Notes under the pieces: model-generated
What the model saw: the letters and a program-made list of their open reading frames with translations, nothing else
Databases searched by the model: none
What the model was told of the DNA's origin: nothing
Shown: piece after piece, positions 1 through 64,000 of the stretch
Position numbering within the stretch: the stretch's first letter is position 1
How the letters are laid out: every line of letters begins with the position of its first letter
Program-made: the position numbers and the translations under genes
Assembly: GCA_002711995.1 (NCBI GenBank)
Contig: PASN01000014.1
Span: 124,001-188,000 of the forward strand
DNA: 64,000 nucleotides
Direction of reading: 5' to 3'
Origin: Halobacteriovoraceae bacterium
GTDB lineage: Bacteria; Bdellovibrionota; Bacteriovoracia; Bacteriovoracales; Bacteriovoracaceae

Positions 1-2692
1 GCTCTTTTGCGTGTCTCTTTGCCATTCCTGTAGCCGGTGTGGCGCTTAGTGGTCTGGAAATTAAACCAAACTCAGCAAAGATCTCCGGGTGTCTTGAAAG
101 CAAGAAGCTCCAATATCCCATATTCTCTGGCTCTTCTTGCACCCAGTAAAACTCTTTAGCTCCACTGTATGATTTGATCATATCCTTAATCTGGTTGTAT
201 GGAAGAGGATAGAGCTGCTCAAGGCGAACAATAGCAACATCGTCGCGCTTGTTGTCCTGTTGGTGCTGCATAAGATCGTAATATACTTTTCCAGTACAAA
301 GAAGGACTCTCTTAACACCCTTCTTATTCGTGTTTGGATCGTCAATCAATTCTCTAAATGAACCAGACTCTAATTCTTCGCTTGTAGATCTACATCTTGG
401 ATCTCTAAGAAGTGACTTCGGTGTGAAAGATATAAGTGGCTTTCTGAACTCCCACATTTGTTGTCTTCTTAAGGCGTGGAACTGGTTCGCAGGAAGTGAA
501 CAGTTAACAACCACCATATTGTAGTTGGCGCACATTTGAAGAAATCTTTCTGGCCTTGCACTGGAGTGTTCCGGGCCTTGTCCCTCATATCCATGCGGCA
601 GAAGCATTACAAGTCCGCTCATTCTGTCCCACTTCTCTTCAGCTGCGGAAATGAACTGGTCCACAATTACTTGTGCTGTGTTTGAGAAATCTCCAAATTG
701 AGCTTCCCAAATGTTTAAAGACTTTGGAGACGCCAATGAATAACCATACTCAAAACCTAGAACTCCGTATTCAGATAGGTGAGAGTTGTATATTTCAAAT
801 TGTCCCTGGTCATCAGACAGATTTCCAAGTCCACAGTAACCTTCATTCGTTTTTTCATCATATAGCTTTGCGTGTCTGTGGGAGAAAGTTCCTCTCACAA
901 CATCTTGGCCAGAGAAGCGGATATTGTTCTTTTCCATCAAAAGGGAGCCGTAGGCCAAAAGTTCGGCAAGTCCCCAATCGATTTGATCTTCTTCGTAGGC
1001 CTTCTTTCTATCAGCAAGAATCTTTTTAGCTTTCTTAAGAACGTTAAAGTCATCTGGCGCAGAGGTAATTTTCTCAACAATATGGTTAAGAGACTTCTTG
1101 GAAACTCCAGTGTTTGGAGACTTTTCAAAGTCTTCAGGCTTGGACCATCTAAGGTCAAGCCACTCTGTATGATAGCCCTTGTTCTTTTCTGGCATTTTGT
1201 TTTCTTTAACATTGTTAAAGCGATCAGAAAGCATGTCCTTAAACTCTTTCTGCATGTCCTTTGCAATGTTTTTGAAATGCTCGCCTCTGGAAGTTAGGAA
1301 ATCAATGTATAGCTCACGCGGGTTTTTTGTTTTAGCGATTAAGTTGTAAAGGTGAGGCTGAGTGTATTTAGGCTCGTCACCCTCATTGTGTCCATGTTTT
1401 CTATAGCAGACCATATCGATGAAGATGTCTGTTCTAAACTTCTGTCTAAACTCCATCGCAAGTTCCATACAATAAACAACGCACTCTGGGTCGTCTCCGT
1501 TAACATGGATGATTGGAGCTTCAAGAGTTCTGGCAAGTGAAGTGGAGTAGTGTGAAGACCTTGCGTCTTCCCAGTCAGTTGTAAATCCAATTTGGTTATT
1601 AATTACAAAGTGAATTGAACCACCACACTCATATGCGTCTAGCTCAGCCATTTGAAGAGTTTCATAAACAACACCCTGGCCAGCAACGGCTGCGTCGCCG
1701 TGGATAATGATAGGGAGAATTTTAGATTCGTCTCTATTGTTTCTTATGTCGGCCTGCGCTCTTGAGTAGCCAAGCGCAACTGGAGCCACTGCTTCAAGGT
1801 GGCTAGGGTTGTGCATAATCTTAAGATAAACTTCTTTGCCGCTTGGAGTCTTTTGAATGGAAGAGTAGCCTTGGTGGTATTTTACGTCACCGCCGCCAGT
1901 ATGTTGCTCGTGAGAGCTTCCACCCTCAAATTCGTGGAAGATAAACTCGTAAGATTTTCCAATGATGTTTGCAAGAACATTTAGACGTCCCCTGTGGGCC
2001 ATTCCAAAAACGAATTCATGCACACCAAGTTCAGCGCCTTTGTTGATTAAAGCGTCCAACGCTGGAATTGTTGTCTCTCCACCCTCAAGTGAGAATCTTT
2101 TCTGTCCAATGAATTTCGTTTGAAGGAACTGCTCAAAAACTTGAGCTTGGTTGAGCTTGTGTAGAATTTGCTTCTTTTGCTCATCGGGAAGGTCAATCGT
2201 GTGAGCTTCTTTTTCAAATTTCTGGCGAACCCACCTTCTAATTTCTGTGTTGCTTGAGTGATAGTACTCAATGCCAATTTTGTAACAATATACTCTTCTT
2301 AGGTGTGTGATGATGTCCTTAAGCTTTGCTCTGCCAAGACCTACGTATTCGCCTGCATCAAACTCTTTTTCAAGATCAGAGTCTTCAAGGTTGTAGTGGT
2401 GGATATCAAGCATTGCCGCTCTGTCTTTTCTGGCCCTAATAGGGTTTGTGTCTGAAAGAAGGTGGCCTCTGGCCCTATAAGATTGGATCAGTCTAAAAAC
2501 ATTGATTTCTTTTTTGAAAGATTCAGCGTCAATCGCCGCTCCGGCCTGGTCGAATTTATACTCAAAGCCTCTGAAGAACATCTGCCATGACTCATCCAGT
2601 TCCTCTGGATTTTTAAGGTATGTATCGTACATGGAGTCTATGAAAGCCGAGTCGGAACCTGTAAGGTGTGAATAATCATTTTTGGGGTTCAT
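1..2692 (-). CDS. sucA: 2-oxoglutarate dehydrogenase E1 component (3' end cut by window)
   Basis: Thiamine-diphosphate-dependent E1 subunit of the cytoplasmic 2-oxoglutarate dehydrogenase complex, which decarboxylates 2-oxoglutarate in the TCA cycle and passes the succinyl group to E2. I translated it directly from the minus strand: it begins MNPKNDYSHLTGSDSAFIDS and stays open to base 1 (about 897 codons). Family hallmarks follow in order: the N-terminal region FIDSMYDTYLKNPEELD, HRGRLNVL, the ThDP/Mg region around HGDAAVAGQGVVYETLQMAE, FVINNQIGFTT, CYRKHGHNEGDEP, and the C-terminal transketolase part LPHGYEGQGPEHSSARPERF. The ATG at 2692 is preceded by AAGG. E2 (sucB) would be expected just left of the window, but cannot be seen. 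Confidence 0.97.
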   Translation of the reverse strand, partial: MNPKNDYSHLTGSDSAFIDSMYDTYLKNPEELDESWQMFFRGFEYKFDQAGAAIDAESFKKEINVFRLIQSYRARGHLLSDTNPIRARKDRAAMLDIHHYNLEDSDLEKEFDAGEYVGLGRAKLKDIITHLRRVYCYKIGIEYYHSSNTEIRRWVRQKFEKEAHTIDLPDEQKKQILHKLNQAQVFEQFLQTKFIGQKRFSLEGGETTIPALDALINKGAELGVHEFVFGMAHRGRLNVLANIIGKSYEFIFHEFEGGSSHEQHTGGGDVKYHQGYSSIQKTPSGKEVYLKIMHNPSHLEAVAPVALGYSRAQADIRNNRDESKILPIIIHGDAAVAGQGVVYETLQMAELDAYECGGSIHFVINNQIGFTTDWEDARSSHYSTSLARTLEAPIIHVNGDDPECVVYCMELAMEFRQKFRTDIFIDMVCYRKHGHNEGDEPKYTQPHLYNLIAKTKNPRELYIDFLTSRGEHFKNIAKDMQKEFKDMLSDRFNNVKENKMPEKNKGYHTEWLDLRWSKPEDFEKSPNTGVSKKSLNHIVEKITSAPDDFNVLKKAKKILADRKKAYEEDQIDWGLAELLAYGSLLMEKNNIRFSGQDVVRGTFSHRHAKLYDEKTNEGYCGLGNLSDDQGQFEIYNSHLSEYGVLGFEYGYSLASPKSLNIWEAQFGDFSNTAQVIVDQFISAAEEKWDRMSGLVMLLPHGYEGQGPEHSSARPERFLQMCANYNMVVVNCSLPANQFHALRRQQMWEFRKPLISFTPKSLLRDPRCRSTSEELESGSFRELIDDPNTNKKGVKRVLLCTGKVYYDLMQHQQDNKRDDVAIVRLEQLYPLPYNQIKDMIKSYSGAKEFYWVQEEPENMGYWSFLLSRHPEIFAEFGLISRPLSATPATGMAKRHAKE

Positions 2693-2819
2693 TTTGGGGA
2701 CCTTTTAATTAATAAAACAAAAATAAGTTGACTTAAAGTATTTAAATTATAGATTTTTTTAATGGGATAATCAATTTATAAAATAATTCCCATTCGTGTT
2801 TTGGAACAATGCAAAATGG

Positions 2820-2835
2820 TTTGATCTCGATCAAA
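2820..2835. promoter_or_regulatory. FNR/CRP-family binding box upstream of the response regulator
   Basis: TTGAT-CTCG-ATCAA at 2821-2834, flanked by T and A, matches the FNR/ANR consensus TTGAT-N4-ATCAA at all ten defined bases. It lies 7 bases before the AAGGAG Shine-Dalgarno of the response regulator. A site this close to the start suits repression, or activation of a promoter not resolved here. Identification is by consensus only. Confidence 0.55.
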
Positions 2836-2851
2836 CTTTTGAAGGAGAGCC

Positions 2852-3238
2852 TTGATAAATCTTATTGCAGTTGATGACGAGTCCGATGTAAAAATTCTTT
2901 TTGATCATTTTTTTAGAAATGAAATTGAAAATGGTCAAATCGGTCTAAACTTTGTTCAGTCCGGGGAAGACTGTTTAGGACTTCTAAAAGGTGAAGACTA
3001 TGACTACGCCAAGACCTTGGTCCTTACCGATATTAATATGCCAAACATGAGCGGCGTTCAACTTGCCGAAAAAATCAACGAGAGCTATCCGCTTGTAAAG
3101 GTTTTTCTCATATCGGCTTATGATGCCAGAAGTCAGATTGATAACGTAAAGCATTTGAATATTGCTGAGTACGTGCCTAAACCTGTCAACTTTGCTGAAC
3201 TAAAAGAAAAGATCTTTCAACTTTTCCCAGGGAGTTAA
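2852..3238 (+). CDS. single-domain response regulator (CheY-like receiver)
   Basis: Stand-alone receiver domain of 128 residues with no output domain. It probably takes phosphate from a histidine kinase and acts by protein-protein contact. The acidic pair is D8-D9, the phospho-acceptor D60 (in LTDINMPNMSG), the switch Ser S88 (LISAY), and the conserved Lys K110 (VPKP). The start is TTG, chosen because AAGGAG (2842-2847) sits just upstream and the receiver beta-1 strand begins at once. The next gene starts 5 bases after the stop, so the two are probably co-transcribed. The perfect FNR-like box just upstream suggests oxygen or redox control. No cognate kinase is in the window. Confidence 0.9.
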   Translation: MINLIAVDDESDVKILFDHFFRNEIENGQIGLNFVQSGEDCLGLLKGEDYDYAKTLVLTDINMPNMSGVQLAEKINESYPLVKVFLISAYDARSQIDNVKHLNIAEYVPKPVNFAELKEKIFQLFPGS

Positions 3239-3243
3239 ATTAG

Positions 3244-3717
3244 ATGGCCAGCTCATATATCATCCTTTTTTCCGTGCTTGCTCTTATTGTTCTTGCGCTT
3301 TCTGTTTACCTGGGTGTTCTTTACGGAAAACTCAGAGCGCAAAAACAGGCCAAGCTTGATCAAGACAAAAGAGTCGAGGAGCTTCTAAAAGAGCGAGAGG
3401 AAACAATCATTGAGAGTTTGGACACTATAGCCCTTGCTTTATCCCAAGGACAATGTGAGCCAACAGAAGGTTGTATTAGAATTAAAAGGCTTGTTGATGA
3501 AATCGAAGTCTTAAGGGACGAAGAGGGGATTGCTGTATTTCATGAAATGTATGAAGAGGTTAAGCACTTTGCCACACTTCAAGATTATAAAGATCTCTCA
3601 AAGCAGGAAGCGTTTGAACAAGACAATAAACGTTACGCCATTGAAGAAAAGTACAACCAGAGAATTATTAAGGCCTCAAAAAATCTTAGAGACCTCATAT
3701 CAAAAAAGCGAGCTTAA
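3244..3717 (+). CDS. membrane-anchored DUF2489-like protein
   Basis: 157 residues. One hydrophobic helix at about 4-27 is followed by a charged, probably coiled-coil stretch and a helical domain. The core GQCEPTEGCIRIKRLVDEIE, then a helix ending FATLQDYKDLSKQEAF and basic C-terminal helices, resembles the DUF2489 family of unknown function; I recall this pattern and did not search. It is likely anchored in the inner membrane with the domain in the cytoplasm. It sits 5 bases after the response regulator, so the two may share a role. The stop codon overlaps that of the convergent lipoprotein gene. Confidence 0.75.
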   Translation: MASSYIILFSVLALIVLALSVYLGVLYGKLRAQKQAKLDQDKRVEELLKEREETIIESLDTIALALSQGQCEPTEGCIRIKRLVDEIEVLRDEEGIAVFHEMYEEVKHFATLQDYKDLSKQEAFEQDNKRYAIEEKYNQRIIKASKNLRDLISKKRA

Positions 3718-5006
3718 ATAGCCCCATTATCGCTTATGGTCCAGGTTTTCCCAAGTAGGTTTGATCGTGCAGTTTCCCCTGCGCCACCGTTTGTATATTG
3801 AGATGAACCTGCATCTAGATTTAATCCAGATCCAGCAGTGGCATCTAATCTAATTAACAGATTGTCATAGTTTGTTGTTGATAAAGAGGTGCCTGTAAAC
3901 ATACTGCTTAGGGTAGTTACACTTGAAAAGTCCCATCCTGACATATCAGGATCTGCTACAGAGGAAAGCTGAAACATGCTACTCATGTTTGTGACTTTTG
4001 AGGTCTGCCAGTCACTCGTGTCCGGTTCCGCCTTGTTTGAGTCGTAAAACATATAGGTCATATTTGTGACATTAGAAGTGTCCCATTTACTTGTGTCAGG
4101 GTTAGCCTCCCAGGTTCCCATAAACATTGCTGACATGTCAGTCACATTGCTAGTATTCCAAGTGCTGGTGCCTGGGTTAGCAACGCGGGCCCTATTAAAC
4201 ATACTAACCATGCTGGTAACATTAGATGTATTCCAAGAAGATGTGTCAGGTTTTACACTCAAAGTGTCCATAAACATTTCATCCATAATTCCTACATTTG
4301 ATGTGTTACCACATGAAACCGAAATTAAATAGGTACAGCCTTTAAAGGCACCCTCTAAATTTCTCCACCCCACTGATCCTAATTCCGAAACTGAAATGAT
4401 TTTCAACTTATCGCCGCCGTCATTGAAATACCAGGCCTCTACAAGCCCTGAAATTGTAACAGTATAATCTCCATCCACAGCGTAAGTGTGATCAATGTCG
4501 GGGTCATTGTAGCTTGTTACTTCCGCCGTGTTGCCATCACCCCAATCTACAGTAAAGTCATAGTTAAAACCATTTCTGAGTGGAAGTGTAACGGTGAGGT
4601 CTCCTGAGCTTACACGCCAAGTTGAAACGAATGGAACAACTTCTGTGGTTTGTGTCAATACAACTTTTGGATCAGATGAGGCTATTCCGTCAGTAACTGT
4701 ATAAGTATAACTTCCTTCACCGTTCTCTATTGGGGTAAGGCCCACTGTACAAACTCCAGAGCTGCAAGAGCATGATGTTGTTTCTATTGCACCAGAAAGA
4801 TCCGTCAGTGCACAACTTGTTGCTGAAAATGATTCATGATAGTTCAGGGTAATGATTTGTTCGTGACCTTCAATAAGAGTTAGATCGGGGTTATATTTGT
4901 TTTCCTGCTCCTCAGCTTTTCCTGAGATTGTAGTCGAGCTCTTAGAACCACCACATCCGGAGCTTATAAAAACAAGTGTCAAAATCAAGCCAAGAATATA
5001 TCCCAT
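3714..5006 (-). CDS. BspA/DUF285-repeat surface lipoprotein
   Basis: Exported lipoprotein of about 430 residues. The signal peptide ends in a lipobox (FISSGC). A middle part with FTVDWGDGNTAEV resembles a PKD-like fold. Four full and two partial tandem 25-residue repeats follow (consensus xTSxWxTSxVTxMxxMFxxAxxAxP), typical of the BspA/DUF285 family of surface proteins, which are linked to adhesion in other bacteria. The reading frame opens at a GTG at 5018, but the ATG at 5006 has GTGAGG 6 bases upstream and starts directly at the signal peptide, so I chose it. A longer paralogue lies at 9783-11306. The ligand is unknown. Confidence 0.88.
   Translation of the reverse strand: MGYILGLILTLVFISSGCGGSKSSTTISGKAEEQENKYNPDLTLIEGHEQIITLNYHESFSATSCALTDLSGAIETTSCSCSSGVCTVGLTPIENGEGSYTYTVTDGIASSDPKVVLTQTTEVVPFVSTWRVSSGDLTVTLPLRNGFNYDFTVDWGDGNTAEVTSYNDPDIDHTYAVDGDYTVTISGLVEAWYFNDGGDKLKIISVSELGSVGWRNLEGAFKGCTYLISVSCGNTSNVGIMDEMFMDTLSVKPDTSSWNTSNVTSMVSMFNRARVANPGTSTWNTSNVTDMSAMFMGTWEANPDTSKWDTSNVTNMTYMFYDSNKAEPDTSDWQTSKVTNMSSMFQLSSVADPDMSGWDFSSVTTLSSMFTGTSLSTTNYDNLLIRLDATAGSGLNLDAGSSQYTNGGAGETARSNLLGKTWTISDNGAI
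3948..4247 (-). repeat. four tandem 75-bp units (25-residue DUF285 repeats)
   Basis: In-frame coding repeats of the BspA-like lipoprotein, each encoding a unit that opens with D/G-TS-x-W and ends in A-x-P. The copies differ at variable positions, so this is an old divergent array rather than a recent expansion. Confidence 0.85.
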
Positions 5007-5063
5007 AAAGTACCTCACCGTACTTGTCGGTCTTCTTCCCTGGAATTTTAAGATTTTCTTTAT

Positions 5064-5891
5064 TTATTGATTAAATGTACTCTGACTTTTCTCTTCTTTT
5101 GGCGTTGTGTGAGAGTCTCTGAGCCCTAGTGCCAGTGCTTTGTTGTGATTATCTCTTAATTGTTCAATTGTTTTTAATTTAAACTGAGGGTTGTGGCTAT
5201 TGTCCGCACATCGCTTAACTATTTCTTCAAATTCTGAGTAGTAATCTATCTCGGAAACATTGCACTTATCACTAGGTGCCGGTTTACAGTTTGGCAGGGT
5301 ATAGGTTATGTTTTTAGTTTCTGAATTAAGGTTGTCGCTCCATTTTGCTAATTCACTAGTTACCATTGTTTGAACAGCTTTTTGAAGCAAACCTCTAGTA
5401 TCCTTTGTTTCTAACGTCATCGCGGATGAGAAGACTGAGCCTTCGCAATTTGACGAGGGGAGAGTTTTTACAGCATAAGCTTCCTCTTTGCCCTCCAGAT
5501 AGCTGAATAAACTTTCTCCAATATTTGTAGCTTTTTCAGTCGCAAAATACTCTATACAGGTCTTCTTATCATCAATTATTGTTCTCACCTTTCGTTTCTC
5601 AAGTTTGTTTAGGTTTTTTGTTGGCAGATAGACAATTTGGCTTGTGTTGTCGGAAGTGTAAATCATTGCCGAAGCTCTATCGTTATTCTCATGTGGCAAT
5701 ACCAATGATTTAGAGGTGGGATCATACTTACCCCAATTTCCACTATTATCGAGCCTTAGCCATGGTATGGCCTTTGCGTGTAAGTACTTTAACTTTAGCT
5801 CTTCAAGCTCCTGTATACATTGGAAGCTATTTTCCGATGCCACTGAATTTAAGCTTGCTGTTGCTACAAAAAGTAAAAGTAAAACTCTCAT
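5064..5891 (-). CDS. exported protein of unknown function
   Basis: 275 residues with a Sec signal peptide (RVLLLLFVATASLNSVAS) that probably leaves a mature start near SENSFQC. The mature part has several cysteines (C25, C112, C149, C202, C209, C233 approximately), consistent with disulfides in the periplasm, and a polar C-terminus. I do not recognise a family. Shine-Dalgarno AAGGAA precedes the ATG. It lies 57 bases upstream of the BspA-like lipoprotein on the same strand, so co-transcription is possible. Confidence 0.7.
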   Translation of the reverse strand: MRVLLLLFVATASLNSVASENSFQCIQELEELKLKYLHAKAIPWLRLDNSGNWGKYDPTSKSLVLPHENNDRASAMIYTSDNTSQIVYLPTKNLNKLEKRKVRTIIDDKKTCIEYFATEKATNIGESLFSYLEGKEEAYAVKTLPSSNCEGSVFSSAMTLETKDTRGLLQKAVQTMVTSELAKWSDNLNSETKNITYTLPNCKPAPSDKCNVSEIDYYSEFEEIVKRCADNSHNPQFKLKTIEQLRDNHNKALALGLRDSHTTPKEEKSQSTFNQ

Positions 5892-6005
5892 AACTTTCCT
5901 TGGGTTGTCGTTGAAAAGTCCGCAAATATCTATCGGTAAATTATGAGAAACGTTTAAGCTTGAACGAATTATCAGGGGGATGGATAGGTAGTGATTAATT
6001 GAAAA

Positions 6006-6026
6006 GGCCTGGGGGAATCCCAGGCC
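6006..6026 (-). terminator. intrinsic terminator after the transglutaminase-like gene
   Basis: Perfect 8-bp stem GGCCTGGG/CCCAGGCC with a 5-base loop, 16 bases past the stop codon. On the minus strand it is followed by TTTTC. Confidence 0.75.
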
Positions 6027-6041
6027 GTGGTGATGTGAAAA

Positions 6042-7955
6042 TTAGTCTTCTTGAGAAAGTTCAATTAAAGCATTTAGAACATTGATAAATGGTTGTGGTT
6101 TTTCATATTTTTGATCACATAGCCACTTTTCAGTTTTGTCCGTTTTTAGATTAACAACATGGCATGTTGCCGGGTTGTTGTTGGCCTTGGTCATGTTGTA
6201 TACAAATCCGTGGTAAGACCTAGCTGTTTTCAACCAGCTTGCCGGAGGAGCAACTGTCTTGTCAGTCCAAGGCTCTTGCATTTGAACGTCGCCAAACCAG
6301 CCAGTTTTTTTGTAATCCTTAGTGATCGTCCAGAAAAAGTCTGGTTGGTTGTGGTTGGGTCTATTGTCCCTTGAACTTTGTTGAGCTTCATATCCTTTCT
6401 TATAAGCTCTCCACTGGCCACCAACAATATTGTAGTCTTTATCAAGTTCAAGATCGTAGTACATTTTCTTGTTAACAACATCATCATCATCTTCAGAGTT
6501 CGTGTCTTCTCTGTCTGGACGCGCGTAGTCCATGTACTTTGCAACCATTTTTACGCCTACGATGTACTCTGCTTTAGGATGTCTAAACTGAAAGAATTGG
6601 TCCTTTTTGTTTATTCTAACTACATTTTCATAAATATTGTCTTTTGATCTTCCAGTGTTTGGGTGGAAAAACTCCATCTCGTAGCCCCACATAGGGTGAT
6701 TATCCACTGCGGCCCCAACCTTTCTTTCGACTACAAAGCTTCTTCCTTGCTTGCCAATAAGGTTTACTAAACCTAGGTGCCAAGTTGCTGGGTGAACACC
6801 GACACATCTTGCATCCCTTACTCTATGAGTATTGGAGTTAAACGGATCCTCTTTGCTGTCATATCTTCTACCCCAAATGTCTCTACCTACATTTTTAAGG
6901 TTGCATCTCATGCCCGCGCTAACTGTGCCTTGAGTGTAAGGCAGACCATCATTGCCAATTCTAGCAGGGTCTTGAATGAGACTGTTAACATAGTAAAGAG
7001 CGGCCAATGCCTTTATGTCTGCAGGGTAGAACTTAAGCTTCTTTCCGTTTGGAAGCTCAATGCTAAAGGACTTTCTAGGTCTTGGAACAAGTCCTGCGGC
7101 CGTTGCCCAACCGTTGCAAATACCTTCCCACGCTGCCATTCTGCTGTTTTTGTCAGCAAGAACATAGTTTTCAGCTTCTTGGGTCGCGTATTCTAGAGCT
7201 TCCGGAAAAGCATATTTAGCATTGGAGTATTCTCCCTGTGACACAAGCTCAAGAGCTCGCTTTGCGGAGATAGTATTTTTTATAGTCCAAGAGTTTGCGA
7301 AGGCATCATCGACGGATGTGTAGAAGCGCTTAGAAAGATACTCGTTTGCCAAGTCCAATGTGTTGCTTCCAGCGATGGCCTTTCTAATATCTTCAGTGAA
7401 AGCATTCTCTTTTTCAGAGCCCCATTTGTAGGAGTACTCCCAAAGCTTTCTTGTTAGTTCAAAAGTTTTGTCTCCCAAAAGTAGGTCATACTTCTCTGAA
7501 GGAGCAAGCTTTTCAAGTTCTTCTTCAGTCATATCGTCAACGTATGGAAGCTCCTCTTCAAGTCTATCCAAAAATTGCTTGTGGTTGTTTTCCCAATCAA
7601 CCCAGCCCAAGTCAGCGTAGTATGGAAGTCCGCTGTTCTCGTAAGGGTCGGCAATCATGCCTTTGTTCATTGGCCAGTAGGAAGATGTCCAAGGCTTCTC
7701 AGTTGTTTTCGCCTTCATTAGTCTTAAAGAGATGATGTCTTTGAAGTTTTTAATGAACTTCTTATCTTCTGTAACTCTTCTCACATCACCGTAGATAGTC
7801 GGCTTTAGAGGTTCGTCATTCTTTTTCAAGTCCAGCTGCATTGGCACGAATGGATAGGTTGCAGGGTAGGAATAAGTCCTATCTGCTAAAGCGTTTACTG
7901 AGTACGCGGATGATAAAATTACAAATGGCAGAAGCGCGATCAATTGTTTCTTCAT
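6042..7955 (-). CDS. exported transglutaminase-elicitor-like protein
   Basis: 637 residues from the ATG at 7955 (GGAA upstream); a TTG 18 bases earlier is the weaker alternative. A signal peptide (LIALLPFVILSSAYSVNALA) sends it to the periplasm or outside. The core holds a papain-like transglutaminase signature: a Cys in WEGICNGWAT (about residue 280), then CVGVHPATWHLGLVN with a candidate catalytic His, and NHPMWGYEMEFF. This resembles the bacterial relatives of the Phytophthora transglutaminase elicitor family, which cross-link Gln and Lys side chains. The catalytic assignment is inference. For a predator an envelope cross-linking enzyme is plausible, but nothing nearby proves this. Confidence 0.75.
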   Translation of the reverse strand: MKKQLIALLPFVILSSAYSVNALADRTYSYPATYPFVPMQLDLKKNDEPLKPTIYGDVRRVTEDKKFIKNFKDIISLRLMKAKTTEKPWTSSYWPMNKGMIADPYENSGLPYYADLGWVDWENNHKQFLDRLEEELPYVDDMTEEELEKLAPSEKYDLLLGDKTFELTRKLWEYSYKWGSEKENAFTEDIRKAIAGSNTLDLANEYLSKRFYTSVDDAFANSWTIKNTISAKRALELVSQGEYSNAKYAFPEALEYATQEAENYVLADKNSRMAAWEGICNGWATAAGLVPRPRKSFSIELPNGKKLKFYPADIKALAALYYVNSLIQDPARIGNDGLPYTQGTVSAGMRCNLKNVGRDIWGRRYDSKEDPFNSNTHRVRDARCVGVHPATWHLGLVNLIGKQGRSFVVERKVGAAVDNHPMWGYEMEFFHPNTGRSKDNIYENVVRINKKDQFFQFRHPKAEYIVGVKMVAKYMDYARPDREDTNSEDDDDVVNKKMYYDLELDKDYNIVGGQWRAYKKGYEAQQSSRDNRPNHNQPDFFWTITKDYKKTGWFGDVQMQEPWTDKTVAPPASWLKTARSYHGFVYNMTKANNNPATCHVVNLKTDKTEKWLCDQKYEKPQPFINVLNALIELSQED

Positions 7956-8130
7956 ACTGATTCCTTTTCCCAAGTCAAGATTGTGCGGGACGTTACCAGA
8001 ATATGTGGCAGTGCAGAAGTTTACTTGTAATCTTTACATTTTTGCCGCCTCAAATTCTTGGCTAAGGCCAAAAGAATTTTAAACGAAGAGGCAATCATCT
8101 TAAACGCATAGCTATTTAGAAGGAGTTAAT

Positions 8131-8397
8131 ATGCAAAATGAATGGATCGCACAAGTACACGTTAAATGGACTAAAGACGCACCAGTTTGGGAAAATTGGG
8201 CATGGCTACAAGACTGGAAAGAAGTTAAGTGGGCCGGAAGTTCTATGGGAGAGTGGGACATGATCCTTTGGGTTGATGTTCAAAGTCCAAAAGACCTAGA
8301 GTCATTTGTTCATGACAAACTATGGGCCAAGAAGTGGGTATCTGAAACTAAGTCCACTTGGACTAAGGAAGTTTGGTCTCAGCAAGCATCCGCATAA
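8131..8397 (+). CDS. Trp-rich stand-alone RAM (Lrp/AsnC ligand-binding)-like protein
   Basis: 88 residues with 13 tryptophans (about 15%). The segment GSSMGEWDMILWVDV, then DLESFVHDKLW and VSETKSTWTKEVW, follows the pattern of the Lrp/AsnC effector-binding (RAM) domain: a G-x-x-D strand, an l-x-x-fv helix, then V-x-x-T-x-T before the last strand. No DNA-binding helix-turn-helix is present. RAM domains form alpha-beta dimeric barrels that bind amino acids. GAAGGAG sits 7 bases before the ATG. A hairpin follows the stop, so this is probably a monocistron. The domain match is from memory and the tryptophan load is unusual. Confidence 0.82.
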   Translation: MQNEWIAQVHVKWTKDAPVWENWAWLQDWKEVKWAGSSMGEWDMILWVDVQSPKDLESFVHDKLWAKKWVSETKSTWTKEVWSQQASA

Positions 8398-8410
8398 ATA
8401 AAAAATATAG

Positions 8411-8430
8411 GGCCTTGTGTTAACAAGGCC
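8411..8430 (+). terminator. hairpin terminator after the Trp-rich protein
   Basis: Perfect 8-bp stem GGCCTTGT/ACAAGGCC with loop GTTA, 13 bases past the stop. The 3' tract is only moderately T-rich (TTAATATAGTT). Confidence 0.6.
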
Positions 8431-8543
8431 TTAATATAGTTATCTAAGATTTTCTTAATATATTTTTAAGTTATTGAAATCTCACTTCGTCCGATATGCG
8501 CAGTGTGTTAGCATTAATTTGTAGCACGTATGTTGGAGATTTT

Positions 8544-9614
8544 ATGTATAAAAATATTAGATTAGTCTTAATCACCTCATCATTACTTCTAACCTCTTGT
8601 TTGGGCACTGGCCCAAACGAATCCAAAGACCAGATTCCTCAAAGCGGAAGTGACCAGGTAATTGAGGGGCCCTGGAACAGTTTTGATAAAAATATCTTTG
8701 TTGGCCTCGAAGACACAAGTAACAATGGGCACATTTATGAACTTCATTTTGACAACTCTGCGACTCTGGGAAGTGCATTGTCTGTCGTTAGGAATTCCTC
8801 AATTACCGTTGGAGGAAGGTTAAGAAGCCTTAGCATGAAAAATGATGGAAACATCATTGTGGGGGGAAGTGGTGAAGTTAATCCTCCAATTTATGCTAAA
8901 GATCTTAGCTTAGTAGGCTCTCATTCTCCAACAGGGGCGAGCGACCCTGAAACGAACTCCCATACAGTCTGCACTCTTCCTAATGGTAACTACATCGTTG
9001 CAGAGGACACTTCATCAACTGGCAACGCAGTTAATGAATATGATTCAAGTGATAACTTTGTAAGAAGCGTATACACAACCGTAAAGGGCTCCAACGGAAC
9101 CATCACTCAATGTATTGGTGTTGATAATGAAACAATTGTTTGGGTTGAGACAGGAGCGTGGGGGTTCACTAACTCAAATTTGGCGAGGATAAAACTTGTG
9201 AATGACGCCTGGAGTGTTGAACAAGTTATGGACTCTGAGTCTTTCGATCCAGGTAACGGAACTAACTTCTGGAATTTAACAGTTCACTCTGATGGAAACA
9301 TTTACTTCACTCCAGCTGACAGAGATGGAGCAAAATTTAATCAACTTTTAAGATGTCCGTTAAATGATATCAGCACTACTGGTTGCTCAGCTGTGGGAAA
9401 TCCAATCCCAGGTGTTGGAAGCGGAAACTATCTCAGTTGGGTAAGAGGAATCGTTCAAATACCTGGATCCAACGACATGTTGGTTTTCATCTCCCAAGAA
9501 GTCTACCACTACAATTACAGCACGGGAGCTTATACCAGTGTGATGGATTTAACATCAGTATTACCAAGTATTGACGTTGTTAGGAGTGTGATCCTTGCTC
9601 CTAAATCAAACTAA
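8544..9614 (+). CDS. lipoprotein, probable beta-propeller, function unknown
   Basis: 356 residues from the ATG at 8544, which has TTGGAG 6 bases upstream; an upstream in-frame ATG at 8496 would bury the signal peptide. The lipobox is LLTSC. Mature sequence shows irregular repeats of the type DGNIIVGG, NGNYIVAED and DGNIYFTPADRDG, as in propeller blades. I cannot name a family. It sits among other surface lipoproteins (3.7-11.3 kb), which suggests an envelope role. Confidence 0.8.
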   Translation: MYKNIRLVLITSSLLLTSCLGTGPNESKDQIPQSGSDQVIEGPWNSFDKNIFVGLEDTSNNGHIYELHFDNSATLGSALSVVRNSSITVGGRLRSLSMKNDGNIIVGGSGEVNPPIYAKDLSLVGSHSPTGASDPETNSHTVCTLPNGNYIVAEDTSSTGNAVNEYDSSDNFVRSVYTTVKGSNGTITQCIGVDNETIVWVETGAWGFTNSNLARIKLVNDAWSVEQVMDSESFDPGNGTNFWNLTVHSDGNIYFTPADRDGAKFNQLLRCPLNDISTTGCSAVGNPIPGVGSGNYLSWVRGIVQIPGSNDMLVFISQEVYHYNYSTGAYTSVMDLTSVLPSIDVVRSVILAPKSN

Positions 9615-9782
9615 AAATGGCAAAGTTTCGAGGCAGTGGATTACCTGTATTTGGAATAAGTTTTACAGGCTTCGGTATTTCAATAGTTTGGAGCAGAGGT
9701 TTATTAAAATTGTCTTAGATTCTTCCGAGTAATTTAAATAGCTATATAATAATTAAATATAGTTAATTCCAAAGGAACAAAT

Positions 9783-11306
9783 TTGAAAACGAAAAATAAC
9801 TTCTGCATTTTACTTTTGTTTTTAGCGGCCGTTGGGTGTGGAAAAGCTCAAGTGGATAAGGTGCTAAATACCTTAAATCAAGAATCTTTAATCACTCCAG
9901 GCGTTAGTGCTGCAAGTGTATTGGAAAACTATGAACAAATAATTGAACTTGAGTATTCGAGCTCGGGCTCAACCCTTGCAGAAAGTTGTTCCATAACATC
10001 CGAAGTAAACCTGTCAATTACGACTCCATGTTCATGTGACTCTGGGGTTTGCACTGTTGGCATAACTCCTGGGACTGCAGGTGTTGGATCTTTTGAATAC
10101 TCCGTAAGCACGGGTTCTACAGAGTCCAATTCTTCATCCTATGATCTGACAATTAAAACAATGGTTCCATTTGTTTCTCAGTGGAACATTACTAGTGGGG
10201 ATACTGTTGAGTTGTCCCTGTTGACGGGACTTAATTATGACTTCAACATTGATTGGGGCGATGGGACTATAGAAAGTTACACTGAAGGTGGTACGACTAT
10301 TTCTCATAATTATGGTGCATCAAATACTTATAATGTGACGATATCTGGACTTTTTGAGGGCTTTGGTATTGCTTCGTCATCGAGGTCAAAAATTACATCA
10401 GTCACTGAACTAGGGACTGTTGGCTGGAAAACATTTGCAACTACTTTTGCGGCTTGTAGTAACTTGACTACCGTCTCTGGGGGGGACACATCTGAAGTAA
10501 CAAACATGAGTAACATGTTTAAAATTGCCGGCCAGGCCGTTCCAGATACAAGCGGATGGGACACTTCCAAGGTTACAGATATGAGCAACATGTTTGATTT
10601 CGCGACTTCAGCAAACCCCAATACCAGTGGTTGGGATACATCCAACGTAACTGATATGGGTGAAATGTTTGCAAGTGCCACAGTAGCAGAACCAGATACT
10701 TCAGGTTGGGACACATCGAAAGTTACCAACATGTATAGAATGTTTATGTGGGCAGAAGCAGCTGATCCAGACACCAGTGGGTGGGATACATCAAATGTAA
10801 CGAATATGCGGGATTTATTTTATAAGGCCACCTCTGCAAATCCAGATGTAAGTGGCTGGGACACATCTAGTGTTACGACTATGCAAGGTATGTTTGCATA
10901 TACAGAATTGGCAACTCCAGATACTAGTGGGTTTGACACGTCACAAGTAACCACCATGCGTGACATGTTCTCTCATTCGCTTGTCGCTAATCCTGATACC
11001 AGCGGCTGGAATACCTCAAAAGTTGAAAATATGAGGGCCATGTTTCACACTGCGGGAGCCGCCGACCCAGATATGTCAGGCTGGGACTTTTCTAGCGCAA
11101 CAGTTATTTATGAGATCTTTCAAGATAACACCTCTTTGTCCACTGCAAACTATAATACGTTGCTGATGGCCCTGGATCAAACCGCTACCCAAGCATTTCA
11201 TTTGGATGCTGGAGATGCGACTTATACAATCGGTTCTCCTGGAGAGGCAGCGTATCAGAGTTTAGACAGTAAAGGTTGGGGGTTTGAACATGGTGGCGGT
11301 ATCTAA
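9783..11306 (+). CDS. BspA/DUF285-repeat surface lipoprotein (longer paralogue)
   Basis: 507 residues starting at TTG with AAAGGA 7 bases upstream. The signal peptide ends in a lipobox (LAAVGC, Cys19). Domain order matches the paralogue at 3714-5006: a Cys-containing segment with CSCDSGVCTVG, a PKD-like part with DWGDGT, then exactly seven 25-residue repeats (residues 255-429; consensus DTSGWDTSxVTxMxxMF) with a degenerate unit at each end, and a C-terminal cap with LDAGDATYT. Repeat number differs from the paralogue (7 versus 4). Likely surface-exposed; role in adhesion or prey contact is inference. Confidence 0.9.
   Translation: MKTKNNFCILLLFLAAVGCGKAQVDKVLNTLNQESLITPGVSAASVLENYEQIIELEYSSSGSTLAESCSITSEVNLSITTPCSCDSGVCTVGITPGTAGVGSFEYSVSTGSTESNSSSYDLTIKTMVPFVSQWNITSGDTVELSLLTGLNYDFNIDWGDGTIESYTEGGTTISHNYGASNTYNVTISGLFEGFGIASSSRSKITSVTELGTVGWKTFATTFAACSNLTTVSGGDTSEVTNMSNMFKIAGQAVPDTSGWDTSKVTDMSNMFDFATSANPNTSGWDTSNVTDMGEMFASATVAEPDTSGWDTSKVTNMYRMFMWAEAADPDTSGWDTSNVTNMRDLFYKATSANPDVSGWDTSSVTTMQGMFAYTELATPDTSGFDTSQVTTMRDMFSHSLVANPDTSGWNTSKVENMRAMFHTAGAADPDMSGWDFSSATVIYEIFQDNTSLSTANYNTLLMALDQTATQAFHLDAGDATYTIGSPGEAAYQSLDSKGWGFEHGGGI
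10545..11069 (+). repeat. seven tandem 75-bp units (25-residue DUF285 repeats)
   Basis: Uninterrupted 7 x 75 bp in frame. Each unit encodes D-T/V-S-G-W/F-D/N-TS-x-V-T-x-M-x-x-M/L-F and ends in P. The units are diverged at the DNA level. Confidence 0.88.
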
Positions 11307-11362
11307 AGTGATATACTATAAATTTTATCGATTGATTTGCATCTTTATCAACTAACATAGTA

Positions 11363-11388
11363 AACCTCCCTTATGTGGAGGTTTTTTT
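11363..11388 (+). terminator. terminator hairpin whose 3' arm is the next gene's Shine-Dalgarno
   Basis: AACCTCC (11363-11369) pairs with GGAGGTT (11377-11383), and the T-run 11382-11388 ends directly at the ATG at 11389. The hairpin ends the lipoprotein transcript, and the same GGAGG is the only Shine-Dalgarno for the next gene, 7 bases before its ATG. Confidence 0.75.
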
Positions 11389-12015
11389 ATGAAAACAGCA
11401 ATTATTCTAACTTTTGTTTTCTCTTTATTTAACAGCGCTTTGGGTGCTTCAATTACAGTGCCTCCATTTGAAATGGAGTTTCTTCTTCAGAAAGACTATG
11501 AGGTTAAAGGTCAGATTGAGCTTGCCTGCAGGTACGAAAAATTTGTTATAAGCGATTCTGCCGAATATGAAATGTTCAACGGCCCTGAAAAGAAGTTGAA
11601 GTTTGAATACGTACAGGAAGGAGAGTTTAATAGAGTTAAGCTTGTTAACGATAAGAAGCTCTACTTCGAATACGATAAACTGTTTAAGTGGAATAAAGAG
11701 TGTCGAGCAAGTTTTGAAGTTGTGTTTTCAAGCTCCAAGTATGCCCTTGGACACGGATACAAACCCAGCAAGGCCGTATCTTTCAAACTGTGGAAGGGAA
11801 TGTATGACTACCAAGAGGGCGATCAGTTATATGACTTGGACAAACTTAAAAAGTACCTGTCAAACACCACCTACTCTTTCAGTGAATCTCAGATCAACGA
11901 TAACTATTTAAGCATAAGAATATTTCAAGATGGAAATGAGGCGGATACCAGCCCATGGGTTGAGAGCGCATATATTAATCCAAAGACAGGAAAGCCTTTT
12001 CCGCCGACCATGTAG
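11389..12015 (+). CDS. exported protein of unknown function
   Basis: 208 residues with a clear signal peptide (TAIILTFVFSLFNSALG, cut near ASIT). The mature protein has two cysteines (C47 and C105 approximately), which could form a periplasmic disulfide, and alternates short charged and aromatic stretches suggesting a beta fold. I recognise no family. Its ribosome-binding site GGAGG lies inside the terminator hairpin described at 11363-11388, so its translation should be low on read-through transcripts unless the hairpin is opened or a promoter lies within the stem. Confidence 0.75.
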   Translation: MKTAIILTFVFSLFNSALGASITVPPFEMEFLLQKDYEVKGQIELACRYEKFVISDSAEYEMFNGPEKKLKFEYVQEGEFNRVKLVNDKKLYFEYDKLFKWNKECRASFEVVFSSSKYALGHGYKPSKAVSFKLWKGMYDYQEGDQLYDLDKLKKYLSNTTYSFSESQINDNYLSIRIFQDGNEADTSPWVESAYINPKTGKPFPPTM

Positions 12016-12023
12016 TTTTTAGG

Positions 12024-12047
12024 GGAGGCACACGTGAATGCGCCTCC
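12024..12047. terminator. hairpin between convergent genes
   Basis: GGAGGC/GCCTCC stem of 6 bp with a 12-base loop, placed between the exported-protein stop and the aldehyde dehydrogenase stop. There is no strong U-run on either strand, so it is a weak candidate. Confidence 0.4.
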
Positions 12048-12053
12048 ATCATG

Positions 12054-13460
12054 TTAGTTGTGAATTTTAATAGTTTTTATATTCATAAACTCGTGAAAAC
12101 CAAAGCGGGCATGCTCTCGTCCATAACCTGAATCCTTGACTCCTCCAAAAGGTAGATTTGGCTTTGCGCTACTGTAGCCGTTAATATCAATCATACCTGT
12201 GTCGTACTGCTCCTTTGCAACCTTTACGATCTCATTTTCGTTTCCAAAAATGCCACAACCTAAACCAAAGCGAGAAGAGTTTGCAATCTGTATGGCATCA
12301 TCCAGATCTTTTGCTTTTATAAGGCTTGCAACTGGGCCAAAGAGCTCCTCATCATAGGCCGGCATTCCAGGCGCAAGGTTCTCAAGAACTGTAGGCTCAA
12401 AAAAGAACCCTTTCTTTTTCATAATGTTACCGCCAGTTAAGCATTTGGCACCCATGTCTAGAGACTCTTCTACCTGTTCATTGAGTTTTTCCAATAGGTC
12501 CTTTCGAACCAAAGGTCCAAGTTTTGTTGTCTTTTCCATTGGATCGCCTGTTTGTACTTCACTCATTGCCTGTACAAACTTCTTTTTGAATTCTTCATAG
12601 ACTTTTTCAACTACAATAAAGCGTTTGGCGGCCGTGCAAGTTTGTCCATTGTTGCCAATTCTTCCTTCCACACAAGAGGCCACGGCCTTATCCAGGTCAG
12701 CGTTTTCGGTAACGATGTATGCATCACTGCCTCCCAGCTCCAAAACCGTTTTTTTAAGGTTCTTTCCAGCTTCCTGGGCTATCTTCTTTCCAGTTGAAGG
12801 ACTGCCTGTGAAGGTTACTCCACGAACTTCTCTTTGTTCGTAAAGAACGCCTATGTCTTCGCTTTGAGGATAAATCAATTGGAACACACCTTCAGGAAGT
12901 CCAGCTTCCAACAGAGCTGATTCTATATTCTTGGCAGAACCCCAAACACTTGAAGCATGAGATAAAAGGGTTGTGTTGCCTGCAATAATGTTTGGAATTG
13001 CGTACCTTATCGCTTGATAGAAGGGGAAGTTCCAAGGTTGAATTGAGAGTATAACCCCCTGAGGCTGATAAGTTATGAAGGCCTTTCCATTTTCAAACTC
13101 GGCCTCTTCATCACTCAAAAAACTGGGCGCTTTTTTAACAGCGTATTCGCAAATCTGTGCGCATAACTCAATCTCCTCAACAGCTTGTTGATAAGGCTTG
13201 CCCATCTCGCGAACTACGAGCTTGGCAAAATCTTCTTTCTTTTCGGATAAAACATTTGCAAACTTCTTTATAGGTTCGGATCTTTCCTTCAATGACTTTG
13301 ACTTCCATACATTAAAGGCCTTATGGGAAGCTTTCAACTTTTCAAGAAGCTTTTCCTCCGAATCGTATGGATGTTCATTAACCAATTCTTCGTTATAAGG
13401 ATTAATGGATTTATAACATTCTATATTGCTTTGTTCTTGTTCAACTTGACTGTTTTGCAT
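12054..13460 (-). CDS. NAD(P)-dependent aldehyde dehydrogenase, succinate-semialdehyde type
   Basis: 468 residues, the full length for the family. It oxidises an aldehyde to the acid, and succinate semialdehyde is the likeliest substrate from overall similarity to GabD-type enzymes. Visible motifs: PWNFP (N144, oxyanion Asn), the cofactor-binding TFTGSPSTGK (217-225), the general base E241 in LELGG, and catalytic C275 in NNGQTCTAAKR. AAAGGATC precedes the ATG. The N-terminus is extended by about 15 polar residues (QNSQVEQEQSN). It stands alone, with hairpins on both sides. Exact substrate is not provable from sequence. Confidence 0.93.
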   Translation of the reverse strand: MQNSQVEQEQSNIECYKSINPYNEELVNEHPYDSEEKLLEKLKASHKAFNVWKSKSLKERSEPIKKFANVLSEKKEDFAKLVVREMGKPYQQAVEEIELCAQICEYAVKKAPSFLSDEEAEFENGKAFITYQPQGVILSIQPWNFPFYQAIRYAIPNIIAGNTTLLSHASSVWGSAKNIESALLEAGLPEGVFQLIYPQSEDIGVLYEQREVRGVTFTGSPSTGKKIAQEAGKNLKKTVLELGGSDAYIVTENADLDKAVASCVEGRIGNNGQTCTAAKRFIVVEKVYEEFKKKFVQAMSEVQTGDPMEKTTKLGPLVRKDLLEKLNEQVEESLDMGAKCLTGGNIMKKKGFFFEPTVLENLAPGMPAYDEELFGPVASLIKAKDLDDAIQIANSSRFGLGCGIFGNENEIVKVAKEQYDTGMIDINGYSSAKPNLPFGGVKDSGYGREHARFGFHEFMNIKTIKIHN

Positions 13461-13627
13461 TCTTGATCCTTTTGTGAAGTGTTACGTTTTGAATTGCTTC
13501 AATACTAAAGGATCATGAAAAACTAGTAATCTTAATGGCCTGTAAAATCGTTGTATGCTGGGTATGCGTTATAAACGGGGAGGTAAGTTTACTAAATCTA
13601 AATGGACTGCTTTGGTGGGGTTTTTGA

Positions 13628-13654
13628 ATGTCCCCACTGTTGCAGCAGGGACAT
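13628..13654 (-). terminator. hairpin downstream of fumarase beta
   Basis: ATGTCCC/GGGACAT stem of 7 bp with a 13-base loop, 12 bases beyond the fumarase beta stop on the minus strand. The trailing sequence is TCAAAAACC rather than a U-run, so it may be a weak terminator or an mRNA 3' stabiliser. Confidence 0.4.
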
Positions 13655-13666
13655 GAGGTTTAAAAT

Positions 13667-14230
13667 TTAAAGAACGCCTTTTAAAATTGCGCTTGATTCG
13701 CCTTCAACTTTTTCGTGGAGGGAGTTGCCGTGAGCGTCCATCGTGATCACTACAGGAAACTCTTCCACGCTTAATTCCCAAATTGCTTCAGGCGAGCCTA
13801 GATCTTCCCAGTAAACATTGTCTACAGATTTTATTTTTTCAGCTAAAACTTGAGCGGCTCCGCCAATGGCGTGCATGTAAACACATCCGTAGTCCTTACA
13901 ACCTTGAAGTGTTTTTGGTCCCATGCCACCTTTTCCGATAACACCAACGATGCCGTAGTCTCTCATCACCTCCCACTGGTATGGCTCTTCACGAATAGAA
14001 GTTGTAGGCCCCGCGGCCTTAACTTCGTATTTGCCATTTTTTTCTAAAACTACAGGTCCACAGTGGTAGATAATCTGGTTTTTAAGGTCCACTGGGGGCC
14101 TGGTTCCGTCATGAATTCTTTTGTGAACCGCATCTCTTCCTGTGAAGAGTTTTCCGGTGATCAAAACCATGTCACCAACTTTTAAGTCAAGGATGTCTTC
14201 TTTATTAAATGGGTAATTGAGTTTTTTCAT
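13667..14230 (-). CDS. class I fumarate hydratase, beta subunit
   Basis: 187 residues matching the C-terminal (beta) half of class I fumarases and L-tartrate dehydratase. Key stretches are LKVGDMVLITGKLFTGRDAVHKR, IYHCGPVV, AAGPTTSIREEPY, GVIGKGGM and ITMDAHGNSLHE. Together with the alpha subunit encoded 12 bases upstream it forms an oxygen-sensitive [4Fe-4S] enzyme that interconverts fumarate and malate in the TCA cycle. AAGGAAC precedes the ATG. The two-gene arrangement rather than a single FumA-like fusion is common in deep-branching bacteria. L-tartrate or other 2-hydroxyacid substrates are less likely, because no other fumarase is in view. Confidence 0.92.
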   Translation of the reverse strand: MKKLNYPFNKEDILDLKVGDMVLITGKLFTGRDAVHKRIHDGTRPPVDLKNQIIYHCGPVVLEKNGKYEVKAAGPTTSIREEPYQWEVMRDYGIVGVIGKGGMGPKTLQGCKDYGCVYMHAIGGAAQVLAEKIKSVDNVYWEDLGSPEAIWELSVEEFPVVITMDAHGNSLHEKVEGESSAILKGVL

Positions 14231-14242
14231 TATTGTTCCTTC

Positions 14243-15454
14243 TTAGTAAAGCCACTTGTTGATTGAACCATCGCCTTTAAGGGCAACACCTTGTCTTCTG
14301 TAGGCCCAGCACATATAGCTGATGGAGACATAGTAAGAAGCTGGTAAGCGGTTTAAAGTTCCAATCTTACAGCCTAAAAGAGTAGTTTTGCCACCAAAGC
14401 CCATTGGTCCAATACCTAGCTTGTTGGCGGTTTCTACAATATCCTTTTCAAGCTCTGCAAGAGCTTCAACTTCGTTGGTGTCATCTAGCTTTCTAAATAG
14501 TTGCTCTTTTGAGTGAGTGTAGCCTGCACCTCTATCTCCGCCGATACAAACTCCCAGAACACCAGGACCGCAACCTTTACCCTGAGCCTTTTGAACTGCG
14601 TCCAAGATAACTTTTCTAACACCTTCTAGGTCACGTCCAGCGCCAAGTGCATTGTAGGGCATAGCATATTGAGCTCCAACGTTTTCACAACCTCCACCTT
14701 TAAGCATAAGCTTCATTTCGATTGTCTTCTTGTTGTGTTCATGAAAGTGGATTGATGGATGGCCTGGACCGATGTTCATGCCTTTGTTTTCACCTGTTAG
14801 AGAGTCTACAGAGTTTTGACGAAGATAGCCCATCTCTGTGGCCTTCACCACTGCTTTATGACAGATCTTTGTGAAGTCACTTTGAACAAAACCTTTTGGG
14901 ACATCAACATAAAAAATGATCGTTCCTGTATCCTGGCATAGAGGCTGGATCTTTTTCTTTGCGATATCAATATTGTTTTTAATAATGTTCATCGCGTATT
15001 CTGCGGTAGTGTTTTTCTCTTCTCTGGCAAGGCCTTCAAGAATTACTTTTTGAACATCATCTGGAATTACTGTTGAAGTATTTTTTATTAATTCAAGAAT
15101 TGAATTAAACAATGCCTTCTTATCAATGCCTTGAGCTGTGGATACTTTCTTAACCGCCTTCTTGGCAACTTTTGAGGCCGCTTTTTTAGCCTTCTTCACA
15201 ACTTTCTTAGCCTTCTTTGCCACTTTCTTCTTCGTAGCTTTCTTAGCTACCTTTTTCTTCGTAGCTTTTTTTGCTGCCTTTTTCTTCGTAGCTTTTTTTG
15301 CTACCTTTTTCTTCGTAGCTTTTTTTGCTACTTTCTTCTTTGTAGCTTTTTTTGCTACTTTCTTCTTTGTAGCTTTCTTAGCTGGTTTCTTTTTTGTAAC
15401 CTTTTTCGTCGATTTTTTTGCAACCTTCTTTTTGGTAGCTTTCTTCTTTGCCAT
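14243..15454 (-). CDS. class I fumarase alpha subunit with histone-H1-like N-terminal tail
   Basis: 403 residues in one uninterrupted frame. Residues 1-104 are almost only Lys, Ala, Thr and Val, including six tandem copies of KKATKKKVA, like the tails of bacterial histone-H1-like proteins. Residues 110-403 are a normal fumarase alpha domain: PLCQDTGT (C173), GGGCENVG (C256) and LLGCKIG (C362) supply the three [4Fe-4S] cysteines. The ATG at 15454 has AGGAAG just upstream and no other ATG lies before residue 155, so the tail is probably translated. An internal GTG start in the repeat cannot be excluded, but has no GGAG-type site. The tail could bind nucleic acid or polyanions; this is inference. 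Confidence 0.92.
   Translation of the reverse strand: MAKKKATKKKVAKKSTKKVTKKKPAKKATKKKVAKKATKKKVAKKATKKKVAKKATKKKAAKKATKKKVAKKATKKKVAKKAKKVVKKAKKAASKVAKKAVKKVSTAQGIDKKALFNSILELIKNTSTVIPDDVQKVILEGLAREEKNTTAEYAMNIIKNNIDIAKKKIQPLCQDTGTIIFYVDVPKGFVQSDFTKICHKAVVKATEMGYLRQNSVDSLTGENKGMNIGPGHPSIHFHEHNKKTIEMKLMLKGGGCENVGAQYAMPYNALGAGRDLEGVRKVILDAVQKAQGKGCGPGVLGVCIGGDRGAGYTHSKEQLFRKLDDTNEVEALAELEKDIVETANKLGIGPMGFGGKTTLLGCKIGTLNRLPASYYVSISYMCWAYRRQGVALKGDGSINKWLY
15218..15379 (-). repeat. six tandem 27-bp repeats encoding KKATKKKVA
   Basis: In-frame 27-bp units with only a few silent changes (TTC/TTT, ACC/ACT in the plus-strand text) and one V-to-A change. The low divergence means the array could expand or contract by slippage, changing tail length in units of nine residues. 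Confidence 0.9.
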
Positions 15455-15551
15455 ATTCTTCCTGCCTTTTATGTGAAATTTAAGCTAATATTAACAAGGA
15501 ATATATTCGGAATAAACCGTTAAATTGTGAGGAATTATGTAATATAAGCCC

Positions 15552-15866
15552 ATGAGCGGCACATTTCTTAAAAATAGAGGACGCTGCTGCAAGTCAGCCT
15601 GCTTGCATTGTCCCTATGGGTTTACTCTTAAAAGGTTTGGTTTACAGTTTAAAGAGGCCTCTGAAGATGTTGAAAGTGCTAAGAGATTGGCAGAAAGAGA
15701 GATTTCAGAGGAAGAGCTTGGCAACTACAGATTTATATTTTTAAAGGATACCCTTGCAGGATTGATGAGGATCAATCATATCCAAGTTAAAGAGCTCTTT
15801 CTGGAAGAAGACTTCAAAGACCAAAATCTAAGCCTTGAAATTATAGAGAGCTATTACTTCTATTAA
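15552..15866 (+). CDS. small Cys-cluster protein (DUF5522-like)
   Basis: 104 residues. The N-terminus carries C12, C13, C17 and C20 in GRCCKSACLHCPYGF, the pattern I associate with DUF5522, a family of unknown function probably binding a metal or Fe-S centre. The remainder is charged and helical. There is no signal peptide, so it is cytoplasmic. No clear Shine-Dalgarno is seen before the ATG (TAATATAAGCCC), so initiation may be weak or leaderless. It is divergent from the fumarase genes. Confidence 0.75.
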   Translation: MSGTFLKNRGRCCKSACLHCPYGFTLKRFGLQFKEASEDVESAKRLAEREISEEELGNYRFIFLKDTLAGLMRINHIQVKELFLEEDFKDQNLSLEIIESYYFY

Positions 15867-16411
15867 AAAACCTGTCTCTATTGTTTTATTTCATTTTTCA
15901 AACCTAGAAAAATCAAATCAATTTTTTGAATTCAAGAGAGTTTTTGTCTGCTCGCCTGTAAAAGGAATGCAGTATTCCATAACTCCCCAATGAAGGGGAG
16001 CCTTTTCCAAAAGGTTTTTGTTATGGAAGACATGACAAGGGTCCTGAGTTTGATCGTGATAGTCTTGCAACTCGTCATTGCAATTCTTGACTTGATCAAG
16101 TGATGGTTTAGGGGAGGTGTAATAAGCACCTTCCCACCTGTCATGCATTAATATTCTAGCAAATCAAATTCCTAGTCACAATATGTCTTTAAATATTCTA
16201 ATTAGAAAAAATGTAGGTGGTAAACCACTGTAAAGACATCGTTCCTGTGACCCTTTGTGTAAAATATTCCAAACATGGCGTTACGACTTGTGCGGGGTTC
16301 CGACTTGTGGCAGATTCCGTCTATCTTAAAAACACCAAAAGGGCCTTTTGCGGAGCTAGAGGTACCTTTTTTAACAAAATTTTTTTTAAATAACCAAATA
16401 GGGAGTGTTCT
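15867..16411. other. 545-base stretch with no firmly supported gene
   Basis: The only reading frame of note is the minus-strand 76-codon frame listed separately. A direct repeat CGACTTGTG occurs at 16284-16292 and 16301-16309, about 110 bases before the exported-protein gene at 16412, and could be part of its promoter. An A/T-rich tract (16368-16390) follows. I see no RNA gene. Confidence 0.5.
15918..16148 (-). CDS. possible small hypothetical protein
   Basis: 76 codons from an ATG at 16148. The composition is protein-like (for example LHWGVMEYCIPFTGEQTKTL), but there is no good Shine-Dalgarno (TAGAATATTA before the ATG), no recognised family and no repeat of the frame elsewhere. A 70-codon frame overlaps it in another register on the same strand, and one of the two must be noise. 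It may be a gene remnant. Confidence 0.3.
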   Translation of the reverse strand: MHDRWEGAYYTSPKPSLDQVKNCNDELQDYHDQTQDPCHVFHNKNLLEKAPLHWGVMEYCIPFTGEQTKTLLNSKN

Positions 16412-17239
16412 ATGCGTTTTCTTTCATTTTTAAGTTGTGTTTTATTTTCCGGATTAGCATCAGCTACCTATGTTTGTAATTACCAAATTTTGGAAGTTAT
16501 CGAACAAAACAATGATGGTGGTGAAAGTTCTACTTTGGCAGTGGCTGTTGCTGAAGGGGTCACCTATGCTGATGATGATGTTAACACACGTTTTTCAGGA
16601 CCTATGACAGCATTTGATAAAGTATTAATGCCTAAAACTCAAATTGGGGATCAGACCGTTCAATTTGAAATTAGACCATCTTGGCTAATCGGCGAATCTA
16701 AGAGCGATATGGCCAACAGTGGTAGCTTTAAGATCACGCAAGTTGTGGATGGTCGTTTTAAACAACTTGGAAGGTTTAAGTTAAGCGGGGACGAAAGTGC
16801 CACTTATAACTTTGATGGATTTAACTATCAAGCAGTTGCGTCTTGTAGAGTTGAACCATTTTGGCGTTCTGCAAATATCATTATTAACGATAATGGATCA
16901 CCACTCAGCCTAGTAAACGCTGAAGGGAGTGAGAATACTCGTGCTAAAGCTTTATTATTTGTAATGTTAAACAAATATGAAGACAAAGTAGCACCAGCTG
17001 ATGAAATTTGTTTTACGACTTCAAGTCCTTCCCAATTACGTATGCAGCTTGATGGCGTATTTAAAAAGGTGGGTTTTACGGATGACGAAAAATATTCACT
17101 TAGTGCTAAATGGGTTAATAAAGATGGTGTTTCAACAATCGACTACAATTCCAATATACTTTTACAATCTTGGGTTGAAGTTCCTGACAGTGTAGCTTTA
17201 GACCTTGTCAAAAAAGCCGAAATTCAAAGTTGTAACTAA
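16412..17239 (+). CDS. exported protein of unknown function
   Basis: 275 residues. A signal peptide (FLSFLSCVLFSGLASA) is followed by a mature start at TYVCNY. The protein has four or five cysteines (C22, C142, C199, C274 approximately), and its beta-rich polar composition suggests a periplasmic or outer-membrane-associated fold. No family recognised. GGGAG lies 7 bases before the ATG. Codon use leans more A/T-ending than its neighbours, which might mean a different evolutionary history or high AT mutational drift. It ends at a strong shared hairpin. Confidence 0.75.
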   Translation: MRFLSFLSCVLFSGLASATYVCNYQILEVIEQNNDGGESSTLAVAVAEGVTYADDDVNTRFSGPMTAFDKVLMPKTQIGDQTVQFEIRPSWLIGESKSDMANSGSFKITQVVDGRFKQLGRFKLSGDESATYNFDGFNYQAVASCRVEPFWRSANIIINDNGSPLSLVNAEGSENTRAKALLFVMLNKYEDKVAPADEICFTTSSPSQLRMQLDGVFKKVGFTDDEKYSLSAKWVNKDGVSTIDYNSNILLQSWVEVPDSVALDLVKKAEIQSCN

Positions 17240-17253
17240 AAATAACAAACAAG

Positions 17254-17283
17254 ATAGTCCCTGTGTCATTACACAGGGACTAT
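17254..17283. terminator. bidirectional hairpin between convergent genes
   Basis: Perfect 13-bp stem ATAGTCCCTGTGT/ACACAGGGACTAT with loop CATT, placed 14 bases after one stop and 11 bases after the other. It can serve both transcripts, although U-runs are poor. Confidence 0.7.
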
Positions 17284-17293
17284 GTATTAACTT

Positions 17294-18082
17294 CTAAAAA
17301 TTAATTTGATCAATTTGAATAACGAAAATCTTTGACCAATTCTTCCCTGTAATAAAAATATCCCCAGTATTCGTATCATTCGCAATCCCATTTAAGACAT
17401 GTTCCCATGGGTCATACTCTGGTAAAGATTGGACGTGTTTTGTTGCCACATTATAGAGTAGTGTTAGATCCAACTTGCTGTGGACGCAGCCTGTTTTTGT
17501 GTCGATTACGTGAATAAAATTGCTGCCCCAGGTATTGGCCCATATCTTTCCACTTATATTCTCCAGCTCGTTTATATCTTCCAGGGGCTGGTTACCAATT
17601 AGGACGTTTATGCTTCTTTCAATTTGTAAATTGTTTGGATTCAACAAATGGAGCTGGGGAGTGCCATCGCTTAAAAGAAGTTTATTTTCATAGGTTGTAA
17701 CACCCCAAGCTTCACCTGGATATTTGGCCAGTTTGGGAGCACCCCAGTTTCCGTATTTATAGATAAAAACTGCTTCCTCCTTCCAGCTGAACTGGTAGAG
17801 ATAATCCCCAAACTTAGCCAGTCCTTCACCAAATATATGTTTAGGTAGAGTGTTAAGAACATGTTTTGCTCCTGTTTTTGGATTCACCCTTAGGAGTTTA
17901 GATTTTCCATAGATCCCTGAACTTTCGTATATAAACCCGTCATAATAGATAAAACCTTGGGTGTAGGATGGCGGAGTATTTATTGATTCTGCAACATCGG
18001 ATAATTCAATCTTTTTCTCTTCAGGTACCGGACAGGCTGCTGCGGAAAAAAGGAATAGGGTGAATAATAATATTAGCTTCAT
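17294..18082 (-). CDS. glutaminyl-peptide cyclotransferase (plant/bacterial beta-propeller type)
   Basis: 262 residues. Matches the glutamine cyclotransferase family that converts N-terminal Gln to pyroglutamate: PSYTQGFIYYDGFIYESSG near the start, GEGLAKFGDYLYQFSWKE, GEAWGVTTYENKLLLSDG, INELENISGKIWANTWGSN and VLNGIANDTNTGDIFITGK, each one propeller blade. The N-terminus is hydrophobic and ends FSAAAC, so it is exported and possibly a lipoprotein, although the lipobox is atypical. It starts 56 bases after the upstream gene stop on the same strand. Confidence 0.9.
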   Translation of the reverse strand: MKLILLFTLFLFSAAACPVPEEKKIELSDVAESINTPPSYTQGFIYYDGFIYESSGIYGKSKLLRVNPKTGAKHVLNTLPKHIFGEGLAKFGDYLYQFSWKEEAVFIYKYGNWGAPKLAKYPGEAWGVTTYENKLLLSDGTPQLHLLNPNNLQIERSINVLIGNQPLEDINELENISGKIWANTWGSNFIHVIDTKTGCVHSKLDLTLLYNVATKHVQSLPEYDPWEHVLNGIANDTNTGDIFITGKNWSKIFVIQIDQINF

Positions 18083-18138
18083 TGCGAAAAAGGTCGCACT
18101 TATTAGCTAGCTTGTAAGCTGTACAATCCTTTGTCCAG

Positions 18139-19515
18139 TTAAAGTAGATGGATGTAATTGGAGCGAGGCTCGAACAGGATTGTACACCCATTAACAGGTG
18201 CCATAGATTCAAGGAGCATTTCACCTATTAAAGACTTAAGGTGATGGTCCAGTGAAAGCGCCTGGCCTTCCACCAAAGGCCTTCTAACCTTTTTGTCCCA
18301 TAGAACTCTAAAGTTTTTAAAAGCAGTGAAACCGTTGTTGTCAATGAAAGGTCCTATAGATGTGGCGGCGCTTGGCACAATAACCTCTCTCCAAAGCCTG
18401 TCTAATGAGCGTGGGGGGATGTCGTCAGGCATTCTTGTCATTAGTGAGCCAAACTCTTCGAAAGACTTTGATCGGGACACTTTTGTGACCCAGTCTTTAG
18501 CATCAGAAAAACCGGGGGTCCTTGGTAGTTCGTGAATAAATTCAGCGTACCTTGATTTTATAATCTGAATTGTTGTTTCATCTTGAGAATGTTCAATGCT
18601 GTTCAGCACTTTTAGCAACTTTATTTCTTTTGGGGAATTTGAACTAATAATGTTGTCAAGTTCCGGTGTGATCAGGCCTTCTGTTTGAAGTGTTTTAACT
18701 AAGTTTTGGTAGTTAAGCTCTTTGTTCCAGCCAAGCTTCTGTTTAAGCTTTGTCATCAGAGTCTGTCTTTGAACTGAGAGTGTGTGGTTGTTTCCATCTA
18801 AATTTATTTCAATGAGGTCATACTTTGATCCAACTTTGTTATTGAAAAAGCTTTTTAACCTTGCATAGACTTGCTGTCTTTCCCTTACTTTGAGCTTTCC
18901 TCCCAAGTTTTTAGTTAACTGTCTTGTTTTGGCGTAAGATTTTAAAGCGGTGTACGCCCCTGTTCCGACTGAAGACACGGGCATGGCAAGTAGGGGAGCA
19001 AATTCCAAGTGTCCCAATGCAATCATTATTGATGGAAATGTAAGGTCAACTTGAAGCGTTAAGAAATAGACGAGTCCCACGTCATACCCAAAGCGTCTAA
19101 CAACAGACGAAAGTTTCTGGGTATGAGAGGCCTTTTGGTCATTAAGGAAATTTTTAAGTTTAGTAACTATGCTTGTTGCGGCATCTTTTTTAAAACCCTG
19201 TGACACCACTTTTTTTGCTTGAGTCTGCATCTCTTTTGGTAATGTTTCGGTCTTTACCACCATAGCTCTTTCTAACAGAGCTTTTAATTTGTTACTTGAA
19301 TCACTTTCGAGTGTTGGTTTCCCTGTTTCGATTTCAATTTCTTTGACACCCTCTATAAATATACTCTGGATCCTCAACTCTTGTTTTATGAGTTCTATTT
19401 GGGATTTTTCCAAAACGGATAATTGTAATGCATCGTCTAATGTTTGATCGAAAATTTCCTGGGACCAAGACAGGTTGACCACAGCTAATAAGGTTAAAAT
19501 AAAACTGAACTTCAT
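18139..19515 (-). CDS. exported protein of unknown function
   Basis: 458 residues with a signal peptide (FSFILTLLAVVNLSWS, cut before QEIFDQ). The long mature part is mostly helical. It contains two mildly hydrophobic segments (VGLVYFLTLQVDLTFPSIMIAL and LLAMPVSSVGTGAYT, about 170-205), so it may associate with a membrane. No family recognised. It lies upstream of, and is probably co-transcribed with, the glutamine cyclotransferase, and is divergent from the SIMPL gene with a 63-base gap that must hold both promoters. Confidence 0.75.
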   Translation of the reverse strand: MKFSFILTLLAVVNLSWSQEIFDQTLDDALQLSVLEKSQIELIKQELRIQSIFIEGVKEIEIETGKPTLESDSSNKLKALLERAMVVKTETLPKEMQTQAKKVVSQGFKKDAATSIVTKLKNFLNDQKASHTQKLSSVVRRFGYDVGLVYFLTLQVDLTFPSIMIALGHLEFAPLLAMPVSSVGTGAYTALKSYAKTRQLTKNLGGKLKVRERQQVYARLKSFFNNKVGSKYDLIEINLDGNNHTLSVQRQTLMTKLKQKLGWNKELNYQNLVKTLQTEGLITPELDNIISSNSPKEIKLLKVLNSIEHSQDETTIQIIKSRYAEFIHELPRTPGFSDAKDWVTKVSRSKSFEEFGSLMTRMPDDIPPRSLDRLWREVIVPSAATSIGPFIDNNGFTAFKNFRVLWDKKVRRPLVEGQALSLDHHLKSLIGEMLLESMAPVNGCTILFEPRSNYIHLL

Positions 19516-19578
19516 CTTTGCCTTTATCGGAAAGTTTTGCTCAAATATTAGAAAATGGTCGTCTAAAGGGGAAATACA

Positions 19579-20274
19579 ATGAAATATGTTGTGTTGTTTC
19601 TATTCTTTTTAACTAAATTGGCTCTTTCGAGTGAATTAGAGCATGGAATCAAAGTTGTGGGCAACTGCAAGCAAAGAGTAAAGCCTGACAGAGTTGCGGT
19701 TAAGTTTAAGGTGGAGACCCTTAAAAATACCGTTAAAGATTCAGCCGCTCTGGCCAATTCCAAGTACAACAAACTCCTTGAAGAACTAAAATCATTAAAG
19801 TTGGAAAACGTAGAGTTTGAAACTTTTGAATACACTACTTCCCCATACAAAGTGTACGAGAATAAAAAGAGGGTTTTAAAAGGGTTTAAAACTAGAATTG
19901 GTTTAAACGTATCAACAAGCGAAACCAAGAAGGCAGGCGAAATATTGCAGGTGGGCTCTGAGCTGGGTCAGGATTTTATTGAAGGCCCCAATGCTTATGT
20001 GTCAGATGAAAAGATTAAAACCTATTATGAAAAATGCTTGGTAATTGCAAGTAAGGATGCACAGGAGAAGGCAGAAGTGGTGGCCAAGTCTCTTGGCGTA
20101 GTTCTTGGAAAGGCGTTCAATGTAAAAGAGGTCACTGTTTCCAGGCCTCACTATAAATCAGAGTTTAGCAAGGGGATGGTGATGTCAGATTTGGCATCCG
20201 CCGCACCTGCCAAAATTCAGTTTGGCAAATCGGATATAAAACTGCAGCTAGAAGTCTATTTCACAATTAACTAA
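19579..20274 (+). CDS. SIMPL (DUF541) domain periplasmic protein
   Basis: 231 residues with a signal peptide (YVVLFLFFLTKLALS). The rest matches the SIMPL/DUF541 fold: IKVVGNCKQRVKPDRVAVKF opens the first strand-rich half, YTTSPYKVYENKKRVLKGFK and RIGLNVSTSE the centre, and AQEKAEVVAKSLGVVLGKAFNVKEV the closing half. Members are periplasmic or membrane-attached, form ring oligomers in some bacteria and have been linked to oxidative-stress tolerance. GGGG lies just before the ATG. The gene converges on the JmjC oxygenase gene and their stop codons overlap by 3 bases. Confidence 0.88.
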   Translation: MKYVVLFLFFLTKLALSSELEHGIKVVGNCKQRVKPDRVAVKFKVETLKNTVKDSAALANSKYNKLLEELKSLKLENVEFETFEYTTSPYKVYENKKRVLKGFKTRIGLNVSTSETKKAGEILQVGSELGQDFIEGPNAYVSDEKIKTYYEKCLVIASKDAQEKAEVVAKSLGVVLGKAFNVKEVTVSRPHYKSEFSKGMVMSDLASAAPAKIQFGKSDIKLQLEVYFTIN

Positions 20275-21380
20275 AGGGCACTTTCAAAAATTGCACCCTC
20301 ACACCAAAGTGCCTTTAGAACATCTTTAAGTTCTGATTCTTGTTCTGCGCTTATTGTTATAGGCCCAAATGGGTTGGCGTCTAAAATCTGCAATAAAAGG
20401 TTTCGCTGTTTATCGGTTAGCTTATACAGTTTGCGATTAACAGCAATCTCTCCAGTTGGAGCAAAGGCGTATTTAAGTTGAACATCTTTTTCTATGCTCA
20501 TTCCTTCAAAACTTTCTGGAATTGGGTCACCGGAGGGCTCAATTGGATATTTTGGTGCGCTTAGCTTCTTTAAAAGCCACTTATTAAAAACCTTTTCGTC
20601 GTTTATAAAGTTCTGGGCCTGTTCTCTGAAAAACTTAAATGCTTCTTCAGGAACGTCGCTGGAAGTTTTGGAGTTGAATGAATTGTTAGAAAAGAAGCCC
20701 ACGTCATCCAGTTCGGTGAAAAAGCTTCCCAAAACGTCAGAAGTTTCCAGTGACTTGAAGCCTATTGAATAGGAGATGGACTCTGAAAGGGAAGTTCCAT
20801 GGTGAGCAACACCTGGTGGAACATATATCATGTCACCTGGGTTGAGGATCCATTCATAGTCAGGATCAAACTCCTTTAATACCTTTAACTCTTCATCTTC
20901 ACGCCATTCAGTGTTGGGGGATTCTTGAATCTCCCAACGCCTCTTTCCCAGACCCTGAAAGATAAAAACGTTGTAGTTGTCTATATGTGCACCAAGGCTC
21001 ATATCATCATTTGAATAGACACTCATGACATCATCAAATTCCCACCCCGGAATGAAGTCCACAGCTTTTTGAAACTCGTAAAATTCTGGGGAAAGGGTGT
21101 TTAAATTGTGTCCAATCAGCGCAAATGACTTTTTTAAGTACTCATGCAACTCTTCTTCGGAGAAAGGTCCATGAACCAGTCGCCTTTTTGAATTTTGGTC
21201 TTTATAAACCATCCTCGTTTCGCAGGATTCATCGAGGGCGAGGTCAAGTAGATCTTCGGCAGAGGCAAGATCTTCCGTGTTTTGGAAGGCATTTTTAAAT
21301 AAATAAGGACGTTTGTTCCAAAAAGTTTTTAGAAATTCTTCTTTGGTAATGTTGGAATTAAATAGGGTGTTTTCGTTCAT
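20271..21380 (-). CDS. RoxA-like JmjC ribosomal oxygenase
   Basis: 369 residues from the ATG at 21380; an upstream in-frame TTG at 21401 is possible but lacks a ribosome site. Family: cupin/JmjC 2-oxoglutarate- and Fe(II)-dependent hydroxylases such as E. coli YcfD/RoxA, which hydroxylates an arginine of ribosomal protein L16. Visible: FWNKRPYLFKNAF near the N-terminus, the metal triad GAHIDNYNVF (H132, D134) and VPPGVAHHG (H193 or H194), then the winged C-terminal part. The ATG follows AGAGGC closely, an unusually short spacing. An inverted repeat that contains an FNR-like box lies immediately upstream. Confidence 0.88.
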   Translation of the reverse strand: MNENTLFNSNITKEEFLKTFWNKRPYLFKNAFQNTEDLASAEDLLDLALDESCETRMVYKDQNSKRRLVHGPFSEEELHEYLKKSFALIGHNLNTLSPEFYEFQKAVDFIPGWEFDDVMSVYSNDDMSLGAHIDNYNVFIFQGLGKRRWEIQESPNTEWREDEELKVLKEFDPDYEWILNPGDMIYVPPGVAHHGTSLSESISYSIGFKSLETSDVLGSFFTELDDVGFFSNNSFNSKTSSDVPEEAFKFFREQAQNFINDEKVFNKWLLKKLSAPKYPIEPSGDPIPESFEGMSIEKDVQLKYAFAPTGEIAVNRKLYKLTDKQRNLLLQILDANPFGPITISAEQESELKDVLKALWCEGAIFESAL

Positions 21381-21403
21381 GCCTCTATCTACACTGGCCA
21401 AAG

Positions 21404-21440
21404 TTATGATGCAACGTTCTTTTTTTGATCTGCATCATAA
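21404..21440. promoter_or_regulatory. inverted repeat containing an FNR-like box between roxA-like and act genes
   Basis: TTATGATGCA (21404-21413) and TGCATCATAA (21431-21440) are perfect 10-bp inverted arms 17 bases apart. The right arm overlaps TTGAT-CTGC-ATCAT (21425-21438), which fits the FNR consensus at 9 of 10 positions. It lies 24-60 bases upstream of the oxygenase ATG and about 225 bases upstream of actA, so it could affect either gene. Confidence 0.45.
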
Positions 21441-21664
21441 AGACTTTAACTTTTATGATCTGTAACAAATAAGGTGCAAAAGAACTTATTTGTTGTAGGT
21501 CAAAAGTGGATGAGTTTTTCTTAAAGAGCTTTATATTTGCCGCCGAAAAGTATTGTTATTACTAGATTAAGTTTGTCGATTTGTATTGAGTTGTGATAAC
21601 AATTTGCTTAAAATAAGTTAAATTTTTTCACAAATAAAAACTTAAGATCACTAAGGGAATGTGT

Positions 21665-22213
21665 ATGAAGAAGTTGATCGGCGCTTTTGTGGCCCTCGCC
21701 GCGTTTGGGGCCCTTGGCGCGTACATTGTTGTTCAGGCCAGAAGTATTGGCTACAACCAAGGTTACGCTCCGGACCAACCAGTTAAATTTTCTCACAAGC
21801 TTCACGCTGGAGACTTGAAGATGGATTGTCAGTACTGCCACTTTGCTGCAGACAAAGGCAGACACGCAGGTATTCCACCGACAGAGCTATGTTTGAACTG
21901 TCACAGCCAAGTTAAAACGAATTCTCCTGAAATCAAGAAACTTCAAGAAGCTCTTGATTCAGGTGAAAACATCCAGTGGAACCGTGTTAACTTTTTTCCT
22001 GACTATGCCTACTTTAACCACGCTCAGCACGTAAACGTTGCTCAGCTTGATTGTAAGCAGTGTCACGGACCGGTAGACGAGATGGAAATCTACTACCAGC
22101 ACGAAAAGCTAAACATGGGATGGTGTATTAATTGTCGCCGCGACAAGGGCATTGCTCCTCCAGAGGATCACAAAAGAGCCGCTGGTGGTGATTGTCAAAA
22201 GTGTCACTATTAA
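21665..22213 (+). CDS. actA: Alternative Complex III subunit ActA, multiheme cytochrome c
   Basis: 182 residues from the ATG at 21665 (AAGGGA 6 bases upstream; the ATG at 21659 touches that site). One N-terminal helix anchors a periplasmic cytochrome c. Heme motifs: CQYCH, CLNCH, CKQCH and CQKCH are complete. The fourth in order reads MGWCINCRRD, so the axial His position is Arg (codon CGC at 22136-22138). ActA normally has five CxxCH sites and passes electrons from ActB toward the soluble or ActE cytochrome. It is the first gene of a six-gene operon encoding quinol:cytochrome c oxidoreductase activity. Confidence 0.94.
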   Translation: MKKLIGAFVALAAFGALGAYIVVQARSIGYNQGYAPDQPVKFSHKLHAGDLKMDCQYCHFAADKGRHAGIPPTELCLNCHSQVKTNSPEIKKLQEALDSGENIQWNRVNFFPDYAYFNHAQHVNVAQLDCKQCHGPVDEMEIYYQHEKLNMGWCINCRRDKGIAPPEDHKRAAGGDCQKCHY

Positions 22214-22240
22214 TTTGGATTCAACAAGGAAAGCGTAATT

Positions 22241-25177
22241 ATGAGCGATAACAAAAACGATAAAACATGCGGAACAAGCTGTGGATGTGGTACTCCTGTA
22301 GAGGGCTACTGGCAGAACGTTGAGGACAAGCTTCCAACTGAAGCCAAAACTCAAGAGTTTGCTGACGGTGAGTTTGACTCTTTTTCAATTAAAAAAGATA
22401 GAAGAAGCTTTCTTAAGATTATGGGCTTCTCTGTTTCTGCACTTCCACTTACTGGTTGTGTGAAAATACCTGTTAGAAAAGCAATTCCTTACCTAGAAAA
22501 GCAGGCAACTCAATACCCAGGTGTTGCAAATTACTTCGCAACAACCTTCAAGGGTAACCCTGTAATGATTAAAGTTCGTGAGGGAAGACCTATTAAAGCT
22601 GAGGGGAACAAGCTTTCTGTGGCCACTGAAGGTGGAACAGATGCTCAGATCCAAGCTTCAATCTTAGATCTTTACGACTCTAACCGTCTTCGTTCTGCAT
22701 ATGTTGACGGCAAGGCCGTTGAGTGGGATGAGTTTGATAAGAAGCTTAAGTCTGCGATCAGCGAACAATCTGGAAAAAAAGTTCTTGTGACTAGAGAAGT
22801 AACTTCTCCATCCGAGATTAAGTTAATCAATGAATTTAAAGACAGCATGGGATTCGACCATGTGGTTTACGAGCCGGTTTCCAGATATGGAATCTATAAA
22901 GCGAATGAAAAAGCGTTTGGCGCGTTTGCACCGAACACTTACTTTTTAGAAGACGCTGATACTATTGTCTCTTTTGGTGCTGATTTCCTAGGTACCTTTG
23001 GAAATAATGTTCAACAATCAGCAGACTACTCAAAGAGAAGAGTGCCTACTAATCCAAAGGGATTGAACAAGCACATTCATGTTGAAGCTTTAATGAGTCT
23101 TACTGGCTCTAATGCTGACCACAGATACACAAGATCGGTTAAGTCTCAGAGAGAAGTTCTTACTAATGTATATGCTTCCATCGCAGGTGATTCTTCTGCT
23201 AAAGCAAAGCTGTCTGAAGCTGACCAAAAACTAGCTGACTTCGTGGTTAAAGAGCTTAAAGCATCTAAGTCATCTGTTCTAATGAGCGACGACAACAATG
23301 TTGACGTTCAAGTAATGGTGGCAGCTATTAATAAAGCTCTTGGCAACTATGGCAATACAGTAAAGGTTGTTAAGACTGAAGCTGTATACGCTAATGATGA
23401 GCAGTTCAACAAGCTTGTAGAAGATATGAATGCTGGAAAAATTGGCACAGCAATGTTCCTAGGAACAAATCCAGCATACAACTTCCACGCTCCAAAGACT
23501 TTTGTAGAGGGACTTAAAAAGGTTGGTATAAGAGTATCGTTCGCTCTTGCTGCTGACGAGACAAGTACTCTATGTAACTTTGTAGCTCCTGATAATCATG
23601 CATATGAAACATGGTCTTATAACATGGGTGTTGAAGGTGAGGTTTCTTTCACTCAGCCTGTGATTCAACCACTTTTTGGATCTAGAATGGCCACAGAAAC
23701 ATTGATGGCACTTATGGACAAAGAAGGAAGCTTCCATGACTACATGAAGGCAAACTGGAAGAATAGCTTCAGCCCATCTAATGGCATTTCAGTATTTGAA
23801 AACTTCTGGAACAAAGCACTTCATGACGGCGTAATGCAAGTTAGTTCAATGTTTAGTGAAGCTAGCTATGGAAGTGTTAATGCATCTTCATCTGCAAAAG
23901 CAGTGAAGGCCATTAAATATGGTAAAGGTCTAAACGTAGTAACTTATCAAAAGTTTGCTATTCAAGACGGGGATATGGCAAACAATCCTCTTCTTCACGA
24001 AATGCCAGATCCAATCACAAAAGCTACTTGGGATAACTACATAATGGTTTCTCCAAGCTTTGCTAAGGCTAACAACATCAAAAGTGGCGACGTAGTAAAG
24101 GTTGAAACTGAGTCTTACAACGTAACACTTCCAGCGGCAGTTATTCCAGGTGTTGAAGCTAATACAGTTGCAGTTGCTGTCGGATACGGTAGAACTCAAT
24201 CTGGTAAAGTTGGAACTGGAATGGGAGCTAATGCTTTCCCATTTGTAACATTTGCCAACGGTAGCTTTGATTACAACACTAGCTTTGGAAAGTTGTCTAA
24301 AACTGGTGCTCACAGAGGTCTTGCTCTTTCTCAAACATCTATGAGTATGCATGGAAGAGATATTGTAAGAGAAACTACTCTAGAAAAATTTGAAAGCGAC
24401 AAAGGTGCTGGAAACAAGCCGAAAATGAAGCTTCCTCAAATATACCCTGTTCACCATCAATTACAGGAAGGACACCAGTGGGCAATGGCAATTGACCTTA
24501 ACACGTGTACTGGTTGTTCAACATGTGTAATTGCTTGTAACACTGAAAACAACGTTCCAGTTGTTGGTAGAACAGAAGTGCATAGAAGAAGAGATATGCA
24601 CTGGATGAGAATTGATCGTTATTTTGCTGGTGATGAGCAAGAGCCTGAAACAGTACACATGCCGATGTTGTGCCAGCACTGTGAAAACGCTCCATGTGAA
24701 AACGTTTGTCCGGTACTAGCAACAGTTCACTCATCTGACGGTATCAACCAACAGGTTTATAACAGATGTATTGGTACTAGATACTGTGCCAACAACTGTC
24801 CTTATAAAGTTAGAAGATTTAACTGGTTCAACTACGACCATAGCGACGAGTATGCAAGACTTGCTCTTAACCCAGATGTGAGCATCCGTTCACGTGGTGT
24901 TATGGAGAAGTGTTCTTTCTGTATGCAAAGAATTCAGGAAGGAAAGCTTAAAGCTAAGAGGGAAAGAAGAGAGCTTCAACCAGGTGATATTGAAACTGCT
25001 TGTCAACAATCTTGTCCTACAAACGCAATTGTGTTTGGTGACATGAACGACAAGAACAGTCCTATTGCTAAAATGTTGGAGAACCCTAGAACTTACACTG
25101 TGCTTGAGGAACTTAACGTTAAGCCACGTGTAAACTACATGGTCAAAGTTAGAAACAAAAGCAAAGAGGAAGTTTAG
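22241..25177 (+). CDS. actB: Alternative Complex III subunit ActB, molybdopterin-oxidoreductase-like/Fe-S fusion
   Basis: 978 residues. A twin-arginine signal (DRRSFLKIMGF, R54-R55) is followed by a lipobox-like LPLTGC73, so it is exported by Tat and possibly lipid-anchored. Residues of about 75-720 resemble the MopB fold, which in ACIII carries no molybdenum cofactor. The C-terminal part of about 740-960 is a ferredoxin-like domain with four Cys clusters (TCTGCSTCVIAC, CQHCENAPCENVCP, CIGTRYCANNCP, CSFCMQ plus CQQSCP) binding Fe-S centres that relay electrons from quinol to ActA hemes. AAGGAAA lies before the ATG, 27 bases after actA. Confidence 0.96.
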   Translation: MSDNKNDKTCGTSCGCGTPVEGYWQNVEDKLPTEAKTQEFADGEFDSFSIKKDRRSFLKIMGFSVSALPLTGCVKIPVRKAIPYLEKQATQYPGVANYFATTFKGNPVMIKVREGRPIKAEGNKLSVATEGGTDAQIQASILDLYDSNRLRSAYVDGKAVEWDEFDKKLKSAISEQSGKKVLVTREVTSPSEIKLINEFKDSMGFDHVVYEPVSRYGIYKANEKAFGAFAPNTYFLEDADTIVSFGADFLGTFGNNVQQSADYSKRRVPTNPKGLNKHIHVEALMSLTGSNADHRYTRSVKSQREVLTNVYASIAGDSSAKAKLSEADQKLADFVVKELKASKSSVLMSDDNNVDVQVMVAAINKALGNYGNTVKVVKTEAVYANDEQFNKLVEDMNAGKIGTAMFLGTNPAYNFHAPKTFVEGLKKVGIRVSFALAADETSTLCNFVAPDNHAYETWSYNMGVEGEVSFTQPVIQPLFGSRMATETLMALMDKEGSFHDYMKANWKNSFSPSNGISVFENFWNKALHDGVMQVSSMFSEASYGSVNASSSAKAVKAIKYGKGLNVVTYQKFAIQDGDMANNPLLHEMPDPITKATWDNYIMVSPSFAKANNIKSGDVVKVETESYNVTLPAAVIPGVEANTVAVAVGYGRTQSGKVGTGMGANAFPFVTFANGSFDYNTSFGKLSKTGAHRGLALSQTSMSMHGRDIVRETTLEKFESDKGAGNKPKMKLPQIYPVHHQLQEGHQWAMAIDLNTCTGCSTCVIACNTENNVPVVGRTEVHRRRDMHWMRIDRYFAGDEQEPETVHMPMLCQHCENAPCENVCPVLATVHSSDGINQQVYNRCIGTRYCANNCPYKVRRFNWFNYDHSDEYARLALNPDVSIRSRGVMEKCSFCMQRIQEGKLKAKRERRELQPGDIETACQQSCPTNAIVFGDMNDKNSPIAKMLENPRTYTVLEELNVKPRVNYMVKVRNKSKEEV

Positions 25178-25197
25178 AAATTAAATAAGGAACAATT

Positions 25198-26580
25198 ATG
25201 GCAGAGCATGTATCTAAATTAAGACAACCGTTGGTTCCTGAGGACCGAACGTATAAGCAAATGTCTGAAGATGTGTTGGACACGCTAGAGCGAAAGCCTA
25301 CTAAGGCGTGGCTTGCTGGCTTTAGCATCTCAGTGCTTTTCCTGACTATTGGCTTGATTGTTATCGGTTACCAAATCGCCACTGGTATTGGTGTTTGGGG
25401 ACTTAACAAGACAATCGGATGGTCGTGGGATATTACCAACTTCGTATTTTGTGTTGGTATTGGTCACGCAGGGACATTGATTTCAGCAATCCTTTTGATC
25501 TTTAGACAAAGATGGAGAACGGCAATTAACAGAGCGGCAGAGGCGATGACGATTTTCGCAGTTGCTTGTGCTGGTCTTTTTCCATTAATTCACATGGGTA
25601 GACCTTGGTTGGCCTACTTTGTTTTCCCATACCCGAACACTCTAGGACCATTATGGGTAAACTTTAAGTCACCACTACTTTGGGACGTTTTCGCGATCTC
25701 CACATACCTTACAGTATCTTTGGTATTCTGGTATATGGGATTACTTCCTGATTTGGCGACTGTAAGAGATAGAACTAAATCTAAATTCAGAAAAGCTATC
25801 TACGGAGCATTAAGCTTTGGTTGGAACGGATCTACAAGAACTTGGCATCACTTTGAAGTTTTGTCTCTTATCCTTGCTGGTCTAGCTACACCACTAGTTC
25901 TTTCTGTTCACACTATCGTTTCCTTTGACTTTGCCACATCAGTTATTCCTGGATGGCACACGACGATCTTTCCTCCATACTTTGTTGCTGGTGCGATCTT
26001 CTCTGGTTTCGGTATGGTTTTAACTCTTCTAATTATTACCAGAAAGGTTATGAACTGGGAAAACTACATCACTGTTGGTCACGTAGAGGCGATGTGTAAA
26101 GTAATCATTCTTACTGGTACAATGGTTGGTCTTGCATATGGAACTGAGTTCTTTATTGCTTGGTACTCTGGTAACCCTTATGAGAGATACGCTTTCGTTA
26201 ACAGGGCCTTTGGACCTTACTGGTGGGCATACTGGACTATGATCTCTTGTAACGTTATTTCTCCACAATTCTTCTGGTTTAAGAAGCTTAGAAGAAACAT
26301 GACGTTTGTTTTCATTATCACTATTTTTGTAAACATTGGTATGTGGTTTGAGAGATTCGTTATTATTACGACTTCTCTACATAGAGACTTTCTTCCTTCG
26401 TCTTGGGCAATGTACTCGCCGACTTGGGTTGAAATCTGGACATTTATTGGAACCTTTGGATTGTTCTTTACACTATTCTTCCTTTTCATCCGTTTGCTAC
26501 CAGGCATCGCGGTTGCAGAGGTTAAGTCGGTGAAAAGATACGGACAAAAAGGTGATAAACCAGTTAACGTTATAGCTTAA
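25198..26580 (+). CDS. actC: Alternative Complex III subunit ActC, NrfD-like quinol-binding membrane protein
   Basis: 460 residues with about ten transmembrane helices of the NrfD/PsrC family. Features: [35 protein letters not shown] with the conserved His and Arg of the quinone site, [38 protein letters not shown] and NVGHVEAM-type motif (TVGHVEAM). It oxidises quinol in the inner membrane and hands electrons to the Fe-S clusters of ActB. It starts 20 bases after actB with AAGGAA before the ATG. Confidence 0.95.
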
Positions 26581-26591
26581 TAGGAATGACT

Positions 26592-27113
26592 ATGAAGAAA
26601 GACTTTATATTAGCTACATTTGAAGATGATCGTCATGTTTTGGCCGCAACTAAAAAGGCCAGAGACAAGAATATGCCGATTTTTGATATTTACACTCCGT
26701 TTCCAGTACACGGCCTTGATGAAGCGATGGGGATCAAGAGATCAATTCTCCCTTACGTGACTTTAGTTGCTGGTGCAATGGGACTTTTAATTGCAATTGC
26801 ACTTCAGGTTTATACTAATGCGATTGACTGGCCAATTATTGTGGGTGGTAAGCCATTTAACTCAATTCCGGCATTCGTGCCAATTTCTTTTGAGTTAACA
26901 GTATTGTTTGGAGCTCACACGACTGTTGCGGCATTTCTTGCTTTAAACAAGTTGTACCCTGGCAAGCAACCACATATTTTTCACCCTGAGCAAACATGCC
27001 ATACATTTATCATGGCGTTTGAAAAAAACAGCGTTAACGCTGAAGAAGTTTCTCAGCTTGTGAAAGAGTTTGGGGCTGTTGAGGTTAAAGAAGAGTCGGC
27101 GGACGTAAAGTAA
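26592..27113 (+). CDS. actD: Alternative Complex III subunit ActD (DUF3341)
   Basis: 173 residues from the ATG at 26592; the ATG at 26586 directly abuts its TAGGA site and is a poor start. The cytoplasmic N-terminal domain has FDIYTPFPVHGLDEAMG, the hallmark of the DUF3341/ActD family. Two transmembrane helices follow (LPYVTLVAGAMGLLIAIALQVY and FVPISFELTVLFGAHTTVAAFL), joined by IDWPIIVGGKPFNS. It is a structural subunit packed against ActC/ActF. It overlaps nothing and starts 11 bases after actC. Confidence 0.94.
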   Translation: MKKDFILATFEDDRHVLAATKKARDKNMPIFDIYTPFPVHGLDEAMGIKRSILPYVTLVAGAMGLLIAIALQVYTNAIDWPIIVGGKPFNSIPAFVPISFELTVLFGAHTTVAAFLALNKLYPGKQPHIFHPEQTCHTFIMAFEKNSVNAEEVSQLVKEFGAVEVKEESADVK

Positions 27114-27129
27114 TTTAAAAGGGGATAAT

Positions 27130-27687
27130 GTGAAAAACCTATTATTGGCAATCACTGTTTTAGTTTTAGCAAGTTGTTCTGGTGGAAGAAACAGCACTGG
27201 CTATTCAATAATTAACGATATGAAGTACTCTGTTGCTTATGAGGCCTTTACAACCAACCCGGTTTTGCCTAATGGACAAACAATGATGGTATCTCCAGAG
27301 GGAACTGTTTCAAGAGGTCATCTTCCTGATGAGGTTGATGCTGAAGGAAATCCTGTTCTTTTGGAAAATCCTTATGAGATGACTGAATACGCATGGGAAA
27401 GAGGCGAGAGATACTACAATATCATGTGCGCCACTTGCCATGGTATGGAAGGTAAGGCCGATGGACCAGTTGTAACTCAAGGTGGTTTTCCAAAACCACC
27501 AAACTTTATGGGTAGAAAGTGGAGAAACATTCAGAGATACCCAGTTGGTCACGTTTACAAAGTAATCACTCATGGTATCGGCAACATGGCCTCTTATGCT
27601 CAGCAACTTTACCCAGAAGACAGATGGGCCGTTGCTGAATACGTAAGAAAGAGGCTCATGAGAGGAAAAGAAAAATACAAGCAATAA
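27130..27687 (+). CDS. actE: Alternative Complex III subunit ActE, monoheme cytochrome c lipoprotein
   Basis: 185 residues starting at GTG, with GGGGA 4 bases upstream. Lipobox LVLASC16 shows it is lipid-anchored in the periplasm. A single heme site CATCH (C100-H104) is followed by GMEGKADGPV, GFPKPPNF and GHVYKVITHGIGNMASYAQQL, where the Met is the likely sixth ligand. It is a terminal cytochrome of the complex that passes electrons on to a soluble cytochrome or an oxidase not in this window. Confidence 0.95.
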   Translation: MKNLLLAITVLVLASCSGGRNSTGYSIINDMKYSVAYEAFTTNPVLPNGQTMMVSPEGTVSRGHLPDEVDAEGNPVLLENPYEMTEYAWERGERYYNIMCATCHGMEGKADGPVVTQGGFPKPPNFMGRKWRNIQRYPVGHVYKVITHGIGNMASYAQQLYPEDRWAVAEYVRKRLMRGKEKYKQ

Positions 27688-27704
27688 AATAATTGGAGTC
27701 AAAA

Positions 27705-28889
27705 GTGGAAACAGAAATTAAAAATTATGAGCTTTCTGGAGGGGTACAAAAGACTTCCATGGCCTTGATCGCTGTTGGGATCGTTGCTATGATAGCTTCT
27801 TTTGTAATTAACCCTACGGTTGGTTGGGTCGACTTCTTGGTCAATACTATCTACTTTGTGTTGGTCGCTCTTAGTGGGATTTTCTTCCTTGCCGTTACTG
27901 GTGTAATGCAGGCAAGTTGGATCACTCCTTATAAAAGAATCCCGGAAGCAATGACTAAATTCCTTCCTATTGGATTTGTTTTTATGCTGGCAACTTACTT
28001 CGGTCTTCACACTATCTATGAGTGGACCCACACAGAAGTTGTTTTGAACGATCCTATTCTAAAAGAGAAAACACCTTATTTGAATGAGACGTTTTACATG
28101 ATTAGAATGGTTGTTATCTTTGCGATCTGGATTTTACTTGGCAAGAAGCTTCTGTCTTTGTCCAAGGATCAAGATGCAAATCCTGAAAAAGATCTTCAAC
28201 ATAGCATCATGAAAACAAGTGCTATAGGGCTAATTCTTTTTGGTCTTACTATCAGTTTTGCAGCATTTGATTGGATTATGTCTGTTGAACCGCACTGGTT
28301 TTCTACAATCTTTGGTGTTTATATTTTCGCTGGGATGTTTGTTACAGGTATTTCATTCACTACTCTTTCTGTTATTAAGTTAAGAGAGTGGGGTTACATG
28401 CAAGGAATCATTAGTGATGATCACCTTCATGACCTTGGCAAGTGGATGTTTGGTATCTCAGTTTTTTGGGCATACATTTGGATTTCTCAATACCTTTTGA
28501 TTTGGTATGCAAATATCCCAGAGGAAACTGAGTACTATGTGATGAGACACCACCACTGGAACGGTATCTTCTTCTTTAATCTAGCAATCAACTTCTTAGC
28601 TCCATTTGTGTTGCTAATGAGTAGAGGTGCTAAAAGAAACGCGGGAAGATTGAAGCTTGTTGCATGCATTCTTATGGTAGGTCACTTTATCGACCTTTAC
28701 CTAATGGTTGCTCCAAAGGTTTTTGAACACCACAATGCAAGCGTTGTTGGATTTGGAATTATTCAATTCCTATCATGGCTTGGATTTTTTGGACTGTTTA
28801 TCTTAGTAGTTGCTAAGTCACTATCTAAAATGAACCTGATTCCAAAAGGTGATCCAAACTTGGACGAAGGACTTCACTTACATCAGTAA
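27705..28889 (+). CDS. actF: Alternative Complex III subunit ActF, NrfD-like membrane protein
   Basis: 394 residues from the GTG at 27705, which has TTGGAG 6 bases before it; the frame is open from a TTG at 27693, but that TTG is part of the ribosome site. About ten transmembrane helices with the ActF pattern: GVMQASWITPYKRIPEAM, FAAFDWIMSVEPHWFSTIFG, ISQYLLIWYANIPEETEYY and RHHHWN. It is the second NrfD-like integral subunit, proposed to contribute to proton translocation. It is the last gene of the operon, before a strong terminator. No oxidase genes follow, unlike in many ACIII operons. Confidence 0.95.
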   Translation: METEIKNYELSGGVQKTSMALIAVGIVAMIASFVINPTVGWVDFLVNTIYFVLVALSGIFFLAVTGVMQASWITPYKRIPEAMTKFLPIGFVFMLATYFGLHTIYEWTHTEVVLNDPILKEKTPYLNETFYMIRMVVIFAIWILLGKKLLSLSKDQDANPEKDLQHSIMKTSAIGLILFGLTISFAAFDWIMSVEPHWFSTIFGVYIFAGMFVTGISFTTLSVIKLREWGYMQGIISDDHLHDLGKWMFGISVFWAYIWISQYLLIWYANIPEETEYYVMRHHHWNGIFFFNLAINFLAPFVLLMSRGAKRNAGRLKLVACILMVGHFIDLYLMVAPKVFEHHNASVVGFGIIQFLSWLGFFGLFILVVAKSLSKMNLIPKGDPNLDEGLHLHQ

Positions 28890-28900
28890 TTATCTTATAG

Positions 28901-28925
28901 ACGCCCCATAACAGGGGCGTTTTTG
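28901..28925 (+). terminator. intrinsic terminator of the act operon
   Basis: ACGCCCC/GGGGCGT stem of 7 bp with loop ATAACA, then TTTTTG. It ends just 6 bases before the ATG of the next gene. Confidence 0.88.
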
Positions 28926-28931
28926 TTTAAT

Positions 28932-29249
28932 ATGGAAAATAAAGAATCAAAAAACGAAATATTAGAGGGCAAAGAGAAAAGGCAAGACCCGGTGTATATG
29001 CCCGAGCTGCACTCGTGCCCAGAACTTATGTCTTACAGTGAAAAACTTGAGCTTGCAGAGGAGATTCTCTGTATTTCTTTGGCACCAATACTAGCTAGAG
29101 AGCAACTGGATGCTAGGGTTGAGGATGTTCAGGGCACAGATCTTTTGATCAGATACTATCCTGAGATTCCAGAAAACGTGGAAAAAGAAATTGCAAAGTT
29201 TGTAGAGCGACTAACTGAGGGACGCTTCAGTGCAAAGGCAATCAAGTAA
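28932..29249 (+). CDS. hypothetical cytoplasmic protein
   Basis: 105 residues from the ATG at 28932 (the frame opens at a TTG at 28923 inside the terminator U-run). It is acidic and helical, with no signal peptide; the most distinctive stretch is VYMPELHSCPELMSYSEKLE. I recognise no family. There is no Shine-Dalgarno other than the GGGG of the terminator stem, 14 bases away, so it may depend on a promoter within the actF end, or on a leaderless start. The GNAT gene follows after 3 bases, so the two are probably coupled. Confidence 0.72.
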   Translation: MENKESKNEILEGKEKRQDPVYMPELHSCPELMSYSEKLELAEEILCISLAPILAREQLDARVEDVQGTDLLIRYYPEIPENVEKEIAKFVERLTEGRFSAKAIK

Positions 29250-29252
29250 TCT

Positions 29253-29720
29253 ATGCAAAAGACAATTACCATTCATTCAGCAACTCCTGAAGATTTAGGC
29301 ATTATCGTTCAAGCACAGCTTGATATGGCCTTGGAAACTGAAAACCTTGCACTTGATAAGTCCAGGGTTCAAAAAGGCGTGAAAGCGGTTTTTGAGGACC
29401 CTAAAAAAGGGAAGTATTATAAGGCCACTGTCGATGGAGAATTCGCAGGGTGTTTACTCACAACTTTTGAGTGGAGCGATTGGCGAAATTCCTACTGCCT
29501 TTGGATACAGTCAGTGTTTGTGCCGAAAAATCAACGAGGAAGGGGAGTGTTTAAATCCTTCTATTTATATTTAAAAGACATGGTGAAGTCCGACTCAGAT
29601 CTATGCGGGCTTAGGCTATATGTGGATAAAACCAATAAAGACGCTCAAAAAGTTTACCAAAAAGTGAATATGAGTAATGAGCACTATGAGCTCTTTGAGT
29701 GGTTAGATCCAGGAGAGTGA
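29253..29720 (+). CDS. GNAT-family N-acetyltransferase
   Basis: 155 residues covering a full GNAT fold: an N-terminal strand-helix (ITIHSATPEDLGIIVQAQLD), a central strand IQSVFVPKNQRGRGVFKSFY with the acetyl-CoA pyrophosphate loop (Q/R-x-x-G-x-G/V), and the C-terminal LRLYVDKTNKDAQKVYQKVNM motif. Substrate unknown. It starts 3 bases after the preceding stop without its own Shine-Dalgarno, which suggests translational coupling. Its last 37 bases overlap the convergent hydrolase gene. Confidence 0.88.
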   Translation: MQKTITIHSATPEDLGIIVQAQLDMALETENLALDKSRVQKGVKAVFEDPKKGKYYKATVDGEFAGCLLTTFEWSDWRNSYCLWIQSVFVPKNQRGRGVFKSFYLYLKDMVKSDSDLCGLRLYVDKTNKDAQKVYQKVNMSNEHYELFEWLDPGE

Positions 29721-30454
29721 ATAAAAGACTCTATTCGCTCAATAAGCCAGTTCGGCGCATCTATGGGAAGATCATGTCCCGCATCTGGATGAAGCTCAAC
29801 TGGCACCCCCCAGCGCTTTGACAACTCCATTGAGCACTCGTAAGAACAAAGTCTGTCCCCCTTGGAAGCTATTAGCATTAATTGAGTATCAGGCGCAATC
29901 TTTGACGGGTTGAAAGTCACTGCGGCCAGAATTTGATTGATAAAGCTCACCTTTTTAACAGGAGCGCTGGTCTGGATTTCACACCAAGACTTTAAGTTTT
30001 CATTTTGTTTTTCTATGTCATTGCTTACAAGCTTGAGAATAAGCTTTTCTCTTTGCTCAAGCTTTTGATTTATAAAGATGTTTAAAAAGTCGAGCCACGC
30101 CTTAGGCCTTAGGCGTTTATGGATTGGATTGATTCCTTTAAAACTTGAATTAATCAATATCATTCGATCAAATTCTTGTGGGTGTAGCTCACTCCATCTT
30201 TTGGCAAGCATTCCTCCTAGGGATTGAGCAATAATTGTAGTCGATCCCGGCGCCTTTTTACTTAAATACTCTTCTCTAATTTGAGAAATCATTTGGTCGA
30301 AGTTAGAGGGGGAGAGCTCATCACAGCGAGTGCCGGTTCCAGGGATGTCCAGCAACAAAACTTTTGCCTGAGGAAAGGTTTTTGCCACCAAGTCCTTAAA
30401 CTCACCCCAATGTCTTTGCTCGCGCACAAGGCCTCTAAGTAAAACGATATTCAT
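29684..30454 (-). CDS. alpha/beta-hydrolase
   Basis: 256 residues, cytoplasmic. The nucleophile elbow is AQSLGGM (the first Gly of GxSxG is Ala), preceded by the strand TTIIAQS. The acid is probably in the ASKGDRLCS stretch and the His in PDAGHDLPIDAP. The N-terminal NIVLLRGLVREQRHWGEF replaces the usual HGxxG oxyanion loop with RGLVREQRHW. Similar to small-molecule esterases and lipases; substrate not predictable. It overlaps the end of the GNAT gene by 37 bases tail to tail. Confidence 0.85.
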   Translation of the reverse strand: MNIVLLRGLVREQRHWGEFKDLVAKTFPQAKVLLLDIPGTGTRCDELSPSNFDQMISQIREEYLSKKAPGSTTIIAQSLGGMLAKRWSELHPQEFDRMILINSSFKGINPIHKRLRPKAWLDFLNIFINQKLEQREKLILKLVSNDIEKQNENLKSWCEIQTSAPVKKVSFINQILAAVTFNPSKIAPDTQLMLIASKGDRLCSYECSMELSKRWGVPVELHPDAGHDLPIDAPNWLIERIESFIHSPGSNHSKSS

Positions 30455-30659
30455 GGGTATAGAATTTCACAGAAACAGTTCAGGCTCAAGTCAAAATGAA
30501 GTTTATGAAAGACATTGCTTAACAAAACTTAAGCTCTCGTTGATCTGAAAAAAGTTCAAGGAGCATAACTTTAAATTGATGCTACCCTTAGGGGTGTTAT
30601 GGTTGCCGGAAGAAAGATTAACTTGGGAGAGTTGTAATTCTAGGTGTTTAAGGGGCCTA

Positions 30660-30688
30660 GGTTAGACAAGGCCTTGTCTCGTCTAACC
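30660..30688. promoter_or_regulatory. palindrome/hairpin in the leader of the ClpX-like gene
   Basis: AGACAAGGCCTTGTCT (30664-30679) is a perfect 16-bp palindrome. The outer arms GGTTAGAC (30660-30667) and GTCTAACC (30681-30688) can instead form an 8-bp hairpin. TTAGACAAGG recurs at 30730-30739 directly before the start. Could be an operator or mutually exclusive RNA structures. Confidence 0.4.
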
Positions 30689-30746
30689 AAGCGAGCTTGT
30701 CACAGAACTAGACAGCTGTTAATTTTCTTTAGACAAGGGAGTGGGA

Positions 30747-32033
30747 ATGGATTTAGAAAACTTTGAAAGCGCAGATATGAACAAAGACTTAAATGGTAAG
30801 AATAAAGATGAGTCAATTGACCCTAAGAAAATGCAATCGGAACTGGAAGAGCTTGTTAAGAGCAAGTTTGGGGACAAGGTTCATATCGTTTCAAAAGGTC
30901 TTGATCCTCTTGAACAAGAGGAGGAAGTTGAGCTGCTTGACGATGAGCTTGAACTTGATTTTGAATACACGCCAAAAGATATTAAAAACTACTTAGACGA
31001 TTATGTGATAAGTCAGGATGAAGCAAAAAAGACCCTGGCCATCGCCATCTGCGATCATTACAACCACATTAAAAGAGATTATGAAACCGGTGAGACGCCT
31101 CACTACTTCAAGCAAAATATTTTAATGCTTGGTCCGACTGGGGTCGGTAAAACTTATTTAATCAAGAAAATTGCCCAACTCGTTGGTGTTCCTTTTGTAA
31201 AGGCCGACGCCACGAAATTTACTGAGGCAGGCTATGTTGGAGCTAATGTTGAGGACACTATTCGCGATCTTATCACGCAGGCGGATGGCAACGTTGAAAT
31301 GGCACAATATGGGATAGTCTACATTGACGAGGCCGACAAACTTGCTGGTGGCAGAAAGATTGGCGGCAGAGAAGTTAGCGGCAGAGGCGTTCAAAACGGA
31401 CTTCTAAAGCTATTGGAAGAAACGGAAATTGAGACCCGCTCACCATTTGACATGCTTTCCCAACTCAACAACGCCTTTGGACAAAACAATAACAGGCCAA
31501 AGACTATTAACACCAAGAACATTCTCTTCATATTAAGTGGTGCTTTCTCTGGACTTGAGGACATCATCAAGAAAAGAATGAATGTTAATCAAATCGGCTT
31601 TGCTAAAAGAAAGGCCGTTGATAATGAAGACAATCTTTTCAGCCTGGCAACAACTCAAGATTTTATCGACTTTGGAATTGAGCCTGAGCTTATTGGACGT
31701 TTGCCAGTTAGAGTGCACTGCAATCACTTAAGCAGCGACAACTTGTTCCACATACTTCAAGACACCAAAGAGTCGATTCTAAACCAATACAACGACTCAT
31801 TTATGTCATACGGTATCAAACTTGATTGGCAACCAGAAGCGCTTCAAGAGCTTGCAGAAATGGCGCACTCTGAAAAAACTGGAGCTCGCTCTCTTATGAC
31901 AATTTTTGAGCGAATCTTCCGAGATTATAAGTTTGAGCTTCCCTCAACTGGAGTGGAAACTTTTACGGTCACCAAAGAGCTTGTTAAGCACCCTAAAAGA
32001 GAACTTCAAAGAATCCTGGCCGGCAAGGCCTGA
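30747..32033 (+). CDS. ClpX-like AAA+ ATPase lacking the zinc-binding domain
   Basis: 428 residues from the ATG at 30747 (GGGAG upstream; a GTG at 30741 overlaps that site). The AAA+ core is ClpX-type: Walker A GPTGVGKT (131-138), pore loop GYVG (about 164-167), Walker B IVYIDEADK (192-199), LLKLLEET, then SGLEDIIKKRM and IGF (the ClpP-docking tripeptide of ClpX), LIGRLPV with the sensor/arginine region, and GARSL (sensor 2). Instead of the four-Cys zinc domain the N-terminus is an acidic stretch (EEEVELLDDELELDFEYTP). It is likely an unfoldase, perhaps partnered with ClpP through IGF. A canonical clpX would be expected elsewhere in the genome. Confidence 0.9.
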   Translation: MDLENFESADMNKDLNGKNKDESIDPKKMQSELEELVKSKFGDKVHIVSKGLDPLEQEEEVELLDDELELDFEYTPKDIKNYLDDYVISQDEAKKTLAIAICDHYNHIKRDYETGETPHYFKQNILMLGPTGVGKTYLIKKIAQLVGVPFVKADATKFTEAGYVGANVEDTIRDLITQADGNVEMAQYGIVYIDEADKLAGGRKIGGREVSGRGVQNGLLKLLEETEIETRSPFDMLSQLNNAFGQNNNRPKTINTKNILFILSGAFSGLEDIIKKRMNVNQIGFAKRKAVDNEDNLFSLATTQDFIDFGIEPELIGRLPVRVHCNHLSSDNLFHILQDTKESILNQYNDSFMSYGIKLDWQPEALQELAEMAHSEKTGARSLMTIFERIFRDYKFELPSTGVETFTVTKELVKHPKRELQRILAGKA

Positions 32034-32069
32034 TTTTTCCTTGATACAAATTATCTATCTTCTAATTAA

Positions 32070-32102
32070 AGCTCCTTAAGTGTAAAATATGCTTAAGGAG
32101 CT
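32070..32102 (+). promoter_or_regulatory. hairpin hiding the msrB Shine-Dalgarno
   Basis: AGCTCCTTAAG (32070-32080) is perfectly complementary to CTTAAGGAGCT (32092-32102), an 11-bp stem with an 11-base A/T-rich loop. The AAGGAG used by msrB (ATG at 32108) lies wholly in the 3' arm, so translation from read-through transcripts should be blocked unless the hairpin opens. Confidence 0.65.
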
Positions 32103-32107
32103 AATTT

Positions 32108-32554
32108 ATGGATAAGGAAAAGTTGGAAAAACTGCACGGACTGACTGAGCTTCAGTACAAAGTTACCCAAGAGGACGCCACAGAGAGAGCGTTTCAAAAC
32201 GAATACTGGGACAACAAAGAAAGCGGAATCTACGTGGACGTGGTTTCCGGTGAGCCTCTTTTTTCCTCCATGCATAAATATGACTCTGGCTCTGGTTGGC
32301 CATCATTTTACCAACCACTTGTTAAAGAAAACATTATTGAAAAAGAAGACACTTCCCTTGGCATGCGAAGAGTGGAGGTGAGAAGTAAAAATGGAAATTC
32401 CCATTTAGGGCATCTCTTTCCTGATGGACCAAATCCCACGGGACTTCGTTATTGTATTAATTCCGCATCCCTTCGTTTTATTCCTGTGGACAAACTTGAA
32501 GAAGAGGGACATGGCGAATTTAAGAATGACTTTGAAAAAAGGAGTGACATGTGA
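32108..32554 (+). CDS. msrB: peptide-methionine (R)-S-oxide reductase
   Basis: 148 residues. Repairs Met-R-sulfoxide in proteins. Visible motifs: [21 protein letters not shown] and the catalytic C116 in [13 protein letters not shown]. The two CxxC zinc sites of many MsrB proteins are absent: the first position reads VDVVSG (D44, S47) and the second SKNG, so this is the metal-free type. It is cytoplasmic, with no signal peptide. msrA overlaps its stop. The AAGGAG site 7 bases before the ATG is in a strong hairpin. Confidence 0.95.
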
Positions 32555-33072
32555 GCAATTTGGATAAGGCCACATTTGGGGGCGGCTGCTTTTGGGGCGT
32601 TGAGGAGCTTTTTTCTAGACTCAAAGGCGTGGAGAACGCCACAAGTGGTTATATGGGTGGACATATTCAGAACCCATCTTACGAGCAAATCTGCACAGGG
32701 AGAACGGGTCACGCCGAAGTGGTTCAAGTAGAATTTGATCCTTCGCAAGTCTCCTTTAAAGAGCTTCTAGACTATTTTTTTAGGCTTCACGATCCCACAA
32801 CACCCAATCAGCAGGGTGTGGATATTGGCAATCAATATAGAAGCGTCATCTTTTTTCACAGCGACGAGCAAAAAGAACAAGCTCAAGACTTTATTCGTTC
32901 ACTAGAAGAAAGGGACGCTTTTGATAAAAAGATAGTAACTGAAATCTCCAAGGCCAGTGAGTTTTGGGAGGCGGAAGACTATCATCAAGATTATTATCAA
33001 AAGAAGTATCAAGGCGGGGATGGACCTATTTGTCACACTTTGAAACCTGAATCATATTTGGAGAATAATTGA
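32551..33072 (+). CDS. msrA: peptide-methionine (S)-S-oxide reductase
   Basis: 173 residues starting at a GTG that overlaps the msrB stop (GTGA), with AAGGAG 7 bases upstream inside msrB. The catalytic Cys13 lies in [45 protein letters not shown] and [10 protein letters not shown] complete the family signature. It reduces the S-epimer of methionine sulfoxide and so complements MsrB. The tight coupling msrB-msrA-dehydrogenase shows joint translation. No resolving-Cys pair near the C-terminus beyond one Cys in GPICHTL. Confidence 0.96.
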
Positions 33073-33992
33073 AATTAGCTATCTTGGACGCTGACGCTCT
33101 TGGCGACAATGTTGACCTGAAAAGCTTTGAGCAGTTTGGAGAATTGGAAGTGTTTGGCAATACTGGCCAAGAACAAATCCTAGAACGATCACAAGACAAA
33201 GACATACTGATTCTTAACAAAGTTCGCTTAAGCGCCTCCACCCTTGAAAAACTCCCTAAGCTAAGGCTTGTCTGCATATGCGCGACTGGCACAGACAATA
33301 TTGATCTTGAATACTGCAAAGAACACGGCATTGAAGTTAAAAATGTTAAAGGATACTCCACAGATTCTGTAGCGCAGTTAACCATCTCCATGGGGCTTGC
33401 CCTTGCCTTAAGACTCTCAGAACAAGACGAGAGCGGAAAAAAGATGTGGAAGGAGAGTGAAGTCTTTTCTGTGCTTTCCAATCCGTTCGAAGATCTAAGT
33501 GGCAAAACTTGGGGAGTCATAGGTCTTGGTGCCATAGGCAGAAAGGTTGCGTCTGTCGCTAAAGCTTTAGGGTGCGATGTTAAATACTATTCAACAACTG
33601 GCCAGCACGATGATCCTAGCTATGAAAGGGTGGAGTTGGATACGCTATTGGGATCCGATATTATAAGCGTTCATTGCCCTCTAAATTCAGATACAAAAGA
33701 CTTAATCAATTCAGGTAATGTCTCTTTGCTTAAAGATGACTGTGTTCTTATTAATGTTGCTAGAGGTGGTATTGTAAACGAAAGAGATATCGTTGATCAT
33801 TTCCAAAAAACAAATATCAGGCTTGGGTTTGATGTTGCAAGCAAAGAGCCTATTGGAAAAGACAATCCCTTGTTGGAAATCAAGAGCTCAAAACGACTAA
33901 TTCTGACCCCTCACATTGCCTGGGCCTCAAAACAGGCCAGGCAAAAATTGATGGAAGGGGTGAAGAAAAATATTGAATCTTTTATTGGATAA
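33069..33992 (+). CDS. D-isomer-specific 2-hydroxyacid dehydrogenase
   Basis: 307 residues starting at TTG within the msrA stop (TTGA overlap), with TTGGAG upstream. NAD-binding motif GVIGLGAIGRKVA; catalytic Arg in NVARGGIVNE, Glu in DVASKEP, His in LTPHIAWAS. The class includes glycerate, hydroxypyruvate and lactate dehydrogenases; ATGTDNIDLEYCKEHGI is typical for the hydroxypyruvate/glycerate branch, but the substrate is uncertain. Coupling to msrBA might link it to NADH balance in stress, which is speculative. Its end overlaps the convergent lipoprotein gene by 11 bases. Confidence 0.92.
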   Translation: MKLAILDADALGDNVDLKSFEQFGELEVFGNTGQEQILERSQDKDILILNKVRLSASTLEKLPKLRLVCICATGTDNIDLEYCKEHGIEVKNVKGYSTDSVAQLTISMGLALALRLSEQDESGKKMWKESEVFSVLSNPFEDLSGKTWGVIGLGAIGRKVASVAKALGCDVKYYSTTGQHDDPSYERVELDTLLGSDIISVHCPLNSDTKDLINSGNVSLLKDDCVLINVARGGIVNERDIVDHFQKTNIRLGFDVASKEPIGKDNPLLEIKSSKRLILTPHIAWASKQARQKLMEGVKKNIESFIG

Positions 33993-35091
33993 GTTCTTCT
34001 CTTAAAGAGTTGAATTTATCCACTTCCATTGCCTTTTGATTAAAGGAGTCGATGGATACGTCACTTTGTGAAAAGTCACCTTTTAGGTTTCTATAAATCG
34101 AATCAATATCGGCATTCAACTTTGGAGTTTCTCCAGTAACCTCTTGAAGAAGTCTTTTTGTCTTAACCGCTCCTTCGAGCTTATTTAAGATGTCTCCTCT
34201 AGTCACAGAGTTTACTTGATTAAACTTTCCATCAAGTCTTAGAGCGCCCATTGAACCGTCTGTTAGTTTAAATAAAAGTCCCTGCGCTTTTTCACCAACT
34301 GTCATGTCCTCTTCATCGATCATGTTTTTGATCGCAAGGGCCGCCAAAAAGTTCATTCTTGCTTTGAGTAGGTCAATTGACATCTCTTTCATGTCTTTAA
34401 CCAATACTGCTTTGTCAGCATCAGAAAGGTAGAGTCCCTGTTTTTCCTTCAGTAGGGCAGAAGAGATAACGTCGTATAAACTAACTTCCTGCATGTCTAA
34501 GTTTCTGGCCTTGTTTTGTTCAATCGCTCGCTCTTGAAGAAGGTCTATTACGTGTAGAGTTGTTGCGATGGCGTAAAAAGTTCTTTCTTCTTGAAAATCG
34601 CTGCCTGCCACTTCCAGTGGAGTCATGTTGTCCATACGGCTGTCGCCAGAGATCATGCCTAAGTATTTTTTCTTTGTTTTTAAGGCCTCGTAGGTTCCTG
34701 AAAGTGACTGGTGAAGCTCGTGTATAGCGTCAACAATAAGGCGCTCACGCTCCATAAGTCCTTGCGTGTCTGCAATACCATCCCAAATTTGGTATTCAAA
34801 AGATAGAAGAAAGACTTTGGCATCCACAAGAGTGTTGCCCATATCTTGATAGTAGGAAGGGTTGAATAGAACCTTTCTCTTCTTATCCCGTTTATCTTCG
34901 GAGAAACCGTGTCTGCTGGCCGCTCCAAGGTTTCCGGTGTTTTCATTGGTCTCGTCCATTTTGTTATTCATGTCTGCGGTGATCTCTTTCATCTCCGCTG
35001 TTGTTTCTTTCATATCTGACATGGTGGCCAGTGGGTTTTCACAAGCTGAAATAAGAACACTAAGCACTAACGTGGGAACAAGTCTCGACAT
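33982..35091 (-). CDS. lipoprotein with coiled-coil N-terminus, unknown function
   Basis: 369 residues. Signal peptide and lipobox VLISAC17. Directly after the anchor is a heptad-like coiled coil (MSDMKETTAEMKEITADMNN), then an unrecognised, mostly helical domain with no Cys. Coiled-coil lipoproteins of this layout usually sit in the periplasm or on the outer-membrane inner face. GGAGAT precedes the ATG (ATAATATGTC context on the minus strand). Neighbours do not suggest a role. Confidence 0.8.
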   Translation of the reverse strand: MSRLVPTLVLSVLISACENPLATMSDMKETTAEMKEITADMNNKMDETNENTGNLGAASRHGFSEDKRDKKRKVLFNPSYYQDMGNTLVDAKVFLLSFEYQIWDGIADTQGLMERERLIVDAIHELHQSLSGTYEALKTKKKYLGMISGDSRMDNMTPLEVAGSDFQEERTFYAIATTLHVIDLLQERAIEQNKARNLDMQEVSLYDVISSALLKEKQGLYLSDADKAVLVKDMKEMSIDLLKARMNFLAALAIKNMIDEEDMTVGEKAQGLLFKLTDGSMGALRLDGKFNQVNSVTRGDILNKLEGAVKTKRLLQEVTGETPKLNADIDSIYRNLKGDFSQSDVSIDSFNQKAMEVDKFNSLREELIQ

Positions 35092-35319
35092 ATTATCTCC
35101 TTAAAAAACCATGTCTAATATTTGTATATTAAGATTCTAGGGAGATTGTGCATTGCACGGTAGGGTGATTGAAAAAAATACACCTTAATAATTCTTAATT
35201 TGGCCATAAATGCGCGAATTCTGGCTTTATTTGGAGAATATCTTGGGATTTACTTTGACTTTTTTAAAGACAATGAAGAACATTTTAACAACCAAATAAT
35301 TACTTCATTGGAGGAAAGC

Positions 35320-35526
35320 ATGGCTAAGAAAAAAGCTAAAGAAATGTTACTTGTTGGATCTAAAACTAAAGAAGCTCTTAAAGGTTCTGGAAAGCAGACT
35401 TTTAATGTTTCTTCCGACGCTCTTGAAGCTCTAAACGAGCAGGTTTACTGGTTGGTAGAGCAAGCTCAAAAAAGATGCGAAGCTAACGGCAGAAAGACTA
35501 TCAGACCTTACGACATCTTGGCGTAA
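35320..35526 (+). CDS. bacterial histone-fold protein
   Basis: 68 residues. The ATG at 35320 has GGAGG 7 bases upstream, while the longer frame from 35200 lacks one. The sequence fits a single histone fold: short helix 1 (SKTKEALKG), long helix 2 (SSDALEALNEQVYWLVEQAQKRCEAN), loop 2 with GRKTIRP (R58, T60) and a short helix 3 starting YDIL (D65), the R-T-D arrangement of archaeal histones. The N-terminus is basic (AKKKAKE). It resembles the small histones described in Bdellovibrio, which bind DNA as dimers. It is monocistronic, with a strong terminator 10 bases after the stop. Confidence 0.85.
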   Translation: MAKKKAKEMLLVGSKTKEALKGSGKQTFNVSSDALEALNEQVYWLVEQAQKRCEANGRKTIRPYDILA

Positions 35527-35535
35527 GCTTTATAG

Positions 35536-35559
35536 GCCTGCTTTGCAGGCTTTTTTTTT
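35536..35559 (+). terminator. intrinsic terminator of the histone gene
   Basis: GCCTGC/GCAGGC stem with loop TTT, followed by nine T. Confidence 0.92.
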
Positions 35560-35561
35560 GC

Positions 35562-36302
35562 CTAAATATGAAATTCCACAAACCTATATAAAAGCCTTAC
35601 ACCACTAACAAACAACACTGTTTTATAAAGCCTTTTGAAAACAACATTATTAACACGCTTTAAAATTTTAATGCCGTAATGAGTTCCTATTATGGCCGCA
35701 AATGCCATGAGAAGGGTTTCAGATGCGTACTCCTCGAATTTAAAGTCTAAATAAAGGAATACCGGAATTTTCGATAGGTGAGAGACCATTTGCATCGTGG
35801 CCTTGGTCGCGACGATCTCTTCTTTCTCTAAGTCATTTCGAATAAAAAATGGAGCGATCAAAGGGCCTACGGCACCCACTATAATGGCAGCTATGCCTGT
35901 AAAGAAACCCACAATGGTCCATCCCCAAGATTCGATCTCGACCTGTGGCATTTTCTTAGGTTTAAATACTGCGTAGAAAATTAAAATGGAAATAGCAAGG
36001 TATGGGAAACTCTCATTGATTACATCCTTAAGAAGGAAAGCGCTAAGTGCCGCTCCAAAGGGCATGCCCGCTATAAAAAATATAAAGAATCTCCACTTGA
36101 TATGAAGCTTTAAAACGAGGAGTCTTGTGGAGTTGCTTATAAGCTGAACAAAACCATGGACTGGAATAATAACATTTAGAGGCATAAAGAAAGTCATTGC
36201 TGAAAGCAACAATACCCCTCCACCCATGCCTATGATGGCCGAAATTATAGAAGTGAAAAATGTGATAATTGTTAGAATTGCTAGTGTCATGGAGCTAAAC
36301 AT
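35562..36302 (-). CDS. TauE/SafE-family membrane permease
   Basis: 246 residues with about 7-8 transmembrane helices. The two halves carry the family pattern: ISAIIGMGGGVLLLSAMTFF in the first helix pair, and IAAIIVGAVGPLIAPFFIRN in the matching second repeat, followed by ATKATMQMVSHLSKI. TauE/SafE proteins export small anions such as sulfite, sulfoacetate or sulfolactate; substrate here is unknown. GGGG lies upstream of the ATG. It is convergent with the histone gene and separated from it by the terminator only. Confidence 0.87.
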   Translation of the reverse strand: MFSSMTLAILTIITFFTSIISAIIGMGGGVLLLSAMTFFMPLNVIIPVHGFVQLISNSTRLLVLKLHIKWRFFIFFIAGMPFGAALSAFLLKDVINESFPYLAISILIFYAVFKPKKMPQVEIESWGWTIVGFFTGIAAIIVGAVGPLIAPFFIRNDLEKEEIVATKATMQMVSHLSKIPVFLYLDFKFEEYASETLLMAFAAIIGTHYGIKILKRVNNVVFKRLYKTVLFVSGVRLLYRFVEFHI

Positions 36303-36465
36303 ACCGGCCCCAAACGACTTTTTCAGTACTTAGTGTATTTTATATCCACCAAATATTGGCGAAATAAATTTGCTTGTGGGCCGTCTTTTAGAGTGATAAA
36401 ATAGTTTCATCACTTAAAAGCTCTCCGCTTTTTTTAAATCACCCACATTCACAAACGGTAAAGTT

Positions 36466-36978
36466 ATGGCATACAAAATAAGCCCTAAACATTTAAACAA
36501 CCTTTGGTTGGACAGATCCAGGGAAACCAAACCACACCCCAAGGAAAGCAAATCTTTTGTGAAAAAGGCAATTGATGATGTTTGCCTTAGTGCTGATCTT
36601 AGCGAAACGTCCTGGGACTATTCTTACAACCTTTGCTCTGGCATGGTTAGACTCTTGGAGCTTGGCTTTTCTACCAAAGAGATTAGCGCCCACAAGACAT
36701 TGGTACAGAAGCTGATGCAACTGGGAAGGGACATGATGGAATCTGGAAAGAGGGAAGCGGACTTCTTTTACCTAGGGGCTTTTGTTGATATGAAGATGGC
36801 CACAAGGTGGCGCAATATAGCCTTTTTTAAATTTATTATGGACGCTCTTTTGGGGATAAAAAAGTACATGGCCTTCTTTAGCAAGAAGCTAAAAGAAAGA
36901 ATTAGAAAAGAGTATGTTCAGCTTTTTCCAAAGGACTTCAAGGTTTATTTCGGCCCAGACCTGGCCTTGACAGGCTAA
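36466..36978 (+). CDS. hypothetical protein
   Basis: 170 residues, basic at both ends, no signal peptide and no continuous membrane helix. Strongly helical with YNLCSGMVRLLELGFSTKEI in the middle and a basic amphipathic segment (KKYMAFFSKKLKERIRKEY) near the end. No family recognised. The ribosome site before the ATG is weak (GGTAAAGTT). It lies between divergent permease and aldolase genes. Confidence 0.65.
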   Translation: MAYKISPKHLNNLWLDRSRETKPHPKESKSFVKKAIDDVCLSADLSETSWDYSYNLCSGMVRLLELGFSTKEISAHKTLVQKLMQLGRDMMESGKREADFFYLGAFVDMKMATRWRNIAFFKFIMDALLGIKKYMAFFSKKLKERIRKEYVQLFPKDFKVYFGPDLALTG

Positions 36979-37070
36979 TCATATTTCTAAGCAAATTGTT
37001 AACCAATTTCCCTTTAAAACACGTGAAAAACACGGCAAAATAGTAAAAAACTATGAACTAGGGGGAATTA

Positions 37071-38135
37071 ATGGGCAAGTTTAGGTCCGGTGTTTTACAT
37101 GGAGATGAAGTCTTAGAACTTTATGAATACGCTAATAAAAATAACTTTGCGCTTCCAGCGGTAAATATTGTTGGAACCAATTCTGTAAACGGTGTTTTAG
37201 AAACCGCAAAGAAACTCAACTCACCCGTTATAATTCAACTGTCCAATGGAGGAGCATCCTTTTACGCTGGAAAGTCTCTGGACAATTCTGACCAAAACGC
37301 CGCTGTTGCCGGCGCTGTGTCTGCCGCTCTTCATGTTCATGAAATGGCCAAGCATTACGATGTTCCAGTGGTTCTTCACACTGACCATGCAGCAAGAAAA
37401 CTATTACCTTGGATAGACGGTCTTGTTAAGGCCGGAGAAGAGTTCTACGAAAAACATAATCAACCTCTTTTTAGCTCTCACATGCTTGATTTAAGTGAGG
37501 AGCCTCTTGAAGAGAATATTGGAACTTGTGTGGAATACCTTCAGAGAATGAAAAAGATCGGCACTCATATCGAAATCGAGTTGGGTGTTACCGGCGGTGA
37601 AGAAGATGGTGTGGACAATACAGACATCGACAGCTCAAAACTCTATACCCAACCAGAAGAAGTAAATTACGCATATGAGAAGCTTAACGAAGTGTCTCCT
37701 TACTTCACCATTGCGGCCTCTTTTGGAAACGTTCACGGCGTTTACAAGCCAGGCAATGTAAAGCTGACTCCAATTATTCTTAAAAACTCTCAAGAGCATA
37801 TCCAGAAGAAACACAGTCTTGGTAAAAATCCAGTAAACTTTGTTTTCCACGGTGGATCTGGATCCACTCAAGAAGAAATTCGCGAGGCTATTGACTACGG
37901 TGTAATTAAAATGAATATCGATACAGACATGCAATGGGCATTTTGGACTGGTGTTCGTGACTACCATGAAAAACACAGCGGTTACTTGAAGACTCAAATC
38001 GGCAATCCTGACGGGGATGACAAGCCTAATAAGAAGTACTACGACCCGAGAAAATGGCTTAGGGCCGGAGAGGAAGCTTTCGTTGAAAGACTTACTCAGT
38101 CCTTTAAAGATTTGAACTGCGTAGATAAAAACTAA
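37071..38135 (+). CDS. fbaA: class II fructose-bisphosphate aldolase
   Basis: 354 residues, the length of the class IIA (E. coli FbaA) type. It cleaves fructose-1,6-bisphosphate into dihydroxyacetone phosphate and glyceraldehyde-3-phosphate using zinc. Visible motifs: PAVNIVGTNSVNGVLETA, VVLHTDHAA (zinc His and Asp), SSHMLDLSEEPLEENI, IELGVTGGEEDGVDN, FGNVHGVYKPGNVKL and VFHGGSGST (phosphate site), IKMNIDTD. AGGGGG precedes the ATG. Single gene with its own terminator. Confidence 0.97.
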   Translation: MGKFRSGVLHGDEVLELYEYANKNNFALPAVNIVGTNSVNGVLETAKKLNSPVIIQLSNGGASFYAGKSLDNSDQNAAVAGAVSAALHVHEMAKHYDVPVVLHTDHAARKLLPWIDGLVKAGEEFYEKHNQPLFSSHMLDLSEEPLEENIGTCVEYLQRMKKIGTHIEIELGVTGGEEDGVDNTDIDSSKLYTQPEEVNYAYEKLNEVSPYFTIAASFGNVHGVYKPGNVKLTPIILKNSQEHIQKKHSLGKNPVNFVFHGGSGSTQEEIREAIDYGVIKMNIDTDMQWAFWTGVRDYHEKHSGYLKTQIGNPDGDDKPNKKYYDPRKWLRAGEEAFVERLTQSFKDLNCVDKN

Positions 38136-38140
38136 TTCCT

Positions 38141-38165
38141 AAGGGTCATTAAGTTGGCCCTTTTT
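38141..38165 (+). terminator. intrinsic terminator of fbaA
   Basis: AAGGGTC/GGCCCTT stem (one G-T pair) with an 8-base loop, followed by a T-run, 5 bases after the stop. Confidence 0.75.
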
Positions 38166-38227
38166 ATTTCCTTCGGGGAAAATTACCCTCACTATCTTTT
38201 ATGCATTATTCAAATAAAATATATTAG

Positions 38228-38755
38228 GTGAAAGTCTGCCTAATCTTAACTCTTTTTGCCCTTAACACCATTGCGGCCTCAATACAATTCGGCCTTGGCG
38301 GTTTAACTCCCCATATTAGCCGGGGTGAAAAACTCAACTATTGCAATCAGTGGAATAACACTGGGATCATAGCAAACAAAGCATTCTATTTAAGACTATC
38401 TGGCGGCAGGTATGGCGTCACATATATGCAAGGGGACGACTCAATATGCTCGGACATAGAAGGAGTTTTTGTCCATTACTTGTTTTCTGCGGATAAATGG
38501 CTGGAGACAGGCCTTACAGTAGGAGGCTATTCTTTTGAGATGAGCAACTGGGAGGAATACGCTGAGAAGACTCCCTCTGGTGTTTCAGCTCCAACTCCAG
38601 CACATACAAAACTTGGCAGTAAGGACATCGTTCCAGTTTTAGCTTTCGAAGTCGCTGTTCATTTAATTCGGTCAAACAATTGGTCTTTAAAGCTCAATAA
38701 CCTTTTTACACCCTTCATATTCAATCACTCTCTCGCTTTGGAGAGAAGGTTCTAA
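38228..38755 (+). CDS. probable small outer-membrane beta-barrel protein
   Basis: 175 residues from a GTG. Signal peptide (VCLILTLFALNTIAA), then alternating hydrophobic and polar strands (FYLRLSGGRYGVTYM, WLETGLTVGGYSFEM, VPVLAFEVAVHLI) and a C-terminal aromatic residue (ALERRF), all typical of 8-stranded barrels. I cannot name a family; a role in lipid A or surface modification is possible. No good ribosome site is seen. The stop shares bases with that of the convergent barrel-like gene. Confidence 0.65.
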   Translation: MKVCLILTLFALNTIAASIQFGLGGLTPHISRGEKLNYCNQWNNTGIIANKAFYLRLSGGRYGVTYMQGDDSICSDIEGVFVHYLFSADKWLETGLTVGGYSFEMSNWEEYAEKTPSGVSAPTPAHTKLGSKDIVPVLAFEVAVHLIRSNNWSLKLNNLFTPFIFNHSLALERRF

Positions 38756-39315
38756 AAGATCAGGAAGGCGCTTAGCCCAATAGATCTCTTCTTTTCCCTT
38801 ATGTTTGTCTCAAGGCCTTCTGTGGCCCCCGTGGATTCATCTTCATATTGAGTGAAGTAATTGTTGTGAACTTCGTAGTTTAAAAGTAAGTACTTCCATA
38901 AACGGATGCCAAGTCCAAAGGTAATTTGCTGACCAAAGTATTGAAAGTCTTCGTTGCTTTTAGGTTCTAAAGTTGAGTTTAAATAACCTGTCCAAAGTTT
39001 TAAGCGATCAAAGAAGTGAAAACCCAGATAGGTTCCAATTCCACCACCAGTGAAAACAGTGAACTTCTCATCCATAATGGTGCTTGAGTAGTGAAAGTTG
39101 CCTATTTCTGCTGTTACGCCCGCCATGAAGTAGTCACCTAAATAGCCTGCGTTTAAACTTGTGGATTCACCGCTGAGGCTTCCTTTGAGATCACCTCTTT
39201 CAAAAGTGCCCCAGTGTCGCTTGTATGTAGGCTCAACGTTAAAGCGGGCCATAGCTGGCCCGGATATCATTAGTAAAATGAGTGAAGTGAGGATTAGGTT
39301 AGTAAGTTTGCCCAT
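38752..39315 (-). CDS. probable outer-membrane beta-barrel protein
   Basis: 187 residues from the ATG at 39315, which sits inside the last codons of the upstream 74-codon gene; the open frame reaches 39369, but that region lacks a signal peptide start. The signal (LILTSLILLMISGPAMA) is followed by alternating strands (GYLGDYFMAGVTAEIGNFHY, IGTYLGFHFF, FGQQITFGLGIRLW) and ends in SAFLIF, the classic C-terminal aromatic insertion signal. Coupled translation with the upstream small gene is likely. Function unknown. Confidence 0.75.
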   Translation of the reverse strand: MGKLTNLILTSLILLMISGPAMARFNVEPTYKRHWGTFERGDLKGSLSGESTSLNAGYLGDYFMAGVTAEIGNFHYSSTIMDEKFTVFTGGGIGTYLGFHFFDRLKLWTGYLNSTLEPKSNEDFQYFGQQITFGLGIRLWKYLLLNYEVHNNYFTQYEDESTGATEGLETNIREKKRSIGLSAFLIF

Positions 39316-39523
39316 ATACTCTTTCAGTGTACTCATCAAGCTCGAGAATCTCGTCTCTGAAGATGGCAACTCTGTAGTTCGCCTGGTCTTGATTCAGCTT
39401 TGTAGGTTCCTTAGGCTCAAAAAGATTGGCCTTAATTAGGATAGGGATGTCTTCCTGATCCAGAGGCTGCTCCAAACGTAAAATGAATCCATTTTTCATG
39501 AGATAGTAGGCGGCTGCGTTCAT
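39299..39523 (-). CDS. small hypothetical protein
   Basis: 74 residues with AAGGAG 9 bases before the ATG. It is acidic, has no signal peptide and no family that I recognise; the middle reads QEDIPILIKANLFEPKEP. Its last 17 bases overlap the start of the outer-membrane protein gene, so the pair forms a coupled operon. A terminator-like hairpin lies in its leader. Confidence 0.7.
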   Translation of the reverse strand: MNAAAYYLMKNGFILRLEQPLDQEDIPILIKANLFEPKEPTKLNQDQANYRVAIFRDEILELDEYTERVYGQTY

Positions 39524-39543
39524 TGGCTTTACTCCTTAAAGTC

Positions 39544-39564
39544 AAAAAAGATCCCTCATGGATC
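39544..39564 (-). terminator. terminator-like hairpin in the leader of the small gene/barrel operon
   Basis: On the minus strand GATCC-loop-GGATC (39550-39564) is followed by TTTTTT (39549-39544), 15 bases ahead of the AAGGAG of the 74-codon gene. No minus-strand gene lies directly upstream, so this may be an attenuator. Confidence 0.5.
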
Positions 39565-39741
39565 CCAAACACAATAAAATGATTTCATAAAATCTGAGCC
39601 TTTTCAAATATCTTTTTAGAATTTTATGAAAGGACAATTTGACCTCAACAAATGACGCCACAGTGTCAAAAAGTCATCAGCAAGTTGGCCCTGACACCTC
39701 CTCTAAAATGCTAAGTGCTTGATTATTCATAACCTCTAGTT

Positions 39742-39757
39742 TGGCACGCTTTATGCT
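39742..39757 (+). promoter_or_regulatory. sigma-54-like promoter
   Basis: TGGCAC-GCTTT-ATGCT: the -24 element TGGCAC is perfect, the -12 element fits TTGCW at four of five positions, and GG to GC spacing is the required 10 bases. The expected transcript start is near 39768, at the left edge of the GGA-hairpin array. Confidence 0.6.
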
Positions 39758-39767
39758 CTATACATTG

Positions 39768-39880
39768 GCAAGAAGGGAAGACAAGGATAGTCGCCCCTAA
39801 CAGGCACCACGGATGGGGCCGCTTTAATGGAACAAGGATGTTCCAAGTCAGAGGAAGGAATCTCCCAATCAAAGGAGGAA
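39768..39880 (+). ncRNA. CsrA/RsmA-type GGA-hairpin array (leader or sponge RNA)
   Basis: Predicted transcript region with consecutive hairpins that show GGA in the loop. GAC-AAGGATA-GTC (39780-39792); GCCCC/GGGGC (39793-39819) with ACGGA in the loop; TGGAAC-AAGGAT-GTTCCA (39828-39845, 6-bp perfect stem); GAGG-AAGGAA-TCTC (39851-39864). The last AAGGA (39872-39876) is part of the Shine-Dalgarno of the next small gene. The third hairpin matches the known CsrA consensus RUACARGGAUGU at 11 of 12 bases. It may be a CsrA-controlled leader, a CsrB/RsmZ-like sponge, or both. Confidence 0.6.
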
Positions 39881-39883
39881 AAA

Positions 39884-40012
39884 ATGGAATCTTTAAACGT
39901 TTTGTTGCCGCTAATGGGAATGTTGGTAATGGGAAGCAGCCTAATTCATTACTCTTGCGCTAAGCGTGGCAAAGCGAGAGTTGTTGTTAACAAAAAGGGC
40001 AAACGAAACTAA
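39884..40012 (+). CDS. 42-residue single-span membrane peptide
   Basis: ATG at 39884 with a strong GGAGG 5 bases upstream. The peptide has one hydrophobic helix (LNVLLPLMGMLVMGSSLIHY), a Cys, and a basic tail rich in Lys and Arg, predicted to stay in the cytoplasm. The longer open frame from 39827 lacks its own ribosome site and would run through the hairpin array, so the short form is preferred. No family known to me. Placement behind a sigma-54-like promoter and GGA hairpins suggests tightly controlled expression. Confidence 0.7.
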   Translation: MESLNVLLPLMGMLVMGSSLIHYSCAKRGKARVVVNKKGKRN

Positions 40013-40030
40013 ATTAAAATCTGGACACAA

Positions 40031-40058
40031 ATTGAAGAATTCCTCATAATTCTTCAAT
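40031..40058 (+). promoter_or_regulatory. hairpin ending at the MFS start codon
   Basis: ATTGAAGAATT (40031-40041) pairs perfectly with AATTCTTCAAT (40048-40058), 11 bp with loop CCTCAT. The first two bases of the ATG (40057-40059) are in the stem, and no Shine-Dalgarno is visible. Candidate translational control element. Confidence 0.5.
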
Positions 40059-41178
40059 GCGCGCAAGTTACATCCTTTTTTCCTTTCTTTCTCTTTTTAT
40101 TTTCGGAATGATCGACAATGCAAGAGGCCCTATCTACCCAAAAGTAATAGAGGCCTTTGGTGTTTCAAACTCCCTAAGTTCGTGGATCTTTACTTTAACC
40201 TCTATTGTTTCCTTTTTAATAACACTGGGCTCTCCTTGGTGGCTTAAAAAGTTTGGAGCTGTAAAGGCAAGCAAATATGCCATTCTTTTACACGGATTGG
40301 CCCTAACCCTCATGGGCATCACAAGTATCAGTGGTGATAGTTTCTCATTGTTTCTTTTGGCGAGCGCCATTCTTGGGACAGCTATGGGGATTCAAAGTGT
40401 GACCCTAAACCTAATTGTCGCCAGAGTTTCCAATCCTCTGAACGGAAGAAAGCTATTCTCTGGCCTTCACGCCATGTACGGAGCGGCCTCTTTCTGCGCG
40501 CCTTTAATTATGGGGCTTGTGTTTCGATATGAACTCTCTTGGGAGTATTCGCTTATATTCTTGGCGTTAATTCCAGCAGCGCACCTTTTATATTTTAAGG
40601 ACCTTGAACCTTTGGGGATCGCTCAAAAGAGTGAGGTGGACACTCCTGTATCTCCAGGCACTATCTTAAAACTTGGGATCATCTTCTCTTTTTTTATAGC
40701 AACTGAAATTCTGATCTCATCAAGACTTGTTGTGTACCTCTATAAAGTGGAGAGTATGAAGCTTGATCTAGCATCAATGCTTTTGACTGGCTTTTTTATT
40801 TTGCTACTTGGAGGAAGGCTTATTTTTTCATTCTACAATCCATCGATGAAAACCATCTACCTACTAAGGATGGGAGTCGGGGCTACCTTAGGCTTTTACA
40901 TATTGGGTTTAACTGTATCTCCGTACTTTTTCCCGCTTACGGGATTTTCAATTTCTTATTTTTTCCCTTACGGAATGGATTATATCAAAAACAAATACAC
41001 CCAGGCAGAGTCCATCATGCCTAAAGTCATGATGTTCGTTGGAGCGATGATCGCTGGCATGCACGCAATCTTTGGAGTTCTCTCAGAACTTTACGGACTA
41101 TATGGCGCTATGTGGGTCGGGGTCGTGCTTAGCTCTATTGTATTTCTTCTATTATTGACACTTAGGCCTGCGAAGTAA
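40057..41178 (+). CDS. major facilitator superfamily transporter
   Basis: 373 residues with about 11-12 transmembrane helices. The N-terminal half has FGMIDNARGPIYPKVIEAFG and SLSSWIFTLTSIVSFL, and AILGTAMGIQSVTLNLIVARV plus GRKLFSGLHAMYGAASFCAPLIMG in helices 4-5, a pattern of sugar-type (FucP-like) MFS members. Substrate unknown. Start codon lies in a hairpin and has no ribosome site. It follows the small membrane peptide by 44 bases. Confidence 0.85.
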   Translation: MRASYILFSFLSLFIFGMIDNARGPIYPKVIEAFGVSNSLSSWIFTLTSIVSFLITLGSPWWLKKFGAVKASKYAILLHGLALTLMGITSISGDSFSLFLLASAILGTAMGIQSVTLNLIVARVSNPLNGRKLFSGLHAMYGAASFCAPLIMGLVFRYELSWEYSLIFLALIPAAHLLYFKDLEPLGIAQKSEVDTPVSPGTILKLGIIFSFFIATEILISSRLVVYLYKVESMKLDLASMLLTGFFILLLGGRLIFSFYNPSMKTIYLLRMGVGATLGFYILGLTVSPYFFPLTGFSISYFFPYGMDYIKNKYTQAESIMPKVMMFVGAMIAGMHAIFGVLSELYGLYGAMWVGVVLSSIVFLLLLTLRPAK

Positions 41179-41257
41179 AATCGCATAAAGTTTTGACACT
41201 TGAACATTCCTAGGCAACAAGCTTCTACCTAAGTTGTTAATTTCAGCTATAACCAAC

Positions 41258-41273
41258 TGGCATAGTATTCGCA
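41258..41273 (+). promoter_or_regulatory. sigma-54-like promoter upstream of the exported macrodomain operon
   Basis: TGGCAT-AGTAT-TCGCA with exact GG-N10-GC spacing; five of six bases of the -24 box and four of five of the -12 box fit the consensus. The expected start is near 41284, 20 bases before the ATG at 41305. Confidence 0.45.
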
Positions 41274-41304
41274 AAGTAATTAAAAAAAAACTTTGGAGGA
41301 GATT

Positions 41305-41967
41305 ATGAGAGCTCTAGCTGCCTTGGCCCTTGCGTTGTTTTCAACAACACTTTTTGCGAGTGCCAATTTAAACAAAACCGAATTAAAGGAACTGGAGAGA
41401 AAGCTCCTGGAAAAGAAGTTTAGCAAACACTACAATTGTTTCATTGATGGAGTCCAGGTTTCAGCTATGGCGGCGCTAGAGGCGGTGCCATTCATGGCCG
41501 CTATGGGGGCGGTTAAAGTTTACCATACAGCACCAAAGCTAGTTCCCTCAGGAAGTGTGTTTTTTACTGATGGCCTGCACGATGTTGGAAGAGCACAGGC
41601 CGGAGCCATGTTAGGAGAAGTCCAAGTAGACGATATGTTTATTAACCTCCTTCTAGGGGCCGGATCTATTTATATTGATGTTTATAAGCACGGATTTAAG
41701 GTTCTCAAAGGAGAAGCTGAACTGGGTGAAAAGGTTGACCTTTATTACACAAAGAAAAACTTCTCTGGGACTATCGCTGCTTCGGAAGATCTTCTAGAGC
41801 CTAGCGGGAAGAAGAATTCTCTAAGATGCATTGACCTGCACAAAGAAGTGGACTCCCTGGAAAGCACTCTCGCGCAAGTAGATGGAAGTGCTAGAAGTGA
41901 ACATAAGCAAACTGCAGGTAAAAGAGTAGCGCCTCTATATAAAAAGACAGAAGTACTCCCAAACTAA
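41305..41967 (+). CDS. exported protein of unknown function
   Basis: 220 residues from the ATG at 41305, with GGAGGA 4 bases upstream; the frame also opens at a TTG at 41293. Signal peptide ALAALALALFSTTLFA with mature start near SANLNK. The middle part is unusually rich in small residues (SAMAALEAVPFMAAMGAVKVY, then INLLLGAGSIYIDVY), which could contact a membrane. The C-terminal third is polar. No family recognised. The macrodomain gene starts 19 bases downstream, so the two are probably co-expressed and may act together. Confidence 0.75.
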   Translation: MRALAALALALFSTTLFASANLNKTELKELERKLLEKKFSKHYNCFIDGVQVSAMAALEAVPFMAAMGAVKVYHTAPKLVPSGSVFFTDGLHDVGRAQAGAMLGEVQVDDMFINLLLGAGSIYIDVYKHGFKVLKGEAELGEKVDLYYTKKNFSGTIAASEDLLEPSGKKNSLRCIDLHKEVDSLESTLAQVDGSARSEHKQTAGKRVAPLYKKTEVLPN

Positions 41968-41986
41968 GTTAAAAAAAGGAATGGAA

Positions 41987-42808
41987 ATGAAACGTTTAGT
42001 AACTTTTATTTTATTTATTTTTAGTCTTCAGGCCATGGGCTTTGGTGGTAGTGCTGGAGTTTATGATCTAAGTTCAGAGGATCGCGTGCTTGCTGCAAAA
42101 ATTGAGCATAATCAGTCAGATCAATTTTTAGATGTTCAAATGGTTCCGAGCGGCTCGGCAGTTTTGACTGAATCAGGCGATCTAAAAAATCAGGGCATTC
42201 AAGGTATACTTCATGCTGCAAGTGGAAGCATGACAAGAAATGATGGTGTCTTTAAACCCTCTATCGAGGGCATTACAAATTCCATAAAAAACTCTTTAAT
42301 TCTTGCAAGAGAGAAGGGCTACAGCTCAGTGGCCATCCCATTTATTGGCGGCGGTATCTTCCTTGGACGTCTAGGAATCACTAAAGAGGAGCTCGCTTAC
42401 CATATTGCCAAGGCAAGTCTTCATCACTCTCGCAACCTGAAAATTGTATTTGTAGGCTACACGGAGGAAGACTTCTCCATCCTAGAAGAAGCAAGAGAAC
42501 GGGCGCTAAAAGAGGTTTCTTTTAAAAAGAAGGCATTGGACTTTATCCTCATGAGCGCCTCTGCCAAGAAGCGTTCATCTGTGGCACATGGCTCTCTAGT
42601 AGATTATCAAGTTCATAACTGCGAGCTTGTTATAAACCCCGCAAACACTGAGGTTGCTTTTGGAGGTGGCCTTTCTGGAGTAATCGCAAGGGCCAGCGGT
42701 CAATCTTATCAGATCGATAGGGATGCCCAAGAGCTAATTCAAGAGATTGCAAACGAAAGAAGCCTTAGTAAAAAGTCCGTAGAGAAGTTGAAAGACCTAA
42801 GTCTTTAA
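41987..42808 (+). CDS. exported, apparently circularly permuted macrodomain protein
   Basis: 273 residues from the ATG at 41987 (AAAGGA 6 bases upstream). Signal peptide RLVTFILFIFSLQAMGFG. Residues of about 52-173 match the second half of a macrodomain: VPSGSAVLTESGDL, GILHAASGSM, NSIKNSLILAREKGYSSVAIP, FIGGGIFLGRLG, LKIVFVGYTEEDF. Residues of about 201-248 match the first half: GSLVDYQVHNCELVINPANT, then FGGGLSGVIARASGQ. The usual order is reversed, as in a circular permutation. Macrodomains bind ADP-ribose or hydrolyse its esters; export is unusual. The fold call is from motif order only. Confidence 0.8.
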   Translation: MKRLVTFILFIFSLQAMGFGGSAGVYDLSSEDRVLAAKIEHNQSDQFLDVQMVPSGSAVLTESGDLKNQGIQGILHAASGSMTRNDGVFKPSIEGITNSIKNSLILAREKGYSSVAIPFIGGGIFLGRLGITKEELAYHIAKASLHHSRNLKIVFVGYTEEDFSILEEARERALKEVSFKKKALDFILMSASAKKRSSVAHGSLVDYQVHNCELVINPANTEVAFGGGLSGVIARASGQSYQIDRDAQELIQEIANERSLSKKSVEKLKDLSL

Positions 42809-42816
42809 AAATAACC

Positions 42817-42840
42817 ATGCCCTCCTGCAATGGAGGGCAT
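42817..42840 (+). terminator. hairpin terminator after the macrodomain gene
   Basis: Perfect 9-bp stem ATGCCCTCC/GGAGGGCAT with loop TGCAAT, 8 bases after the stop; the 3' tract is short (TCTGT). Confidence 0.7.
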
Positions 42841-42956
42841 TCTGTAAAACTATTATTCACATTCACCTAGGGCCGCCTAAGTTTTTTACACAAACGACGC
42901 CTAAGTCATTTAAAACACGATGATTTTGATGGCATCAGAATTGTAATATTAAAGGT

Positions 42957-43235
42957 ATGAAAGCTTTAAGTATATTTGCAATGATGTTTTTGTTTATTGG
43001 TTGTGGAAAGGGCGCTCTTCCTTGGGATAAATCTCAAGTAGGCATTCAATCAGTGAAGCCAGCTGAACCAGAGGCCTTCACCTATGAGCTTGGAAATGCC
43101 TCTTGCACCACTGGACACCACAGTTTTAATTCTTTGGCGGCAACTTGTGAGGCGTTGTTAAACAATGAGCTTAACAACGACTGTGTTGAAAACAAGCGTC
43201 TTAAGCTCTATGACTCTCACTGTTCAAATTCATAA
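42957..43235 (+). CDS. small lipoprotein
   Basis: 92 residues with AAAGG just upstream of the ATG. Signal peptide with lipobox FLFIGC16. The short mature part has four further cysteines (C50, C64, C76, C89 approximately; NASCTTGHH, LAATCEALL, NNDCVEN, DSHCSNS), consistent with two disulfides in the periplasm. No family recognised. The 3' end overlaps the convergent oxidase locus by 35 bases. Confidence 0.75.
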   Translation: MKALSIFAMMFLFIGCGKGALPWDKSQVGIQSVKPAEPEAFTYELGNASCTTGHHSFNSLAATCEALLNNELNNDCVENKRLKLYDSHCSNS

Positions 43236-44547
43236 AGCCCTGTGGGAAGAACTGTCCGTGAGGGTCAAACTTGGACTTTAACTTCTGATAAAGCTCAGTC
43301 TGCTCAGGGCCTATGAAGTTTTTAATATACTTTTGTTTGATTAGCCCAATTCCGTGTTCTGCAAAAGGGGAGCCCTTAAGCTTTGCCACTTCATCATAAA
43401 GATACTCAAACCTTCTTTTACATCGGTCCATATCCTCAGGTGCTGGCATAAAGTTAAAGTGTAGGTGAGCGTCGCCAAAGTGTCCAAAAAGGTTGTAGCG
43501 AACACCCTCTTTTGAAAATTCTCTATAGATGTCCATAAGCTTTTGAAAGTCTTCAACCTTGACTTGAACGTCGGTACCCATCTTAACCACTCCCATTCTT
43601 GAATTTTCTTCAAAAACAGCTCTTGGTACGGAAGCCCTTATGTTGTGGAAACGATTCTCTGTAAGTTCAAAGATGTCCTCCTCAGACACATGCTCAAGGG
43701 TGGAAAGAAAGTTTTCGTAAAAGCTTTCAAAGGAGTCCGCTTTAACTTCAAAAAATATAGCGTCCATGCCCTTATTTGGCCTGTCTTCTTCTGGTAAAAA
43801 TGAAAAAGCGTTTGAGTCTATGAGCTCAACGAGAATGACATCGTTTCTAAAGTTTTGGATCTTTTTGATTATTTCCAAGTGAGGCGTATAGTTGTCCTCC
43901 CACTTTGGTATCAACATAAAGAGGTGTTGAGCTGGAGTGTTCTCGACTGTTTCGATTTCCACTTCAGTGACAATACCTAGTTGTCCTTCTGTGCCAATCA
44001 TGAGGTCTGTCTCTTTTTCAAACCTAGGGAATGGGGCATTTTTAAATTTGTTATAGGCCTTAAAGGATTCTTGGTATGCTGTAAGGTCCACGCCCTCAAC
44101 TTGTAGGTCATTCTCCCTACTTAGTTCAAGCTCCTCTCCTTCAAAGTTTATGTATTTAAGCCTTACCACTTGGGAGCGAAGGTTCCCAAAAGCAAAACAT
44201 CGCTCACCGGTGCAACTTGTGGCAAGCCCTGCTGTTATTAAAGCGAGTTCCTATGTGGGAGCTGTTTTAATGTTTCTACCTTTGGTTTTTAAAAACTCAC
44301 GCGCGTCTTTCCAGCTTACAGCTCCTTTTACAAGAAGGTTTCCACTCTCAAGAAGCATCATTTCTTGAGGCATTTGAGACAAGTCACATAAGCAGAAGTC
44401 ATCATTGTCAGTTGTTCCAAGGTGCTCATCAAGTTTGTCATAAGGTATGACTGTGCTTGTTTGAGATGAGAAATAAAAACTTGGTGCGTGCTTCTTTATA
44501 TGTTGTGAAAGCTCATCTTTGTTTTTAAAAACAACTTTTTTCGACAT
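43201..44547 (-). pseudogene. FAD-linked (PCMH-type) oxidase interrupted by one in-frame amber codon
   Basis: A single minus-strand frame of 448 codons, broken only by TAG at 44251-44253. Before it are 98 residues (SKKVVFKNKDELSQHIKKHA to GRNIKTAPT). Directly after it in the same frame are ELALITAGLATSCTGERCFA and FGNLRSQV, the expected FAD-binding continuation, and then the C-terminal oxidase domain (MIGTEGQLGIVTEVEIET, NLFGHFGDAHLHFNFMP, AEHGIGLIKQKY, FDPHGQFFPQGFM). Related to GlcD and D-lactate dehydrogenases. Nearby alternatives: readthrough, reinitiation at the GTG at 44169, or a base-call error. TAG is used as an ordinary stop by other genes here. Confidence 0.85.
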
Positions 44548-44552
44548 AGTTC

Positions 44553-45311
44553 CTACCTGGTAAATGTAAAGGTGTGCTCATCTGAAAGCTTAGGATCAAA
44601 CTTGTAATTGTCTTCTGAGAAAGCTTTTATTCCCTCTGGATCTTTAATCTTATTTTCAACAATAAACTTTGCCATCATTCCGCGAGCTCTCTTTGCATTG
44701 AAGCTTATTATTTTTAGTTTTCCATTTTTTTCTTCTTTAAATACTGGTGTAATGACTGGAGCATTTAGGGACTTTGTGTCTACGGATTTGAAGTACTCAT
44801 TGGAAGCGCAGTTTACCAGGGCCTTTTTGCCTTTAAGATCTTCATTTAGCTTTTCAGTTATAGTGTCTTTCCAAAATTGGTATAAATCCTTTTGGCCTTT
44901 GATCCCAAACTTTGTCCCCATCTCAAGCCTATAGGCCTGCATTAAATCAAGAGGTCTTAGGACGCCATAAAGTCCTGAAAGAATTCTTAAATGTTTTTGG
45001 GCGTAGGTTCTTTGAGATTTATTAAATGTGTGAAACTCCAGGCCTTGGTAAGTGTCGCCTTGAAAAGCTAGTCCGGCCTGTTTAGCGTTTGAACTTGTGA
45101 AGGGAGTCTTGAATGACTTGAACCTTTTCACGTTTAAGTCGGCAAGAGTCTCAGAGATTCCCATTAGCTTTTGAAGATCTGAAGAGGTCTTTTTCTTTAA
45201 TTCCTTAACTAACTCTTTGGATTTGTCCAAAAATAGGGGACTTTCATATTCTGTAAGGTCTGTGGGTGTTTGAAAATCAAGTTTTTTAGCTGGTGAAACC
45301 ACTACAAGCAT
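44553..45311 (-). CDS. yaaA: YaaA-family peroxide stress protein
   Basis: 252 residues matching the DUF328/YaaA family throughout: MLVVVSPAKKLDF, LMGISETLADLNVKRF, AGLAFQGDTYQGL, LRILSGLYGVLRPLDLMQAYRLEMGT, VNCASNEYFKSVD, and ISFNAKRARGMMAKFIVEN. In E. coli YaaA limits free iron during peroxide stress; the fold contains a DNA-binding helix-hairpin-helix-like element. It lies 5 bases upstream of the interrupted oxidase gene, in the same orientation, so the two form an operon. Confidence 0.95.
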   Translation of the reverse strand: MLVVVSPAKKLDFQTPTDLTEYESPLFLDKSKELVKELKKKTSSDLQKLMGISETLADLNVKRFKSFKTPFTSSNAKQAGLAFQGDTYQGLEFHTFNKSQRTYAQKHLRILSGLYGVLRPLDLMQAYRLEMGTKFGIKGQKDLYQFWKDTITEKLNEDLKGKKALVNCASNEYFKSVDTKSLNAPVITPVFKEEKNGKLKIISFNAKRARGMMAKFIVENKIKDPEGIKAFSEDNYKFDPKLSDEHTFTFTR

Positions 45312-45354
45312 TAAATTCCTCCGTGTTTTTTAAGAAAATACCACGTCGGAAGGC

Positions 45355-45382
45355 ATAAAAAAACCCTCCAAAAGGAGGGTTT
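45355..45382 (-). terminator. intrinsic terminator of the barrel gene at 45408
   Basis: AAACCCTCC/GGAGGGTTT stem of 9 bp with a 4-base loop. Read on the minus strand, it ends in TTTTTTT, 26 bases past the stop. Confidence 0.88.
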
Positions 45383-45407
45383 AGTATTTATAGAATTTAT
45401 AAATCTA

Positions 45408-46202
45408 TTAAAAGAAAACCGCTGAAACCCATGCACCAACACCAAGGTCTTTGAGCTCAGTGTCAGTAGAATTTTGTGGCCTGTAATCAATGTGAGGGAA
45501 TAATGAAAGACCTTTCATTGTACCTCCCAGGAATGTTCCTGGAACAGCAAATTCCATACCGATAAGGTGTCTTTCACCGTCGTTTACTAGGTAGGTTCCT
45601 TCCTTGTTACCTGGCTTTTCGAATGGAAGCTCAGAATAAATCTGGAACGTTTTAGTGTCATCAAAGGAGTATCTGTAAGTTATATCTGTAAAAAGACCAA
45701 GTTTGGTAAAGCCTGAGTCATTCTCAAGATTGTCTTTTCCATCTTCATAAAGCCATCTGGAAACCTCAACACCCATCGAGAATGAGTTCTTTCCCATGCT
45801 ATAGTTGGCAGCATGATAAATTTTAGGCTTAACCGTTCTATCAACATCAGTGCTTCCCTTAACGGCAGCAATTTCTAGTCTATATAGAGCGAATACAGAA
45901 AACTTGTCTTTGGCGTAAATTAAACCTTGAACACCAACTCTTGGGTTTAGTTCTACGTATGGATCTTCAACGCCTTCGTTAGTTTCAAGTCTTAGGTCAA
46001 GTCTTGCAGTCCAAGTATCGTTTAGAACATAACGGCCAGAGATTGACTGGTAGTAAAATGCTCTAGAGCTACTTTCTCCAATTGTGCCCTTGTTGTACTC
46101 CCCAAAGTAAGATATCTGAGTCTTTTCATTAAACTCGTCCATGTCGATGCCAAAGGCGAAGGTGCTTGCTGTGGCAAGGATTAGAGCGATTACATTCTTC
46201 AT
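45408..46202 (-). CDS. outer-membrane beta-barrel protein
   Basis: 264 residues. Signal peptide NVIALILATASTFAFG. The mature chain is a regular series of amphipathic strands (ISYFGEYNKG, RAFYYQSISGRYVLN, WTARLDLRLET, FSVFALYRLEIAAVKG, FTDITYRYSFDDTKTFQIYSEL) and ends AWVSAVFF with a C-terminal Phe, the barrel-insertion signal. About 12 strands are likely. Substrate unknown. AGGAG precedes the ATG. Monocistronic with its own terminator. Confidence 0.83.
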   Translation of the reverse strand: MKNVIALILATASTFAFGIDMDEFNEKTQISYFGEYNKGTIGESSSRAFYYQSISGRYVLNDTWTARLDLRLETNEGVEDPYVELNPRVGVQGLIYAKDKFSVFALYRLEIAAVKGSTDVDRTVKPKIYHAANYSMGKNSFSMGVEVSRWLYEDGKDNLENDSGFTKLGLFTDITYRYSFDDTKTFQIYSELPFEKPGNKEGTYLVNDGERHLIGMEFAVPGTFLGGTMKGLSLFPHIDYRPQNSTDTELKDLGVGAWVSAVFF

Positions 46203-46389
46203 TTACGATACTCCTATTGAATTAACCTAATTTTAGCTACTTGACCATTATATATAAAAACCGATGGTTTTCTAGCAATAAACCGAATCTATGTAAGATT
46301 TCACTGGTAAAAGCTTATTTGTCTATAAACTAAGCGCGTACAGACCCTTTGTGAAGCTTTAACTGGTTCCTGTAATTTTTTGTTAATTT

Positions 46390-46647
46390 TTAAGGAGTAA
46401 CTAGTTCCAATTCGACACCTTCTTCGTCGACAATGAACTCTAAAGCGCTTTGATTCTCTTCTTTGGCCTTGGCCACAAACTCTTTAAGCTCCTCAACTTC
46501 AACTTCCGGATCAAGGTGGTAGTCACCTGCAACCATGCTTATGATCGCCAACGTGTCTTTATAATCCTTGTCGCTTTTGAAGTCCTCAACTAGGAAAAGA
46601 GCGCTTGCTGAAAGTGTTTTTGGGTCTACTGAGATTTCTGTCTTCAT
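46390..46647 (-). CDS. small acidic hypothetical protein
   Basis: 85 residues with AAGAAGGAAA before the ATG. Strongly acidic, no signal peptide and no Cys; pattern VEVEELKEFVAKAKEENQSA then FIVDEEGVELELV. No family recognised. It starts 11 bases downstream of the rluE stop on the same strand, so the two are co-transcribed. Confidence 0.7.
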   Translation of the reverse strand: MKTEISVDPKTLSASALFLVEDFKSDKDYKDTLAIISMVAGDYHLDPEVEVEELKEFVAKAKEENQSALEFIVDEEGVELELVTP

Positions 46648-46658
46648 AATTTCCTTCT

Positions 46659-47216
46659 TTATATTACGTCTTTTGGGTCAATGCTTTTCCATTCTCCGGG
46701 GGCAAGCTCTCCCAATTTAAGTTTTCCAATGCCCACTCTTATCAATCTGAGAGTAGGGTTTCCAATTTTGGCACTCATACGGCGAACCTGCCGGTTTCGG
46801 CCTTCCTTAAGCTTTATTTCTAGCCATGAATCTGGAACGTTCTTTCTATACCTGATAGGTGGATCCCTGTCTTGGACTTTTGGATCTATGAGGCGAGCTT
46901 TACAGGGTAGGGTGAGCTTTCCCTTGATCTCAACTCCTCTTTCCATTTGTTTAAGAGAGTCTTCGCTTGGAATACCCTCAACTTGAATCCAGTAGGTTTT
47001 TTCTTTTTTAGACTTTGGGTTGGCCACTTTTTGGTTGAAGACACCATCATCGGTAAGGATTAAAAGCCCTTCGCTATCTTTGTCCAAACGGCCTACTGGG
47101 TAGACTCCTTTTGGAAGGCCATACTGTGCTAAGGTCAGGTCACCCGGTTCACCAGTGAACTGACAGAGGCATCCGTAGGGTTTGTTAAAGGCAATGTATT
47201 TCCATTTCTTTTTCAT
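46659..47216 (-). CDS. rluE: 23S rRNA pseudouridine synthase, RluE type
   Basis: 185 residues from the ATG at 47216, the usual start of RluE proteins (KKKWKYIAFNKPYGCLCQF). The longer frame to 47288 overlaps the divergent gene and adds an unlikely Phe-rich segment. Catalytic D45 lies in PVGRLDKDSEGLLILTDDG; KEKTYWIQVEG and LKEGRNRQVRRMSAKIGNPT complete the RsuA-family pattern. It converts a uridine in 23S rRNA to pseudouridine. No S4 domain, as is normal for RluE. Confidence 0.92.
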   Translation of the reverse strand: MKKKWKYIAFNKPYGCLCQFTGEPGDLTLAQYGLPKGVYPVGRLDKDSEGLLILTDDGVFNQKVANPKSKKEKTYWIQVEGIPSEDSLKQMERGVEIKGKLTLPCKARLIDPKVQDRDPPIRYRKNVPDSWLEIKLKEGRNRQVRRMSAKIGNPTLRLIRVGIGKLKLGELAPGEWKSIDPKDVI

Positions 47217-47234
47217 ATGCGCTAGCTTTACCTT

Positions 47235-47582
47235 ATGGCAAAACTTATAAAAAAAGAAGAACCGAATTTGGTTTGGTCCGATGGCCAAGACCTTAGAAAG
47301 TCAAAAAATAAAAAACAAACCGACGCTCCTATAGTTCCAAGCGAAGTCACCCTTCGTGTGCGACTCGAAAAGAAAAATAGAGGCGGGAAAACCGTAACTG
47401 TAATCTATGAGCTGCCTCAAAACGAAAAGTACTTTAAAAAGCTCACCAAGAAGCTTAAGGCCAAGTGCGGCTGCGGAGGAAGTTTTAAAGGCGAGACTAT
47501 TGAGATCCAGGGCGACCGAAAAGAAGATATCATTAAGATTCTTGAAGGTGAGGGCTTTAAAGCGATTTCCTCTGGGGGCTAA
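47235..47582 (+). CDS. SUI1/eIF1-like translation factor (YciH)
   Basis: 115 residues. N-terminal LVWSDGQDLRKSKN and the SUI1 core LRVRLEKKNRGGKTVTVIYEL, KYFKKLTKKLKAKCGCGGSF, IEIQGDRKEDIIKILEGEGF match bacterial YciH proteins, which act like eIF1 in start-site fidelity. The protein is basic in its N-terminal half. There is no clear Shine-Dalgarno, and only 18 bases separate its ATG from that of divergent rluE, so the promoters must lie within each other's genes or the transcript is leaderless. Confidence 0.92.
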   Translation: MAKLIKKEEPNLVWSDGQDLRKSKNKKQTDAPIVPSEVTLRVRLEKKNRGGKTVTVIYELPQNEKYFKKLTKKLKAKCGCGGSFKGETIEIQGDRKEDIIKILEGEGFKAISSGG

Positions 47583-47628
47583 TCGTTAAATAAGTGGTAA
47601 TAGATTTAAAACTTGTTAAAATAAATCT

Positions 47629-48429
47629 ATGAGAACCATTGACCGAGAGAAGTCGCCACAAGAGTACTTCAAATACTTTCAAGAGCTCATTTCATCAAAG
47701 AAAACCGTTCTGGTTTGGCAGGTTGACGCTAATTCTAAAAAAAGATCATTGGCAAAAGTTGTCATGCTCTCATGTAGAAGAGAGGATAATGCTCTGAAGG
47801 CCGAAAGCATTGAAAGGTTCAAAGAATTGAAACTTCCTGAAAAGGAGGTTTATTTCTATGTTGAGCAAAACCAATTAATGTTTAAGGCCAAAAAAGTTTC
47901 TGTTGAAGAAAATGAACTCACAGCTTTCCTGCCAGAAGAGATGAGACTTCTTAGTGACGATGAGCATGTGACAGTCATGGAGGCGATTCTTGAAATGGTA
48001 CCCCCTCAGTCAGAAGGTTATTTAGATTATACAAGAAAGAAAAAAAGAACGGCCTCTTCAGCTGAACAGTCCGAAAGAGATAAGGCCATATTTGAGGAAG
48101 AGCTTAGTTTTGTGACTCTTGATGAAGAGGATAGACTCTTTGCCGATAAAAGGGATGCTCCAAGAGCAAGACCTCAAAAAGGTAAAAAGGTTACAATCAA
48201 ACAAACAAAAGGGATTAGGAAAACCGTCGTTCACCCTCTATTTGACTTATCTAGGGGAGGTTTATCTATACTTACGGAAGAGAGGAAGATGTACTCCACA
48301 GGTGACGTTGTTGAAATAATGTCCTTTGGTAATAAGAAATTGGATGATCCCATGCTCGCCGAGGTAAAAAGTATTAGAGAAGCAGACGAGCAAGGAACCA
48401 CGTATAAAATAGGAATGCAGTTCGCTTAG
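47629..48429 (+). CDS. PilZ-domain protein
   Basis: 266 residues. The C-terminal part (about 170-266) fits a PilZ domain, with DKRDAPRARPQKGKKVTI in the RxxxR region, FDLSRGGLSIL as the DxSxxG motif, TGDVVEI and KIGMQFA as the last strand. The N-terminal 120 residues (YFQELISSKKTVLVWQVDAN) resemble the YcgR/flagellar-brake-like domain found ahead of PilZ. It may bind cyclic di-GMP, although the first motif is spaced loosely. The ribosome site is weak. Convergent with the ArsC-like gene, sharing stop bases. Confidence 0.83.
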   Translation: MRTIDREKSPQEYFKYFQELISSKKTVLVWQVDANSKKRSLAKVVMLSCRREDNALKAESIERFKELKLPEKEVYFYVEQNQLMFKAKKVSVEENELTAFLPEEMRLLSDDEHVTVMEAILEMVPPQSEGYLDYTRKKKRTASSAEQSERDKAIFEEELSFVTLDEEDRLFADKRDAPRARPQKGKKVTIKQTKGIRKTVVHPLFDLSRGGLSILTEERKMYSTGDVVEIMSFGNKKLDDPMLAEVKSIREADEQGTTYKIGMQFA

Positions 48430-48764
48430 AACATTTCTGCGTATTTCTCCTGGTCATAGCCAAAAACCATTACTTCCCCATCTTTTTCAACAATTGGCCT
48501 TTTTATGGCCGAAGTCGTCTGGGTCAAAATTTCCTTCTTTTCAGGCGCGCTTGCTGCCTCGAATTCCTCTTTAATTTTTCTATAGGTAGGACCTTTTTTG
48601 TTCACAGGCCAGTCTCCAAAGCTCTTTTTCCAGCTCTGAATCTGTGTTTTGGTCGGAGGAGTCTTTTTGAAATTCACAAATTCGTACTCAATTCCTGAGT
48701 CATTTAAATGGTTTAGGGCCTTTTTAACAGTGTTGCAGTTTGGAATGCCATATACCTTGTACAT
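48426..48764 (-). CDS. ArsC/Spx-family thioredoxin-fold protein (YffB-like)
   Basis: 112 residues. The thioredoxin-fold opening MYKVYGIPNCNTVKKALNHL has a single Cys10, and there is YEFVNFKKTPPTKTQI, then the family motif SAIKRPIVEKDG. It belongs to the YffB branch of the ArsC family; members are called arsenate reductases or glutathione-dependent reductases, but the true role is unclear. GGAGACA precedes the ATG. It overlaps the PilZ gene tail to tail by 4 bases. Confidence 0.9.
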   Translation of the reverse strand: MYKVYGIPNCNTVKKALNHLNDSGIEYEFVNFKKTPPTKTQIQSWKKSFGDWPVNKKGPTYRKIKEEFEAASAPEKKEILTQTTSAIKRPIVEKDGEVMVFGYDQEKYAEMF

Positions 48765-48848
48765 TGTGTCTCCTTAAATTATAATTAATTATCATATGTT
48801 AAATTTATAAGTCGCTAAGACTCTAAATAATAGAAAAGGAAATATCAT

Positions 48849-50642
48849 ATGGCCAAAAATTACTACACGGATGAAAAAGAATGGCAGTGGCTTTTTAAGA
48901 ACGCAATTGACTGGGATAAGATCATACCACTTTATTACCCAGAATTCCCAAGCGCTGATGGCTTCAATAATAAAGAAGAAGTCATCGCTTTTATTGAAGA
49001 GATGATTACAGCGACTGGTGAGTGGGCCGGCGGCTCAGTTACTGAAAGAGCAAGAAGGCTTGATGAAGAGGGTGCTGGAACTATTGAAGATGGTTACACT
49101 GTGCCTGGAGAAGCTCTTCAGGCCCTATATGACGAAGCAAAAGAACTACAAATTATTGGACTTTCAGCTCCCACTGAGTTGGGCGGAATGGGCGCGCCTG
49201 TTGCGGCAAACCTTTTGGCCTTCACTCAATTGAATAGAGCATGTATCTCAAGTGCGACTCAGCTTGGATTCTTCACCTCCATTATTGATATGCTTGAAAG
49301 ATTTGCAGATAAAGAAGATGCGGAAAGGCTTATTCCACAGATTGTTGCAGGTGAGCTTTCAGGATCTATGTGTCTTACCGAGCCTGGAGCTGGTTCAGAC
49401 CTAGGAAGCATTAAAACTACAGCAACTGAGCAAGAAGATGGAACATATCTTCTTAACGGCGCCAAGATCTTCATCACAAATGGTGGCGGCGGACTTGGCT
49501 TTGTTTTAGCTAGAATCAAAGGCGCTCCTGAAGGCCTTCACGGGATCTCTTTATTTTTGTGTGAGCAAACAATCGAAGAGAACGGTGAGAAGAAAAGAAA
49601 CTACGAAATCACTAAGAACGAACATAAAATGGGCCTTCACGGATCATTCACTTGTGAAGTTCTTTATGAAAACTCCAAAGCAAAACTTATTGGCAAGCCT
49701 CACAATGGCTTCCGCTATATGCTTCACCTAATGAACGAAGCAAGAATCGCGGTTGGACTTCAGGCCCTTGGTGGAATCGAGGCATGTCTTTCATACGCAA
49801 AGAACTACGCCCTTGAAAGAGAACAGTTTGGCAAAAACCTTATGGATCACCCACTGTATGCCAGAAATATGCATGATTGGGAGACTGAAAGAGACGCCTT
49901 TAGAGCTTTGATGGCGGACACTCTTACTCATTTTGATATCTACCAAAAACTTGACCTGTTTAAAAGACATGGAAAAGAGCTCACTGCTGAACAGGAGCAG
50001 ATGTATAAAGAGGCCAAAAAGTGGACAAGAAGAAGAACTCCTCTTGTTAAAATGTATGGCGCTGAAACTTACGCTCACCTAAGTCAAAGAGCAATTCAAG
50101 CGCTTGGCGGCTACGGATTTATTGAAGAGTATGACGTAAGTCGTTTCCATAGAGACTCATTTGCTCCTCTTCTATATGAGGGAACTTCACAAATTCAGGC
50201 GCTGATGGCCATGAAAGATTTAATGAAGTTCATCATGAGAAGCCCTGCCAAATACTTTACAGGACTAGTAAACGCGAACCCAATCGCCAACTTCTTTGGA
50301 GCCTCAAGCGAGGAGGAGTCAAAGTTCAACTCCATTCAATACGAGTTTAAAAAGAACTTTGTTAAACTTCTTATAAAGACTCTTAAGCCAGGCACAAATG
50401 TTAATGATCCTGCAGAAGCTAAAAGCTTCTTTAACGCCAAAGAGTGGTTAAAAGAAGAAAATGTTATGAAGCTCACTGTCCACGCTGAAACAATCGCTCA
50501 GTGTCTTGCATACCAAGAGACATTGAGAGTCTTGGCAAAGCACGCAGCTAAGGACGATTCAAGAAAAGAGCTATTCACCAACTACTACAAGCTTGTCACT
50601 CCAAGACTTCAGAGTATCTATGAAGATTGGAGACACTGGTAA
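48849..50642 (+). CDS. acyl-CoA dehydrogenase
   Basis: 597 residues, the length of bacterial long-form acyl-CoA dehydrogenases. FAD enzyme for the first step of fatty-acid beta-oxidation. Visible motifs: GLSAPTELGGMG, SGSMCLTEPGAGSDL (FAD site), NGAKIFITNG, NEARIAVGLQALGGIEACLS, ALEREQFGKNL, ALGGYGFIEEYDVSRFHRD with the segment before YEGTSQIQALM (catalytic Glu region). The C-terminal 130 residues are an extra helical domain. AAAGGAAA lies before the ATG. Monocistron with terminator; other beta-oxidation genes are not in the window. Confidence 0.95.
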   Translation: MAKNYYTDEKEWQWLFKNAIDWDKIIPLYYPEFPSADGFNNKEEVIAFIEEMITATGEWAGGSVTERARRLDEEGAGTIEDGYTVPGEALQALYDEAKELQIIGLSAPTELGGMGAPVAANLLAFTQLNRACISSATQLGFFTSIIDMLERFADKEDAERLIPQIVAGELSGSMCLTEPGAGSDLGSIKTTATEQEDGTYLLNGAKIFITNGGGGLGFVLARIKGAPEGLHGISLFLCEQTIEENGEKKRNYEITKNEHKMGLHGSFTCEVLYENSKAKLIGKPHNGFRYMLHLMNEARIAVGLQALGGIEACLSYAKNYALEREQFGKNLMDHPLYARNMHDWETERDAFRALMADTLTHFDIYQKLDLFKRHGKELTAEQEQMYKEAKKWTRRRTPLVKMYGAETYAHLSQRAIQALGGYGFIEEYDVSRFHRDSFAPLLYEGTSQIQALMAMKDLMKFIMRSPAKYFTGLVNANPIANFFGASSEEESKFNSIQYEFKKNFVKLLIKTLKPGTNVNDPAEAKSFFNAKEWLKEENVMKLTVHAETIAQCLAYQETLRVLAKHAAKDDSRKELFTNYYKLVTPRLQSIYEDWRHW

Positions 50643-50668
50643 GATCTTAAAAACTTAAACTCACCATA

Positions 50669-50692
50669 GGGCCTTCACTGAAGGCCCTTTTT
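50669..50692 (+). terminator. intrinsic terminator of the acyl-CoA dehydrogenase gene
   Basis: GGGCCTTC/GAAGGCCC stem of 8 bp with loop ACT, then TTTTTG, 26 bases after the stop. Confidence 0.92.
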
Positions 50693-50873
50693 GTTCCAAA
50701 TTTGACGTGTCTATAAAGATAAGTCGAATACATCTTGTAAGTACTTAAATTTATTTGTTTTTCATCTGTTGAAGTATTAAACGATCTTAATGTAGATATT
50801 TCACTGTGCCTGTATTTTTGCACCGTATCAGATTAAATTAAATTTAATAAATTAATCCCTACGGAGCGAATAA

Positions 50874-51437
50874 ATGAAAAAGTTATTTTCAATATTTCTA
50901 ATTGCCGGCGTTTGTCAGGCCTTCGGTATGAATCCAGAGAGACTATTTCAGATGGCCATCAATGGCCAGTCCGAGTTTGGTGGCAGGGCCACTTCGGTTC
51001 TTGATAGAAAAATGCAAAACATCCATGCATTCATAACTCTTAGAGAGAATTATGTTGATGATGGTTATAGTGCAACTTTCGCTTCCAACGGAAATAAGTT
51101 GCAGCATAAGACCAACGTTCTTTTTCCAACAGTTGGTGATATCTATTTTAGCGTTTACAACGAAGATGGAACACCGGTTAGCTACAAGCTAAGAGGAAGA
51201 CAGTTCGAGCTGGTTGAAAGAGAAAAGATTTTTTACATCATTGAATCTGACTATGAGTATGAGGCTAGGCTACAAAGAATTAAAGAGCTTAACAGCAGCG
51301 GTAGATTTAGAATGAAGTACCCAGTGACTGGTAAGTTTATGGCAATTGGCCACTTTGAATACAATGGCCCTACTAAAGTTGATTTCTTCGAAATCACAAA
51401 AGAAGAATTGATCGAGATCGGAACATTTAGAAGATAG
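50874..51437 (+). CDS. exported protein of unknown function
   Basis: 187 residues. Signal peptide KLFSIFLIAGVCQAFG with mature start near MNPERLFQ. The mature part is mixed alpha/beta with no Cys; the C-terminus reads FMAIGHFEYNGPTKVDFFEI. CGGAGC is 7 bases before the ATG. No family recognised. It is convergent with the symporter gene and ends before a strong shared hairpin. Confidence 0.75.
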   Translation: MKKLFSIFLIAGVCQAFGMNPERLFQMAINGQSEFGGRATSVLDRKMQNIHAFITLRENYVDDGYSATFASNGNKLQHKTNVLFPTVGDIYFSVYNEDGTPVSYKLRGRQFELVEREKIFYIIESDYEYEARLQRIKELNSSGRFRMKYPVTGKFMAIGHFEYNGPTKVDFFEITKEELIEIGTFRR

Positions 51438-51470
51438 TAGCTCGCAAGAGCAGTTTTTTCATAATCTCCA

Positions 51471-51510
51471 AAAGACCAAGGTGACGCATAAACGCCTTGG
51501 TCTTTTTTTA
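51471..51510. terminator. bidirectional terminator between convergent genes
   Basis: AAAGACCAAGG/CCTTGGTCTTT stem of 11 bp with a 13-base loop. On the plus strand a T-run follows; on the minus strand the A/T-rich far side gives a weaker tract. Confidence 0.85.
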
Positions 51511-52881
51511 TATCTGGACTCTTTTGTTATTCGCCACAAAAAGAACCGATAAACTCACAAACATCCCAATATATAGCTCATCAACTCCTGACCAGTCCTT
51601 TAATCCGCTTAAACGCCAGGTGAATACACTTACTGCGCTCAATCCCGCCGCCAGCACAAATGTGTTGTCGCTTGGGCGAGTCTTGCTTAGGTGTCCATAG
51701 AGCACTGGGATAAGGAGAGAGGCCGCGGATAAGCTACCCAGTGTTTTCCACACCGCCTTAATATTGCCTTCAAAAACTGTCGCCATAATAATTGCCACAG
51801 AAGCGATGAAAAGAAATGAAAGGTAGTGAAGCCAAAGTTTTCCCCGGTACTTCTTAGGGGCCAAGTCGTAGGCCATGGTTGTGCCACTTAAAAAAAGATA
51901 AGAATCCAGCGTCGATAAGACGGTGGCCACAATACCCGCTAGAAAAAAACCGCGCATCCCTTGAGGCAGTACTTTAAAAGCATACTCAAAGTAACCATCA
52001 CTTGCCTGTGCAAGAGGCAAGAGCGCTTTTGCGTACATTGCTCCAAAAGTTAAAGAAAGATCAAAAATCATCCAAATGATGGTGGCAAAGATAATTCCAG
52101 CCTTAGCTGTTTTCTCAGAGTTCGCTGCAAAGGCCCTTTGGTAAAAGTTTGGGTCAACCAAAGTGGAGAGTGCGATCATTCCCCACGCCACTGTTTCTAA
52201 AATTCCGTGCTTTCCAAGAGGGGAGAAATAGTGGTCTGGAAGCGTCTGGAGAGGCTTTATACCAAAGAACATAAAACTAAATATTGCCAGAATCACAACA
52301 GAGGAGAACATCACAAAAAACTGCACCAGGTCAGAGTAGACTACCGCCCTAAATCCACCAAACATAGCGTACAGAAGGGTGAATCCAACACCAATTAATA
52401 TCCCCTCATTCACTGTTACCGGAAAGAACATTTGAATAATCATCCCAATGCTTATCGCGTAAACTACAGGCACAAGGTTTAAAATATTAAAAATGGCGCT
52501 TAGCTTTTCAGATTTTGGGCCATACATTTTTCCAATTAGATCTGGAAGGGTTACCGCTTTGTACTTTGAAATTCGGTGCAGGATAAAGAAGGCAAAAATT
52601 AAGTAACTGGCGTACCAAAACACACCCTGGGGCACAAAATTGTAAATCCCTGAATCAAAGGCGATGCTTGCAACGCCAAATATGCCCCCATACCAAGTCG
52701 ATACAAGCGTGGCTATGAATAGGGGAAGAGTTAGCCGTCTTCCCATTAACAGGTGTTCTAGTGTGGAGTTGTCTTTAGGAGCTCTTGCTTGAGCAAGGAG
52801 CACCACCGCCACAGTGAGGCCCGTTAAAAGTAGAAACACGAACCAATCGAGTTGATTGAAATGATGAGAGAAGTTTTGCAT
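51508..52881 (-). CDS. sodium:solute symporter family protein
   Basis: 457 residues with about 12-13 transmembrane helices of the SSS family. STWYGGIFGVASIAFDSG in the first bundle is the Na+/substrate helix; LPDLIGKMYGPKSEKLSA and TLLYAMFGGFRAVVYSDLVQFFVMF match the SSS signature, and AGIVATVLSTLDSYLFLSGTTMAYDL the later conserved helix. Substrate unknown. Its ATG directly follows the srkA stop (TAAATG), so translation is coupled. Last gene of a three-gene operon ychJ-srkA-symporter. Confidence 0.92.
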   Translation of the reverse strand: MQNFSHHFNQLDWFVFLLLTGLTVAVVLLAQARAPKDNSTLEHLLMGRRLTLPLFIATLVSTWYGGIFGVASIAFDSGIYNFVPQGVFWYASYLIFAFFILHRISKYKAVTLPDLIGKMYGPKSEKLSAIFNILNLVPVVYAISIGMIIQMFFPVTVNEGILIGVGFTLLYAMFGGFRAVVYSDLVQFFVMFSSVVILAIFSFMFFGIKPLQTLPDHYFSPLGKHGILETVAWGMIALSTLVDPNFYQRAFAANSEKTAKAGIIFATIIWMIFDLSLTFGAMYAKALLPLAQASDGYFEYAFKVLPQGMRGFFLAGIVATVLSTLDSYLFLSGTTMAYDLAPKKYRGKLWLHYLSFLFIASVAIIMATVFEGNIKAVWKTLGSLSAASLLIPVLYGHLSKTRPSDNTFVLAAGLSAVSVFTWRLSGLKDWSGVDELYIGMFVSLSVLFVANNKRVQI

Positions 52882-53916
52882 TTAATACATATAGTTCATT
52901 TGATCCAAGTTGTCTTGGATGTTTGAAATTTGCTCACGAAGATCGTGAAGCTCTTTTTCCCAATACTGAGAGGATCCAAAAGTTGGGAAGGCCCTTTTAA
53001 AAGACTGGTCTTCGTATCTGTGGGCAATCCAGCTCGAAAAGTGAATCATCCTTAAAGCTCTAAGAGTTTCAATTAGCTTTAACTCAGCTCTATTGAAGTC
53101 TCCCATTTCTAAATAGCTATCCACAAGGATATTTCTTTGTCTGATGGAGTATTCGTCACGCCCAGGTATAATCATCCAAATATCCTGGACCTTTGGGCCA
53201 ATAACCATATCGTCGAAGTCTATAAGAAATGGTCCCGTGGAGCCTAATAAGACGTTGCCATGGTGGCAGTCACCATGAACCCTTTGATAGTTTATACCTT
53301 TAAAAAGGGGAGAGCTGATTGTAAAAATTTGCTTTGCTAGCGCTTCGTAGCTTGAACTGTATTCTGCTGGGATCTTGTTGCTTTTAAGAAGAAACTCCAG
53401 GTTTTTTTCACCATAGTTTTCAATATCGAGCTTAACTCGGTGTTTGGCCACCTTGGCCGCTCCTGTGCTGTGGAGCCTCGCAAGAAGCCTTCCCATCTGC
53501 TCTAAAAGAGGATCAGTCCACTCGTCACACTCCCTGCCACCTTGTTTGGGAAAAAGAGTGAAGTAGAGGCCTTGCTCGTTTTGCATAAGAGTTTGGCCTT
53601 CAGGATTTTTTAGAGGGGCAATGGCCGGAATTTCACGATCAGTTAAATCCCAAAGAAACTCATGCTCTTCAAGGATTTGATCTTTGTTCCATCTTCCTGG
53701 CCTGTAAAATTTAACAATTCGAAACTTTTCTGAAACCGAGTCCGGCTCCTCATCAAGTTCAATCTCAACTTCATACACTCGGTTTTCCATACTGTTGAGT
53801 TGCATAACTCTTCCAGTAGTTCTGTAACCAAAGTTCTCAACTGCTTCCAGAACATGCTCTGGCGTTAAGGTATTAAAGTATTGTGTTTCTTGGGCGCCCC
53901 AAACAAATGAAGACAC
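52882..53916 (-). CDS. srkA: stress response kinase A (YihE-like)
   Basis: 344 residues starting at GTG that overlaps the ychJ stop by one base (TAGTG). APH/ChoK-like Ser/Thr kinase: NRVYEVEIEL, RIVKFYRPGRWNKDQILEEHEFL (Lys and Arg motif), catalytic HGDCHHGNVLLG and metal-binding LIDFDDMVIGPKVQDIWM. In E. coli SrkA protects cells from stress-induced death by counteracting MazF-like activity. Family length is about 328, so this is complete, with a short N-terminal extension. The coupled layout with ychJ is notable. Confidence 0.93.
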   Translation of the reverse strand: MSSFVWGAQETQYFNTLTPEHVLEAVENFGYRTTGRVMQLNSMENRVYEVEIELDEEPDSVSEKFRIVKFYRPGRWNKDQILEEHEFLWDLTDREIPAIAPLKNPEGQTLMQNEQGLYFTLFPKQGGRECDEWTDPLLEQMGRLLARLHSTGAAKVAKHRVKLDIENYGEKNLEFLLKSNKIPAEYSSSYEALAKQIFTISSPLFKGINYQRVHGDCHHGNVLLGSTGPFLIDFDDMVIGPKVQDIWMIIPGRDEYSIRQRNILVDSYLEMGDFNRAELKLIETLRALRMIHFSSWIAHRYEDQSFKRAFPTFGSSQYWEKELHDLREQISNIQDNLDQMNYMY

Positions 53917-54404
53917 TATTTACCGCAGCACTTTTTGTATTTCTTGCCACTTCCGCAGACACATGGCTCGTTTCTTCCAACCTTTGGAATAGCTCTCTTA
54001 ATCGGCTCATGTCCAACGATCTGGCCGTCTTCGTAATACCAAGTGTCTTCTAGCTTCTTAAACTTAGCGATTTCGTGGTGGATGAAGTGGTTCTCATCCT
54101 TGGCGTCCGAGTATAAAGCTTTGAATTCGACAACTCCAAAATTGTCGCCCTCTTCGCCGGCCTGAGTTTTTACGATCTCAAGGCCTTTCCAATTTGAATT
54201 TTTGGCCCATTGCTCGGCTTCTGAGGCGTCAAAGTCTGTGGTTCCAGGAATGTGAGTGTCGCCAATATAATTGATTTTTTCTTTAACAAAGGCGCTGTAC
54301 CGGGAGCGCATTAGCTCTTGAGCAGTTAGGGCCTTGGATTGGCCTTCGTGTAGAGTTCCACAACATTCTTCATAAGATTTCTCTATCCCGCATGGGCAGT
54401 TCAT
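53916..54404 (-). CDS. YchJ-family SEC-C protein
   Basis: 162 residues. N-terminal [16 protein letters not shown] and C-terminal [18 protein letters not shown] are the two SEC-C-type zinc motifs; [20 protein letters not shown] and the ketosteroid-isomerase-like middle ([12 protein letters not shown]) are the UPF0225/YchJ core. Function unknown, probably metal binding. TAGGAG precedes the ATG. First gene of the operon with srkA and the symporter. Confidence 0.94.
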
Positions 54405-54514
54405 ATCATCTCCTAGTTTTCAAAAGTGACCATAATCTATGGCACTTAGTACTTATAATACTTAATAATTCTAATCGCTTATCGATTTAGATTAATTCAA
54501 AGTTCGCCGATAAG

Positions 54515-54520
54515 TATAAT
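54515..54520 (+). promoter_or_regulatory. sigma-70-like -10 element before the large exported protein
   Basis: Perfect TATAAT 22 bases ahead of the ATG at 54543. The -35 region is weak. CTTATCG (54478-54484) and CGATAAG (54508-54514) are inverted arms next to it and could be an operator. CGGAGG lies at 54531-54536. Confidence 0.45.
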
Positions 54521-54542
54521 CATACTATATCGGAGGTTCAAT

Positions 54543-57500
54543 ATGAAAGCGTTAGGGATTGCTTTATTCATCTTTGGCATGGCCTATGGGGCGCAAAAGG
54601 TGAAGATTGGCACAAATCAATTGACGCAAATTGGCAATTCTCTTAAGCAGATTGGGGAGACTTATGCCAAAGAAGATTCTTCCTCAAGGCGTTTAAAGCT
54701 TGGAGAACACAAAGCGGACCTCATGGACATCATGGATGGGTTGTATCTCGACGGCTATGTTAAAAATTCTCAGCTTGAGGCCTTTAGGTCAAAAATAGAC
54801 TCAAACTCTGCTGTTGTCATGTGTGAGGCGGATGCCCCTGAAGATTGCGGCACTTACTTAAAAAACTTCTTTAACAACTTTTACCAATCAGAGATAAAGT
54901 CCAATGAGCCCACTTGTAAAGGTCCCTTGGAAAACGCCACAGCTGGACAGTGCTGTAACCCTGAAACATATCACAAACTGCCGTTTGTTACATTTAACCC
55001 GCCAGGCTCTTGTGAAAAACAAGGCAATAGCTGTAGCGAGCATAGCGATTGCTGCTCCGGTGTGTGCGGAGGCAATGGTACATGCGCTCCAGCGCTTTCT
55101 TGCTACAAGCTAAAAAAGAAAGGTGAGGAGTGTCCTGTAACGAGTCCTTACTGCGAGTCAGGATGTCCGATGAATGAAGACTTGGACCCAACCAACGACG
55201 ACCAAAGCTGCAGGCCAAGCATTAGTTGTCTTCCCACAAACTTTAACTCTTCTGGGATTGGGGAGTGTAGACAAGAAGGTCTAAGTTGCTCTTCAAATAC
55301 TGATTGTTGCTCCGATAAATGTTCATCTGGAAAGTGTGTAAAGAAAAGCGTATGCACTGATTGCGCTAAAATGGGTCAAAAGGCGAATGGCAGAAGTTGT
55401 TGTCCTGGAACCTTCTTGGGAACCAATGGAAGATGCATTCAGGACTTTCCACCATTCACTCTACCCACTTCTAGTGTTAAACCAAACCTTCTTAAAAAGC
55501 TTATTAATTTAATACTTCCATCTGCTCACGCTCAAAGCTCAACACCAGAGCTTTCGCCTGATGATTCTAATCAAGGATCTGGCCAGGAGGCCCCTTGCCA
55601 AAATCTTTTTGACGGGAAGACTTCTCAAGAGTGGTACAATGAAAAACTTGGGGAAAGGCTTGCCCAATTAAACAATCCCACTGAGAAACAAGTGCAAGAG
55701 GCCACAGCGCAAGTTGCTCTTCAAAAAAGGGAGAAAGAGAGGGAACATGCTGGTTGTTTAGCCAAACATGGAGGCGTGGGCGAGGGAAAGATCCTTACCC
55801 GTGGAGAGTACCAAAAGCTCTATAACATGCCCAACATCCTATCCAAGACTTTCTCCGACGTGAAAAAATGCGAATTTAACACTTTAAATGACTCATGGAG
55901 AGCTAAAAGCTATTCAGCAAGAAACGCAGAGATCGCTTTAATGGCGTTTGAAGCGACGTATTCTGGCCTTGGGCATGACATGATTGTGTCTGGGCCATTG
56001 GTGGATCAGCATAAACCTTCACATGGAAAAAATATTTTTAAAAGAGCTCAAGACGTGGCCCTTGAGCTTAGAAAAAATAGGGATCAGCTGATAGAAAAAT
56101 TTCAAGAACTTGATGTTAAAATGACATGCAAGTGTCTTGCTGTTTTTGGGCCGCAAAATTTTAATAGCGATAAACAAAAGTTTTTTCACAAAGAGTGCTC
56201 TTCAGAACATGCTTATGTGACTGAAGATGAAATTAGAAACGACCCTGGCGCTGGAGATGCCACCTCCGGAAAAGTTGAGGAGAAGACGGAAATCGACAGA
56301 GGAGCTGTTGGCCTTAGTCATGAAAAACTTATGGTTGAATGGATGGCCTTAAGAAGAGACGTCCAGTTTGAAAGGTTCACTGCAAACGAAAAACTTGAAG
56401 AAGAATTCCTTGCATTGAGCACTTTTGTGAGTGAATACCCTTGGTACAACCCTCCAGGAAATCCAACAAACTATCAAAAGGTTGAAAAGCTTTACTCTTT
56501 CTATACTTGGAAATGGAAAGGTTGGGTCATGTTTGTTTTAGTTGTGGTGGCCATCGTTGCCGCAGTTTACTTTGGACCTATGGCACTTGCAGCTCTAGGC
56601 GGTCCAACCATTAGTGTCAGTGTTCTAGGACTTGGCGCTCTGTCCAGCGCAGGCCTTGTGGGACTGGGATGGGGTGTTTTGATTGCCTCTCTTGGGGGAT
56701 TCTTCAACAGCAATGGACTTGATCCTGATGTGAGAGATGTAAAAGTTGGCAGCGGTTGCTGGAAGAAAGTGCTCGGTCTTTGTATCCAGTCTTATAAGAA
56801 GTATGACAGGTATCTAGATTGGCCGTATTTTAACAGCGATTACATATCCAGCGCAAAAGACCCAAGTTACAAGTGTGAGGTGTACGGACAATCCTCTAGC
56901 TGTGTCAAAAGTGTGTATCTCTCAAGCATAAAATACAGCAACGGCAATCCTGAAGACGATGTGGTTGTGGAAAACAATCCATTGTTGGATGTTGCTCTGC
57001 CAATCACTGTGGATAAGGACGCTTATAAGTTTGAACAAGTAAGAGATGGAAAAACTTACGCAGAGTTAATTAATGACAGATACAGGAACCATGGCCTTCC
57101 TGCAATGAGGGCCACAAAAAGCGAATTCAAAAAGAAAGGTTCAAAATACTACACAAAGGAAAAGACATACAAAGGCGAAATGCTTCAACGGCCCCTAACG
57201 AGTAGGGAAGAACTTATGAAAAAATTCGCAATCGATGAAGGCAGCTGGATACCTGAAAACTATTCAGATAAAGGAGCAGAGGCATTTAAGCACGGAATAA
57301 AAGTGTACTCCCAAGTGAAGAGACTCGATGGTTGGGTGAAGCACTCGAAACATCTGCTAGGCGACAACCAGGCCGAAAGAGAAAAAGCAAGCGGCTTTGG
57401 TTTCTTGTTTGAAAAGGTTGAAGACTCAATTGTGTTTGCGGAATATGCCTATCAAATGCATCTTGTGTGGCCACGACTATCTGCCGACTCGAGAATTGGG

Positions 57501-58442
57501 TATCCCACATTGGGAATGGACGCCTACTTCCAGGCAATGGCATACAACTTAAGATTGGCCGGCAGCCTGGCCCTACAAAGAACTTTTGAGCTTGGTGAAG
57601 CTTATGATTTGTATAAAGCAGACTGGGAGAAGCGAAAATCAGATTATAAAGGTCTTGGTGGCGCTGATGAAGGAGACGGTTCAAGAAACGTCTCACCTGG
57701 CGAGAGAGTTTGGGAAGCTATTAAGACTTTGGATTTTAAAAATAATGCCAACATTGCGGCCATGCCATCTCAAATAGAGAGTGTGAAAAAGAACAACAAC
57801 TTTGACAGCACCCAGTTAAGCGCCTTAGACGCAATTAAGAGACATGCTATCAGAGAGGCCAAAGCGAAAGAGAAAAGGGCCCACTACGATAAAACCTATG
57901 GCAAAACTGAAAGAGGTAAAAGAAAAGTGGCCTCGGCCCAGAACTTTATGAAAAAGTTCAATCGTCCTCTTGATAAAATGGCGATGCCTATCGGTGATTA
58001 TGAGCTAGGTGGATTGAATCAAAACCCTGATTCAGAAAAGAACGTTGTGGAAAAAAACACAAAAAATAAAAAAACGGCATCTTCAAGAAGGTCTGTTAGG
58101 GACAGTTTTCCTTCCTACAACTCAAGCAGCTCCTATAGGCCAGGGTCGAGTTCATCTAGCTATCAAGTCGTTGAAGAGGACTATAAAGGTGAGCAGGCAA
58201 TTAGCTCTGAGGAAGCGGCCGCAATGATTAATGCTGCAAATGGCGATGAGGCCTTGGAGGAGATCATGCCTGGAGACACACTGTTCACAGTCGTTTCCAA
58301 AGCTTACAAAAGAAACCTTTCAAGGGTTCTGGTTTATGACCTTAAAAAACAAAAAGCAATTCCTGAAAGGGATGTGGCACCTAAGGTTGAACTCAAAGAT
58401 GAAAAGAAAGCTCAGCTTAAGAAACTTCTAGAGACCAATTAA
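54543..58442 (+). CDS. very large exported Cys-rich protein with internal hydrophobic segment
   Basis: 1299 residues. Signal peptide ALGIALFIFGMAYGA. Residues of about 95-310 hold around 35 cysteines in knottin-like clusters (SCSEHSDCCSGVCGGNGTC, SCSSNTDCCSDKCSSGKC, CTDCAKMGQK). The following part has SAHAQSS and helical, charged stretches. Residues of about 660-730 are a hydrophobic, Gly/Ala-rich region (WVMFVLVVVAIVAAVYFG then GLVGLGWGVLIASLGGFF) that could span a membrane twice. The long C-terminal half is polar; the last 70 residues start with PGDTLFTVVSKAYKRNLSRV, weakly LysM-like. No family recognised; GGAGG precedes the ATG. Confidence 0.85.
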   Translation: MKALGIALFIFGMAYGAQKVKIGTNQLTQIGNSLKQIGETYAKEDSSSRRLKLGEHKADLMDIMDGLYLDGYVKNSQLEAFRSKIDSNSAVVMCEADAPEDCGTYLKNFFNNFYQSEIKSNEPTCKGPLENATAGQCCNPETYHKLPFVTFNPPGSCEKQGNSCSEHSDCCSGVCGGNGTCAPALSCYKLKKKGEECPVTSPYCESGCPMNEDLDPTNDDQSCRPSISCLPTNFNSSGIGECRQEGLSCSSNTDCCSDKCSSGKCVKKSVCTDCAKMGQKANGRSCCPGTFLGTNGRCIQDFPPFTLPTSSVKPNLLKKLINLILPSAHAQSSTPELSPDDSNQGSGQEAPCQNLFDGKTSQEWYNEKLGERLAQLNNPTEKQVQEATAQVALQKREKEREHAGCLAKHGGVGEGKILTRGEYQKLYNMPNILSKTFSDVKKCEFNTLNDSWRAKSYSARNAEIALMAFEATYSGLGHDMIVSGPLVDQHKPSHGKNIFKRAQDVALELRKNRDQLIEKFQELDVKMTCKCLAVFGPQNFNSDKQKFFHKECSSEHAYVTEDEIRNDPGAGDATSGKVEEKTEIDRGAVGLSHEKLMVEWMALRRDVQFERFTANEKLEEEFLALSTFVSEYPWYNPPGNPTNYQKVEKLYSFYTWKWKGWVMFVLVVVAIVAAVYFGPMALAALGGPTISVSVLGLGALSSAGLVGLGWGVLIASLGGFFNSNGLDPDVRDVKVGSGCWKKVLGLCIQSYKKYDRYLDWPYFNSDYISSAKDPSYKCEVYGQSSSCVKSVYLSSIKYSNGNPEDDVVVENNPLLDVALPITVDKDAYKFEQVRDGKTYAELINDRYRNHGLPAMRATKSEFKKKGSKYYTKEKTYKGEMLQRPLTSREELMKKFAIDEGSWIPENYSDKGAEAFKHGIKVYSQVKRLDGWVKHSKHLLGDNQAEREKASGFGFLFEKVEDSIVFAEYAYQMHLVWPRLSADSRIGYPTLGMDAYFQAMAYNLRLAGSLALQRTFELGEAYDLYKADWEKRKSDYKGLGGADEGDGSRNVSPGERVWEAIKTLDFKNNANIAAMPSQIESVKKNNNFDSTQLSALDAIKRHAIREAKAKEKRAHYDKTYGKTERGKRKVASAQNFMKKFNRPLDKMAMPIGDYELGGLNQNPDSEKNVVEKNTKNKKTASSRRSVRDSFPSYNSSSSYRPGSSSSSYQVVEEDYKGEQAISSEEAAAMINAANGDEALEEIMPGDTLFTVVSKAYKRNLSRVLVYDLKKQKAIPERDVAPKVELKDEKKAQLKKLLETN

Positions 58443-58445
58443 AAA

Positions 58446-58475
58446 AAAAAAGGAGCTTTAAAAGCTCCTTTTTTA
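58446..58475. terminator. bidirectional terminator between the large gene and the response regulator
   Basis: AGGAGCTT/AAGCTCCT stem with loop TAA, A-run on the left and T-run on the right, so it works for both convergent genes. Confidence 0.9.
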
Positions 58476-58476
58476 A

Positions 58477-59124
58477 TTATAACTCGATAAATTTAAAAAG
58501 GCCGTTGCCTATGGCCTTTATGCTGTAGTTTGAAAGCTTCAGCTTCTTTCTAAGATTGTAAATGTGAACATCCAAAGTGTTTGGGTGAATAGCAATGTTC
58601 TTCCAAATTACTTTAACAATGTCGTTTCTATGCAGAGTTTTGTCCTCTTGCATGTTGAAGCTTTCGATAATTTTAATTTCTTTGTTTGTAAACTGCGTAA
58701 GGTCCAAGTTCAAAGCCTCTAAAGACTTGCTTGTTTCTTGAGCAATCTCGTCAATGCGATGAAGGTGTTTTTCAATCTTCGCTCTAATTTCATTTTTGTT
58801 AAATGGCTTTAAAATAAAGTCAATCGCATCTGCCTCAAAGGCGTTGCACATTGTTTCATACTCATCACTTCCAGAAATTACCAAGAATGGTGTATTTAAA
58901 GTTAGGTCTGATTCATTTAGAAGTTGAAAGAAGTGGCCATCATCCAAGAAAATGTCGGCAACAATTAAATCTGCTGGTTCTTTGTTTACTGAATAGGCGT
59001 TTTTAAACTCGTCGAAAGTGGTGAAGAATCTTAGATCGTACTTTTCTTCCTCTAAGATTGATTGGTAAATGGGTTGAAGATCTTCCATATCTTCAATAAT
59101 CCATAAATTCTTCTTGGTGCTCAT
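58477..59124 (-). CDS. two-domain response regulator (receiver plus winged helix)
   Basis: 215 residues. Receiver 1-120: E11-D12 acidic pair, phospho-acceptor D57 in IVADIFLDDG, LVISGSD switch Ser, and Lys in FILKPF. The C-terminal part (135-215) is an OmpR/PhoB-like winged helix: FTNKEIKIIESF, LHRNDIVKVIW, NTLDVHIYNLRKKL (recognition helix) and IKAIGNGLFKFI (wing). The start LWIIEDMEDLQPIYQSIL has unusually few basic residues. AAAAGGG precedes the ATG. No kinase gene adjacent. Confidence 0.93.
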   Translation of the reverse strand: MSTKKNLWIIEDMEDLQPIYQSILEEEKYDLRFFTTFDEFKNAYSVNKEPADLIVADIFLDDGHFFQLLNESDLTLNTPFLVISGSDEYETMCNAFEADAIDFILKPFNKNEIRAKIEKHLHRIDEIAQETSKSLEALNLDLTQFTNKEIKIIESFNMQEDKTLHRNDIVKVIWKNIAIHPNTLDVHIYNLRKKLKLSNYSIKAIGNGLFKFIEL

Positions 59125-59146
59125 TTCAAAATAACCCTTTTTTTAA

Positions 59147-59725
59147 TTACGGAATAGACAGCCCAATCTCCGATAAATATGTTCCCAATGACAATAAAGG
59201 AAGGCCAACAATGGCCGTATGGTCATCGGTTTCAATTTTATCAAAAAGTGAAATACCTTTAAGTTCTAATTTATATGATCCCGCACAGTCAATCGGATTA
59301 TCATTTCTTAAGTATTTCTTTATCTGTTCGTCGTTTAATTGTCTCATTGTTAAGGTTGTCTTAACAGTTTGGATGTGCTTTTTACCTTTCGACAAGACGC
59401 AATAAGAGGTAATTAGATTGTGAGGTTTGCCACTTAGGCGTTTTAATTGCTGGAATGCGTTGTCCAGATTGCCGGCCTTCCCTAATATCTCACCCTCAAA
59501 GTCAACTAATTGGTCAGAGCCTATAACTATGGAATCTGGGTGTTGTTTAAAAATAACATTGGCCTTTTCAAAGGCCAGAGTTTCCGCGAGCTTTATAGGA
59601 TCTGAAATTTTCGCCTTGTAGGCGTCTTCATCCAGATCTGGGGATATGCATTCAAACTCAAAATTAAGTCTTTCAAGTAATGCTTTGCGGTAGGGAGAAG
59701 AACTTGCTAGTATTATTTTGCTCAT
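59147..59725 (-). CDS. Maf-like nucleotide pyrophosphatase (YceF type)
   Basis: 192 residues covering the whole Maf fold: ILASSSPYRKALLERLNFEF, the LDEDAYKAK motif, VIGSDQLVDFEGEILGKAG with the catalytic Asp, LSGKPHNLITSYCVL, and the YceF-branch ending IDCAGSYKLELKGISLFDKI plus DDHTAIVGLPLLSLGTYL. YceF members hydrolyse m7GTP and related modified nucleotides. It lies 22 bases from the response regulator start on the same strand. Start ATG is preceded by GGGAATT. Confidence 0.93.
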   Translation of the reverse strand: MSKIILASSSPYRKALLERLNFEFECISPDLDEDAYKAKISDPIKLAETLAFEKANVIFKQHPDSIVIGSDQLVDFEGEILGKAGNLDNAFQQLKRLSGKPHNLITSYCVLSKGKKHIQTVKTTLTMRQLNDEQIKKYLRNDNPIDCAGSYKLELKGISLFDKIETDDHTAIVGLPLLSLGTYLSEIGLSIP

Positions 59726-59773
59726 AATTCCCTATATTATTCATTGTTTGTTATATCAAGGAGAATCAGTTCT

Positions 59774-60304
59774 ATGGCCATCTATTCTTACAAAAACTTC
59801 GCACCTTCATATGACAAGTCCAACTTTATTGCGGAGAGTTGTTCAGTAATTGGCAGAACCTTTTTAGGCGAAAATGCCAATCTTTGGCATCACACTGTGG
59901 CGCGTGGAGATGTTAATTCAATTGAAATTGGAAACAATACAAATATTCAAGATCTGTGCATGCTCCATGTAACAGAAAAAAGTCCGTTAAAAATAGGCGC
60001 AAACACTTCTGTAGGGCACTCAGTTACTTTACATGGCTGCAAGGTGGGTGATGGTTGTCTTATTGGAATGGGCGCGACCCTTCTGGATGATTGTGAGATT
60101 GGAGACATGTCCTTGGTTGCCGCTGGAAGTGTGGTCACCCCTAGAAAGAAATTTCCTCCAAAGTCTATGATAATGGGCTCACCCGCAAGAGTTGTTAGAG
60201 AGCTAACTGATGAGGAAATAAAGTTTGTTAGCAATCACTACAAGTCTTACATGGCCTACGCTAATGAGTTTAACGATCCCTCCATAGTTAAAAGAATAGA
60301 TTAG
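59774..60304 (+). CDS. gamma-class carbonic anhydrase family protein
   Basis: 176 residues from the ATG at 59774 (AAGGAGA 9 bases upstream; a TTG at 59744 opens the frame). Left-handed beta-helix of hexapeptide repeats (IGRTFLGENANLWHHTVARGD, IEIGNNTNIQDLCMLHV, IGANTSVGHSVTLHGCKVG, CLIGMGATLLDDCEIG). The metal ligands expected for the YrdA/CamH type are H65, H82 and H87. The C-terminal helix follows KKFPPKSMIMGSPARVVREL. Enzymatic activity is likely but not certain. Its stop shares bases with speA. Confidence 0.93.
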   Translation: MAIYSYKNFAPSYDKSNFIAESCSVIGRTFLGENANLWHHTVARGDVNSIEIGNNTNIQDLCMLHVTEKSPLKIGANTSVGHSVTLHGCKVGDGCLIGMGATLLDDCEIGDMSLVAAGSVVTPRKKFPPKSMIMGSPARVVRELTDEEIKFVSNHYKSYMAYANEFNDPSIVKRID

Positions 60305-62220
60305 AACTTGCTCAAATAAGTGTAGTCCTTAATTCTGTCTTCAAAGAAGTCGGTAAGTTTAACGCCATCTCTTGGCTTGATAAGGCCGCCTTTAACTCTT
60401 TTATCGATTTCAGACTTAACTTTTTTACACATCTCTTCAGGATTGTACTGCATGATCTTTAATACATCGGCGGATGAGTTGCCTCGGATAAACTCTTCAA
60501 TATAGAAACCTTTAGGATCATCTTCGTCTGCAAAAACATGCACTTCGTTTAGTCTTCCAAAGAGGTTGTGCATATCTCCCATGACATCTTGGTAGGCCCC
60601 TGTTAGGAAAACGCCGATAGGATACTCTTCACCCTTTTCCAGTGCATGCAGGGCCAAGGTTGGCTGGTGGCCGTCAGGGCCTAAGAAGCGTCCCATTTTT
60701 CCATCTGAATCACAGGTGATATCAGCTAGCGTGCACTCCTTTGTTGGAGCTTCATTTAGCTTTGTAAGTGGGATTACTGGCAGTATCTGATTAATTGCCC
60801 AGGAGTCCGGAGTGGACTGGAAAACAGAAAAGTTACAAAGGTATTTGTCGGCCAACACAAACTTTAGTTTTCTAATCTCACTAGGAACGTACCTCTCATT
60901 CTCGGTCATCGATAAGATTTGATGGCAGATATTCCAGTACAATCCTTCAATATGGGATCTTTCCACAATGCCTATGACGCCTAACTTGAACGCGGAAAGC
61001 GCCTCGTCTTTTATAATGCAGGCGTCGTTGTAAATGTCCTGATAATTGGAGTGGTTAAGCTCTCTATAGAGATGTTTTATGTTTCTTAAAAGCAAGTGGT
61101 CGTTCTCATTCGCGAGCGTCGTCACCTCTTTTGGCTTGGCCAGCTCAACATTGCCAAAAACATTGGTTACAACACAAGAGTGGTGAGCGGTTATCACTCT
61201 CCCCGCTTCGTTTACAATATTTGGGTGAACCACACCTGAGTCGTTGCATATGTCTCTTAGTATATAAACAACGTCACCCACGTAATCAGCAAGGGTGTAG
61301 TTTGTGGAGGATGATTGATTTGATCTGGAACCATCGTAATTTATTCCCACTCCGCCACCAACGTCAAAATATTGAATTGGAGCACCAAGCTTGATTAGCT
61401 CACAATAAACTCTGGCACCCTCAGTAAGGCAGTCCTTGATTGTTCTAATATCTGGGATCTGTGAGCCCACGTGAAAGTGAAATAGGTTGAGAGCGCTTAG
61501 TAGGTCTTGCTCTTTAAGAAGTTCTATCAAGTCGATGATCTCTGGAATGGAAAGTCCAAACTTTGCGAACTCACCTGATGAGTCGGCCCATTTGCCACTG
61601 GCCTTGGAAGTAAGCTTTGCGCGAACTCCGATCATAGGGACAACACCTGTCTCTTTTATCACCTCTATGAGTAAATTTATTTCGCTGAACTTTTCAATGA
61701 CCACTACCATCTTGCGGCCGATCTGTTGGCCTAGTAGGGCAAGGCGCATATAGTCCTTATCCTTGTAGCCATTTAATATCGTAAGGGCCTTGGGGTTTTG
61801 GTTGTAAGTGAGGACTGTTAAGAGTTCGGCCTTGGACCCGGCCTCAAGTCCATAAGAAAAATCCAGGCCTGCTTCAACTACTTCTTCCACTACCTCACGA
61901 AGCTGATTCACTTTTATGGGATAAACTCCCATGTATTGCCCATTGAACTTTGCCTCTTCTATTGTTTTAGAAAAGAGCTTGTTGATGTTTCGCACTTGAG
62001 AGCGAAGGATGTCATGGAATCTAATAACACAAGGAAAGGTGATGTTTTCATCCTTCATTTCCTTGATGATTTCCGCAAGACTTATTTTTGGCCCGTTCGG
62101 ATTTTGCGAGGGGCAGGCGCAGATTTCTCCGTCTTGGTTGACGTTAAAGTAACCTTCGCCCCACCTGAGAATTTGGTATTCATTGACTGCATCCTCGACG
62201 CTCCAATTACTTGAATTCAT
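60301..62220 (-). CDS. speA: biosynthetic arginine decarboxylase
   Basis: 639 residues, the usual length for SpeA (about 630-660). Decarboxylates arginine to agmatine, the first step of polyamine synthesis. The PLP lysine is K103 in MGVYPIKVNQLREVVE; FSYGLEAGSKAEL, MIGVRAKLTSKASGKWADSSGEFAKFGL, LFHFHVGSQIPDI (PLP His), YFDVGGGVGINYDGS (Gly-rich phosphate loop), and GAYQDVMGDMHNLFGRLNEVH complete the signature. Cys in PTKECTLADITCDSDGKM is the second-subunit active-site region. speB is not adjacent. Confidence 0.97.
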   Translation of the reverse strand: MNSSNWSVEDAVNEYQILRWGEGYFNVNQDGEICACPSQNPNGPKISLAEIIKEMKDENITFPCVIRFHDILRSQVRNINKLFSKTIEEAKFNGQYMGVYPIKVNQLREVVEEVVEAGLDFSYGLEAGSKAELLTVLTYNQNPKALTILNGYKDKDYMRLALLGQQIGRKMVVVIEKFSEINLLIEVIKETGVVPMIGVRAKLTSKASGKWADSSGEFAKFGLSIPEIIDLIELLKEQDLLSALNLFHFHVGSQIPDIRTIKDCLTEGARVYCELIKLGAPIQYFDVGGGVGINYDGSRSNQSSSTNYTLADYVGDVVYILRDICNDSGVVHPNIVNEAGRVITAHHSCVVTNVFGNVELAKPKEVTTLANENDHLLLRNIKHLYRELNHSNYQDIYNDACIIKDEALSAFKLGVIGIVERSHIEGLYWNICHQILSMTENERYVPSEIRKLKFVLADKYLCNFSVFQSTPDSWAINQILPVIPLTKLNEAPTKECTLADITCDSDGKMGRFLGPDGHQPTLALHALEKGEEYPIGVFLTGAYQDVMGDMHNLFGRLNEVHVFADEDDPKGFYIEEFIRGNSSADVLKIMQYNPEEMCKKVKSEIDKRVKGGLIKPRDGVKLTDFFEDRIKDYTYLSKF

Positions 62221-62290
62221 ACAACCTCTTTATTTTTTCTGCATCTTATCCGTGAGTGCTTAAAAAATAAATAGGGAAGTATAATTAAAT

Positions 62291-62309
62291 GCCCACATTA
62301 TGAGTGGAC
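62291..62309 (-). terminator. weak hairpin after the 53-residue lipoprotein gene
   Basis: GCCCAC/GTGGAC arms (one G-T pair) 8 bases beyond the stop on the minus strand, followed by ATTTAATT. Confidence 0.35.
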
Positions 62310-62317
62310 GCCCAGGG

Positions 62318-62479
62318 TTAAATCCTGTCGTAGTAGGCCCTTGGGAACATCTCATTTATGGCCTGCTGATCTTTTTTGTTCTTTTCCACGTCCGCATTTT
62401 CAGGTTTAGCGGAAAAGCTTGAGCAGGAGCTTAGAATAGTTGCCGTAGAAAGGACTAATAAAGCTTTGATAATTGACAT
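62318..62479 (-). CDS. 53-residue lipoprotein
   Basis: Found by reading the minus strand. ATG at 62479 with a perfect AGGAGG 4 bases upstream. The peptide opens MSIIKALLVLSTATILSSCS, so Cys19 follows a good lipobox (ILSSC). The mature part is short and charged (DVEKNKKDQQAINEMFPRAY) and ends YYDRI. No family recognised; small lipoproteins of this type often regulate envelope enzymes. A hairpin with GAGGAA in the loop lies just upstream, similar to the GGA hairpins at 39.8 kb. Confidence 0.82.
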   Translation of the reverse strand: MSIIKALLVLSTATILSSCSSFSAKPENADVEKNKKDQQAINEMFPRAYYDRI

Positions 62480-62499
62480 AAAACCTCCTGGTAGTTAGA

Positions 62500-62516
62500 G
62501 GATTCTTCCTCGAATC
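62500..62516 (-). promoter_or_regulatory. GGA-loop hairpin in the lipoprotein leader
   Basis: On the minus strand GGATTC-GAGGAA-GAATCC forms a 6-bp hairpin with a GGA hexaloop, 11 bases before the AGGAGG. The pair of GGA sites (loop plus Shine-Dalgarno) is the usual layout of CsrA/RsmA repression targets. Confidence 0.4.
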
Positions 62517-62634
62517 CCTTGCTATATAGTATTGCTAGGCCTGCGCCAATGTTAGACATGAGATTCCAGGTGTTTAGGTATGTTGGGCGGTGGCGTTATG
62601 GCCATGAATTAGTGTCAAAGAGGCCGTTTTACTA

Positions 62635-63075
62635 CTATTTAGTGGCGATAATCTTATAGTAGTAACGTTGTTCTTCAATGGAGAGCGGTTTAACGCTTTC
62701 AACGTTTCTTTTCTTTATACCCCTTGAGCGAATTACTTCGTTGAATAATCTGAGCTTTCGGGTAAGGCCTAGGCTTGCTTGAATAAGCCAAGGTGGAAAT
62801 TGTTTTTTTAGCTGTTCTTGAGGAATTTTAACCAAGACGGTAGGCTCCACAGAAATAACGTCAGCAGACCTAGGTTGTTTGTCAAAGAAAGAGAACTCGC
62901 CGAAATAATCATCTGCTGTAAGGTATGCCAGAGGTGTTACCATGTGATTGTTTCGAGTGCAGATCATTAGTTTGCCCGAAATAATTTTAAATAGGTCTCT
63001 GGACTCATCACCGGCCCGGCAGATGACCTCGTCTTTTTTAACATTAACTATAAAGTCTTTTTCTTCCATAATCAT
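62635..63075 (-). CDS. cyclic-nucleotide-binding-domain protein
   Basis: 146 residues from ATG at 63075, which overlaps the upstream stop (ATGA); a second ATG 6 bases later is an alternative. One cNMP-binding beta-roll: VKKDEVICRAGDESRDLFKI, ISGKLMICTRNN, YFGEFSFFDKQPRSADVISV with the phosphate-binding cassette reading FGEFSFFDKQPRSADV (Arg conserved). No helix-turn-helix follows, only about 50 charged residues. Ligand unknown. Coupled to the SGNH-like gene. Confidence 0.88.
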   Translation of the reverse strand: MIMEEKDFIVNVKKDEVICRAGDESRDLFKIISGKLMICTRNNHMVTPLAYLTADDYFGEFSFFDKQPRSADVISVEPTVLVKIPQEQLKKQFPPWLIQASLGLTRKLRLFNEVIRSRGIKKRNVESVKPLSIEEQRYYYKIIATK

Positions 63076-64000
63076 AACTTTAGCAGCTTTTTTATTCTAT
63101 CGGCAATGGTGTTTGCCGTCTTTTCCAAATAAAGGTTTTGAGGGTAGATATCGTCCATAAAAACGACTCCGTTGTTTGCATTGTCTTGCAGAAGTCCATG
63201 AAGATCAAAATAGGCGGCGTCGTGCTTGTCAGCAGCTTTTTTTAAGATGCTGTTGTAGACAGGGTTGCTTCTCCAGTTTTTGCAGTCAAATGCCGCTGCA
63301 AGCTCGAGGTATTGGCGGGCCTCCTGATTCTTTCCTAGCTTTTTTGCTATTTTTCCGTGAATGAATTGAGAATTAGCGTTGCTGTTGTTAATCAATGCCA
63401 AGTCTTTGCTTATATTGTAAGCGAGTTTGAAATCTTTCTTTTTAACAAGCTCTATAACCTTGTTCAGTTTTGGTCTGAAGCTCTCATCAAATGAGCCTGG
63501 GCATGAGCTCTTGGGCGCAATATCGAGGTTGATAGGAGAGGAGATTGCCAAGAAATAACTGTTTCTGTCCTTTGCATAGGTTATGAGTTCTTCGATCTCA
63601 CTCTCAAACAGTTTGAAAGTTATTTCATTTCTTTTTTGCACATCCAGTTGGTTGTATTCTGTTTCATCTTCAACAAGCTCTCTTGTGAATCTAACATAAT
63701 CTACTGGATGGTAGATATACTTTGAGAGTTCTGGCCAAATCATGAGCAGACTCTGAACTCTATCATCGCTGTAAAGTGAAAGATTCTTCTTTATAGTTGG
63801 TATTTCCTTGGTGAGGAAGCGCTTTTCATAGTGCTCCTCAGACGAGCCCAAATAAACAATGATGAGAGGAAGCTTTTTAAGGGACTTTAGCTTCTTTAGT
63901 GTGCGGTGAAGGCCTTCGCCTTTTTGGGCGATGCTTTGGATTTTAATTGGTTTGCTTAGGTTTTGAGACATCCTTTTGGCCATAAGTTTGCTAAAACTTC
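63072..64000 (-). CDS. SGNH/GDSL-hydrolase-like protein (5' end beyond the window)
   Basis: The frame is still open at base 64000 (upstream codons encode SFSKL before the first ATG at 63983), so the gene probably starts outside the window. LPLIIVYLGSSEEHYEKRF is typical of the second conserved block of SGNH proteins and the end (YFDLHGLLQD, VVFMDDIYPQNLYLEKTANTIADRI) resembles the final block, although the expected D-x-x-H is DIYPQN, so a catalytic His is not evident. A TPR-like stretch (NVIELVKKKDFKLAYNISKDLA, HGKIAKKLGKNQEARQYLEL) lies between. Activity is uncertain. Confidence 0.72.
   Translation of the reverse strand, partial: SFSKLMAKRMSQNLSKPIKIQSIAQKGEGLHRTLKKLKSLKKLPLIIVYLGSSEEHYEKRFLTKEIPTIKKNLSLYSDDRVQSLLMIWPELSKYIYHPVDYVRFTRELVEDETEYNQLDVQKRNEITFKLFESEIEELITYAKDRNSYFLAISSPINLDIAPKSSCPGSFDESFRPKLNKVIELVKKKDFKLAYNISKDLALINNSNANSQFIHGKIAKKLGKNQEARQYLELAAAFDCKNWRSNPVYNSILKKAADKHDAAYFDLHGLLQDNANNGVVFMDDIYPQNLYLEKTANTIADRIKKLLKL

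Follow-up and report, generated by a model that had tools for sequence, protein, structure and literature searches.

Among the proteins that read or erase ADP-ribose, macrodomains are a central family. One open reading frame of the window, the whole 64,000-nucleotide stretch of a Halobacteriovoraceae bacterium analyzed here, raises the question of whether a chain that carries the second half of this domain ahead of the first is still a macrodomain, and where and on what such a protein would act. The initial annotation had described its product, here P0001, as an exported macrodomain with reversed domain order. The features of the locus are collected in Table 1.

Table 1. Features of the P0001 locus, in window positions
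Feature	Position	Strand	Remarks
Exported-looking orphan protein without known domain	41305..41967	+	220 aa; 19-nt gap to ATG 41987
Ribosome-binding-like site AAGGA	41976..41980	+	6 nt 5' of ATG 41987; from the sequence
ORF of P0001, circularly permuted macrodomain protein, predicted to be exported	41987..42808	+	273 aa
Putative signal peptide MKRLVTFILFIFSLQAMG	41987..42040	+	About residues 1-18, approximate cleavage site; from hydropathy and sequence
Macrodomain second half, placed first (beta3 to C-terminal helix)	42134..42502	+	Residues about 50-172; Pfam, NCBIfam, alignment
Ligand loop 2, IGGGIF	42344..42361	+	Residues 120-125; Phe125 at the ribose-stacking position in the alignments
Linker between ancestral C- and N-termini	42503..42571	+	Residues about 173-195; alignments
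Macrodomain first half, placed last (beta1-beta2-alpha1)	42572..42736	+	Residues 196-250; Pfam, rotation tests
Ligand-pocket loop 1, NPAN...FGGG	42635..42670	+	Residues 217-228; alignments
9-bp perfect hairpin directly after the gene	42817..42840	+	T-rich tail on the minus strand only

Order of the macrodomain halves in P0001

We preferred ATG 41987 as the start codon because another ATG in frame, at 41981, is too near the AAGGA site. The N-terminus that follows, MKRLVTFILFIFSLQAMG, is a typical signal peptide, with an 11-residue hydropathy maximum of 2.86 at residue 4. Export was predicted from the hydropathy of the N-terminus, and on this measure a signal peptide or hydrophobic, export-like N-terminus is found in P0001 and in its homologs P0002, P0003, P0006 and P0008. 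A lipobox is present in the decayed homolog L032. P0001 is thus predicted to be exported, as first proposed.

When scanned whole, P0001 matched the Pfam Macro profile (PF01661; E = 1.5e-12, 47.9 bits, against a curated cut-off of 22 bits) in two separate stretches. Residues 52-126 correspond to profile positions 39-108 (E = 1.9e-8 when residues 1-171 are scanned alone), and residues about 216-243 to positions 1-28 (E = 0.012 when the last 102 residues are scanned alone). The NCBIfam macrodomain models gave the same crossed pairs and reached up to model position 179/182. Only about 30 residues separate the signal peptide from the second half, so that the first half cannot fit there. This confirms both the reversed order and the lack of space ahead of the second half that had been noted for this reading frame.

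Rotating P0001 in silico, for searching only (residues 196-247 followed by 44-175), merged the two stretches into a single continuous Macro match over profile positions 1-108 of 118, scoring 54.2 bits versus 34.7 and 16.0 bits for the separate halves. Rotation likewise yielded a continuous match for the paralog P0002 (70.6 bits) and for the homolog from genome G020 (54.0 bits). With an independent HMM of 176 positions, built from normal-order macrodomains only, the two crossed matches of P0001 scored 27.8 and 14.0 bits and its best rotation 43.5 bits, while none of 40 shuffles exceeded 0.9 bits; the corresponding values for P0002 were 40.2 and 35.5, 74.5 and at most 6.1 bits. In the P0002 domain in its native order, residues 6-135 match HMM positions 49-174 (40 bits) and residues 139-198 match positions 5-59 (35 bits), and the best rotation of this domain begins in the linker and spans positions 7-174. 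Rotation gave no higher-scoring merged match in two of the six domains tested (P0009 and one of two 207-residue sequences), and these two are still crossed in their native order. Since rotated scores lie far above those of shuffled sequences, chance is excluded as the source of the crossed order. P0001 carries the second half before the first in one chain, with both halves complete. Altogether, P0001 is, at the sequence level, a conserved, circularly permuted macrodomain, and the circular permutation originally suggested is borne out to that extent.

The P0001 chain most likely closes into one complete macrodomain. The ancestral N- and C-termini would be joined through a short linker, the new termini would fall between helix alpha1 and strand beta3, and the ligand loops NAxN...GGG and IGGGIF would be brought together as in normal macrodomains. 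Alternatively, the halves could be two incomplete domains left by a broken macrodomain tandem, which would either have no function or work as domain-swapped pairs of chains. The AF2 model of P0001, built from a two-sequence alignment, has a mean pLDDT of 53.5 and a pTM of 0.58, and its C-terminal half is not confidently placed, as such remnants might predict; the single-sequence AF2 model of the homolog in record L018 has a mean pLDDT of 50.1. With VIA-align, macrodomain chains match the low-confidence AF2 model at residues 24-144 only, with Z about 6-7, below the safe level of the tool. The two halves of P0002 also overlap slightly, HMM positions 49-59 being matched twice, which fits an origin by tandem duplication. 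Nevertheless, pocket residues in each of the two halves are conserved across six genomes, several members (e.g., P0008) have the short linkers expected of joined termini, and permuted macrodomains of eukaryotes still have the tertiary structure of a macrodomain (PMC5087659), all of which makes two half-domains a highly improbable explanation. The linker of P0001 is longer than that of most homologs. We consider it likely that P0001 is an exported macrodomain that arose through one ancestral circular permutation, adopts a closed fold and would bind an ADP-ribose-type ligand outside the cytoplasm.

A permuted clade and its relation to known macrodomains

The genome of P0001 carries a second permuted copy, P0002 (G000:C1), with 38% identity over 229 residues, and a Pfam scan of this genome gave no macrodomain beyond these two and none in normal order. 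The search for homologs with the same domain order, proposed at the outset, also recovered permuted proteins in five other genomes from the phylum: P0003 (G020), P0006 (G171), P0007 (G348), P0008 (G358) and P0009 (G332). The permuted set comprises seven intact members from six genomes, with at least five homologs in other genomes; record L018 (Oligoflexia bacterium) carries the same protein as P0003. The seven intact members have 39 invariant alignment columns in common, and their rotated sequences form one clade in the tree (support 100/99), so that a single permutation event suffices. A decayed, lipoprotein-type permuted macro gene (L032:1354-2029), the second copy in G332, has a frameshift and has lost the beta6 region.

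Ordinary-order macrodomains occur in other genomes of the family to which P0001's host belongs. The macrodomains in records L019, L020 and L025 have the normal order. They are of a NAWNRN type, carry a PWWLLLPQGVSG insert at loop 1 and form a separate clade in the tree; at the catalytic Asp position they, too, have Ser. Scanning genome contigs with a single protein returned no relatives, and scanning them with the alignment returned one permuted homolog (L018) and two normal-order NAWN-type macrodomains. No permuted macrodomain was found in the viral contigs, plasmids or phages sampled, which are not exhaustive sets. Among 398 sampled genomes from a different bacterial phylum, that of G370 (Granulosicoccaceae bacterium, L020), there were partial normal-order matches only and none to the full permuted profile.

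Circularly permuted macrodomains are known in eukaryotes, from Dictyostelium APL and from plants (rice), with crystal structures and binding of PAR or ADP-ribose in which a conserved acidic residue, D175, takes part (PMC5087659). As in P0001, their second half precedes the first. The permuted-family profile matched PDB 5lw0, which we took as the rice Q10MW4 entry from its molecule name, in a single continuous stretch that spans the junction (query 122-243, chain 38-163), whereas normal macrodomains matched the profile in two crossed stretches or in one half only. The two groups differ in other respects: the known proteins are eukaryotic, the APL domain being part of a DNA-repair protein, while the P0001 family is bacterial and predicted to be exported. 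The cut site also appears to differ. Only 37 residues precede beta5 in the rice chain, versus about 66 in P0001, counted from the start of beta3, suggesting that the rice domain was cut just before beta5 and the P0001 family before beta3. A piece covering beta3-beta4 alone gave no match to 5lw0. The limits of the 5lw0 match suggest a different cut, which would mean an independent permutation event. Neither bacterial nor exported permuted macrodomains turned up in searches of the open-access literature, so a bacterial family of this kind seems not to have been described before. Permutation as such is known from eukaryotic macrodomains; its occurrence in bacterial proteins that are predicted to be exported, with an apparently different cut, seems to be new.

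A partly conserved pocket with two Asp-to-Ser changes

Once rotated, the P0001 family aligns with YmdB/MacroD (PDB 5cb3 and 1spv) over the whole domain, NAAN motif and GGG loop included. YmdB itself has the normal domain order and no signal peptide. Loop 1 reads NAAN...FGGG in six permuted members and NPAN...FGGG in P0001, and the alignment shows that this NAAN/NPAN motif, the GGG and the ribose-stacking Phe of loop 2 are kept relative to normal macrodomains. Two functional positions are not. All seven permuted members have Ser (GSIT/GSLV) in place of the Asp of the GDIT motif, which touches adenine in known macrodomain structures. They also have Ser (GGG[VLI]SG) in place of the Asp of the GVD motif (GGGGVDGAIH), the catalytic residue of MacroD/YmdB. 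The GDIT Asp is probably equivalent to rice position D175, so that the permuted family would have Ser where the APL/rice type has an acidic residue. Another residue could stand in for it.

These fixed changes mean that ligand specificity or catalysis is probably unlike that of YmdB/MacroD, and they weaken the ADP-ribose and hydrolase parts of the original reading. Binding of an ADP-ribose-type ligand is nevertheless plausible and the most likely reading of the P0001 pocket given the residues kept, but the protein is unlikely to hydrolyze it by the MacroD route. The ligand would be bound, and perhaps hydrolyzed, in the periplasm or in a prey or host cell.

The pocket could also have switched to another nucleotide or an NAD-derived ligand, so that the protein would be a binding-only module that scavenges or senses this ligand in the periplasm. 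The invariant GS and GGGxSG that replace GD and GVDG would suit such a switch, as would Glu222 and His210, both invariant within the permuted family. The rest of the pocket is kept, however, and AF1521-like macrodomains that lack the GVD Asp still bind ADP-ribose, which makes a change of ligand unlikely. In PDB alignments to 1vhu, 1hjz and 9qyd, AF1521/PARP9-type domains have a GGG loop that lacks the catalytic Asp, as in the permuted family; they differ from it in their normal order and, for AF1521, in retaining the GDIT Asp.

Gene neighbors, fusions and a possible effector role

The protein encoded just upstream had been suggested as a partner of P0001. Their spacing is operon-like and the two genes are probably co-transcribed, with the hairpin downstream as the probable end of the operon. 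Beyond this spacing the pairing did not hold: the upstream protein has no relatives among 125 family genomes, its gene does not adjoin the paralog P0002, and we rejected it as a conserved partner.

The relatives of P0001 stand in other company. The permuted macrodomain is fused to an alpha/beta hydrolase in P0008, to a further domain in P0007, and in P0009 (L024:13-3429) it is flanked on one side by RCC1 repeats and on the other by a ubiquitin-specific protease domain (UCH, E = 2.7e-21). P0009 has 1139 residues, starts beyond the edge of its locus and is a candidate eukaryote-directed effector; its link to ubiquitin points to a eukaryotic target. A region that looks like a DHH phosphoesterase (IPIDHH...AINDR), with no Pfam match, is common to L021:1486-3252 and L023:2133-3143; it is fused to the permuted macrodomain in one genome and encoded by the next gene in another.

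In three genomes (L018, L022 and L023), a large exported protein is encoded within about 3 kb of the permuted macrodomain. It combines an NTase-like GG...DxD motif with a conserved H...Y segment (HET...Y...GxGxYT) that resembles an ADP-ribosyltransferase (ART), and the copy in L018 (P0004, L018:1815-4670) carries ankyrin repeats. P0004 and its relatives (L036-L055) mostly have 800-1400 residues, with several paralogs per genome in some cases. Neither the NTase-like nor the ART-like region has a Pfam name. The partner is encoded in four of the six genomes with a permuted macrodomain, compared with 13 of all 359 genomes (p about 1.5e-5 by a hypergeometric test, ignoring shared ancestry). That the relatives of P0001 are found next to or within large effector-like proteins suggests that they act outside the cell.

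One may imagine P0001-type proteins as exported effectors that read or erase ADP-ribosylation in prey or host cells together with the NTase-ART-like-ankyrin partner. The association of the two genes would fit this role, as would the P0009 fusion and the precedent of Legionella MavL, a bacterial macrodomain effector that works outside the bacterium (PMC10951314). The likeness to MavL is one of functional analogy only, and MavL is not described as permuted in the literature found. Against such a role, the genome of P0001 has no convincing copy of the partner, and the ART-like call comes from the H...Y pattern and a single weak match to DUF3990 (E = 0.024), with no match in the PDB. We regard this effector role as tentative and somewhat doubtful. 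A candidate ART in the genome of P0001 (L068, E = 0.014) was rejected as spurious looking, with 82 residues and an internal stop, and a reading as anti-phage defense was set aside as the macro proteins have no PADLOC match.

Bdellovibrionota-type bacteria are known for predatory or host-associated lives. A wider scenario, which we rate as rather doubtful, would have such bacteria evolve their own permutation independently of eukaryotes, re-tune the pocket by the two Asp-to-Ser changes and use the protein as a reader or eraser of extracellular ADP-ribosylation alongside new NTase-ART-ankyrin effectors. The permuted macrodomains in the literature found come from a few eukaryotes only, and a conserved, exported bacterial clade with an apparently different cut would show that this fold has accepted permutation on more than one occasion. 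This clade would also offer a natural test of which pocket residues set ligand specificity, and its deubiquitinase and hydrolase fusions, together with the ART-like neighbor, point to a possible extracellular ADP-ribose chemistry in bacteria.
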